Shown in pieces: positions 1 to 38,327 of a stretch of DNA of 38,327 nt. Position 1 is the stretch's first letter. Each line of letters opens with the position of its first letter. A program made the translations under genes and the position numbers. Source of the DNA: Halanaerobium congolense (GTDB taxonomy: Bacteria; Bacillota; Halanaerobiia; Halanaerobiales; Halanaerobiaceae); the NCBI RefSeq assembly GCF_004366375.1, contig NZ_SOEF01000027.1:1-38327 (forward strand), read 5' to 3'. The notes beneath the pieces are model-generated. The model saw only the letters and a list, made by a program, of their open reading frames with translations. It was not told the DNA's origin and ran no database searches.

Positions 1-93
1 TATACCAGAAACGGGGGTTTCATGCTATTTTTTTGCTAAATAATATTGAAATTTCAAGGTGCAAAAGCACTTTTACAAGTGCGAAGTTTGAGT
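1..93. mobile_element. End of a multicopy insertion sequence (left copy)
   Basis: Positions 1-93 match the reverse complement of 38233-38325 base for base. The match stops sharply at 93, where the sequences diverge. Inside it is a small hairpin (GCACTT, four-base loop, AAGTGC, about 67-82). Read outwards from the window, both copies run into a TGGTATAAT extended -10 box, as expected for the promoter end of a transposase gene. No transposase is present, so the IS family cannot be named. This is probably where an assembler stopped at a repeat, not a composite transposon. Confidence 0.7.
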
Positions 94-147
94 TAGATTC
101 TTATTGGAGGCTTTTTAGTTTAGCATATGCAGGGGGCTTAAAATACA

Positions 148-441
148 ATGGGAAATAAATATGAAATTAGAAATAAGAATGATTCTTTTAAAGAATTAAT
201 TAAAAATAGAAATGATTTAAAAGATGCAGTTGAGGAATTTGATCCTGTTTATGAATTAAGGAAAAAGATATTGTTATTAAGGTTAGATGAAGGTTTATCA
301 CAGGACGAATTGGCTGCTAGAGCGGGTATGAGGCAGTCAGTTATATCTAGAATAGAAAATGGTGAAAGCGAACCAAGAATTGAAACAGTTAATAAAATTG
401 CAAAAGCATTGAATAGAAAAGTAAAGATAGATTTAGTTTGA
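148..441 (+). CDS. XRE-family HTH antitoxin-like regulator (HigA type)
   Basis: A 97-residue protein. Its second half is a typical lambda-repressor-like helix-turn-helix: GLSQDELAARAG at about 49-60, then SVISRIENGESEP, and a short hydrophobic tail ending KVKIDLV. This layout, with a charged N-terminal arm and one HTH, is that of HigA/YddM-type antitoxins, which bind DNA and neutralise a RelE/HigB-like toxin encoded just upstream. Here the upstream sequence is IS end, so the toxin gene has probably been lost or lies beyond the window. A terminator follows directly. The HTH assignment is firm; the antitoxin role is inferred. Confidence 0.75.
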   Translation: MGNKYEIRNKNDSFKELIKNRNDLKDAVEEFDPVYELRKKILLLRLDEGLSQDELAARAGMRQSVISRIENGESEPRIETVNKIAKALNRKVKIDLV

Positions 442-446
442 TTTCT

Positions 447-479
447 AATCTCACTGAATAGGTGGGATTTTTCTTTTTT
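447..479 (+). terminator. Rho-independent terminator after the XRE gene
   Basis: AATCTCAC pairs with GTGGGATT (one G-U pair) across a seven-base loop and is followed by a run of T. Confidence 0.7.
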
Positions 480-657
480 AAAAGCTTTAATTTAATGCTG
501 CATAATTCTCAAATACTAAATTATCAATTTAGATGGTAATAGCTACAGATTGACTCACAGAGACACCATTTTTGGAAAATCTTAGGTGTAAAATCTTATT
601 TAACGAAAGTGTAAAACATTGGTAACTATAGCTATTGGAAATTTTTTGAAATGAATA

Positions 658-686
658 TTGAAATGTTATTCAATTTGATATATAAT
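658..686 (+). promoter_or_regulatory. Promoter of the small gene at 731
   Basis: TTGAAA, a 17-base spacer, then TATAAT. It lies about 45 bases upstream of the small reading frame. The stretch between the terminator at 479 and this promoter shows nothing else recognisable. Confidence 0.6.
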
Positions 687-730
687 TTAGTTAGTAAGCA
701 ATAGTAAGTATATTATACGAGGGATGGTTA

Positions 731-903
731 ATGATGGATAGTTTAAGAGAATTAAAGCAAAATGAAAATCTGGTTATTAATTCAAACAATTTAGAAGAGG
801 AATTTGATGCATATTTTGATAATGTTTCTAAAGAAGATTTAATAAATGATTTAGTGAAGCTGGAATTGAAATACAGGATATAGAAAAAGATTATTTAACC
901 TGA
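731..903 (+). pseudogene. Small unknown gene, frameshifted and cut by an IS
   Basis: Starts with tandem ATG codons behind a GAGGG ribosome-binding site. The first frame runs 50 codons and stops at 881-883. Adding one base near 855-857 joins it to the frame EAGIEIQDIEKDYLT, which continues the acidic, helical character of the first part and ends at 901-903, where the stop codon is supplied by the IS1380-type inverted repeat starting at 899. The gene therefore seems to have been interrupted by the IS and also to have lost one base. I do not recognise the family. Confidence 0.45.
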
Positions 904-921
904 ATTATTCATAGCAACCAC
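899..921 (+). repeat. IS1380-type terminal inverted repeat (left)
   Basis: Reads CCTGAATTATTCATAGCAAC onwards and is the exact reverse complement of 1950-1972. Confidence 0.85.
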
Positions 922-1160
922 GAAATATAATTTTCCTTTGATTTAACTCTAAAACTTTCTGATTTAAGACTTTAAAAGAGATTTTTGAGTTAAATTTTTA
1001 AAAAAATCTATTTTTTGTTATTATGGTAAAAATTACTATTGAAATTGGACATAGATATCCCCTAATCTTCCTTTATGTTTTTAAAACTTTACAATTATTT
1101 TAGAGTTCTGCGTCAACCAAATTCTAAACTCTGTATATTATCCAGTACTTTAAAAAATAG

Positions 1161-1892
1161 TTATTTGTTGGGACATCCTTCTGCCGGTTTTTCAATTTTA
1201 ACTATAACTTTACGGTTTTTATCCCAGCTGCCAGCCTGATAGTTGAATTCACCATAAATAACTTATTTTTCAGATATTTCAGAGTTTTGATTTAGCTTTT
1301 TTAAAAAAGGTTTAGCTAGATCATAAAGCTTTGCATTTGCTTTTAATCGTATGGTATAGGAGATATTATGTTCTTCAGCTATCCGGTAAATACCAGGGGT
1401 GGCAAAACCACTGTCAGCTCTCAGATGAAGTTGTATTTCTTTAAACTTTTTTCTGTATTCTTTAAATACTGGACCTATAAATCTTACAGCCCTTCTTGAT
1501 GTATAAACATTACCGGCTCTAAGTTCAGCTTTAATAAGTTCTCCAGTAACTCCATCAAACATCAATAATGGATGATATCCATGTAGAACAACATCTTCAT
1601 TTTCATGTAAGCTATGATCAACATCATCATTATTAAAATTTAGACTGTCTTTTATTACCTGACTGAATCCAATTTGACTATCAAATTCCTTAAAAAGTAA
1701 CATGCCGGAATCTGATGTTAAATCACCACCATTAAAATTTATTTTTAAATTTGACTTGAAATCCATCTTTTTTTTAGATATAGTAACCACATGGAGTCCC
1801 TCCTTTTTGGTGTAGTTACTATTATTATAAAGGAAAGGGGCTCCATTTTCTATGTTTTTAGAGAAAAATCTTAATAAAATTCTTTCACCCAT
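1161..1892 (-). pseudogene. IS1380-family transposase, deleted and interrupted
   Basis: The N-terminal part carries the family signature NFNGGDLTSDSGMLLFKEFD. The middle reads GYHPLLMFDGVTGELIKAEL and then LRADSGFATPGIYRIAEEHN, the conserved DDE-fold segments around the second acidic residue. An internal deletion joins HSLHENEDV straight to VLHGYHPLL, removing the segment with the first catalytic aspartate. An in-frame TAA at 1263-1265 is followed by more family-like sequence in the same frame (YGEFNYQAGSWDKNRKVIV) as far as 1161. Past that, scraps of the C-terminus continue to about 1080. The true start may be one of the methionines inside the frame. It is inactive. Confidence 0.88.
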
Positions 1893-1949
1893 TAGGTGAA
1901 AACAATATTTTGATAAATGATTGATATATTAGCACTGATAATTTATTTT

Positions 1950-1972
1950 GTGGTTGCTATGAATAATTCAGG
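1950..1972 (-). repeat. IS1380-type terminal inverted repeat (right)
   Basis: Exact reverse complement of 899-921. It marks the transposase-start side of the element. Confidence 0.85.
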
Positions 1973-2222
1973 ATAAAAGAACTTAAGAATAAAAGAGTAA
2001 CTTAATTATAAATATCAAAAGCATTATGTGATTGCTCCTGCTGAAATTGAGAGATTTTGGCGGGAGTTTTTTGTTTGTGTGAGGTGAGTGATTTCATAAG
2101 TCTGTGGGGAAGGCTTTTTAGAGCTAACGCTATAAAAATGCCAGCAGTAGAGGCTACTGGTGGTGTTAAACAAGATTTTATATATTTTGTTGCAATAACA
2201 GGGAATTTTAGTTTGCAACTTT
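1973..2222. other. Gene-free stretch, possibly the end of an IS21-like element
   Basis: No convincing gene on either strand. Read on the minus strand from 2270, the sequence starts TGTTGTAT and then shows three loose repeats containing GTATTCC or AAATTCC followed by TTGCAA. A TGTTG end with several subterminal repeats is the layout of IS21-family termini. The istA and istB genes are absent, so this would be only a relic. The assignment is tentative. Confidence 0.3.
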
Positions 2223-2270
2223 CGGGAATACTAATTTGCAATTTCCGGCAATTTTAGGATACAACAAATA
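2223..2270 (+). repeat. 48-bp dispersed repeat, copy 1
   Basis: Begins CGGGAATACTA and ends ATACAACAAATA. Diverged copies in the same orientation lie at 3044-3090 and 5470-5517. All three start at the same CGGGA boundary and end at the same AAATA. It sits just before the Phd/ParE pair. Confidence 0.75.
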
Positions 2271-2360
2271 CATTGCAATTGTTAAAACAATGGACAATTA
2301 TACTGCCTGTAATAACTTGAAAGATATTAGACCATTTATTGAAAATAATGAGATAATAAA

Positions 2361-2389
2361 TTTACAGTATAGACAAATCATGATATAAT
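2361..2389 (+). promoter_or_regulatory. Promoter of the Phd/ParE-type operon
   Basis: TTTACA, 17 bases, TATAAT. The GAGGTGAG ribosome-binding site and the antitoxin start follow within 40 bases. Confidence 0.6.
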
Positions 2390-2424
2390 ATGACTATAAA
2401 ATTGATATAGAAAGAGGTGAGATC

Positions 2425-2709
2425 ATGGAATTTAATATTAGACCATCAGCAGATTTAAGAAACAAATATAATGAAATATCTAAACAGTGTAAAGAAACTA
2501 GAGAACCAGTTATAATTACTGTACATGGTCGTGGTGATACAGCTGTTCTTGGCCTACAGGATTATAAGCAAATGAAAGCTGAACTTGAATTACTTAGAAC
2601 CCTTGCAGAAGCAGAAGATGATGTGCAGAATGGAAGGTTAGGATCTATGCAGAAGTCTTTTGATGATCTTCGTGAATCTTTAGTCAAGAGGAAAGATAAA
2701 GATGTATAA
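2425..2709 (+). CDS. Phd/YefM-family antitoxin
   Basis: A 94-residue protein. Its N-terminal half matches the Phd/YefM fold, which is DNA-binding and dimeric: RPSADLRNKYNEISKQCKET, then EPVIITVHGRGDTAVLGLQD, then YKQMKAELELL. The C-terminal tail (about 60-94) is charged and would be the disordered part that wraps the toxin. It overlaps the downstream toxin start by eight bases, the usual coupling for such modules, and probably represses the promoter just upstream. The start has a good GAGGTGAG ribosome-binding site. The family is clear; activity is inferred. Confidence 0.88.
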   Translation: MEFNIRPSADLRNKYNEISKQCKETREPVIITVHGRGDTAVLGLQDYKQMKAELELLRTLAEAEDDVQNGRLGSMQKSFDDLRESLVKRKDKDV

Positions 2710-3010
2710 AATCCTAAGAACAGATAAGGCTGAAGATCAGCTGCGAGATATAATATATTATATTGCAGCTAATTCCGGCAGTGTTGATACTGCCCTCAAC
2801 TATTTGGATAAAATAGAAAAAGCTATTAATCACCTAAAAGAGTTTCCTAATGCTGGTAGTATACCAAGATACTCTATTTTAAAAAAACAGGGATTTAGAG
2901 TATTAATTGTAGAAAAGCATCTTGTGTTTTACAAAGTAAATGAAAAAGATAAAATAGTTAATATTTATGCAATAGTTGATGGAAGAAGAGAATATAAGAA
3001 CTTAATCTGA
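2702..3010 (+). CDS. ParE/RelE-superfamily toxin
   Basis: A 102-residue protein of normal family length. It has the ParE pattern: an N-terminal strand and two helices (KAEDQLRDIIYYIAANSGSV), then FPNAGSIPRYSILKKQGFRV, then LIVEKHLVFYKVNEKDKIVN and the C-terminal strand AIVDGRREYKNLI. ParE members poison gyrase and RelE members cut mRNA at the ribosome; the sequence alone does not settle which this is, though FPNAG and the GRREY end favour ParE. It is translationally coupled to the Phd-like antitoxin. It appears intact. Confidence 0.87.
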   Translation: MYKILRTDKAEDQLRDIIYYIAANSGSVDTALNYLDKIEKAINHLKEFPNAGSIPRYSILKKQGFRVLIVEKHLVFYKVNEKDKIVNIYAIVDGRREYKNLI

Positions 3011-3043
3011 TAAACAGCTATACTGAATTTTTGAGATAAAATA

Positions 3044-3090
3044 CGGGATACTATTTTGCATTTCCCGGTAATTTCAGTATACAACAAATA
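3044..3090 (+). repeat. 48-bp dispersed repeat, copy 2
   Basis: Begins CGGGATACTA and ends ATACAACAAATA, the same orientation and boundaries as copy 1. With copy 1 it brackets the toxin-antitoxin pair. CGGGA and TCCCG inside it could form a hairpin. Confidence 0.75.
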
Positions 3091-3137
3091 GCAGTTTGCC
3101 TGTTAAACAAAAAATAATAATACCGGGGGAGATAACT

Positions 3138-3872
3138 ATGGATCATGAATTTCATTATTATATGACTTATCTTATTGCTGCTAGATCTGGTTTTAATAAA
3201 AAAGATGCTGAGACTTTAGCTTATTCCAGTCAATATATTGATAATAATGATCACATTTTTAATATTAGTCCAGGCACAGACAATCATTATGAAAATTATA
3301 TAAGTCAGACTAAAAATATTACTATGCCCAGGAAAAAACTGTTTAGAATTTATCCGATATTTCATTTTGTGCCTGGAAAAGTTTTAGCTAAAGATTCTAG
3401 GCGTAAAGATGGAAAGCTACACCATCTAAATACAACCCCGGATAATAAAAATGCAAATCAGATTTTAGATAGTGCTTTAGAGACTAACAATCTCTATAAA
3501 ATTGGACTTGCAGTACATGCTTTTGCTGATACCTATGCTCAGCAAAAACAATATGGAGGAACAAAAGTCGAAAAATATAATAAATATCAATGGTTAGATA
3601 GGGTTCTTGCTAACCCTGTTAAAATATCCTGGTTTAAATTGCAGAGAGAAATACCACTAATTCCTATTCCTGTGATTATAGAAGTGATTAAAGATAAGAT
3701 TAAAGATTTTTTTGGTGTTGAATTTTCATTTAAATACAGTTGGAAGGATAAAAATGACTATAAGAACAGTCACTGGTATAGGTTTCAGAAAGCAGTAAAA
3801 GAACTGCAGGAAGAAGCAGAAACTATATTAGAAAATAATACACTTTCAAAAATGGAGCTTGAGGAATTGTAA
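3138..3872 (+). CDS. DUF6765-like protein of unknown function
   Basis: A 244-residue protein taken from the ATG at 3138, which has a GGGGGAG ribosome-binding site; a longer frame from a TTG at 3096 has none. The N-terminus (MDHEFHYYMTYLIAARSGFN) and the following AETLAYSSQYIDNNDH resemble DUF6765-type proteins. A later HAFADTYAQQ motif recalls the histidine-rich helices of zinc phospholipase C/P1 nuclease-like folds. Conserved D, H and E residues suggest a metal-dependent hydrolase, but this is inference. No signal peptide or membrane helix is evident. It stands alone between the toxin-antitoxin pair and the Rpn-like gene. Confidence 0.55.
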   Translation: MDHEFHYYMTYLIAARSGFNKKDAETLAYSSQYIDNNDHIFNISPGTDNHYENYISQTKNITMPRKKLFRIYPIFHFVPGKVLAKDSRRKDGKLHHLNTTPDNKNANQILDSALETNNLYKIGLAVHAFADTYAQQKQYGGTKVEKYNKYQWLDRVLANPVKISWFKLQREIPLIPIPVIIEVIKDKIKDFFGVEFSFKYSWKDKNDYKNSHWYRFQKAVKELQEEAETILENNTLSKMELEEL

Positions 3873-3955
3873 ATCCTTTGGTAGGCCTAATTTTGGAGAT
3901 TAAACTAAAGGAACTCACGATATTTATTATTCAAAAAAGTAAAAAAAAAATGTTA

Positions 3956-4000
3956 GGTCACCTCATCGTGACCATAGAGACTAAGCATTGCTTGCTGAGT
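3956..4000 (+). other. Structured intergenic sequence, function unknown
   Basis: GGTCAC and GTGACC form a perfect 6-bp hairpin with a six-base loop (3956-3973). An imperfect hairpin follows (ACTAAGCA with TGCTGAGT). I do not recognise a riboswitch family here. It may be part of the 3' end of the preceding transcript. Confidence 0.35.
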
Positions 4001-4008
4001 TTAATGTT

Positions 4009-4035
4009 GGAGGGCTTTTTAGTTCTCCTTTTTTA
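4009..4035 (+). terminator. Possible weak terminator
   Basis: GGAG pairs with CTCC and is followed by six T. The stem is short. The text TTGGAGG(G)CTTTTTAGTT also occurs at 104-120 beside the left IS end. Confidence 0.35.
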
Positions 4036-4055
4036 TTTATCACCAAAATAATTAT

Positions 4056-4084
4056 TTTACTTTATTTCCAATTTATTCTATGAT
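4056..4084 (+). promoter_or_regulatory. Promoter of the Rpn-like gene
   Basis: TTTACT, 17 bases, TATGAT, about 40 bases before the start codon. Confidence 0.5.
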
Positions 4085-4125
4085 ATACTTTTAATAGTAT
4101 AAATATTAGAAGAGGAGGAAATTTA

Positions 4126-5001
4126 ATGCAGGAATTTGATGTGACGGCTCATAACTATGATTTTGTTTTTAAGGACTCTTTTAATCTCTTTAAAAATGAT
4201 ATTGCTGATTTTTTAGAGGTGGAGCTGCCTGGAATTGCTTCTTATCTGGAAACTGAATTTGCTGAGATTGAAACAAATTTAGAATTACTTGATTTAAATT
4301 TCATGCTGGAAGACGGGTCAATCCTCCATCTAGAGGAAGAAGCAGAGATTTCTGTTTCAGACTTAATTCGTTTTGCCAGTTATGATTTAAAGTTGTATAA
4401 TAGATATAGAGATAGAGTTCGGACAATTATTTTATGTATTAAGGGCTATACAGATTCAACAGCAGGATTTAACTGCGGCAGTCTCGGTTATAATTCAACT
4501 GTTGTAGATATGTCTAAAAAAGATGGCAAAAAGAAACTGGAAGAATTAAAAGAAAAAATTGAAAATAACGAAAAGATAAATTATCTTGATTTAATCTTTT
4601 TACCTCTGATGAATAGTGATCAGAAAATAGTTGATCGGGTCAAAGAAACTATTAAATTGGAAGAAAAGCTGGAAATAGAGCAAAATTCAAAAAACAATCT
4701 TGTTGCTTTGACTGTTGTTTTAAGTGATAAATTTTTAAGTGACAAAGATATGTCAGAAATTTGGAGGGATTACAAAATGGTAAAATTCTTTAAATATGTA
4801 GAAGAGCAGGGCAAAAAAGAAGGCGAAAAACAGGGTGAGAAAAAATTATTTAAAAAGTTAATAAAAGGTAATTTTGAAGGCTGCGATGATAAAATCATGG
4901 AATTAATTGATCAGGCAGAAATAAGTAAATTAGAAGAGTTAAGTGAAAGAATTTCTAAGATTAAGGATTTAAAGGAATTAGAAGAAGCATTAAAGCATTA
5001 A
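4126..5001 (+). CDS. Rpn/PD-(D/E)XK nuclease-family protein
   Basis: A 291-residue protein with an AGGAGG ribosome-binding site. The N-terminal 100 residues look like the Rpn (recombination-promoting nuclease, formerly transposase_31) fold: DFVFKDSFNLFKNDIADFL, then LLDLNFMLEDGSILHLEEEA with D56 and E70-x-E72 as the probable PD-(D/E)XK core, then IRFASYDLKLYNRY. The more usual E-x-Q pair reads E-x-E here. The C-terminus (about 220-291) is a charged helical tail with the repeat EGEKQGEKK. Such proteins are common as multiple copies in AT-rich genomes. Biological role unknown. Confidence 0.75.
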   Translation: MQEFDVTAHNYDFVFKDSFNLFKNDIADFLEVELPGIASYLETEFAEIETNLELLDLNFMLEDGSILHLEEEAEISVSDLIRFASYDLKLYNRYRDRVRTIILCIKGYTDSTAGFNCGSLGYNSTVVDMSKKDGKKKLEELKEKIENNEKINYLDLIFLPLMNSDQKIVDRVKETIKLEEKLEIEQNSKNNLVALTVVLSDKFLSDKDMSEIWRDYKMVKFFKYVEEQGKKEGEKQGEKKLFKKLIKGNFEGCDDKIMELIDQAEISKLEELSERISKIKDLKELEEALKH

Positions 5002-5035
5002 AATAGTTGAATAGAAAACAGTTTTGTATAATTTT

Positions 5036-5078
5036 ACTCCTGGATTTATTTGATTAGCTGCCAGGAGTATTTTTATTT
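5036..5078 (+). terminator. Terminator of the Rpn-like gene
   Basis: ACTCCTGG pairs perfectly with CCAGGAGT across a 17-base loop, followed by ATTTTTATTT. Confidence 0.75.
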
Positions 5079-5179
5079 ACTTTTCAAAAAGAAAAAATCT
5101 AAACTAAATACGATTTGGATTATATAAATTTATAGAAAAGCTTCTGCTAATTTTGTCGATTAGATTGAAATGAAACTCA

Positions 5180-5469
5180 GGCTGGGTCTCAACGGGTGGT
5201 AAATTTATCAAAGAATTTCAGGAGAAGATGGAAAAGTACTTAAATGTAGATCGAGCAGTAGCAGTCAATCCAGTTACCTATATGGGAGCAGAACCTGTAT
5301 TTATGGACTGTGGAGATGATATCAACATCGATCCAGATAAATTAGAATCATTTTTAGCGGATCAATGTAAAATGGTAGATGGTAAAGTAATTAATAAAAA
5401 AACAGATAAAGAAATTGAAGAAAATAGAGATATTCTTGCTCCGGTATTAGAAAAAATAGCTCTTTTGGT
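5180..5469 (+). pseudogene. LegC/DegT-type aminotransferase remnant
   Basis: The frame reads GWVSTGGKFIKEFQEKMEKY, the classical N-terminus of DegT/DnrJ/EryC1/StrS aminotransferases, through LNVDRAVA and then jumps straight to NPVTYMGAEPVFMDCGDDIN. The part normally between them (the VNGTSAL...-type segment that binds PLP phosphate) is deleted. It continues with LESFLADQC and GKVINKKTDKEI, a pattern typical of LegC-like enzymes that make amino sugars for surface glycans. About 280 residues with the catalytic lysine are missing. There is no start codon for the full frame. It may once have belonged with the CapD-like gene at 8202. Confidence 0.75.
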
Positions 5470-5517
5470 CGGGAATACTACTTTGCAATTTTCAGTGATT
5501 TTACTATACAATAAATA
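5470..5517 (+). repeat. 48-bp dispersed repeat, copy 3
   Basis: Begins CGGGAATACTAC and ends CTATACAATAAATA. It is the most diverged of the three copies and abuts the broken end of the aminotransferase remnant. Confidence 0.65.
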
Positions 5518-5524
5518 AAAAATT

Positions 5525-5553
5525 TTTACTTTTAAACTAAAATAAGATATAAT
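5525..5553 (+). promoter_or_regulatory. Promoter of the AbiE-type operon
   Basis: TTTACT, 17 bases, TATAAT, with an AGAGGTGG ribosome-binding site downstream. Confidence 0.55.
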
Positions 5554-5582
5554 ATTAGTATAATAGTAAAAGAGGTGGTTCG

Positions 5583-6176
5583 ATGAATTATCGTCAAAAA
5601 TTAAATAATTTAATCGAAAAAAATGACGGCCTTGTTTTAACTAAAGAATTGAAAGAAAAAAATATCCCTCGAGAATATTTGTCTATTTTTTTAGAAGAAG
5701 ATAAGTTGGAGAGAATCAAAAGAGGAGTTTATACAACTCCTGCTACTTTTAGTGATGAGATGTATATCATCCAGCAAAAAAATACCAGATTGATTTATTC
5801 ACATGAAACAGTTCTTTATCTACATGATCTAAGTGATAGAGATCCTTTAGAATATACAGCAACTGTTCCTTATGGTTATCATAATCCTTATTTGAAGGAT
5901 GAAAACATTAAAGTTCATACAGTAAAAAAAGAACTTCATTTATTAGGGGTTATGGAAAAAGAAACTATCTACGGCAGGAAAATTAAAGTATATAATAAAG
6001 AAAGAACTATCTGTGATATTTTAAAAGATCGAAATAACATGGACATTTCAACGGTGAATGAAGCTGTCAGAAAATATTTAACGGGGAAAGATAAAGATTT
6101 ACATTTGCTTTTGGATTACGGCGATAAATTAAAAATCAGTAGTATCTTAAGAAAATATTTGGAGATGTTTGTATGA
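5583..6176 (+). CDS. abiEi: AbiEi-family antitoxin (type IV toxin-antitoxin)
   Basis: A 197-residue protein. Residues 1-50 form the winged-helix DNA-binding part (LVLTKELKEKNIPREYLSIF, then LERIKRGVYTTPATF). The rest is the antitoxin domain with YSHETVLYLHDLSDRDPLEY, TVPYGYHNPYL, and the C-terminal KVYNKERTICDILKDRNNMD. In characterised AbiE systems AbiEi represses the operon and counteracts the nucleotidyltransferase AbiEii; the pair can abort phage infection. It overlaps the next start by four bases (ATGA). It looks complete, although its partner is broken. Confidence 0.9.
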   Translation: MNYRQKLNNLIEKNDGLVLTKELKEKNIPREYLSIFLEEDKLERIKRGVYTTPATFSDEMYIIQQKNTRLIYSHETVLYLHDLSDRDPLEYTATVPYGYHNPYLKDENIKVHTVKKELHLLGVMEKETIYGRKIKVYNKERTICDILKDRNNMDISTVNEAVRKYLTGKDKDLHLLLDYGDKLKISSILRKYLEMFV

Positions 6177-6631
6177 AAAATTTAATGCAACTAAAAGATT
6201 TAATTAAGAATTTGACCAAAGAAAAAAATATTAATAGTCAGGTGCTTTTAAGAAATTACATGATGCAGCGATTATTATTAAAAATTGCAAATTCTGATTA
6301 TAAGAATAACTTTATCCTTAAAGGTGGTATGTTAGTTGCGGATTTAGTGGGGATTGAATCAAGAAGTACAGTAGATATGGATCTTACTATAAAATCTTTT
6401 AGCCTAACCAGAGAAAATATCACAGAAGTTTTTGCAGAAATATTTTTAACAGAAACTGAAGATGGGATTGAATTTAAATTAAAGAAGATAGAGAAAATAA
6501 GAGAGGAATCTGAATATAAAGGGTTTAGGCTATCTATATTGGCATTAATGGGTAAAGCTAAAATACCTTTAAAAATATACTTAACAACAGGAGATAAACT
6601 GACACCATCTGAAATTAATTATAGATATTAA
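6173..6631 (+). pseudogene. abiEii: AbiEii-family nucleotidyltransferase toxin, truncated
   Basis: The 152 residues cover only the N-terminal half of the usual 250-300. The nucleotidyltransferase core is visible: FILKGGMLVADLVGIESRST followed by VDMDLTI, the GG and D-x-D elements that bind metal and nucleotide. The frame ends at LTPSEINYRY, exactly where the family normally continues into its long C-terminal helical part. From there the DNA is unrelated. Loss of the toxin while keeping the antitoxin is a common decay path. Confidence 0.8.
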
Positions 6632-6880
6632 TACCAGTATTGATCAGCAGGAGTATACTGGTTGGACTCAGCTAGACATTTTGATCTGGGATGAAGCAGA
6701 AAAAAATAATTATCCTTTTACTTTGAGTATGCAAATACTTGTATTGGAGTAAACATTGATAATAAACTTGATTTAAGATATAAAAATAACAGAAAGAGAA
6801 AATGTAATTAGTTGGTCAATTTTTTTATTTAGTATTAAAAAAGTAATGAGGTATATTATAATAGCAAAGGGGGAATTGGG
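6632..6880. other. Decayed sequence with a short unknown remnant
   Basis: Starting inside the end of the AbiEii frame, another frame (6624-6752) encodes 42 residues including SIDQQEYTGWTQLDILIWDE. It has no start and I do not recognise it. After it come only A/T-rich bases and a GGGGG ribosome-binding site for the next gene. Confidence 0.3.
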
Positions 6881-7054
6881 ATGGCCACATCATCTTTTAA
6901 TAAGGATTTCACCTTGAATACAAAGAAGGCTGTGGAGTCATTCGAGAGAATTATTTCCACTCCTAAAAAAGGTATTAAAATCGATAGAAATCTGGTATCA
7001 GCTGAAAAAGAGCGGCGAGGTAAGCAGAAATTAAAACAAATATTATCTCGCTAA
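6881..7054 (+). CDS. Small conserved-type protein, possible antitoxin partner of a GNAT
   Basis: A 57-residue protein with a strong GGGGGAA ribosome-binding site. Its pattern is MATSSFNKDFTLNTKKAVES, then a helical middle with ISTPKKGIKIDRNL, and a basic end ERRGKQKLKQILSR. It reads like a short DNA-binding or antitoxin protein. The frame for a GNAT-like protein starts over its last codons, so the two were probably an operon, and a toxin-antitoxin role is possible. That role is inferred from context only; the small protein itself appears intact. Confidence 0.6.
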   Translation: MATSSFNKDFTLNTKKAVESFERIISTPKKGIKIDRNLVSAEKERRGKQKLKQILSR

Positions 7055-7203
7055 AACGACTAATAGAAATAAGTGATGAGCTTAAAGCTCAAGAACTTAT
7101 TTCTATTTTTGTTTGTGAAAAAGATAAAGATATTGAATATTTTTTAAAAAACAGAGCGATTCTATTTGAAAAGTTAGGAAAAAGCAGAACTTTTTTATTT
7201 TAA
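7042..7203 (+). pseudogene. Truncated GNAT-like acetyltransferase partner
   Basis: The frame overlapping the end of the 57-residue gene encodes LKRLIEISDELKAQELISIF, then EKDKDIEYFLKNRAILFEKL and GKSRTFLF, then stops. This is like the N-terminus of clostridial GNAT proteins that follow such small genes. The acetyl-CoA binding motifs are missing and no good start codon remains. It is a fragment. Confidence 0.5.
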
Positions 7204-7480
7204 TTCAACAAAGTACTAAACTGATAGAATTGAACTCTACAGTTATTACTATCTTGATCCGGGAGTTATTAGTCCTGAAGATATTCTCTGAACTATGAAG
7301 CTGGATATAAAAAATGATTTTAGTTCAATGTCTATGCTTCAGGATTTTGCCAGTAATTATGAGTTGAAAAATGAAAAACAGACTCAGGAATTTGTGAGAT
7401 GGCAGAAATGATCCCTGCCCCTGTGGTAGTGGCAAAAAATATAAGAAGTACTGTCTGGCTAAAGAAAATTAATAGATATT
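7204..7480. other. Decayed stretch without an intact gene
   Basis: Holds scraps of coding-like sequence, for example ELYSYYYLDPGVISPEDIL followed by a stop, and a 38-codon frame at 7295-7411 containing NDFSSMSMLQDFASNYELKN. There is no ribosome-binding site and no recognisable family. Confidence 0.3.
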
Positions 7481-7482
7481 AT

Positions 7483-7512
7483 TTGCTAATCACCATAATT
7501 TTAAGATATAAT
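7483..7512 (+). promoter_or_regulatory. Promoter of coiled-coil cassette 1
   Basis: TTGCTA, 18 bases, TATAAT. The same -35 sequence and spacing recur upstream of copy 2. The leader after it contains GGAGAATACGAAG, identical in copies 1, 2 and 3. Confidence 0.65.
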
Positions 7513-7551
7513 ATGATATATGGAGAATACGAAGATAGGAGGGTAGAAAAA

Positions 7552-7926
7552 ATGCCCGAATCTGAAATTTTAGATAGGATTCTAAATCGTATTGATCAAT
7601 TGGATGATAAGTTTAGCGATAAGTTTAATCATCTTGATCATAGAATTGACAGGTTGGATGAAAGATTTAACGAGGTAGATGACCGACTTGACAAGGTAGA
7701 TGACCGATTTGACAAGGTGGATGACCGATTTGACAAGGTGGATGACCGATTTGATAAGGTGGATGACCGACTTGATATGATTTATGATCAAACTATTCGT
7801 TTAACTCTGGGCCAGACCGCTTTAAAAATGGATATTAATGAGATTAAAAGTGTCTACAATTATCTTAATAATGAGGTGGCCAGAAATTCTAAGGATATTT
7901 ATGTTATGAAAAATGAAAAAAATTAA
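7552..7926 (+). CDS. Heptad-repeat coiled-coil protein, family copy 1
   Basis: A 124-residue protein from an ATG with a TAGGAGGG ribosome-binding site. After a short head (MPESEILDRILNRIDQLDD) comes a run of seven-residue units of the type D-x-R-[FL]-D-x-V, about 75 residues in all, predicted to be one long helix in a coiled coil. A short tail (IRLTLGQTALKMDINEI, then the end EVARNSKDIYVMKNEKN) has the R-L-[TS]-[LI]-[GE]-Q element shared with copies 2 and 3. There is no signal peptide or membrane segment. Function unknown; the layout recalls Bdr-like repeat proteins only in a general way. Confidence 0.75.
   Translation: MPESEILDRILNRIDQLDDKFSDKFNHLDHRIDRLDERFNEVDDRLDKVDDRFDKVDDRFDKVDDRFDKVDDRLDMIYDQTIRLTLGQTALKMDINEIKSVYNYLNNEVARNSKDIYVMKNEKN
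7675..7775 (+). repeat. 21-bp tandem repeat inside coiled-coil gene 1
   Basis: Four units and a partial fifth of a 21-base repeat containing GATGACCGATTTGACAAG. The units are nearly identical at DNA level, so recent expansion or contraction by slippage is likely. Each adds exactly one heptad. Confidence 0.85.
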
Positions 7927-7991
7927 ATATAAGAGGTTAATAATATAGAATTAAGACTCTCATCAGGTATATTCGAATTTATGATATGATT

Positions 7992-8049
7992 CCCTTATGG
8001 TAGACAGATTAAATAAAAAAAATCTGTTTATCATAAAGGGGATTTTTTT
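7992..8049 (+). terminator. Strong terminator downstream of coiled-coil gene 1
   Basis: A long stem: CCCTTATG and ACAGATT on the left pair with AATCTGT and CATAAAGGGG on the right, followed by seven T. Confidence 0.75.
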
Positions 8050-8122
8050 ATGCAAGATATTTTGAGATGACGCGGATAAGCTTTGAGAAATTAGTTTTTC
8101 TTAGCTAACTTTGTCGAATTGA

Positions 8123-8151
8123 TTGAATAAAGGCAGAAATTGCAATATAAT
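8123..8151 (+). promoter_or_regulatory. Promoter of the CapD-like gene
   Basis: TTGAAT, 17 bases, TATAAT. The bases before it (GCTAACTTTGTCGAATTGA) closely resemble 5146-5164, just before the aminotransferase remnant. Confidence 0.5.
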
Positions 8152-8201
8152 AGAACTAGCTGTTCACAGGGAGTAATTTATCTTATCGGGAGTTGAGTTT
8201 A

Positions 8202-10076
8202 ATGATTGAATTTTTATTAAAATTATACAAAAAGCCGCGTTTAATTATTATTGACCTTATCCTAGTTAATCTGGCAGTACTATTTTCCTTTATCCTCCGC
8301 TTTGATGAAAATTGGATGAGGTATTTTAGGATTGAATATCTACTTGCCATAACAGTTATTTCATTTTTTGTCTTATATTTTTCATCACTTTATAACAAGA
8401 TGTGGCAGTATGCCAGCATGTCAGAGCTTTATTCCATCTTTAAAGCCACTATAACAATTAATACCTTATTTGTTATCTATATTTACTTTTTTAGAGTTGG
8501 CTTTCCCCGCAGTATTATTGCCATTAATTTAATGTCAGATATCTTTTTGCTGGGTGGAATGCGCTTTGGCTTAAGATTATTAAAGGATTATTTAAACCGT
8601 AATCAGAATAAAAAATTAAAGAGTAGAATTTTAATCATTGGTGCCGGTGATGCTGCAGAGATGGTTACAAGAGAGATTCAGAAACACCCTGAAATTGGTA
8701 AAAAAATAATTGGTCTGGTAGATGATGATCCTGATAAGCAGTCCTTAGAGATTCATGGAAATAAGGTTTTAGGTAAGAGTGAGAAAATTCCACAGCTGAT
8801 TGAAGAATATTCTGTAGATGAAGTAATCATTGCAGTTCCTTCCGCTGAGGGTAAAACAATCAAAAGATTTTATGAACTGAGCAATAAAAAAGATGTAAAG
8901 GTAGAAATTGTGCCCGGGGTTTATGAAATTTTAAATGGAGATGTTTCTTTAAATCAGATTCGTGAGGTTAAGGTAGAAGACCTTTTAAGAAGAGACCAGG
9001 TTGATTTAATCTCTGATGAAATTTCTGCTTATTTAGAGGATAAAATTATTTTAGTCAGTGGTGGAGGCGGTTCAATTGGTTCAGAGATCTGCCGCCAGGC
9101 AGCAAAGTTTGACCCCAAAAAGATTATTATTTTAGATATCAATGAGAATACCACCTACTTTTTAGAAAGAGATTTAAAAAATGAATATCCGGATTTAGAC
9201 CTGGTTTCGATCATCGGCAGCATCAGAGATAAAAATAAGCTGGAGAAGGTTTTTAGAGAATATTCTCCCGATGTAGTTTTCCATGCAGCTGCCCATAAAC
9301 ATGTGCCCTTAATGGAAACCAGTCCGGAAGAGGCGGTTAAGAATAATATCTTAGGAACCAGAAATTTAGCTGAAACTGCGGCTGAATTTGAAATAGACCG
9401 CTTTGTCCTGATTTCAACAGATAAAGCAGTTAACCCCACTAATGTGATGGGTGCTTCCAAAAGAGCAGCTGAAATGGTTGTCCAGACTATAAATAAGAAG
9501 TCTCAGACTAAATTTATGGCAGTCCGCTTTGGAAATGTTTTAGGCAGTCAGGGAAGTGTAATTCCTCTATTTAAAAAACAGATTGCTAATGGTGGACCAC
9601 TGACAGTTACTCATAAGGATATAACCCGCTACTTTATGACTATTCCGGAGGCCTCACAGCTTGTGATTCAGGCAGGTGCCTTAGGTCAGGGAGGAGAGGT
9701 CTTTGTCCTTGATATGGGAGAGCCAGTTAAGATTATGGAGCTGGCAGAAGATTTGATTTCACTCTCAGGTTTAACTCTCGATGAAGATATAGATATTGAT
9801 GTGATCGGACTCCGCCCTGGAGAAAAGCTTTACGAAGAGCTCTTATGTGATACCGAAGATAATATTGCCACAGAACACAGGCGGATCTTTGTCAATAACC
9901 TGGGGGCTGTAGACCAGGAATTTTTAAATAAACACCTTGCTAAATTAGAAGAACTGGCAGAAAAAGCTTCCGGATCAGAGATTATTTCTGCCCTTGTTGA
10001 TCTCGTAAAAACCTATCAGCCCAGACGAGATAATGTTAAAAAGATAGATTTTAAAAAAGATAAAAAGAGTTCTTAG
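8202..10076 (+). CDS. CapD/EpsC/PglF-type UDP-N-acetyl-hexosamine 4,6-dehydratase
   Basis: A 624-residue membrane-anchored SDR enzyme. About 130 N-terminal residues hold four transmembrane helices. Then comes a first Rossmann-like domain (ILIIGAGDAAE, near 145) and the catalytic SDR domain with SGGGGSIGSEICRQ near 286. The active site reads S-T-D-K at 405-408 and M-G-A-S-K at 416-420; Met in place of Tyr is normal for this dehydratase family. These enzymes convert UDP-GlcNAc to a 4-keto-6-deoxy sugar for glycans at the inner membrane face. The ATG at 8202 has a GGGAG site; a TTG nine bases earlier is too close to it. It is monocistronic here. Confidence 0.9.
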   Translation: MIEFLLKLYKKPRLIIIDLILVNLAVLFSFILRFDENWMRYFRIEYLLAITVISFFVLYFSSLYNKMWQYASMSELYSIFKATITINTLFVIYIYFFRVGFPRSIIAINLMSDIFLLGGMRFGLRLLKDYLNRNQNKKLKSRILIIGAGDAAEMVTREIQKHPEIGKKIIGLVDDDPDKQSLEIHGNKVLGKSEKIPQLIEEYSVDEVIIAVPSAEGKTIKRFYELSNKKDVKVEIVPGVYEILNGDVSLNQIREVKVEDLLRRDQVDLISDEISAYLEDKIILVSGGGGSIGSEICRQAAKFDPKKIIILDINENTTYFLERDLKNEYPDLDLVSIIGSIRDKNKLEKVFREYSPDVVFHAAAHKHVPLMETSPEEAVKNNILGTRNLAETAAEFEIDRFVLISTDKAVNPTNVMGASKRAAEMVVQTINKKSQTKFMAVRFGNVLGSQGSVIPLFKKQIANGGPLTVTHKDITRYFMTIPEASQLVIQAGALGQGGEVFVLDMGEPVKIMELAEDLISLSGLTLDEDIDIDVIGLRPGEKLYEELLCDTEDNIATEHRRIFVNNLGAVDQEFLNKHLAKLEELAEKASGSEIISALVDLVKTYQPRRDNVKKIDFKKDKKSS

Positions 10077-10176
10077 TTCTATGTACAGCTGCGGGTGCTT
10101 AGTGATTTGTGTATAATTTTGTCGAAATATCAAGGGAATGCTGAAGAATATTTAGAAACTCATTTAGAAGTATTAT

Positions 10177-10206
10177 TTGCTAATTACTAGCAAAATACGA
10201 TATAAT
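10177..10206 (+). promoter_or_regulatory. Promoter and putative operator of coiled-coil cassette 2
   Basis: TTGCTA, 18 bases, TATAAT. The -35 box is one arm of a perfect inverted repeat, TTGCTA-ATTAC-TAGCAA, which could be a repressor site covering the promoter. Confidence 0.65.
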
Positions 10207-10246
10207 ATGAATATCTGGAGAATACGAAGAGGGGCAGGTGGGACAG

Positions 10247-10734
10247 ATGTCTGAAGCTAAAATTTTAGAGACATTAGTTGATCGCTTTGACCAGCTGGAA
10301 AGAGGCTGGACAGCAAATTCGACCAAATTGATAAGCGTTTTGATAGGATTGAAAAGAAACTAGATAAACATGATCAGCAGTTTGAACAAATTGATAAGCG
10401 TTTTGATAGGATTGAAAAGAAACTAGATAAACATGATCAGCAGTTTGAACAAATTGATAAACGTTTTGATCGGATTGAAAAGAAACTAGATAAACATGAT
10501 CAGCGCTTTGATAAGTTGGTTAATATTCTTGAAGAGCAGAATATTGAGCTGTATAATATCAAATCAACACTTCAAAATCACAACAATCAATTTGATGAAA
10601 TGGGATATACAATTAAAAAGATTCATAATCAAATTGCTCGCCTGAGTATTGGCCAGAGTGAATTAGATATGAAAATTGATAAACTTAAGAATTCAAAACT
10701 AGAAAAAAACGAAGAAAATATCAACAGTATGTAA
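10247..10734 (+). pseudogene. Heptad-repeat coiled-coil gene, family copy 2, frameshifted
   Basis: The start (MSEAKILETLVDRFDQLE) matches copy 3 almost residue for residue, then the frame breaks at GAAAGAGG near 10297-10304. Copy 3 has the equivalent of one more A. Restoring it gives about 162 residues: the head, three 21-residue repeats containing QIDKRFDRIEKKLDKHDQQF, and the tail IHNQIARLSIGQSELDMKID. The break is in a run of A, so it could be a slippage mutation, a switchable phase or a sequencing error. As written, translation ends early. Confidence 0.75.
10324..10512 (+). repeat. Three tandem 63-bp repeats in coiled-coil gene 2
   Basis: Units start at 10324, 10387 and 10450. The first two are identical and the third differs at only a few bases. 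Each encodes three heptads (21 residues). Confidence 0.9.
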
Positions 10735-10777
10735 AGATGCTTAAATATTAATGAATAAATATCAAACTAAAACATCA

Positions 10778-10819
10778 AGAGCAGTTCTCCTCTTTTTTGT
10801 AGAGGCTGCTCTTTTTTTA
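10778..10819 (+). terminator. Terminator of coiled-coil cassette 2
   Basis: AGAGCAG pairs with CTGCTCT, followed by seven T. The same GAGCAG/CTGCTC stem ends copy 3. Confidence 0.8.
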
Positions 10820-10889
10820 ATTCTGAAGATCTGGCAGTTAAATGATTTCTGGCCCGGTTAGAAATTGAAGTTGATAAAACCAAAATATC

Positions 10890-10918
10890 TTGACATATTT
10901 TAATAACAATTATAGTAT
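10890..10918 (+). promoter_or_regulatory. Promoter of the Rrf2 regulator gene
   Basis: TTGACA, 17 bases, TAGTAT (TATAGT at 15 bases is an alternative). About 100 bases of leader follow. Confidence 0.55.
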
Positions 10919-11015
10919 TAATATAGTAAAGTAGTTTCCCGAGAGCAGTAGAAAACCTTGAAATAGAGAATACTAAATAATTTTAGAAATAAATTAACAG
11001 AAGGAGAATTTTGTT

Positions 11016-11462
11016 ATGGAAATTTCAGCACAGGGAAGATATGCACTCAGAGCCCTGGTCGATCTGGCAGTAAATGCTAAGGACTCTGCCCTTCCTTTAA
11101 GAGAAATCTCTGAGAGACAGAATATCTCAGAAAGATATTTAGAACAGATATTTGCCAGATTAAAAAAGGCAGATCTAATAAAAAGTGTGCGCGGAGCTCA
11201 CGGTGGGTATTTATTGACTAGACCGCCAGAAGAAATCACTGTTAAAGATATCATGCAGGTAATAGAGGGTCGGCTGGCTCCAGAGGTTGAGCCAGAAAAA
11301 CATTCGGAAGAAGAACTCTATCAACAGATGGCCCAGGAACTCTGGACCAAAATGGAATCAAACCTTTATCAGCTGCTGGAATCTATAACTCTGGCAGATT
11401 TAAAAGAAAGAACTTTGGAACTTAGAAAAGAAAATAATGAAGGTTATATGTACTATATTTAA
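11016..11462 (+). CDS. Rrf2-family transcriptional regulator (CymR-like)
   Basis: A 148-residue winged-helix regulator with an AGGAG ribosome-binding site. The family signature is clear: ISAQGRYALRALVDLAVNA, then PLREISERQNISERYLEQIF, then the wing VRGAHGGYLLTRPPEEITV. The whole protein has no cysteine, so it cannot hold the Fe-S cluster of IscR or NsrR. That points to the CymR branch, which senses cysteine status through CysK in Bacillus and represses sulfur genes. Standing at the head of the sulfur island, it is the likely regulator of that island. A terminator separates it from the next gene. Confidence 0.85.
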   Translation: MEISAQGRYALRALVDLAVNAKDSALPLREISERQNISERYLEQIFARLKKADLIKSVRGAHGGYLLTRPPEEITVKDIMQVIEGRLAPEVEPEKHSEEELYQQMAQELWTKMESNLYQLLESITLADLKERTLELRKENNEGYMYYI

Positions 11463-11483
11463 AATAACTTGGTCTTTCTTAAA

Positions 11484-11512
11484 GAAGAAGCTTAACAGGC
11501 TTCTCTTTTTTT
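11484..11512 (+). terminator. Terminator after the Rrf2 gene
   Basis: AGAAGC pairs with GCTTCT across a seven-base loop, followed by a run of T. Confidence 0.7.
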
Positions 11513-11559
11513 ATGTTCATTTATGTTCACGCACCGGGTAGGTGAACATAAATGAACAT
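11513..11559. repeat. 18-bp perfect inverted repeat (REP-like hairpin)
   Basis: Arms 11513-11530 and 11542-11559 are perfect complements around an 11-base loop with CACCGGGT. Each arm itself holds a doubled ATGTTCA. It starts where the Rrf2 terminator ends. It could be a mobile palindrome of REP type or a large protein-binding site. Confidence 0.75.
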
Positions 11560-11595
11560 TTCTTTGAACAATTTGTAAAATATCTTACATTTTTA

Positions 11596-11624
11596 TTGAC
11601 ATAGGACTAAATATCCTGTATTAT
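11596..11624 (+). promoter_or_regulatory. Promoter and putative operator of the sulfite reductase gene
   Basis: TTGACA, 17 bases, TATTAT. The spacer is filled by TAGGACTAAATATCCTG, in which AGGA and TCCT are inverted. A similar sequence lies upstream of cysD at 19762. A regulator such as the Rrf2 protein could bind here. Confidence 0.6.
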
Positions 11625-11691
11625 TATTTTTAAGTTAATACCGAATAAATTGATAGGGATTTTCATATTTAAAATTGAGAGGGTGAGATTA

Positions 11692-14046
11692 ATGAGTGAG
11701 GCAGTGTTTAGAATACCTGAGACAATCAGGGAAGATACAGGAAAGTTCAAGAAAAATTTAAAGCAGTTTTTAGCAGGCGATTTATCGGCTGAACGGTTTA
11801 AGGGCTATCGGGTACCGATGGGAATCTACGGCCAGCGGGGTGACTTTAAAGAAGAAAAGTACATGGTCAGAGTTAGAATTCCCGGAGGTTTTTTGACAGA
11901 GAAGCAGTTTAGACTGCTGGCCGAGTTGAGTAGAGACTATGGTGCTGGCTATCTGCATTTTACCACCAGACAGGATATTCAGCTGCACCAGATTGAGATA
12001 GATGAGAGTGCAGAAGTTTTAGATAAACTTTTAAAGGCAGGACTGAGTCCGCGTGGTGGTGGAGGTAATACCGTTCGCAATATAATGAATTCTCCTACAG
12101 CAGGTGTTGATCCGGCAGGTAGATTTGATACAACTGCTCACTGTCTGGCCTTAAGTGAATATTTACTGGCAGATCGTTCTTCTTTTAATCTGCCCCGAAA
12201 GTACAAGATTGCATTTTCAGTTAGCCATCAGGACCAGGGGCTGGCAACAATTAATGACTTAGGTTTTATTGCCTCTCTTCAGGATGGCCGCAGGGGTTTT
12301 AAGGTTTATGCAGCTGGAGGAATGGGTAATCAGCCGGCAGTGGCTTTTAAGCTGCTTGATTTTGTGGCAGAAAATGAAATTTTTGCTGTGGCAGAGGCAA
12401 TTAAAAGATTATTTGACCGCTATGGTGATCGCAATAACAGGAATCAGGCGCGTCTGCGTTTTGTCCGCCGCCGTTTTGGAGAAGCTAAATTTAAAGAATT
12501 ATTTTTGGAATACTTTGAGCAGGTTAAAGCAGAAGCTGAGACCGGTGAATTAAAATTTACTGATCTTGACTATTATAAAGATAAAATTGAATCCGGAAAA
12601 GCAGCAGAAGTTCTAAATCTAAATCCGCTCAATGGGGATTTAAATTATCAGGAAGTAATTGATTTAATTCAGCTGCTTGAGAAATATGATCTTAGTCTAA
12701 GAACAACTAATAGGCAGGGCTTACTTTTAAGAGGTGTGGATAGCTCTCAACTTGAAGCTTTAAAAGAAGATTTAGCAGCAGTTAATCAGAGCCTGCTTGA
12801 TTCTGATGCATTATCGGCAGTTGCCTGTAAGGGAGCTTCTACCTGTAGACTGGGTCTCTGTCATTCACCAAATCTGGCGGAAGCTATCAGGGAAAATCTC
12901 TTAGAAATTGAACAGCAAAAACGTGATCTTTTACCCCAGATTTATATCAGCGGCTGCCCCAATTCCTGTGGTCAGCATCATATCGGGAAAATTGGATTTG
13001 AAGGAAAGGCCAAACGAGAAAACGGCAGATTAATCCCCTATTATTCACTTCTCCTGGGAGCCGAAGTAAGTGAAGAAAATACTCAATATGCGCAAAAAAC
13101 TGTTGATCTACCGGCCAAAAGGATTCCTTCCTTTTTAGTAGAGCTGGCAGAAAAACTGGCAGCAGCAGAAGATTATAGTCTGGAGCGGTTTAATGACTAT
13201 CTGGAAACTGGAGGCCGGGAAGCAATTATTCAGCTTGCTCAAAAATATACAGAAATTCCTGCCTACAGTAAGGAAGCAGATTTTTATCAGGATTGGGGTC
13301 AAAATGAGGACTTTTCTCTGGCCGGACGAGGTCCTGGAGAATGTGGAACCGGTGTGCTGGAGATTGTTAGGTTGGATCTTGATCAGGCGGAAGCTGCCTA
13401 TGAGCAGGGAATTGCCGAAGAGGACAGCGACAGCCTCTATCAGGCAATTATTGCAGCTGCCCGTTCACTGCTAATAGTCCGCGGGGTTGATACAGAAAAG
13501 GATAGAGTAATCATTAAAGAATTTAAAAAGAAATTTATCGCAGAAGACTGGGTTGCAGAATCAAAAGAGGAACTGCTGGAACAGGCACTTGATTATCGAC
13601 TGGGTGATCAGGAAGAACTATTAAGCCTAAGTTCGGAGATTAAAGATTTGATTGAACGCTTAGAAGATCTATTCAATTCTTTAAATTCAAGCCTGGAATT
13701 TACAATTAAAAAAGTGACTGCAGTTGAAGATGCCGGGGATAACGATTCGGCAGCGACAGATTTTGTTTCTAAAAATAGCGAAAACGACAAAGCAGCTGCA
13801 GCAGAGAAAGAAAATTATAAACTAAAAGATTTAAGAGGAGTACAGTGTCCAATTAACTTTGTTAAGGCCAAACTCTTTTTGGAGCCGCTGCCGGCAGGAG
13901 AGATTGTTGATTTTTACTTAGATGAGGGTGAGCCGATTAAAAATGTGCCCCGCAGTCTGGAAAATGAGGACCACGAGATTATAAAAAATGAAAAACAGCC
14001 TGAGGGTCATTACCTGCTGCGGGTTAAAAAAGCAGCAGCCAATTAA
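11692..14046 (+). CDS. Assimilatory sulfite reductase fused to a C-terminal TusA domain
   Basis: A 784-residue protein starting at the ATG behind GAGGGTGAG. Residues 1 to about 550 form a ferredoxin-type siroheme reductase (NirA/Sir class): half-domains with RVPMGIYGQRG, YLHFTTRQDIQLH and RGGGGNTVRNIM, and the siroheme-[4Fe-4S] cysteines C379, C385, C422 and C426 (ACKGASTC and SGCPNSC). Sulfite is reduced to sulfide. Residues about 560-690 form a helical linker resembling a HEPN-type bundle. Residues 711-784 are a TusA-like sulfur carrier with the cysteine in LRGVQCPINF (normally C-P-x-P). The fusion suggests that sulfur is passed on covalently. Downstream metY and the APS reductase genes support sulfite as substrate rather than nitrite. 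Confidence 0.88.
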   Translation: MSEAVFRIPETIREDTGKFKKNLKQFLAGDLSAERFKGYRVPMGIYGQRGDFKEEKYMVRVRIPGGFLTEKQFRLLAELSRDYGAGYLHFTTRQDIQLHQIEIDESAEVLDKLLKAGLSPRGGGGNTVRNIMNSPTAGVDPAGRFDTTAHCLALSEYLLADRSSFNLPRKYKIAFSVSHQDQGLATINDLGFIASLQDGRRGFKVYAAGGMGNQPAVAFKLLDFVAENEIFAVAEAIKRLFDRYGDRNNRNQARLRFVRRRFGEAKFKELFLEYFEQVKAEAETGELKFTDLDYYKDKIESGKAAEVLNLNPLNGDLNYQEVIDLIQLLEKYDLSLRTTNRQGLLLRGVDSSQLEALKEDLAAVNQSLLDSDALSAVACKGASTCRLGLCHSPNLAEAIRENLLEIEQQKRDLLPQIYISGCPNSCGQHHIGKIGFEGKAKRENGRLIPYYSLLLGAEVSEENTQYAQKTVDLPAKRIPSFLVELAEKLAAAEDYSLERFNDYLETGGREAIIQLAQKYTEIPAYSKEADFYQDWGQNEDFSLAGRGPGECGTGVLEIVRLDLDQAEAAYEQGIAEEDSDSLYQAIIAAARSLLIVRGVDTEKDRVIIKEFKKKFIAEDWVAESKEELLEQALDYRLGDQEELLSLSSEIKDLIERLEDLFNSLNSSLEFTIKKVTAVEDAGDNDSAATDFVSKNSENDKAAAAEKENYKLKDLRGVQCPINFVKAKLFLEPLPAGEIVDFYLDEGEPIKNVPRSLENEDHEIIKNEKQPEGHYLLRVKKAAAN

Positions 14047-14145
14047 GCGAGTGACAGTTGATATCGAGCAGTTAAATTGATGGCAGTAAACATTATTGTA
14101 TTGAGTGCAGCTTGATTTCAAAAAGATTGTAAGAGGAGTGAGAAG

Positions 14146-15384
14146 ATGAGTAGAGACTATCAATTTGAAACTAAGGTTTTATTAAATAAAAATAAAGACG
14201 AAAAAGGGGCTGTTTCTCCCCCTATTTATCAGACAAATGCCTTTGAGTATGAAACAGCCGAAGAACTGGAAAAAGTATTTAAGGGGCGGGCTCAGGGATA
14301 TAATTACACCCGGGTTGGTAATCCGACCAATAATCAGTTTGAAGAAAAGATGAAGGAACTGGAGAATGGAATTGGAGCTCTGGGGACAGCCTCCGGTATG
14401 GCAGCTATTGCAACTGCAGTGCTGGGATTGGTGGAAGCTGGAGATGAAATCATTGCTGGTAACAGCCTCTTTGGTGGAACCTATAATTTTTTTAAAAAAG
14501 ATTTAAAACAGTGGGGTGTTAAATGCAGCTTTGTCGAGACAACTGAACTGGAAGAGTACAGGCAGGCAATTACTCCAAAGACAAAATTGATTTATCTGGA
14601 AACAGTAGGCAACCCCAAACTTGATATTCCGGATATTAAAAAGCTGGCTGAACTTGCCCACAAACATAACTTACCATTGATTTTGGATAATACGCTGATG
14701 ACCCCCTATCTTTTTCAGGCAAAGGATTATGGAGTCGATATTGTAGTTCATTCAACTTCTAAATTCATCAATGGCAGCTCCAATTCTATCGGTGGGGTGA
14801 TTATAGATACTGGTAATTTTAACTGGGCTGAAACTGATAATCCCCTGCTGGCAGAATATCTTAAATTTGGTCCCTTTGCCTATCTGGCAAAATTGAGGCA
14901 GGATATTTTTCGGAATCTGGGTCCGGTGGCAAGTCCCTTTAATTCTTTTCTCAATAATCTGGGGGTGGAAACTCTGCCCTTAAGGATGGAAAAACACTGC
15001 AGTAATGCGCTGGAGCTGGCAAATTTTTTACAGTCGGCAGTCGGAGTGGAAAGGGTTAATTATCCGGGGTTTAAATCAAGTCCATACCATGAGCTGGCAG
15101 CAGAGCAGTTTGATAATCATTTTGGTGGACTTTTGACCTTTGAGGTGGAGAATAAAGAACAGGCATTTAAGTTAATTAATAAGCTGGAGCTTGCCCGGAA
15201 TCTGTCCAACCTGGGAGATTTGAGAACCCTGGTTGTCCATCCGGAGTCAACGATTTATCACAGCCTGAGTAAAGACGAGCAGCAGCAATTAGGAGTTAAT
15301 CCGGCCTTGATTAGAGTTTCGGTTGGAATCGAAAACCCGGATGATATTATTTTAGATTTTAAAGAAGCACTGGCAGCACTCTAA
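14146..15384 (+). CDS. metY: O-acetylhomoserine sulfhydrylase (Cys/Met metabolism PLP enzyme)
   Basis: A 412-residue PLP enzyme of normal length with an AGGAGTGAG ribosome-binding site. Key parts are YNYTRVGNPTNNQFEEKM, GTASGMAAIATAV, LETVGNPKLDIPDI, the cofactor-ring aspartate D181 in LILDNTLMTPYL, and the Schiff-base lysine K206 in VVHSTSKFINGSS. MetY makes homocysteine from O-acetylhomoserine and sulfide or, in Wolinella, a protein thiocarboxylate. It sits between the sulfite reductase and APS reductase genes and near a carrier/E1/JAMM set, which makes the thiocarboxylate route likely. A cystathionine synthase or lyase role is less likely in this context. Confidence 0.92.
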   Translation: MSRDYQFETKVLLNKNKDEKGAVSPPIYQTNAFEYETAEELEKVFKGRAQGYNYTRVGNPTNNQFEEKMKELENGIGALGTASGMAAIATAVLGLVEAGDEIIAGNSLFGGTYNFFKKDLKQWGVKCSFVETTELEEYRQAITPKTKLIYLETVGNPKLDIPDIKKLAELAHKHNLPLILDNTLMTPYLFQAKDYGVDIVVHSTSKFINGSSNSIGGVIIDTGNFNWAETDNPLLAEYLKFGPFAYLAKLRQDIFRNLGPVASPFNSFLNNLGVETLPLRMEKHCSNALELANFLQSAVGVERVNYPGFKSSPYHELAAEQFDNHFGGLLTFEVENKEQAFKLINKLELARNLSNLGDLRTLVVHPESTIYHSLSKDEQQQLGVNPALIRVSVGIENPDDIILDFKEALAAL

Positions 15385-15398
15385 GTGGAGGCAGTAAA

Positions 15399-17123
15399 AT
15401 GGAGAAAAAAATTATAAAAACTGATCTTCTGGTTATTGGAGGTGGGGCTGCTGGCTCATATGCTGCAGTTACCGCCCGCAGAGAGGATCCAGAACTTAAT
15501 GTAACAGTCATCGAAAAAGCACATATAGAGAGAAGCGGCTGTCTGGCGGCGGGAATTAATGCGATAAATGCCTACTTGAATCCCGGTGAAACTCCAGAAT
15601 CATATCTTCATTATGTTAAAAATGACAGCTATGGTCTGGTCCGTGATGATCTGGTTTATTCTATCGGGCGGGGGCTAAATAAGGTGACCCGGGAGGTGGA
15701 AGACTGGGGCTTAAAGATTTTAAAAGATGAGGATGGAAATTATTTAAAGCGCAGTTCCCGCAGTATTAAGATTGAAGGCGAGAATTTTAAAGAAATCCTG
15801 GCGGATGAGGTTGAGCGGAGTGGAGTCCGAGTTTTAAACAAAACAGCTGCCCTTAATTATATAAAAAAAGATGGAAGAGTCTGTGGTGCTTTTGCACTTA
15901 ATTTAAGAGAAGATAGGTTTTATGTGATTAAAGCAAAGGCTGTGATCTGTGCCACCGGAGGAGCAGCCGGAATTTATGAACCCAATAATTCCGGTCGAGC
16001 CAAACATAAAATGTGGTATCCTCCTTTTAATACCGGAGCCGGTTATGCAATGGGCATTAGAGCCGGAGCTGAGATGACAACCTTTGAGATGCGTTTTGTG
16101 GCCTTAAGGGTTAAAGATGTGATTGCTCCTACAGGTAGTTTTGCCTTTGCTGGCGGCCGCCAGGTCAACCAGCAGGGAGAAGAATATCTAAAAAAATATA
16201 GTAGAATTACTACTGCGATGAGGCTTTATGCAACTGTCAGAGAGAATAAAGAGGGGCGCGGTCCCTGTTATCTGGATCTCGGTCATCTGGAAGCTGATAA
16301 GAAGGAAAAACTGGCAGAGTCTTTGCTAGGAATGTGTCCTGGAGTTGTGCTCAAGTGGGAGGATAACCAGCAGGAATTTTCAGAACTCAAGGTAGAGATT
16401 GAAGGAACCGAGCCCTATATAGTCGGCGGCCACTGTCAGTCAGGTTACTGGATCGGGCTGGATCGGAGTACAACTCTGCCCGGGCTTTTTGCAGCCGGTG
16501 ATGTGGCAGGAGGAGCTCCAAAAAAATATGTAACCGGGGCCTTTGTTGAAGGTGAAATAGCAGCCAAATCAGCGGTTAGAGAAATAAAGGAGCTGCCGCA
16601 AAATTTTTTAGATATAAATATAAGTGAGTTAATCACTAATGAATACCAGAGGGTTAAAACTGTTTTAGATAACCCGGAGGGAGCTGCAGCTTCCCGGCTG
16701 GAAGAAAAACTACAGCAGATTATGGAAAACTACGCCGGGGGCAGAAGTCAGTATTATGAACTGGAAGCTTCAAAATTGAAGCAGGCGCGTTCAAAATTAA
16801 AAGAGTTAAAAGCAGAGTGTAGAAATCTGAAGGCGGATTCTCTGAGAGACTTTCTGGCTGTTCAGGAACTGCTGGAAAGAATCGATGTAGCAGAAGTCCT
16901 GATCGAACATCTGCTTTATAGAGAGGAAACTCGCTGGCCCGCTTATCAGAGCCGTCTTGATTTTCCGCAGCGTAAAAAGGAGTGGCGGAAGTTTGTTAAT
17001 TCCAGACGCAGTCCTGTCACTGGAAAAATTGAGATTATAGAAAGAGAGTATAAAAGCCTGGAGGAATATTCCTCCTTTGCCGACCGCAGTCAGGAAGATT
17101 TTTATCTGGAATACAATTTATAA
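15399..17123 (+). CDS. aprA: APS reductase alpha subunit-like flavoprotein (AprA-like)
   Basis: A 574-residue FAD protein of the fumarate reductase/AprA family, 14 bases behind metY. The FAD fold is LLVIGGGAAGSYAA (9-22). Substrate-side motifs are close to AprA: MWYPPFNTGAGYAMGIRAGA, EMTTFEMRFVALR, and GGHCQSGYWIGLD with the probable catalytic H345. GLFAAGDVAGGAPKKYVTGA closes the FAD site. The C-terminal 150 residues are helical. AprA reduces adenosine 5'-phosphosulfate to sulfite and AMP with electrons from AprB. In an island with MetY and no dissimilatory dsrAB or qmo genes, an assimilatory role is inferred. Confidence 0.88.
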   Translation: MEKKIIKTDLLVIGGGAAGSYAAVTARREDPELNVTVIEKAHIERSGCLAAGINAINAYLNPGETPESYLHYVKNDSYGLVRDDLVYSIGRGLNKVTREVEDWGLKILKDEDGNYLKRSSRSIKIEGENFKEILADEVERSGVRVLNKTAALNYIKKDGRVCGAFALNLREDRFYVIKAKAVICATGGAAGIYEPNNSGRAKHKMWYPPFNTGAGYAMGIRAGAEMTTFEMRFVALRVKDVIAPTGSFAFAGGRQVNQQGEEYLKKYSRITTAMRLYATVRENKEGRGPCYLDLGHLEADKKEKLAESLLGMCPGVVLKWEDNQQEFSELKVEIEGTEPYIVGGHCQSGYWIGLDRSTTLPGLFAAGDVAGGAPKKYVTGAFVEGEIAAKSAVREIKELPQNFLDINISELITNEYQRVKTVLDNPEGAAASRLEEKLQQIMENYAGGRSQYYELEASKLKQARSKLKELKAECRNLKADSLRDFLAVQELLERIDVAEVLIEHLLYREETRWPAYQSRLDFPQRKKEWRKFVNSRRSPVTGKIEIIEREYKSLEEYSSFADRSQEDFYLEYNL

Positions 17124-17145
17124 TATTTTAAGGGAGTGAAGTCAA

Positions 17146-17451
17146 ATGGCAATTAAAATTGATAAGAGCATCTGTGATGGCTGTCCGGATTATCAGGAAG
17201 GTCGCTGTGAGCGGATCTGTCCCGGTAATTTAATTGCAAAAGAAGGCGAGAAGGCAGAAATGAAAAGGCCGGCCGAGTGTTGGGACTGTGCAGCCTGTGT
17301 TAAAGCCTGTCCCCGTAATGCCATTAGTCTTTATCTGCCCGAAGAAATTGGAGGTCAGGGAACAGAGCTTAAAGTTCAGCAGAATCAAAAACGTTCACTC
17401 TGGATTTTCGATAAAGAAGATGGAAGCCGGAAAGTTTATAAAACTGGTTAG
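17146..17451 (+). CDS. aprB: APS reductase beta subunit-like ferredoxin (AprB-like)
   Basis: A 101-residue iron-sulfur protein with a GGGAGTGAAG ribosome-binding site. Two [4Fe-4S] sites are visible: C10, C13, C21 and C25, then C45, C48, C51 and C55. The eight-residue insertion between C13 and C21 is typical of AprB. The C-terminal tail is short (about 45 residues, with the motif SLWIFDKEDGSRKVYK); dissimilatory AprB is around 150 residues with a longer tail that wraps AprA. It would pass electrons to the FAD of the upstream AprA-like subunit. Confidence 0.87.
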   Translation: MAIKIDKSICDGCPDYQEGRCERICPGNLIAKEGEKAEMKRPAECWDCAACVKACPRNAISLYLPEEIGGQGTELKVQQNQKRSLWIFDKEDGSRKVYKTG

Positions 17452-17479
17452 TACCAGGTTAAAGAGAAATATTTCACTT

Positions 17480-17515
17480 GTACCAGGTACAAATAGGCCT
17501 ATTTGTACCTGGTAC
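17480..17515. repeat. 36-bp perfect palindrome
   Basis: A loop-free palindrome centred between 17497 and 17498, made of three nested palindromes: GTACCAGGTAC, AAATAGGCCTATTT and GTACCTGGTAC. Another TACCAGGT lies at 17452. It separates aprB from the carrier-E1 gene. It may be a strong cruciform, a transcript-stabilising hairpin or a protein-binding site. Confidence 0.85.
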
Positions 17516-17558
17516 CTATAAATATATAAATATATAAATAAATAAAGGAGGACAATAA

Positions 17559-18581
17559 ATGAGCATTAAAATTACTGTCAATGGGGAAGAAAAAGAGATT
17601 AAACAAGGTTTAAATCTGGCTGAACTACTGGCTGAGCTGGAGGTGGATCCTGAGGTAACCGTTGCTAAATTAAATGATTCGATGGTACCCCAGGGAGAAC
17701 TGGCGGAGAGAGATGTGGAGTCAGGTGATAATATTGAATATATTTTCTTTATGGGAGGAGGCGCTTTCGATTTAACTGAAGAAGAAATCGAGCGCTACAG
17801 TCGCCACATTATTCTAAAAGACCTGGGTGGAACCGGTCAGCAGAAGATTAAAGATGCGAAAGTGCTGGTAGTTGGAGCAGGGGGACTTGGTTCTCCTGTT
17901 GCTTTTTATCTTGCTGCTGCCGGAGTCGGCATTCTGGGACTGGTTGACAGTGACCATGTGGATCTGACAAATCTTCAGCGGCAGATTCTGCATACAACTG
18001 AGGATACAGGTCGGCCCAAGGTGGATTCGGCCCGCGAAAAACTGGAAGCAATGAACCCCAATGTTGAAGTAAAAACATATAATCAATATTTAAATAAGGA
18101 TAATGTAAAAGCAATAATAGCCGACTATGACATTATAGTCGATGGAGTTGATAATTTCCCCACCCGTTACCTTTTAAATGATGCCTGTGTGATGGCCGGA
18201 AAACCGCTGGTTGAGGCAGGAATCCTGCAGTTTTCAGGTCAGCTGACAACAATTATGCCGGGTGAGGGTCCCTGCTACCGCTGTATTTTTGCTGAGCCGC
18301 CAAAAGAAGGAGCGATTCCGAGCTGTCAGGAAGCAGGAGTTCTGGGAGCAATCGCAGGTACAATTGGAACCCTGCAGGCAACAGAAGTTTTAAAGCTGAT
18401 TACAGGTATTGGCAGGCCTCTTGTTGGCAGAATGTTAGTTTATGATGCAAAAGATCTTTCCTTTAGAGAGGTAGAAGTCAAAAAAAGTGACAAATGTGAT
18501 GTCTGTGGTGATAATCCGGTGATTACAGAACTGATGGAATATGAACTGAGCTGTAATTTGCATCAGCAGGCTGAGGCGTAA
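17559..18581 (+). CDS. Fused sulfur carrier and E1-like adenylyltransferase (ThiS/HcyS + ThiF/HcyF)
   Basis: A 340-residue protein with an AGGAGG ribosome-binding site. Residues 1-68 are a ThiS-like beta-grasp carrier ending in MGGG (G66-68). Without a break the chain continues into a ThiF/MoeB/HesA domain: ERYSRHIILKDLGGTGQQKI, the ATP site VVGAGGLGS (105-112), the catalytic cysteine C256 in PSCQEAGVLG, and zinc ligands C239/C242 and C313/C316. The carrier's diglycine, which must be free to be adenylated and turned into a thiocarboxylate, is thus internal. The JAMM protease gene downstream is the obvious candidate to cut there. The neighbouring metY suggests homocysteine synthesis rather than thiamine or molybdopterin. 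Confidence 0.9.
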   Translation: MSIKITVNGEEKEIKQGLNLAELLAELEVDPEVTVAKLNDSMVPQGELAERDVESGDNIEYIFFMGGGAFDLTEEEIERYSRHIILKDLGGTGQQKIKDAKVLVVGAGGLGSPVAFYLAAAGVGILGLVDSDHVDLTNLQRQILHTTEDTGRPKVDSAREKLEAMNPNVEVKTYNQYLNKDNVKAIIADYDIIVDGVDNFPTRYLLNDACVMAGKPLVEAGILQFSGQLTTIMPGEGPCYRCIFAEPPKEGAIPSCQEAGVLGAIAGTIGTLQATEVLKLITGIGRPLVGRMLVYDAKDLSFREVEVKKSDKCDVCGDNPVITELMEYELSCNLHQQAEA

Positions 18582-18602
18582 ACACTGCAAAGGAGTGAAC
18601 AA

Positions 18603-19025
18603 ATGGCAAAGTTAATTCTTAAAAAAGAAGATTATCAAAAAATTTTAGAGTATTCTCTGCAGCATAAACCGGTAGAGGCCTGTGGAATTATAGCGGGAAT
18701 TATTGATGAGGATGCAGGAAAATATTTTTCAACAAAAATTTATTTAATGGAAAATATTAAAAATAGCCCCGAACATTATTTAATGGAACCGGAAGAACAG
18801 TTTGATGTTTTTAACGATATGCGGGAAAATGAGCTTGATTTTATTTCAGTATTTCATTCTCATCCACATTCACCGGCGCGTCCTTCTCAGGAAGACATTG
18901 AGATGGCCAATTATAAAGAGGCTATCTACTTAATTATTTCTCTGCAGCAGGAGCAGGAAGATTTTAGAGCCTATTTTATTCAGGATGAGCAGTCAGAGGA
19001 AATAGAAGTTGAAGTTGAAATTTAA
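18603..19025 (+). CDS. JAMM/MPN+ zinc metalloprotease (HcyD/QbsD/Mec-like)
   Basis: A 140-residue protein with an AGGAGTG ribosome-binding site, 21 bases after the carrier-E1 gene. All JAMM ligands are present: E25 (VEACGIIAG), H85-S-H87, then S95 and D98 (FHSHPHSPARPSQED). Related bacterial enzymes trim the residues after the Gly-Gly of sulfur-carrier proteins or release an amino acid bound to the carrier end: QbsD in quinolobactin synthesis, Mec+ with CysO, and HcyD in Wolinella. Here it could both free the carrier from the E1 and release homocysteine. It probably acts in the cytoplasm; no signal peptide is seen. Confidence 0.9.
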   Translation: MAKLILKKEDYQKILEYSLQHKPVEACGIIAGIIDEDAGKYFSTKIYLMENIKNSPEHYLMEPEEQFDVFNDMRENELDFISVFHSHPHSPARPSQEDIEMANYKEAIYLIISLQQEQEDFRAYFIQDEQSEEIEVEVEI

Positions 19026-19070
19026 ATTTTTTGTGGATAGCAAGCCTCTTAAAATTAAGTCGAATATTAT

Positions 19071-19100
19071 TTGCAAATTACTAGCAATTTGCGATATAAT
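19071..19100 (+). promoter_or_regulatory. Promoter and putative operator of coiled-coil cassette 3
   Basis: TTGCAA, 18 bases, TATAAT. The inverted repeat of copy 2 is kept with one mismatch (TTGCAA-ATTAC-TAGCAA). The leader TATCTGGAGAATACGAAGAG is identical to copy 2. Confidence 0.65.
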
Positions 19101-19140
19101 ATATGTATCTGGAGAATACGAAGAGGGGCAGGTGAATGAG

Positions 19141-19617
19141 ATGTCAGAAGCTAAAATTTTAGAGACACTTGTCAGCCGTTTTGACCAGTTGGATAAGAGA
19201 TTGGACAGTAAATTTGAACAAATAGATCGGCGTTTTGATCAAATTGATAAGCGTTTCGAAAAAGTAGATAAGCGTTTTGATCAAATTGATAAACGTTTCG
19301 AAAAAGTAGATAAGCGTTTTGATAGTGTTGAAAACAAATTAGATGAACATGATCAGCGATTTGAGAGCATTGATCAGCGCTTTGACAAGCTGGATAATGT
19401 TCTTGCAGAACAGGATATTAAATTCTTTAATATTAACAAAAAACTAACAAAACAAAGTGATCAATTTGATGAGGTGAATTATTCAATTGATAAGATTTAC
19501 AATCAAACTTCTCGCCTGAGCCTTGAACAGGGTAAACTGGCTATGAAAATTGATCAGCTTAAAAATTCTACTGCTGAAAAAAATGAAAAGAATGAGAAAA
19601 AGATCAATAGTATCTAA
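19141..19617 (+). CDS. Heptad-repeat coiled-coil protein, family copy 3
   Basis: A 158-residue protein from the ATG at 19141. The frame is open further upstream, but that part lies over the promoter. Head MSEAKILETLVSRFDQLDKR, then about 12 heptads of the type F-[DE]-[QK]-[IV]-D-K-R including alternating DQIDKRF and EKVDKRF, then a non-repeated part and the tail IYNQTSRLSLEQGKLAMKID. It is predicted to be almost wholly helical, soluble and strongly charged. It is the only member that looks complete with both promoter and terminator of the shared type. It lies inside the sulfur island between the JAMM and cysD genes, which suggests insertion of a self-contained unit. Function unknown. Confidence 0.78.
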   Translation: MSEAKILETLVSRFDQLDKRLDSKFEQIDRRFDQIDKRFEKVDKRFDQIDKRFEKVDKRFDSVENKLDEHDQRFESIDQRFDKLDNVLAEQDIKFFNINKKLTKQSDQFDEVNYSIDKIYNQTSRLSLEQGKLAMKIDQLKNSTAEKNEKNEKKINSI

Positions 19618-19660
19618 AAATTATTAAGTGATATTAAGGTGATTTTTAAACTTAAATACG

Positions 19661-19699
19661 AGGAGCAGTTCTTGGTTTTATTTGAGGGCTGCTCTTTTT
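19661..19699 (+). terminator. Terminator of coiled-coil cassette 3
   Basis: GAGCAG pairs with CTGCTC, followed by five T. It matches the terminator of copy 2, including the following TTCT. Confidence 0.75.
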
Positions 19700-19761
19700 G
19701 AATGTGCCTTGTTTTTAGGGCAGCTTTTTGATAAAATCTAATCAGCTGAAATTAAATATTT

Positions 19762-19784
19762 TAGGTTCTAAAATTCCTGATAAT
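19762..19784 (+). promoter_or_regulatory. Putative operator and -10 region of the cysDNC operon
   Basis: TAGGTTCTAAAATTCCTG followed by GATAAT resembles the spacer and -10 box of the sulfite reductase promoter (11602-11624). The -35 region is poor, which would fit an activated or tightly controlled promoter. Confidence 0.4.
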
Positions 19785-19825
19785 TCGACAATGATTCTGA
19801 AATTTAAAACAAAGCAATTCAATTA

Positions 19826-19862
19826 ATTTGGTAATAATTGGTTCCGTAAACGGTAGTTGCAC
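19826..19862 (+). repeat. 37-bp element before cysD (copy A)
   Basis: Matches the reverse complement of 25303-25339 at 32 of 37 positions, so it points towards cysD as the other copy points towards the SLC13 gene. It contains GGTTCCGTAAACGG. It ends eight bases before the cysD ribosome-binding site. It could be a cis-regulatory leader, a binding site or a relic of mobile DNA. Confidence 0.65.
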
Positions 19863-19880
19863 CTACAAGGAGGGTCAAAT

Positions 19881-20762
19881 TTGGATCATTTAGATAAATT
19901 AGAAAGCAGAAGTATTCATATTTTGAGAGAAGCATACAGTGAATTTAATAATATCTGTATGTTGTGGTCAGTTGGTAAGGACTCAACAGCAATGCTCTGG
20001 CTGGCCAGAAAGGCATTTTTCGGTCATGTTCCAATTCCACTAGTACATATTGACACCAGCTATATGATTCCTGAGATGATTGAACACCGGGATAAACTGG
20101 CCAAAAAGTGGAATCTGGATATGATTTATGGTCAGGACGAAGAAACACTGGCAGCAGGAGACACCTTTCCTAATGGCGGGGCAACTCATTTGGAATGCTG
20201 TGGGCGCTTAAAAACAGCTGCCCTTAAAAATACCTTAAATGGTAATTGGCGCCGCTACAGGTACAATCACAATAAAGACGAGTATGAACTGGACAGCAAC
20301 CGTGAACCCTATACAGGTGTAATTGTTGGTGCCAGAGCAGATGAGGAGGGTTCCCGTTCCAAAGAGAGATATTTCTCTCCCCGGGACCGCAACAATGACT
20401 GGGATATTGGAGACCAGCCGCCTGAATTCTGGGATCAGTATAAAACAGATTTTGCACCCGGTACCCATGTCCGGATTCATCCACTTTTAGACTGGACTGA
20501 ACTTGATGTCTGGGAATATATTCAGCGCGAAAAAATACCAATGGTCTCACTCTATTTCGACCAGGGTCAGGGTAAACGCTACCGCTCTTTAGGCTGTGCA
20601 CCCTGTACTGAGCCGGTGGAATCTACAGCCTCCACAGTTGATGAGGTAGTAGAAGAACTTAAAACAGGTAAATTTGCCAATATTGCTGAGCGTGAAGGCA
20701 GAGCTCAGGATAAAGAAGATGGTGGCGGTCTGGAAGAACTGCGTAAAGACGGGTATATGTAG
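19881..20762 (+). CDS. cysD: Sulfate adenylyltransferase subunit 2
   Basis: A 293-residue protein. I take the TTG at 19881 because AGGAGGG lies at the right distance and the chain then begins [20 protein letters not shown], the usual CysD start. The PP-loop for ATP is [10 protein letters not shown] (30-39). Later family motifs are [60 protein letters not shown] and [15 protein letters not shown]. With the CysN GTPase it makes APS from sulfate and ATP. It precedes cysN by six bases. Confidence 0.95.
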
Positions 20763-20768
20763 GGGGTA

Positions 20769-22580
20769 ATGATGAATAATACAAAAGGAGAACAGGATTT
20801 AAATTTAGTTATTGCAGGCCATGTTGATCACGGAAAAAGTACGATTATTGGGAGAATGCTGGCAGATACAGATTCTCTACCTGAGGGTAAATTAGAACAG
20901 GTTAAAGAAACCTGCCGCAAAAATTCAAAGCCTTTTGAATATGCTTTTTTGCTTGATGCTTTAAAAGATGAGCAGGCACAGGGGATTACCATTGATTCAG
21001 CGAGGGTCTTTTTTCAAACAGATATGAGACAGTATATTATCCTCGATGCTCCCGGGCATATTGAATTCTTAAAAAATATGGTAACCGGTGCTGCCAGAGC
21101 AGAAGCAGCTCTTTTAGTAATCGATGCCTCAGAAGGAGTTAGGGAAAACTCCCGCCGCCATGGCTATATGCTTTCCATGCTCGGGATTAAACAGATTGCA
21201 GTTGTGGTCAACAAGATGGACTTAGTTGACTATGATCAGGATACATATCAGAAGATTGTAGAAGAATACACCGACTTTTTAGCTGAAATTGGCCTGGAAG
21301 CAGAAACTTTCATTCCGGTCAGCGGGATGCTCGGTGATAATGTAGCAGCTCAGTCAGATAAGATGGACTGGTATCACGGTCAGACTGTTTTAGAACAGTT
21401 AGACAGCTTTGAAAATGAGGCCTTACCACATAATAAGCCTTTTCGGATGCCGGTTCAGGATGTCTATAAATTTACCAAAGGTGGAGATGACCGCCGCATA
21501 GTAGCCGGTACAGTAGAAGCCGGAGAAATGAATGTTGGGGATGAGGTAGTTTTCTATCCTTCTGGTAAAAAGAGTACAGTTAAAAGTATAGAAGGTTTTA
21601 AAGAAGATAAACAGCATAAGGTTAAGGTCGGTAAGGCAACCGGTTTTACCCTGGATGAGCAGATTTATATTACCCGGGGTGAGCTTGCTGCTCGGGCTGA
21701 TGAAGCTGAGCCCAGGGTTTCAGCAAGAATCAAGGCCAATTTATTCTGGCTGGCCCGTCAGGATTTAGTTAAAGATAAGGTCTATTACTTAAAGGTGGGA
21801 ACAGCTAAAGTTAAAGCTCGTCTGCAAAAAATAAATCGAGTAATTGATGCTTCCAATCTAAATCAGGATGAAAACAAGGAAAAAATCGAGCGCCATGATG
21901 TGGCTGAGGTAGTCTTTAAACTTGACAGGGCGATGGCTTTTGACCTGGCAGGAGAAATAGAAGAAACCAGCCGCTTTGTCATTGTCGATGAATTTGAGAT
22001 TGCCGGTGGTGGAATCATCTCTGAAGCCTTAGAAGATGAGCAGAGCTGGGTCCGGGAAAAGGTTATGCGCCGCAACTATAAGTGGGAGCAGTCTTTGATC
22101 AGCCGCGAAGAAAGAGCAGAAAAATATAATCAGAAATCAACTCTGATTCTAATTACCGGAGAAGAAGATGTTGGTAAAAAACCAACTGCTAAAGCCCTAG
22201 AAAAGCGATTATTTAATGATGGTAAGGTTGTTTATTTTCTAGGAATTGGTAACCTCCTTTATGGTGTTGATGCCGATATTAAAAACGGTAATAATAATAA
22301 TCAGGAAGAACACCTGCGTCGTCTGGCAGAAGTTTCTCATCTAATGTTAGATGCAGGAGCTATTTTAATTGTTACAGCAGTTGAATTAACTCAAGCTGAT
22401 TTAGAATTGATTAAGACAACTGTTAACCCACAGCAGATAGAAACAGTCTGGCTGGGGGATCGAGTCACAACTGATCTCGAATTTGACCTTCATATTCCAG
22501 AGTTCACTTCTGAAGATCAGGTATCAGCTCAGATTAAGGGATTACTGCAAGACAGGGGGATCATTTTTAGACCATGGTAG
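20769..22580 (+). CDS. cysN: Sulfate adenylyltransferase subunit 1 with a degenerate APS-kinase tail
   Basis: A 603-residue protein. Residues 1 to about 430 are the CysN GTPase: P-loop GHVDHGKST (17-25), [20 protein letters not shown], the NKMD specificity motif, then EF-Tu-like beta barrels. It drives sulfate activation with CysD. Residues about 455-603 look like a CysC APS kinase domain, as in CysNC fusions, but the P-loop reads [11 protein letters not shown] instead of G-x-S-G-S-G-K-S-T, and the DGDN segment is not evident. Kinase activity is therefore doubtful. A separate, intact CysC follows with a seven-base overlap. Confidence 0.92.
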
Positions 22581-23149
22581 ATAACATTAAGTGGCATTCA
22601 GGTGAAATAAATAAAGCTGCCCGGGAAGAACTTTTGGGGCAGCAGGGTATGGTCCTTTGGTTTACCGGGCTTTCGGGCTCTGGTAAATCAACCATTGCCG
22701 TAGAGGTAGAAAAGGAGCTTTACCGGAGAGGTAAAGCCTGCTACCGCCTTGATGGTGATAATCTGCGCTTTGGTTTAAATAAGGACCTCGGCTTTACAGC
22801 CGAAGACAGAGAAGAAAATATCCGCCGGATTGGTGAGGTAGCTGCTCTTTTTGCAGATGCTGGTTTAATAACCTTAGCTTCTTTTATCTCCCCTTACAAA
22901 GAGGGGAGAGAAGCTGCTCGTCAGGCTGCTGGAGTAGATAATTTTAAGGAAATCTATGTTAAAGCAGATGTCGAGACCTGTGCTGAGCGGGATCCTAAAG
23001 GCCTTTACGACAAGGCTAAAAAAGGTGAAATCGAAAACTTTACCGGGATTTCAGCTCCCTATGAAGAGCCAGAAAATCCGGATCTTATTGTAGATACTAT
23101 GAGTTTAAGCCTGGAAGAATCAGTGGAGCTGGTGCTGGAGCTGCTTTAA
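22574..23149 (+). CDS. cysC: Adenylylsulfate (APS) kinase
   Basis: A 191-residue enzyme of normal length. The P-loop is [17 protein letters not shown]; then [74 protein letters not shown] and [20 protein letters not shown] complete the family pattern. It phosphorylates APS to PAPS. Because reduction here appears to use APS directly through AprAB, PAPS may serve sulfotransferases, or the two routes may coexist. Its start lies inside the end of cysN, so the two are translationally coupled. The operon ends here, 15 bases from a convergent gene. Confidence 0.95.
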
Positions 23150-23164
23150 ATTTAGATATACTTG

Positions 23165-25090
23165 TTATATTCCCCAGAATACAGAAATAAAAAATGGAAT
23201 TATGATAGATAACAAAATCAATAATGGGGTGCCGACAACTATAAAATCCTTAAATTTATAGCCACCAGGACCATAGATCATTAAATTAGTCTGGTATCCG
23301 ATTGGACTTAAAAAAGCTGAACTTGAAGCAAAAGTTATTGCCAGAATAAAGGCAAAAGGATTAGCTCCCATTTGCTGGGCTGCTCCTACTGCAACTGGAA
23401 TCATCAGTACTACACTGGCATTATTACTAATTACACTGGTTAAAACTGCAGTGAATAAGTAAAAAAGGCTGAGAATTATCAGTGGTGGAAAGATGTCTGT
23501 TGCCTTCAATAATTGATGTGCTATAAATTTTGCCGTACCAGTCTGTTCGATTGCCACTCCTAAAGGAATTAAACCTGCCAGTAAGAAGAAAACTTCCCAG
23601 TTAATTGCTTCATAAATCTCTCTGGGGTCTACTAAATTTACTGCTACCATAGCCACAACTCCTCCTAAAGTAGCGATGGAAATGGAAATGATGTTTAATG
23701 AAGCTAAGGCAATTACAATTCCAATAATTCCTATACCAAGCCCAATATCTGCAGTATCATAGTCTGCTGTTTCAGAAATATTTTCTTCAACAATGAAATT
23801 TTTATTGTTTTCTAAACGGCCGAAGGTGGATTTTGATACTAAAAGAAGTAATACATCTCCTGCTCTAAGAGTAAAATCTTTTAAATCATTATGTCTTATT
23901 CTTTCTCCATGTCGAACTGCTAATAAACTGGCATTATAGCGTTCAAGAAAATTAACATCTTTAATTGTTTTCCCCTCAACAAATGAATTATCAGAGACAA
24001 TTAATTCTATAACCTTCTGCCCCTGAACAGAATCTTCTAATTGACTCTGACTAATTTGACTATCCGGCAGTAATTCAATTCCTTTAGTTTTTATAAAATC
24101 CAATAAAGTCTCTCTAGTAGCTCTAATTACTAAATGATCACCTGCTCTGATAGTCTTAACATTTAAGGGCTCCATAAACTGTTCATTTTCTCTTGTCATC
24201 TGGATAATATCTAAGTCAGGCTCTATTTCTTTAAAAACCTCACCAATACTTTCACCTAATAAAGGGGAATCTTTTTTTATCTCTACCTCAGTTAAAAATT
24301 CATCCATTTCATAGCCTTTCATTAGGTCTTTGTCTCCATAGCTGATGTGTTCAGGAGTTAAGTAATAGCCGATTGTAATTAAGTATAAAAAGCCAACTAA
24401 AAAAGCTATAATTCCCAATTTAGTAAATTCAAAAACACCAAAAGGATGGTTGATTAATTTTGCCGAAACTTCACTAGCCAAAATATTAGTTGAAGTTCCA
24501 AATAAGGTTATTGTACCCCCGAGCATTGCGGAATAGGAAAGAGGAATTAATAATTTTGAGGGAGAGACCTTTGTCCGTCGAGCCAGATTAATCACCATTG
24601 GAATAAAAGCTGCTACTACAGGTGTGTTATTAATTGCACTGGCAATCACCCCGGTCAGACCAGCAATTGCTCCTACCTGTTTCTTTTTATTATTTCCAGC
24701 AAAACCTTCTATTTTGCTGCCTAAAATTTGCACAGCACCGCTATTTTGAATACCTCTGCTGATTACAAACATAGCCATTACAGTTATGGTCGCATTATTG
24801 CTAAAACCTGATAATGCCTGTTCAGCAGTAACCTCGGTCCAGTTTTTTAAGGTTATCAGAATTACTGGAATTGAAATCGCAATAATCCCCACGGGAAGTG
24901 GTTCCCAGATAAATAAAATTAAAACTAAAACTATTAAAAAACTTACTACAGCAACCTGGCTGTTAAAAACAGGTGCTTCTAAACTTGATTGAGCTGAACT
25001 ATCTGCTGCCTCAACCAGCCCTCCATTAAAAAACACTACTGCAAAAACTAAAAATAATATGATAAATGTTTTTTCCTTATATCCCAGCAA
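23165..25090 (-). CDS. SLC13-family transporter with RCK-C domains, probably for sulfate
   Basis: The start used is the TTG at 25090, seven bases after GGAGGG; a TTG 21 bases earlier overlaps that site. This gives 641 residues. Two halves of membrane helices each carry the family signature: SNNATITVMAMFVIS with INNTPVVAAFIPMV in the first, and ISNNASVVLMIPVA with SSSAFLSPIGYQTN in the second. Between them (about 265-430) lie two cytosolic TrkA-C/RCK-C-like domains, for example ESIGEVFKEIEPDLDIIQMT. SLC13/DASS members of this domain order move sulfate or dicarboxylates, usually with sodium. Its place convergent to cysDNC, and the 37-bp element shared with cysD, favour sulfate. Confidence 0.87.
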   Translation of the reverse strand: MLGYKEKTFIILFLVFAVVFFNGGLVEAADSSAQSSLEAPVFNSQVAVVSFLIVLVLILFIWEPLPVGIIAISIPVILITLKNWTEVTAEQALSGFSNNATITVMAMFVISRGIQNSGAVQILGSKIEGFAGNNKKKQVGAIAGLTGVIASAINNTPVVAAFIPMVINLARRTKVSPSKLLIPLSYSAMLGGTITLFGTSTNILASEVSAKLINHPFGVFEFTKLGIIAFLVGFLYLITIGYYLTPEHISYGDKDLMKGYEMDEFLTEVEIKKDSPLLGESIGEVFKEIEPDLDIIQMTRENEQFMEPLNVKTIRAGDHLVIRATRETLLDFIKTKGIELLPDSQISQSQLEDSVQGQKVIELIVSDNSFVEGKTIKDVNFLERYNASLLAVRHGERIRHNDLKDFTLRAGDVLLLLVSKSTFGRLENNKNFIVEENISETADYDTADIGLGIGIIGIVIALASLNIISISIATLGGVVAMVAVNLVDPREIYEAINWEVFFLLAGLIPLGVAIEQTGTAKFIAHQLLKATDIFPPLIILSLFYLFTAVLTSVISNNASVVLMIPVAVGAAQQMGANPFAFILAITFASSSAFLSPIGYQTNLMIYGPGGYKFKDFIVVGTPLLILLSIIIPFFISVFWGI

Positions 25091-25167
25091 CTTAAATCCC
25101 TCCAGTTTCAAAAGTATATATTGTCTCTCAATATAGTAGAGTTTAGAACGAAAAAATAGTTATTCTT

Positions 25168-25272
25168 TTATTTCTCGACTAAATCAGCCAGGGTAGTATT
25201 TTCTAAAGCCGCATAATCGCGAATTTTTTTGAAGCTAGACAATAAATTTTCATTTCTTAGTGATGTTATCAT
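25168..25272 (-). CDS. Short RHH antitoxin-like remnant
   Basis: A 34-codon frame: MITSLRNENLLSSFKKIRDY, then AALENTTLADLVEK and a stop. It resembles the first part of ribbon-helix-helix (DUF6290/RelB-like) antitoxins, which are usually 70-90 residues. The second half is missing and no toxin gene is near. The ribosome-binding site is weak. It lies in the leader of the SLC13 gene and may be a relic or a short leader peptide. Confidence 0.4.
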   Translation of the reverse strand: MITSLRNENLLSSFKKIRDYAALENTTLADLVEK

Positions 25273-25302
25273 ATTTTTATCATTTATTCAAATTAATCTG
25301 AA

Positions 25303-25339
25303 GTGCAGCTGCCGTTTATAGAACCAATTTTTACCAAAT
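25303..25339 (-). repeat. 37-bp element upstream of the SLC13 gene (copy B)
   Basis: Reverse-complement match to 19826-19862. It lies about 215 bases before the transporter start. Read the other way it could encode VQLPFIEPIFTK, and copy A gives [12 protein letters not shown], with two of the differing codons synonymous. A decayed coding origin is therefore also possible. Confidence 0.65.
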
Positions 25340-25420
25340 AATAATTTAAGCTGTTAAGTCTAAATTTGATTTTTCCGCTGAACAGTAAAAAATTAAGCCC
25401 TTGTTTTCTCTTTTATTTTC

Positions 25421-25449
25421 TTGCTAATTGACTTTCTAAATAATATAAT
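25421..25449 (+). promoter_or_regulatory. Promoter of coiled-coil cassette 4
   Basis: TTGCTA, 17 bases, TATAAT, as in the other family members but without the TAGCAA half of the inverted repeat. The leader TATGGAGACTACGGAGGA is a diverged form of the shared one. Confidence 0.55.
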
Positions 25450-25523
25450 AAACTCAGCAAATAACAAATTTAAATAGATTTTAAAGTTTATGGAGACTAC
25501 GGAGGAAGGAGAGTGAAATCGAG

Positions 25524-25949
25524 GTGGCTGAAGATAAGGTTTTAAACTTAATCCTTTCTAAGATTGAAGATCTGGATTCTAAGTTTGATACTCTAAATTC
25601 GAAATTTGACAAATTAGATAATAAAGTAACTGAACTAGATAATAAAGTTGCAAATTTAGATTCCCGTGTTGATGGACTGGAAGTTAATCTAACTAATTTC
25701 AGAGGAGAATTTAATGATTTTCGAGATGAAACAAATCAAACATTAGCCAGAATCGAAAAGAGGGCTGATGCAACATTTGAACAGGTTGGAGGTTTAAGCG
25801 AATATAGAACAGATAGAGCACCCTATCTTAATATATATTCAGAAGTTGCAGAACTAAGTGAAAAATTCGAAAGCATTATTTATTCACTCACCCACATACT
25901 CCCTCACCTGCTGATAAATTTCTTCGGACCGCTCACTATAGTCCATTGA
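25524..25949 (+). CDS. Heptad-repeat coiled-coil protein, family copy 4, divergent end
   Basis: A 141-residue frame from a GTG codon; GGAGGAAGGAGAG lies upstream, slightly far. The head (MAEDKVLNLILSKIEDLDSK) is followed by heptads such as KFDKLDNKVTELDNKVANLD and a longer charged helix (EFNDFRDETNQTLARIEKRA). The shared C-terminal RLSL-Q element is missing. Instead the frame runs through YRTDRAPYLNIYSEVAEL and then 66 bases into the end of the convergent HD-domain gene, giving a hydrophobic tail. The original 3' end has probably been lost by a rearrangement. Confidence 0.6.
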   Translation: MAEDKVLNLILSKIEDLDSKFDTLNSKFDKLDNKVTELDNKVANLDSRVDGLEVNLTNFRGEFNDFRDETNQTLARIEKRADATFEQVGGLSEYRTDRAPYLNIYSEVAELSEKFESIIYSLTHILPHLLINFFGPLTIVH

Positions 25950-26651
25950 ATCATGAATTACCTCAATATATCCCCGCTCCTTAATAATTTCAATTGTCTC
26001 CTTAAAATTAATGTCATAGATCCAGCCTAACTGCATGACCTTTAAATCATTGATTGTCTCCAGCTTATCATAATTAATTGATTCTTTTCTTAAAATTCTA
26101 TTATAAATTTCATCACTTATTCTGGCTTCAGTCGCAAGCTTGATCACATAATCTTTCTGGCTGTGTTTTTTATAGCGGCTCGTAAAAATATTGAAGATAT
26201 CAAGCTTGTCGGCATCCCGAATCAGCTCTGCAAAAAAGAGTTCCTTTTGATTATTAAAATATTTTTCTTTGAGATCCGGCTTGTTGTGCTGTTCAACCGC
26301 CTTATAAACTATATTTCTGGACTCCCGGTCCAGCTCATTCAGCAGCTGATTTTCTTTAAGGACCTTAACTCCCAATTTTCCGTGATCTTCAGATTTATAA
26401 TCAGAAAATGTTTTGTATTTTTGATACTGTTTAAACCGCCCTATATCATGATAGAGGGCAATTATTTGAGCCAGATATTTTTCTGCTTCAGTCATTTTCA
26501 TTTCTTTAATTATTTCTGACATATCCTGAGCTACCCTTCTGCTGTGCTCTATTTTCAAATTAATATTATTTTGATCCTTTTCTTTTGCCAATTCAAATTG
26601 AGCTGTATATTGATTAAACCATTTATTTAATTTCTGGTATAAATTTTGCAT
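25884..26651 (-). CDS. HD-domain phosphohydrolase
   Basis: A 255-residue protein with an AGGAGGC ribosome-binding site. The metal site of the HD superfamily is visible: H36 (IEHSRRVA), H68-D69 (ALYHDIGRF), further His in AVEQHNK, and D in LIRDADKLDIFNI. Members of this type hydrolyse nucleotides or other phosphate esters; the substrate cannot be told from sequence. It is transcribed alone and convergent with the coiled-coil gene, whose end it overlaps. Confidence 0.85.
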   Translation of the reverse strand: MQNLYQKLNKWFNQYTAQFELAKEKDQNNINLKIEHSRRVAQDMSEIIKEMKMTEAEKYLAQIIALYHDIGRFKQYQKYKTFSDYKSEDHGKLGVKVLKENQLLNELDRESRNIVYKAVEQHNKPDLKEKYFNNQKELFFAELIRDADKLDIFNIFTSRYKKHSQKDYVIKLATEARISDEIYNRILRKESINYDKLETINDLKVMQLGWIYDINFKETIEIIKERGYIEVIHDSMDYSERSEEIYQQVREYVGE

Positions 26652-26795
26652 TCTAAAAGCCTCCTCTCAGCTTTGAATTCTATTATAGTTTAAAATCAGC
26701 CTCATGTAAATGAACAGTTTAACATTTAAAACTTTGTGGTTAATAAAAATGGACAGTAAAATTATCATAAAAATATCTAAAAAGGACTGATTACA

Positions 26796-26867
26796 GTGAT
26801 TTTTGATATGGATAGATTAATGTTTGATACAGAAAGGCTGTCTAAAGAGCTCTGGCAGAAGCTGTAG
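26796..26867 (+). pseudogene. N-terminal fragment of a HAD hydrolase
   Basis: From a GTG: VIFDMDRLMFDTERLSKELW, then a stop. This is the first motif of beta-phosphoglucomutase-like HAD enzymes, normally D-M-D-G-L-M-F-D-T-E; here G is R. After about 20 residues the DNA passes into the solute-binding protein remnant in another frame. Confidence 0.75.
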
Positions 26868-28093
26868 TTTTTGATATTGAACGCCAGTTAGATTCAGACC
26901 ACCCTTATTATCTTGAGGGTTCTTATCCTTATGCTGGTTTTTCACTGGGTATGATAGAAGAGGTAACAGCAGTTGATGAATATACAGTAAAATTTATTCT
27001 TGAAAATCCATATGCTCCTTTTATTAAAAATTTAGCAATGTTTGCAACAATGATTGTCAGTCCAGAAGCGGTTAAAGAGTATGGAGAAGATATCTTTAAA
27101 AATCCAGTTGGAACAGGAGCCTTTAAGTTTGTTGAGTGGGTTAGAGATGATCATATTACTGTAGAGGCAAATGATGACTACTGGGATGGTCGTCCTTATC
27201 TGGATGAACTGATCTTTACAGTTATTCCAAATAATCAGACCCGCCTTTTAGAATTAGAAAATGGCAATATTCATCTGATGGAAGGTTTAAATCCAACTGA
27301 TATAAAAAGAGTAAGAGAAAATGAAGAGCTTGAATTATTAGAAGCCCCAGGTTTGAACATTGGTTATATTGCCCTCCATAATGAAAAAGAACCATTTGAT
27401 AATAAGCAGGTGCGGAAAGCAATGAATTATGCTATCAATAAAGAAGAAATCGCTGAATATTTGATGGGAGGACAGGCAACTGTTGCTAAAGGACCGCTGC
27501 CTCCAACAATCTGGTCTTATGATGATTCTCTTGAGGGCTATCCGTATGATCCAGATGAAGCAAAAAGACTGCTTGCAGAAGCAGGTTATGAAGATGGTTT
27601 TGAATTTACTCTCAGAACTTATTCTGCTCCCAGATCATATAATCCAGTTGGAGCCAGACTGGCAACTGCAGTTCAGCAGTATCTACGCCAGGTTGGAATC
27701 AAAGCAAATATTGAGCAGTTAGAATGGGGTACCTATATTGAAGAGGGTAAAGCCGGTAAGCATACAGCTGCCTTTTTTGGCTGGATTGCAGACAATGGTG
27801 ACCCGGATAACTTCTTAAATGTATTCTTTAATTCTGCAAATCGCGGTTCAACCAACCGTGCTTTTTATGTTAACGAAAAGGTAGATCAATTATTAGAAGC
27901 AGCACAGCAGATTACAGATAAAGCTAAAAGAGAAGAAATATATCAAGAAGTGCAGCAGATAATTGTTGACGATGCACCATTTGTATTTTTAAATCATATG
28001 AAAATGCAGATACCTATCAGAAAAAATGTAGAAAATTATGTACTTTATCCAACTAATAATAAGTATTTCCATAAAGTCTGGTTGGCGCAATAA
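26855..28093 (+). pseudogene. Family 5 (oligopeptide/nickel) solute-binding protein without N-terminus
   Basis: An open frame of 412 codons from AEAVVFDIERQLDSD to the end. It has the SBP_bac_5 core: TAVDEYTVKFILENPYAPFI, NPVGTGAFKFVEWVRDDHIT, YWDGRPYLDELIFTVIPNNQ, DNKQVRKAMNYAINKEEIAE, and ARLATAVQQYLRQVGIKANI. Full proteins have about 520 residues, so roughly 100 are missing with the signal peptide. A methionine at 26951 gives 380 residues but cannot restore export. The junction with the HAD fragment is at about 26855-26865. Permease genes follow. Confidence 0.85.
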
Positions 28094-28099
28094 TTAATC

Positions 28100-28138
28100 T
28101 AGGTGGGGGTAGTCTGATACTGCCCCTATCAATTTTTT
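28100..28138 (+). terminator. Intercistronic hairpin with T-run (partial terminator)
   Basis: GGGGTAGT pairs with ACTGCCCC (one G-U) across CTGAT, followed by AATTTTTT. Placed between the binding-protein and permease genes, such a hairpin lowers downstream expression. Confidence 0.65.
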
Positions 28139-28150
28139 GGGGTGAGAAAA

Positions 28151-29155
28151 ATGTTTAATTATATTTTAAGAAGATTATTACTTTTGATTCCACTATTACT
28201 GGCAATTTCAGTTGTGGTTTTTTTTATGATTCATTTAATTCCAGGAGATCCCGTCCAGATTATGCTTGGTGATAAGGGAACTGCAGAAGATGCTGCCCGT
28301 TTAAGGTCAGAACTTGGTTTTGATGAGCCGCTGTATATTCAGTATTTTAAATTTTTAACAAATTTAGTTCAGGGGGATTTGGGAAGATCGATTAGAAATA
28401 GGAACCCTGTCATCAACGAGATTAAAGCTGCATTTCCAGCTACAATAGAGCTGACAGTTTTAAGTATGGTTTTTGCCAGCATTATTGGGATTGCGGCTGG
28501 AATAGTTTCGGCAATTAAGCAGTATTCTATTGTTGATAATCTAACTATGGTTGGAGCCTTACTTGGGATTTCAATGCCTGTGTTCTGGGTAGGAATGATG
28601 CTGATGCTGATTTTTGGTGCCCGACTTGGCTGGCTGCCTATTTCAGGGCGGATATCCAGAGTTACCAATCTGGAAGTTATAACTAATTTTTACCTTTTAG
28701 ACAGTATACTGACTCAAAATTGGGCTGCTCTAAGAAGTACCTTTTCTCATCTAATTTTACCAGCAATTACCCTGGCTACTATTCCAGTGGCCATGATTGC
28801 CAGGATGTCCAGATCTACAACTTTAGAAGTTTTAAATCAGGATTATATTCGTACAGCCAGAGCCAAAGGCTTACCCGAAAAAGTTGTTATTTTAAAACAT
28901 GTGCTTAAAAACTCCCTCATACCAGTGGTTACCATAATCGGACTGCAGTTTGGAAGTTTTTTGGGAGGTGCTGTTTTAACAGAAACAGTATTTGCCAGAG
29001 CAGGAGTGGGAAGGCTTTTGATTAATGGAATTTTGGGCAGAGATTTTCCTGTAATTCAGGGAGCTGTAATTTTTATTGCTTCATTTTTTATCTTTATCAA
29101 CTTAGTGGTCGATATACTTTATTCATATCTTGATCCCAGAATTCATTATTCTTAA
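28151..29155 (+). CDS. DppB/OppB-type ABC transporter permease
   Basis: A 334-residue membrane protein. The ATG at 28151 is used, since GGGGTGAG is its ribosome-binding site; a GTG nine bases earlier lies inside that site. Six transmembrane helices; N-terminal MFNYILRRLLLLIPLLLAIS, then VFFMIHLIPGDPVQIMLG, both typical of DppB. The EAA loop that docks the ATPase is DYIRTARAKGLPEKVVILKH. It pairs with the next permease to import peptides or related substrates. No ATPase genes follow, and the binding protein is broken, so the transporter may not work. Confidence 0.9.
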   Translation: MFNYILRRLLLLIPLLLAISVVVFFMIHLIPGDPVQIMLGDKGTAEDAARLRSELGFDEPLYIQYFKFLTNLVQGDLGRSIRNRNPVINEIKAAFPATIELTVLSMVFASIIGIAAGIVSAIKQYSIVDNLTMVGALLGISMPVFWVGMMLMLIFGARLGWLPISGRISRVTNLEVITNFYLLDSILTQNWAALRSTFSHLILPAITLATIPVAMIARMSRSTTLEVLNQDYIRTARAKGLPEKVVILKHVLKNSLIPVVTIIGLQFGSFLGGAVLTETVFARAGVGRLLINGILGRDFPVIQGAVIFIASFFIFINLVVDILYSYLDPRIHYS

Positions 29156-29171
29156 ACTGGAGGTGTAAATC

Positions 29172-30056
29172 TTGGCGAAATTAACAGGAATTACTGAAGA
29201 AAAAACTATAAAAAGTCAGAGCTTATGGACTATTTCTTTTAGAAGAATGCGTAATAATAGAACTGCAATTGCCGGTATTATTATCCTCTTTATATTTGCA
29301 GTAATAGCTATTTTTGCGCCTCTAATTGCTCCCTATGATCCACTGGAACAAAATTTTATCAAATCTTTTAGGCCGCCTTCCTGGGATAATTTTTTAGGTA
29401 CAGATGAATTTGGCAGAGATGTTTTTAGCAGAATTATTTATGGGGCCAGGATTTCCCTGCAGATTGGCTTTGTTTCAGTTTTTATTTCTTTAATTTTAGG
29501 AGTCAGTCTGGGACTGATTGCCGGTTATTACGGTGGCTGGTTGGATATGCTGATTATGAGAATTATGGATCTGATGCTTTCTTTTCCTTATATTTTGCTG
29601 GCCCTTGTAATTATGTCTATTTTAGGACCAGGTATTTTTAATGCAATGATTGCAATTGGTATAGTTTATGTTCCCCAGTATGCTCGAGTTGTCCGCAGTT
29701 CAGTTTTATCAGTTAAGAAAAAAGAATATGTGATGGCAGCTCAGGCTCTGGGGGCCAGTGATCTGAGAATTATTTTAAAACATGTACTTTTAAATTCAAT
29801 GGCTCCAATTATTATTCAGACTACTTTAAGTATTGGTCGGGCAATTATTAATGCAGCTGGTTTAAGTTTTTTGGGGCTGGGAGCTCAGCCGCCAACACCA
29901 GAATGGGGAGCAATGCTCAGCAACGGTCAGGATTTTTTACGAAATGCACCCTGGATTGCTACCTTTCCGGGAATAGCAATTGCACTTTTAGTGCTGGGCT
30001 TTAACCTGGTTGGTGATGGTTTCAGAGATGCCTTTGATCCGAGACTGCATAAATGA
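29172..30056 (+). CDS. DppC/OppC-type ABC transporter permease
   Basis: A 294-residue membrane protein starting at a TTG with GGAGGTG before it, 16 bases after the DppB-like gene. The N-terminal OppC domain reads SFRRMRNNRTAIAGIIILFI, then DEFGRDVFSRIIYGARISLQ. The EAA loop is EYVMAAQALGASDLRIILKH, and the end PEWGAMLSNGQDFLRNAPWI with FNLVGDGFRDAFDPRLHK is classical. It forms a heterodimer with the upstream permease. It is the last gene of the operon. Confidence 0.9.
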   Translation: MAKLTGITEEKTIKSQSLWTISFRRMRNNRTAIAGIIILFIFAVIAIFAPLIAPYDPLEQNFIKSFRPPSWDNFLGTDEFGRDVFSRIIYGARISLQIGFVSVFISLILGVSLGLIAGYYGGWLDMLIMRIMDLMLSFPYILLALVIMSILGPGIFNAMIAIGIVYVPQYARVVRSSVLSVKKKEYVMAAQALGASDLRIILKHVLLNSMAPIIIQTTLSIGRAIINAAGLSFLGLGAQPPTPEWGAMLSNGQDFLRNAPWIATFPGIAIALLVLGFNLVGDGFRDAFDPRLHK

Positions 30057-30097
30057 TAGTTTTAACCGTAAAAGACAGCTAAATATTTAAGACTAAA

Positions 30098-30129
30098 GTA
30101 GTTTCCTAATAGAGGAGCTGCTTTTTTTC
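30098..30129 (+). terminator. Possible terminator after the permease genes
   Basis: GTAGTTTCCT can pair, with wobbles, with AGAGGAGCTGC, followed by seven T. Confidence 0.45.
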
Positions 30130-30238
30130 TTATCTTAAAATCCATGTTATAATAAAATAAAGATAAAAAATTTAACAGGAGTTGAATTTATATGCAGATC
30201 TTATTAATAGTAGTCGATAATTTAAACACAGGCAAAAA

Positions 30239-31547
30239 GTAAAATTTAAACCAGCAGGCTGGAGGGCAATTATTGCTGAAGATTTCACATTCTACAATGT
30301 TAAGCTGGTTGGGAAGGCAATGGCCCGCTATATTAAAGAAAATGATTATCAGCAAAAGGTAGTTGTCAGGCATGAATTCCGTTTTTTATCAGACCGCTTT
30401 TCGCGAGCACTTTCGGAGAGTTTGGTAGAAGAGGGACTTGAAGTAATGTTTATGGAAGAAGCTGCTCCAACTCCAATGGTGATGCTGGCAGTTGAGGAAA
30501 ATAATTTAAACTTAGGGGCTTTGATTACAGCTTCTTATAACTCAGCTGATTAAAGCCGGTAAAATAACATATCATAATAATAAAAATCAGTATATAGATT
30601 AACTGCTGAACATCATAGATGAAGAATTGATTCAATCTAAAAATTTTCGCATTCTTTTTAACCCAATGTATGGAGTAGCTAAGGATATTATGATGATGTG
30701 TCTGGCCTCACTCCGCTGTTATGTAGATACAATGAATGCCTACCGGGATACAATGTTCGGCCTGGATATTCCTTCTCCAAATAGGGAACAACTGGGAGAT
30801 ATGGAGGTCCGCATCGAAAAGGGGAAATATGATTTTGGCTTGGCTACTGATGGAGATTCAGATCGGATGGCCCTGATCGATGAGGCAGGTAAATTTGTCG
30901 ATTATAACGATGTTTTAAAGCTTTTATACTATTATTTAAAAGAATACAGAGAGGAAAGCGGAGGGATAGTTCGCAATCTAGCGACAACTCATATTTTAGA
31001 TAAAATGGCTGAGTATTACGGAGAAGAAGCCTATGAGGTTCCTGTCGGCTTTAAAAATATTTCGCAGAAAATGCAGGAGCACGATCTGCTCTTAGGTGGA
31101 GAAAGCAGTGGCGGCCTAAAAATTAGAGGTCATGTCAATGGTAAAGATGGTATCCTGGCTTCCCTGCTTGCTGTAGAAATGATGGCCCGAACCGGCAAAA
31201 AAATTGGCGAAATTTTAGCTGAGATTGACCAGAAGTTTGGCTATCTCTATTTTTCTTATTCAAATTTTAATTACGATCCTTCTCAGAGAAAAAGGCTGGA
31301 GGACTTGCTTTTTGAGGAAGAATATCAGCCTGATCTAAGTCAGCTGGTTGCTGAAGATTTGATTTCAGATAAAAAGTTGGAAAAAGTAAGCTATTTAGAT
31401 GGGGTTAAGTACTACTATGTTGATCAGAGCTGGATTTCAATTCGCTTTTCAGGAACCGAACCCCTGCTTAGAATTTATATGGAAATGAAAAATGAAGCAG
31501 AAGTCAAAGAAATCCTGAATTTTCTCAAAGCTGATCTCAAGATATAA
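30239..31547 (+). pseudogene. Broken phosphoglucomutase/phosphomannomutase
   Basis: Two pieces in different frames. The first (30239-30553) starts without an ATG at VKFKPAGWRAIIAEDFTF and ends at ITASYNSAD and a stop; the phosphoserine motif T-A-S-H-N-P has become T-A-S-Y-N-S. The second (30627-31547) begins at IQSKNFRILFNPMYGVAKDI and keeps the metal loop ATDGDSDRMA, the sugar loop GGESSGGLKI and the phosphate loop RFSGTEPLLRIYME. About 25 residues between them are degraded. The enzyme would have converted hexose-6-phosphate to hexose-1-phosphate. The following nucleotidyltransferase is intact. Confidence 0.85.
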
Positions 31548-31568
31548 TCTTAGTTGGAGGTTGAAAAG

Positions 31569-32345
31569 ATGTCAAAAGATAAAAATATAAAGATAGAATA
31601 TGGATTAATTTTAGCAGCCGGGCGCGGTACTCGGCTGGGAGAAATCACCGAGGAAATCCCAAAGGCTTTAGTTGAGATTAAAGACGGTAAGAAGGTAATC
31701 GACTATATTTTAGCGGGTTATGCAGCTGCCGGTCTTAAAAAAGCAGTAATTATCATTGCCTATAAGGGGCAGAAAATTAAAGAGTATTTGGGCACTCGAG
31801 CCAATGGTCTGGAGCTGATTTACTTTGAGCAGAACCTGGATTCTTACGGTACAGCAGCAGCAGTCGAAGCAGCCAGATCTCTTTTGGAAGATAAATATTT
31901 TTTGATGTCCTATGGTGATATTATAACGCAGCCGAAAAACTACCTTAAAATGATTGAGGCTTTGGCTAAGTTAAAAGTACCCAGGTCAATTATGCTTTTA
32001 AACTGGCTGGATCAGATTAAAAAAGGTGGGCTGGTTGAGTTCAAAGCAGCCCCTGCAGAAGATTTAAAGACTGCAGCAGCAGATTTTTACCAGGTTCAGA
32101 CTATTACCGAAAAACCAGAGCTTGAAGGTGGAGGCTGGAACAGTGCCGGTATCTATCTCTTTTCCCCGGATATATTTAACTGGATTGATCAGGTAAAGCC
32201 TTCTAAAAGGGGAGAATATGAGCTGCCGGCAGCGGTTAACCTCATGTTAAAGGGAAAAAGCAAGCTGTTTGCAGTTAAGAGTGAAGATTACTGTCAGGAT
32301 GTTGGTACCCCGGAGGATTTAGAATATTTAAGAAGAAAAATATAA
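31569..32345 (+). CDS. Sugar-1-phosphate nucleotidyltransferase
   Basis: A 258-residue protein from the ATG at 31569, which has a GGAGG site; the frame is open further back but that part is the site itself. The nucleotide loop is LILAAGRGTRLGEITEEIPK, then SYGTAAAVEAA, MSYGDII for the metal aspartate, and ITEKPELEGGGWNSAGIYLF. The fold is that of glucose-1-phosphate thymidylyltransferase or mannose-1-phosphate guanylyltransferase. No C-terminal left-handed helix domain is present. It would use the product of the mutase encoded just upstream, now broken. The base and sugar are not decided by sequence. Confidence 0.85.
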   Translation: MSKDKNIKIEYGLILAAGRGTRLGEITEEIPKALVEIKDGKKVIDYILAGYAAAGLKKAVIIIAYKGQKIKEYLGTRANGLELIYFEQNLDSYGTAAAVEAARSLLEDKYFLMSYGDIITQPKNYLKMIEALAKLKVPRSIMLLNWLDQIKKGGLVEFKAAPAEDLKTAAADFYQVQTITEKPELEGGGWNSAGIYLFSPDIFNWIDQVKPSKRGEYELPAAVNLMLKGKSKLFAVKSEDYCQDVGTPEDLEYLRRKI

Positions 32346-32353
32346 AAAAATGC

Positions 32354-32382
32354 TTGACAATTCAAAAAATTATATATATAAT
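32354..32382 (+). promoter_or_regulatory. Consensus promoter of the GntR operon
   Basis: TTGACA, 17 bases, TATAAT: both boxes and spacing are perfect, so the promoter should be strong unless repressed. Confidence 0.8.
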
Positions 32383-32389
32383 CAACTTG

Positions 32390-32404
32390 TAATGACAACA
32401 TTAT
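32390..32404 (+). promoter_or_regulatory. Putative GntR operator, copy 1
   Basis: TAATGACAACATTAT, with inverted TAATG and CATTA around ACAA. It lies just after the -10 box, where bound repressor would block initiation. An identical copy precedes the kinase gene. Confidence 0.7.
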
Positions 32405-32419
32405 GAGAGGTGAAATAAC

Positions 32420-33145
32420 TTGGAAAAATTAAATACTGATAATAGATTACCCTTATATCATCAGCTTTACGATATAATTGTGGAGAAAATTGAAGATGGA
32501 ACATATAAAGAAAATGATAAAATTCCTTCCGAAAGAGAATTTTGTGATAAATATGATATTAGTAGAGCAACTGTTAGAAGAACTATGGTTGAGCTTGAAA
32601 AAAATGACTATATCTATAAAAAGCAGGGAAAAGGTGTTTTTGTTTCCTCAAAAGCTTTTAAACAGGATCTTTTAAGTTTTTATAGTTTTAGTGAAGAGAT
32701 GAAAAAAATAAATAAAGTTCCCAGTTCAGAGGTAATTGATTTCAAAAAAACTGATGTAAGTTCTAAGATTGCCGATAAATTAAAAATCAATAAAAATCAG
32801 AAAGTTTATAAATTTAAAAGGTTAAGATTAGCTGATGATGAACCAATGATGATAGAAACAACTTATCTTCCAGCAGCAAGGTTTCCCGGTTTAAACAGCA
32901 AAAAACTTGATCAAAGGTCAATGTATGATATTTTCAGAGAGGATTATAATGTAGAATTTAATAAGGCAGATGAGATTTTCCAGGCAATAAGTCTTAACAA
33001 AAAGGATGCAAAATATTTAAACTCAAATGAGGGATCCCCTTCAATCCTATTAGAAAGATTTACTTATGAAAATGAAAATATAATTGAATATACTGCAAGT
33101 GTTACAAGAGGAGATAAATTTAAATTCCATGTAAGTTTAGAATAA
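32420..33145 (+). CDS. GntR/HutC-family regulator with UTRA domain
   Basis: A 241-residue regulator starting at a TTG with GAGAGGTG before it. The winged helix (1-75) reads LYHQLYDIIVEKIEDGTYKE, then KIPSEREFCDKYDISRATVR. Residues about 90-240 form a UTRA effector domain: QKVYKFKRLRLADDEPMMIE, TTYLPAARFPGL and YTASVTRGDKFKFHVSL. UTRA domains of this type often sense phosphorylated sugars or amino sugars. The same 15-bp operator before this gene and before the next supports autoregulation and control of the downstream catabolic genes. Confidence 0.9.
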   Translation: MEKLNTDNRLPLYHQLYDIIVEKIEDGTYKENDKIPSEREFCDKYDISRATVRRTMVELEKNDYIYKKQGKGVFVSSKAFKQDLLSFYSFSEEMKKINKVPSSEVIDFKKTDVSSKIADKLKINKNQKVYKFKRLRLADDEPMMIETTYLPAARFPGLNSKKLDQRSMYDIFREDYNVEFNKADEIFQAISLNKKDAKYLNSNEGSPSILLERFTYENENIIEYTASVTRGDKFKFHVSLE

Positions 33146-33162
33146 AATTTTTATCAGACTGG

Positions 33163-33177
33163 TAATGACAACATTAT
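33163..33177 (+). promoter_or_regulatory. Putative GntR operator, copy 2
   Basis: Identical to 32390-32404, in the 64 bases between the regulator and kinase genes. A clear promoter is not visible beside it, so it may act as a roadblock or cover a weak promoter. Confidence 0.7.
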
Positions 33178-33209
33178 AAATAATTGAATTTGTATTTAAA
33201 GGAGGTAAT

Positions 33210-34199
33210 ATGAATTTTTTAGGGGTAGATGGTGGTGGAACAAAAACTGCATTTTTATTGATAAATCAAAAGGGAGAAATTTTATCTTATTTAACTACTG
33301 AGACCAGTCATTATATTCAAATTGGCATGGATAATTTTAAGAAAGTGATTAAAAAGGGTATCAAAGAAAGCTGTATAAATGCTGGTATAGATCTCTCTGA
33401 AATTAATTATACTTTTTTTGGAATTCCTGGTTTTGGTGAAAATGATAAAGATACCGTTATCATCAGAAAACAGCTTTCAGATATAATGCAAGAATCTAAA
33501 TTTAAATGCGGCAATGATGTTGAAGCAGGATGGGCAGGTTCTTTAGCCTGTCAGCCAGGTATAAATATTGTTGCAGGTACAGGAGCTATAGGATTTGCAA
33601 AAGATCAAAAACACAATAGTGCTCGAGCTAGTGGTTGGGGCTATTTCTGTGGTGATGAAGGCTCAGCATACTGGTTGGGAAAAAAAGTTATTTCTTTATT
33701 CACAAAAGAGTCAGATAAACGGCTAAAAAAAACTGAGATTTATAAAATTGTTAAGGAGAAATTTGATTTAAAAAGAGATTTTGATCTAATAGAAATTTTA
33801 TATAATGAATTAGAATTAAAAAGAAACAAGATTGCTTCTCTTGCTAAACTGTTATATAAAGCAGCTCAATCTGGTGACAAAAAAGCAGTTGAAGTATATA
33901 AGCAGGCTGCATATGAACATAGTCTTATTGTTAAAGCATTAATAAAAAAACTTAATTTTACAAGAACAAAAAAAGTGTCTGTGTCTTATTCAGGAGGGGT
34001 ATTTAATGCCAGTCACTTTATCTTAGAACCATTAAGAGAATATCTAAAAGAAGAAAATGTTAAATTAATCGAACCAATTTTGAAGCCTGTTACTGGTGCG
34101 GCGCTTTATGCAAAAATGCTAGCTAATAATTTGGAAAAACCTGATCAAAAAACTATAGACAAGTTAAAAAAAGAAGAAAAAAGAATAGGCGTTAACTAA
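33210..34199 (+). CDS. BadF/BadG-family ATPase, N-acetylglucosamine kinase-like
   Basis: A 329-residue protein with an AGGAGG ribosome-binding site. The ASKHA phosphate loop is FLGVDGGGTKTAFLLIN; further motifs are FFGIPGFGENDKD, GNDVEAGWAGSLA with the probable catalytic aspartate, NIVAGTGAIGFA, and ASGWGYFCGDEGSAYWLGKK. The C-terminal adenosine motif is VSYSGGVFNASHF. Members phosphorylate N-acetylglucosamine or related amino sugars. It is followed by an AgaS-like isomerase, which fits phosphorylation of an incoming amino sugar. The exact sugar is unknown. Confidence 0.85.
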   Translation: MNFLGVDGGGTKTAFLLINQKGEILSYLTTETSHYIQIGMDNFKKVIKKGIKESCINAGIDLSEINYTFFGIPGFGENDKDTVIIRKQLSDIMQESKFKCGNDVEAGWAGSLACQPGINIVAGTGAIGFAKDQKHNSARASGWGYFCGDEGSAYWLGKKVISLFTKESDKRLKKTEIYKIVKEKFDLKRDFDLIEILYNELELKRNKIASLAKLLYKAAQSGDKKAVEVYKQAAYEHSLIVKALIKKLNFTRTKKVSVSYSGGVFNASHFILEPLREYLKEENVKLIEPILKPVTGAALYAKMLANNLEKPDQKTIDKLKKEEKRIGVN

Positions 34200-34227
34200 A
34201 TAATTATTTTGGAGGGAGTCATAGAAA

Positions 34228-35403
34228 ATGAATAATTTATTTTCAAAGACGAAAGATGAATTAAAAATACAGAAAGGCTTGGCAACAGCTGAAGAAATTT
34301 CTCAACAGCCAAAAGTATGGGGTGGAACATTTGATTTAATAAAAGAAAAAAAAGATGAGTTATCTAAGTTTTTAAATGGTATTTTAAACCAAGAAAAATT
34401 AAGGGTGATTTTTTCTGGAGCAGGTACTTCTGGCTATATTGGTGATGCAGTTGTTCCATATCTTAAAAAAATTCTACCTGAAATTGAAATAGAATCAATT
34501 CACACAACAGATATTGTAAGCCATCCGGAAGTTTTTTTGTCTAAAAATATTCCGACATTACTTTTTTCATACGCTAGATCCGGTAATAGTCCAGAGAGTC
34601 TGGCGACAGTAGAATTAGCTGAAAAAATTGTAGATGACTTATATCAGATTATTATAACTTGTAATAAAGATGGCGACTTAGCTAAAAATGCAGGTGGAGA
34701 AAAAGCCAAAGTAATTTTACTGCCAGATGAAACTCATGACAAAGGATTTGCAATGACCAGCAGTTTTACTTCAATGCTTTTATCTACTTTATTAATTTTT
34801 AACTTATCAGATTTAGATAAATTAGAAAAAGATATTGAAATAATTTCTGATAATGCTCAAGCATTAATAGAAAACACTGCAGTAGTTGAAAGTTTGGCAG
34901 AAAAAGATTTTGAGCGGATAGTATATTTGGGAAGTTACAGTTATTTTGGTATTGCAAAAGAAGCTACTTTAAAATTACTTGAATTAACTGCAGGAAAAAT
35001 TGTTACCAGGTATGACACTCCACTTGGTTTTAGGCATGGTCCTAAGTCCATTATAGATGACAAGACATTAGTTGTATTATTTTTCTCAAGAGATAAATAC
35101 AGTAAAAAATATGATTATGATCTTTTAAAAGAACTTTCTGAGCAAAAAGGAAAATTTGAAATACTTGTCTTTGCAGAAGAATATGATGCAGAAATTAATA
35201 AACTAGCTGATAACTTTATAGCTTTAAATACTAAAACAAAAACAATGGATGAAATTTTTAGTTCATTAGACTATATTGTTGTGGCTCAAATACTTGCTTT
35301 TTTAAAATCTTTAAAACATGGAATTACACCTGATGATCCAAGCCCAAGTGGTGAGGTTAACAGGGTAGTTCAAGGAGTTAAAATTTATCCATATTACTCT
35401 TAA
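34228..35403 (+). CDS. AgaS-like SIS-domain sugar-phosphate isomerase/deaminase
   Basis: A 391-residue protein with a GGAGGGAG ribosome-binding site. Two SIS domains: the first has VIFSGAGTSGYIGDAVVPYL and LFSYARSGNSPESLATVELA; the second has IVYLGSYSYFGIAKEATLKL, ELTAGKIVTRYDTPLGFRHG and PKSIIDDKTLVVLF. The length and the end DPSPSGEVNRVVQGVKIYPY are typical of AgaS, which handles galactosamine-6-phosphate or related amino sugar phosphates. It has no glutaminase domain, so it would deaminate rather than synthesise. It is the second catabolic gene of the operon. Confidence 0.88.
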   Translation: MNNLFSKTKDELKIQKGLATAEEISQQPKVWGGTFDLIKEKKDELSKFLNGILNQEKLRVIFSGAGTSGYIGDAVVPYLKKILPEIEIESIHTTDIVSHPEVFLSKNIPTLLFSYARSGNSPESLATVELAEKIVDDLYQIIITCNKDGDLAKNAGGEKAKVILLPDETHDKGFAMTSSFTSMLLSTLLIFNLSDLDKLEKDIEIISDNAQALIENTAVVESLAEKDFERIVYLGSYSYFGIAKEATLKLLELTAGKIVTRYDTPLGFRHGPKSIIDDKTLVVLFFSRDKYSKKYDYDLLKELSEQKGKFEILVFAEEYDAEINKLADNFIALNTKTKTMDEIFSSLDYIVVAQILAFLKSLKHGITPDDPSPSGEVNRVVQGVKIYPYYS

Positions 35404-35417
35404 TATTGAGGTGTTGA

Positions 35418-36062
35418 ATGATGAATATAATTGATTTAAGTGGTGATATCACCAGTGGTATGTGGAATTATGGCCATCCTAACCCAGAAGTTGAAATTAA
35501 AGAGGTTGCGAATATTAAAAATAATAACTTTCTATCATCATCAATTTCTATGTCCATACTTTCTGGCAGTTATCTTGAAACAGGAAGACATTTGTATAAA
35601 AATAGAAATTATTTAGATGAGTTCAGTTTAGAAAGGTTTATATCTACAGCTTCTGTTTTGAATTTTCAAAAGAATAAATCAGAACCTATAACTAAAAATG
35701 ATTTAGAAAAATATGAAAATTTAATCTTAAAAAACAGAAGTCTTTTAATAGGAACTAAATGGGATAAAAATTGGAATGAAGATTTTTATATATCAGAAAG
35801 CCCTTACTTTACAGAAGAAGCAGTTAAGTTTATTATGAATTTAGAAGTGACATTATTAGGTTCAGATATTCCTTGTTATAATAGTTCTATTAATAAAAAC
35901 AATGTATTAAAAATTTATTATAGAGAAAAAAAGAATCTTATATTAGCTCCATTAATTAACATTAGAAAAATACCATGTGAAGAAATTAAATTGATTTCTT
36001 TACCAATTAAGATTAAGAATCAATGTGCAGCTCCATGTCGGGCGGTTGCTATTGTAAAATAA
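35418..36062 (+). CDS. Cyclase-family protein with altered metal motif
   Basis: A 214-residue protein; two ATG codons are adjacent and the second (35421) is better spaced from GAGGTG. The fold is that of the kynurenine formamidase-like cyclase family: MNIIDLSGDITSGMWNYGHP, then SLLIGTKWDKNW, SPYFTEEAVKFIMNL, LLGSDIPCYN and the end CAAPCRAVAIVK. The family metal motif H-x-G-T-H-x-D-x-P-x-H reads L-S-G-S-Y-L-E-T-G-R-H here, keeping only the last histidine. Either the metal site is rebuilt or the activity is different. Its place in an amino-sugar operon suggests an amide- or lactone-opening step, but this is inference. Confidence 0.75.
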   Translation: MMNIIDLSGDITSGMWNYGHPNPEVEIKEVANIKNNNFLSSSISMSILSGSYLETGRHLYKNRNYLDEFSLERFISTASVLNFQKNKSEPITKNDLEKYENLILKNRSLLIGTKWDKNWNEDFYISESPYFTEEAVKFIMNLEVTLLGSDIPCYNSSINKNNVLKIYYREKKNLILAPLINIRKIPCEEIKLISLPIKIKNQCAAPCRAVAIVK

Positions 36063-36111
36063 AAAATTGGAGGTGAATAATCTAATATTAAATAGAAGAT
36101 ATTATTTCTAG

Positions 36112-36139
36112 TTGACAGGGTTAATTATAAGACTAAATT
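36112..36139 (+). promoter_or_regulatory. Possible internal promoter before the sugar-binding protein
   Basis: TTGACA, 16 bases, TAAATT, close to the start codon. A GGAGGTG at 36069 without any reading frame lies upstream, perhaps from a lost small gene. Confidence 0.35.
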
Positions 36140-36156
36140 TACTAGGAGGAAATAAA

Positions 36157-37473
36157 ATGATGAGTAAAAGAAAATTTAAATCTTTATTTTTAGTATTAAT
36201 AGTGGGATTATTGATTTTGACTTTACAAACCAGTAGCGTATATGCTCAAAAAACAATAACATTTCAAACTTCTGTTTATGTAGAGGCACCACATCAAAAA
36301 GCAATCAATTTACTTATAGAAGAATATAACAAAACTAATCCAGATGTTAATATTGAAGTCTTTGGTGCTCAATATAGTAACTTTTTTGATAATTTGACAA
36401 CTGAAGTTCTAACAGGTACTCAAGGTGATATCGTTCAATTATATCCTGAAAATATTGCAAGATATAATTCTTTAGTACCTGGTGGTGCATTTATTAATTT
36501 AAATGATTTTATTGAAAAAAATAATTTTGATAACAAATTAGTTGGGCAAGAATTTTGTGAAGTAGATGGAGAATATTTAGCTTTATCTAATTATGCCTGG
36601 GGAACTACAGGGCTTTTTTATAGGAAGTCAATTTTTGAAGAAGTAGGAATTAATGCAGCAGAAATAAATACACTAAAAGATTTTGAAGAAGCAGTGATTA
36701 AATTGGATAAAAATGGATATTATGGATTTGGGGCAGTTGTAGGATCTCATCCATTTGTAACTTCTGAGTGGTCTAGAATGGTTGCTAGAGTTGTTTCTGA
36801 TGGTTTATATTTTCCAGATGGCGAAAGTGGACCATATGTTGCAGATAGAGTTAATGTAGATTCTCCAGCAAACATATGGGCAGCTGAATGGTGGCAAAAA
36901 ATGATTTTAGACAAAGAGTTATTTCGTACAGCTCCTGACAAGAAGAAAATTAGAGAGTTTTTCTGGAATGGCAATATTGCAATGAATATTGATGGACCAT
37001 GGTTTATAGGTATGAGTCGAGAAAGAGATGAAATATTACTTGACGATATAGGTCTAATACCACAACCTAGTATAAAATATGATGGCAAAGAGTACAAACC
37101 CAATCCAACAATGTATCCACTAGTTACTATGATAAGTAAAAATAGTCCTCATAAAGAAGAAGCATTGGAATTTTTGAAATGGATGACTTCTTTTGAAGCT
37201 CAAGAAATTATTGTTAAGAGTGGTATGATTCCAAGTAATCAGGAATATATAGAGAAATCTGATTTTGCTAAAAATAATCCTTTAGCTTATAAGTATTATG
37301 ATTTCATTGATAATAATTATAGAGAATTAGTTGCAGATCCATCAATTCCCCAGATGGGTGAACTGAGCAGAATAATGATAAATGCAACTCAAGAGATGTT
37401 TGAAGGAGGAGATGAGCCAAGTAAAGTCTTGACAGAAGCTGCAGAAGAAATAGAAGAGGTTTTAGACAGATAA
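36157..37473 (+). CDS. Family 1 sugar-binding protein of an ABC transporter
   Basis: A 438-residue protein from the ATG at 36157 behind AGGAGGA. The signal peptide is KRKFKSLFLVLIVGLLIL with a likely cut after VYA at about residue 30; no lipobox cysteine is present, so it would be free in a periplasm. The SBP_bac_1 pattern follows: LLIEEYNKTNPDVNIEVFG, GDIVQLYPENIARYN, YAWGTTGLFYRKSIFEEVGI, IAMNIDGPWFIGMSRERDE and MISKNSPHKEEALEFLKWMT. It would deliver a sugar or small oligosaccharide to the following permease. Confidence 0.9.
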   Translation: MMSKRKFKSLFLVLIVGLLILTLQTSSVYAQKTITFQTSVYVEAPHQKAINLLIEEYNKTNPDVNIEVFGAQYSNFFDNLTTEVLTGTQGDIVQLYPENIARYNSLVPGGAFINLNDFIEKNNFDNKLVGQEFCEVDGEYLALSNYAWGTTGLFYRKSIFEEVGINAAEINTLKDFEEAVIKLDKNGYYGFGAVVGSHPFVTSEWSRMVARVVSDGLYFPDGESGPYVADRVNVDSPANIWAAEWWQKMILDKELFRTAPDKKKIREFFWNGNIAMNIDGPWFIGMSRERDEILLDDIGLIPQPSIKYDGKEYKPNPTMYPLVTMISKNSPHKEEALEFLKWMTSFEAQEIIVKSGMIPSNQEYIEKSDFAKNNPLAYKYYDFIDNNYRELVADPSIPQMGELSRIMINATQEMFEGGDEPSKVLTEAAEEIEEVLDR

Positions 37474-37491
37474 ATATACAATTTTAGTAAT

Positions 37492-37523
37492 TATATAGAG
37501 GGGAAATATTTCCCCCTCTATAT
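37492..37523 (+). other. Intercistronic stem-loop
   Basis: TATATAGAGGGGAAA pairs with TTTCCCCCTCTATATA, with one bulged C and a tiny loop. There is no T-run, so it is more likely to protect the binding-protein mRNA from decay than to stop transcription. Confidence 0.7.
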
Positions 37524-37548
37524 AAAATAGTACGGAGGTGTTAATGTA

Positions 37549-38253
37549 TTGTTTAAAATAATATCATATTTCAAAAAAAATAAAGTAGCATATTTTTTTA
37601 TGTTTCCTCTAGTATTAATTATAACATTATTTTTGGCTTATCCAATTTTAAAATCAGTTGTTATGAGTTTTCAAGATTGGTATTTAATTAGGGGTAATCC
37701 CGATAATCCTTTTATAGGTTTAGAAAATTTTCGCTCAATTTTTACATCTAGTCATTTTATAAATTCTGTAATAATAACTGCTTCTTATATAATTTTTACA
37801 GTTATTGCAAGATTCATAATAGGTTTAGGAGTAGCATTATTATTAAATAATAAATTTAAGGGAGTTGGGTTGAGTAGATCATTAATTATAATTCCATGGG
37901 CAATTCCACAAGTGGTAGCGGTATTAGCTTGGATTTTAATGTTTGATAAAGATTTTGGAATAGTTAACTATTTTTTAATGAACTTAAATTTAATCAATTC
38001 ATCATTAGGCTTTTTAGAAAATCCAGATATTGCATTACAATCAGCAATGCTAGTAAATGTATGGAAAGGATTTCCTTTTGTAGCTATTATGTTATTAACA
38101 GGTTTGAAAAGTATTCCTTTAGAATTGTATGAAGCGGCAATTGTTGATGGTGCAAATAGATGGCAAAAATTTAAGAACATTACATTACCAATGTTAAAAC
38201 CAGTATCGGTTATTACATTTTTATTATTAATTACTCAAACTTCGCACTTGTAA
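37549..38253 (+). pseudogene. MalF/UgpA-type sugar ABC permease, cut by an IS
   Basis: Starts at a TTG nine bases after GGAGGTG. It reads NKVAYFFMFPLVLIITLFLA, YPILKSVVMSFQDWYL and NPFIGLENFRSIFTSSHFIN, the classical start of MalF-like permeases, and goes through helix 5 with the EAA loop ELYEAAIVDGANRWQKFKNI. At 38233 the IS end begins; the last residues, QTSHL or so, come from the IS. About 60 C-terminal residues with the last helix are missing. The partner MalG-like permease is not in the window. Confidence 0.85.
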
Positions 38254-38325
38254 AAGTGCTTTTGCACCTTGAAATTTCAATATTATTTAGCAAAAAAATA
38301 GCATGAAACCCCCGTTTCTGGTATA
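38233..38325. mobile_element. End of a multicopy insertion sequence (right copy)
   Basis: Reverse complement of 1-93, identical over 93 bases. Read rightwards it ends CCCGTTTCTGGTATAAT, an extended -10 promoter that would drive the transposase lying beyond the window. It interrupts the sugar permease gene. Confidence 0.7.
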
Positions 38326-38327
38326 AT

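Follow-up and report, generated by a model that had tools for sequence, protein, structure and literature searches.

How does sulfur that has been reduced at a siroheme reach a ubiquitin-like carrier protein when reductase and carrier are encoded side by side? The question is raised by a contig of Halanaerobium congolense, of which positions 1 to 38,327 (the window) are analysed here and in which a sulfite reductase (SiR) ends in a TusA-like domain and shares an operon with a carrier, its E1 enzyme and a JAMM protease. The answer that we favour, and regard as probable from comparison of sequences, is a hand-over by the tethered TusA domain, which would accept sulfur from the SiR and pass it on to the carrier adenylate. 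The protein and its parts are as follows:

11692–14046, + strand: SiR-helical-TusA protein, a single chain of 784 residues (open reading frame, translation and Pfam; 18 full-length fusions in the class, counting this one, plus seven in other Bacillota)
11692–13251, + strand: NirA-type two-repeat siroheme/4Fe-4S sulfite reductase core, approximately residues 1–520 (Pfam NIR_SIR and NIR_SIR_ferr)
13336–13347, + strand: G549-E550-C551-G552 (GPGECG), an invariant non-cluster cysteine motif (C551 in 24/24 complete fusions)
13345–13701, + strand: helical domain, approximately residues 552–670, with a weak HEPN resemblance (hhalign; low-confidence helical model)
13702–13824, + strand: polar low-complexity tether of 41 residues, joining the helical domain to TusA
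13828–14031, + strand: TusA-like domain with C719, in CPIN, as its only cysteine (PF01206: protein 52 bits, genome search 56.9 bits)

The ATG at 11692 is backed as the start of the 784-residue frame by AGGGTGAG, which lies immediately 5' of it, and by the starts of relatives, which fall at the same place. Near copies of the window, at ~90% identity, occur in two Halanaerobium saccharolyticum genomes, the only two returned by the contig scan. NIR_SIR (148 bits) and NIR_SIR_ferr (108 bits) each match the protein in two stretches; the core has the two ferredoxin-like/4Fe-4S repeats of the NirA type, and its four cluster cysteines (C379, C385, C422 and C426) are kept in all SiRs aligned. Full-chain AlphaFold2 modelling on four sequences gave a mean pLDDT of 42.5 and an unusable model.

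Pfam places TusA at residues 713–780 with 52.2 bits (curated cut-off 28.6). The sole cysteine of the domain, C719, lies within VQCPIN, and the CPxP motif is absent, the fourth place being held by Asn instead of the usual Pro. The C719-P720-x-N722 arrangement is no chance feature, since it is constant in all 24 complete fusions and in one relic. C719 itself is invariant in the 42 cluster TusAs read, fused or standalone, every one of which has CPx[N/T], whereas 31 further TusAs from the class, taken for comparison, have CPxP. In a tree built on 72 alignment columns only, the fused and standalone cluster TusAs lie together on one side of a branch that separates them from the 31 CPxP proteins (SH-aLRT 97), and the fused domains form a clade within them (support 81). 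The domain shares with the TusA/SirA family (PF01206) its fold family and active cysteine, but differs in its CPx[N/T] motif, in its fusion to sulfite reductase or clustering with it, and in its separate clade; three further TusA domains in the host genome are of the CPxP kind. We take C719 as the putative persulfide carrier. A decayed operon in genome G046 (L043:9793-10053) has kept TusA as an 86-residue open frame with CPMN; its SiR part is gone and its AprA is shortened.

Only one other non-cluster cysteine, C551, is kept with C719 in 24/24 complete fusions. It stands where the helical region begins and had been passed over in the earlier note. The GEC cysteine is common to Bacteroidota and Thermus SiRs that have no TusA and, if judged by these, C551 would be older than the TusA fusion. 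Those NirA-type enzymes (L044 and L046 from Bacteroidota, L045 from Thermus) share the SiR core and the GEC cysteine, and the Bacteroidota ones the helical domain as well, but they are without TusA and have no annotated E1/JAMM neighbours. On a plasmid of Thermus oshimai (L045:7938-9662) the SiR ends in GRGECAV, so that its GEC cysteine is part of a free tail. Scans of viral contigs for relatives returned one Bacteroidota-type SiR; an IMG/VR contig that carries phage-like genes terminates in such an SiR, which has a GEC motif (L049:5965-7848), possibly at a prophage border. C390, tried as a third relay cysteine, was rejected: it is invariant within the class but is Gly in L090 and L091.

In hhalign, the helical region aligns with the domain at the C-terminal end of Bacteroidota SiRs (probability 95.5%, E = 1.4e-8). 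The Pfam HEPN model scores 15.9 bits, below its cut-off of 22, and a low-confidence model of the domain alone (pLDDT 55) had a Foldseek hit to 2hsb with E = 0.13 (best E ~0.1), so that the resemblance to a HEPN fold is suggestive. The tether that follows varies between about 20 and 50 residues in relatives, a range that leaves out L015 and L095, and a polar tether of this length would allow a swinging TusA domain. The earlier note's single chain of sulfite reductase, helical part and TusA is thus borne out by frame, Pfam and 25 fusions; its reading of one TusA cysteine in VQCPIN, with Asn at the fourth place, agrees with the sequence, and that cysteine proved invariant among homologues. What it had called a helical linker is indeed helical, going by the low-confidence model, but is a conserved domain with a 41-residue tether and not a plain linker.

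The gene heads a cluster at 11692–23149 in which all genes are on the + strand, in the order SiR-TusA, MetY, AprA, AprB-like, ThiS-E1, JAMM, coiled-coil protein, CysD, CysN-like and CysC. With the regulator upstream, the neighbours are:

11016–11462, + strand: Rrf2-family (CymR/IscR-like) regulator, upstream (PF02082, 132 bits; CymR model below cut-off)
14146–15384, + strand: MetY, O-acetylhomoserine sulfhydrylase family (PF01053; best NCBIfam match TIGR01326, 457 bits, just under the cut-off)
15399–17123, + strand: AprA, APS reductase alpha (NCBIfam PRK06854, 799 bits, cut-off 557)
17146–17451, + strand: AprB-like ferredoxin (Fer4; TIGR02060 below cut-off)
17559–18581, + strand: ThiS-like carrier fused to E1 at the junction MGGGAFDLTEEEIERYSRH, without rhodanese (Pfam ThiS and ThiF)
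18603–19025, + strand: JAMM (Prok-JAB) metalloprotease (PF14464, 75 bits; HSHP and S..D invariant in the alignment)
19009–19617, + strand: uncharacterised coiled-coil protein, between the JAMM gene and cysD
19857–23149, + strand: CysD, CysN-like and CysC, sulfate activation (Pfam/NCBIfam)

The succession SiR, MetY, carrier-E1, JAMM given earlier holds, but AprA and AprB, which lie between MetY and carrier-E1, had been missed. Among the relatives' loci, the coiled-coil gene occupies its place in Halanaerobium L027 and L028 only. A promoter-like TTGACA-17-TATTAT lies at 11596–11624; it ranks first among 48 sites in the stretch that was scanned, against a chance expectation of 38. Between it and the Rrf2 gene, a perfect 18-base inverted repeat with an 11-base spacer (ATGTTCATTTATGTTCAC / GTGAACATAAATGAACAT, 11513–11559) is a candidate operator, and a short imperfect palindrome around AGGACTAAATATCCT (11600–11620), within the spacer of the promoter-like site, is possibly of Rrf2/CymR type. 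Elsewhere in the window, a protein with an AbiEi-type antitoxin domain (5583–6176) overlaps the gene at 6173–6631, possibly as an AbiE-like toxin-antitoxin pair.

Operons with a carrier, an E1 without rhodanese, JAMM, SirA, sulfite reductase and O-acetylhomoserine sulfhydrylase were described by Iyer, Burroughs and Aravind in 2006 (PMC1779556, Table 1 row 4e), who predicted that SirA/TusA fills the role of the rhodanese as sulfur donor to the carrier. Our cluster has the features of that row: ThiS and an E1 that lacks a rhodanese domain, as they noted for this operon class, JAMM with its metal motif, TusA (fused), sulfite reductase, O-acetylhomoserine sulfhydrylase and ATP sulfurylase. In their operons, SirA is separate and the fusion noted is that of ThiS to sulfite reductase, whereas here TusA is joined to the reductase through the GEC/helical region and ThiS is joined to E1. 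Thiocarboxylates are described as arising when a protein persulfide attacks the adenylated carrier, and a JAMM-type protease is needed before a capped carrier can be activated (PMC6006322). The separate ThiS proteins of relatives carry a short tail, variable in length, after MGGG, and in the fused carriers MGGG continues directly into E1. A JAMM cleavage site is likely at the ThiS-E1 junction, after MGGG; cleavage of fused carriers by JAMM was suggested by Iyer et al. (PMC1779556).

Across 59 genomes of the class, we found 18 full-length fusions and one TusA-only relic; no two-repeat SiR of this kind turned up there without the fusion. Seven more fusions with 36–41% identity, all from outside the class and one of them split over two contigs, came from 398 genomes drawn from the phylum. 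Bacillota were sampled evenly and searched in depth, other phyla were viewed through plasmids only, and the plasmid searches found no TusA-fused SiR. In the SiR-core tree, the fused proteins group together at a cost of three state changes; one gain and two losses of the fusion would fit, although long branches lead to the unfused rows nested among the fused ones. On this distribution, the fusion is real and old. Elsewhere, a plasmid of Halomontanus rarus (L047:3050-5590) carries another sulfurtransferase-SiR fusion, an archaeal one, of 846 residues with two rhodanese stretches before a two-repeat SiR; it adjoins an F420 hydrogenase beta-like gene. A siroheme reductase match in G236 (C1:2824568-2825236) sits in an 865-residue frame, much longer than its relatives and perhaps a further fusion.

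The link to carrier-E1 and JAMM that the earlier note proposed is strong. E1/JAMM adjoins 23 of the 25 fused loci, and one more (G025) ends at a contig edge: AprB is the last gene before its contig stops, and JAMM is found close to the beginning of a different contig. Within the class, the fusion is at most 10 kb from ThiS/E1 and JAMM in 16 of 18 loci; all seven fusions outside it lie next to E1 and JAMM, with the genes running E1, JAMM, SiR-TusA wherever this could be read, unlike the window. JAMM is present in 17 of the 59 class genomes, all 17 of which have the fusion (Fisher p = 6e-14, uncorrected for relatedness). The exception is G048, whose fusion retains both C719 and C551, yet whose genome has no JAMM match, with no E1, ThiS or MetY near the gene. 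Among the unfused large SiRs, only two of 17 are near E1/JAMM, both in clusters with a small SiR and standalone TusA of their own, so that linkage stands at 24:1 for fused (G025 counted as linked) against 2:15 for unfused large SiRs (Fisher p = 2e-8, relatedness not removed). A phylogeny-aware test of fusion against linkage found only two independent contrasts on supported branches, the fused genes looking like one lineage.

The acceptor enzyme is less constant. MetY, which serves in the window, is found together with a PALP cysteine synthase in several relatives, and PALP alone stands beside the E1-JAMM-SiR-TusA core in G109 and G147 (the G147 gene placed by 65% identity to that of G109). The core is therefore constant while the amino-acid acceptor enzyme changes. 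In G016, a 25-codon MetY-like remnant (L032:12208-12282, 72% identity) between PALP and ThiS-E1 suggests a lost metY.

Clusters in which the fusion is missing keep a sister TusA beside another SiR. Fifteen of 20 JAMM loci without the fusion have a small SiR and a standalone TusA, commonly in the order ThiS, E1, JAMM, SiR, TusA, MetY, AprA, CysD, CysN; among the remaining five, two are ended by a contig edge, two are without both genes and one has TusA but no SiR. The small SiR is unrelated to the large fused one (in L132 it has 294 residues, Fer4 domains and no GEC motif), and its standalone TusA, with CPxT or CPxN, belongs to the same subfamily as the fused domain. Since one TusA subfamily thus accompanies two different SiRs in clusters of one kind, TusA is the partner that stays constant between reductase and carrier, and we consider this association the strongest evidence that TusA would act between the two. 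Tethering is not essential to the system, because most other Bacillota clusters encode TusA as a protein of its own. A second, fragmentary cluster in G137 (L186, C2:3900-5400) contains a partial E1, then JAMM with a TusA stretch immediately after it, and a partial PALP, with no SiR match between them.

The mycobacterial CysO-CysM-Mec+ pathway likewise uses a carrier thiocarboxylate and release of the amino acid by a JAMM protease; the acceptor in the window is MetY and not a PALP synthase, which G109 and G147 have. Closer is the methionine pathway of Wolinella (HcyS/HcyD/HcyF/MetY; Krishnamoorthy and Begley, 2011), where sulfur is reportedly given as free bisulfide made by sulfite reductase. 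That pathway shares MetY, carrier, E1, JAMM and the sulfite reductase source with our cluster, which differs from it in the tethered TusA. The literature searched, thin on subscription journals, returned no account of SiR and TusA in one chain, of the CPx[N/T] clade, of small SiR plus TusA being exchanged for the large fused SiR or of the invariant GEC, a silence that is weak evidence of novelty.

We picture the overall route as a protein-thiocarboxylate path of the CysO/HcyS type from sulfate to homocysteine, with SiR-TusA as its presumed sulfur-donating enzyme. CysDN and AprAB would supply sulfite, which would be reduced at the siroheme of the SiR core; the tethered TusA would accept the sulfur so reduced on C719, as a persulfide in all probability and perhaps through C551, and would hand it on to the E1-held ThiS-like carrier at its adenylated C-terminal glycine. 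MetY would then transfer the sulfur to O-acetylhomoserine, and JAMM would trim the carrier and free the product. We infer every one of these chemical steps, including the persulfide, direct transfer from the siroheme and the use of C551. The persulfide on C719 is less sure, because its formation from fully reduced sulfide costs two electrons; TusA would have to receive sulfur at the S(0) level, or depend on an oxidant or disulfide, or on another form of sulfur. Counted against sulfur transfer by TusA are this redox cost, the Wolinella precedent with its reported use of free bisulfide, the G048 fusion without JAMM, the absent fourth-place Pro and the single lineage with its two independent contrasts.

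TusA could instead be a docking module: the SiR would free sulfide that attacks the carrier adenylate, and TusA would merely keep the SiR close to the E1-carrier and so raise local sulfide. Such a route is thermodynamically simple and has its precedent in the reported charging of Wolinella HcyS with bisulfide, and the lost Pro may mean altered chemistry; we nevertheless think it rather unlikely, as a pure dock would not need the C719 that all 42 cluster TusAs keep. That the TusA sulfur comes from elsewhere, for instance from a cysteine desulfurase, or that the domain serves tRNA or cofactor thiolation and its fusion to the SiR is incidental, would accord with what TusA-family proteins do in other bacteria. 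It is very improbable here, where the TusA clade is confined, in this sample, to SiR/E1/JAMM clusters, beside or fused to two SiR types, and where the three CPxP domains of the genome are available for such work. We give still less credence to a nitrite reductase or other siroheme reductase in place of the SiR. The best NCBIfam matches, to NirA and ferredoxin-nitrite reductase models, would point that way, but all are below cut-off and no equivalog cut-off is reached; the operon, moreover, is entirely one of sulfate assimilation, and PF01077 finds no further siroheme reductase in the genome. Sulfite is the presumed substrate, assigned from the operon context.

A sharper form of the favoured transfer by TusA would be a relay between C551 and C719 in the manner of DsrC, in which sulfur leaves as S(0) after a four-electron reduction and normally becomes a protein-bound persulfide or trisulfide in place of free sulfide. 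It would solve the redox problem and would give a role to the only two non-cluster cysteines kept throughout the complete fusions, and the GEC motif is likewise kept in Bacteroidota SiRs and at the C-terminus of the Thermus oshimai SiR. We hold the relay to be doubtful, for C551 also occurs without TusA in other phyla, the small SiR of L132 has no GEC, and no structure puts C551 near the siroheme. The idea shared with DsrC and dissimilatory sulfite reductase is that of a cysteine arm taking sulfur from the siroheme, but there is no homology and the enzyme here is assimilatory. Membership of the DsrC family was rejected, as the Pfam and NCBIfam scans gave no DsrC match; the protein works like DsrC at most. 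At its furthest, the SiR would release no sulfide at all, C551 and the tethered C719 taking S(0) from the siroheme and passing a protein persulfide to the carrier in a channelled complex, a proposal that we put forward as speculative.

Whether an assimilatory SiR frees its sulfide or passes it on is usually hard to test, donor and acceptor being separate. In SiR-TusA they are in one chain with two invariant cysteines, and natural controls exist in the operons with a small SiR and separate TusA, in the G048 fusion without JAMM and in the GEC SiRs without TusA. With the fusion, the 2006 prediction of a TusA supply of sulfur to ThiS/E1/JAMM systems would become open to direct test, and a ubiquitin-like carrier would be linked to sulfite reduction through a covalent hand-over.
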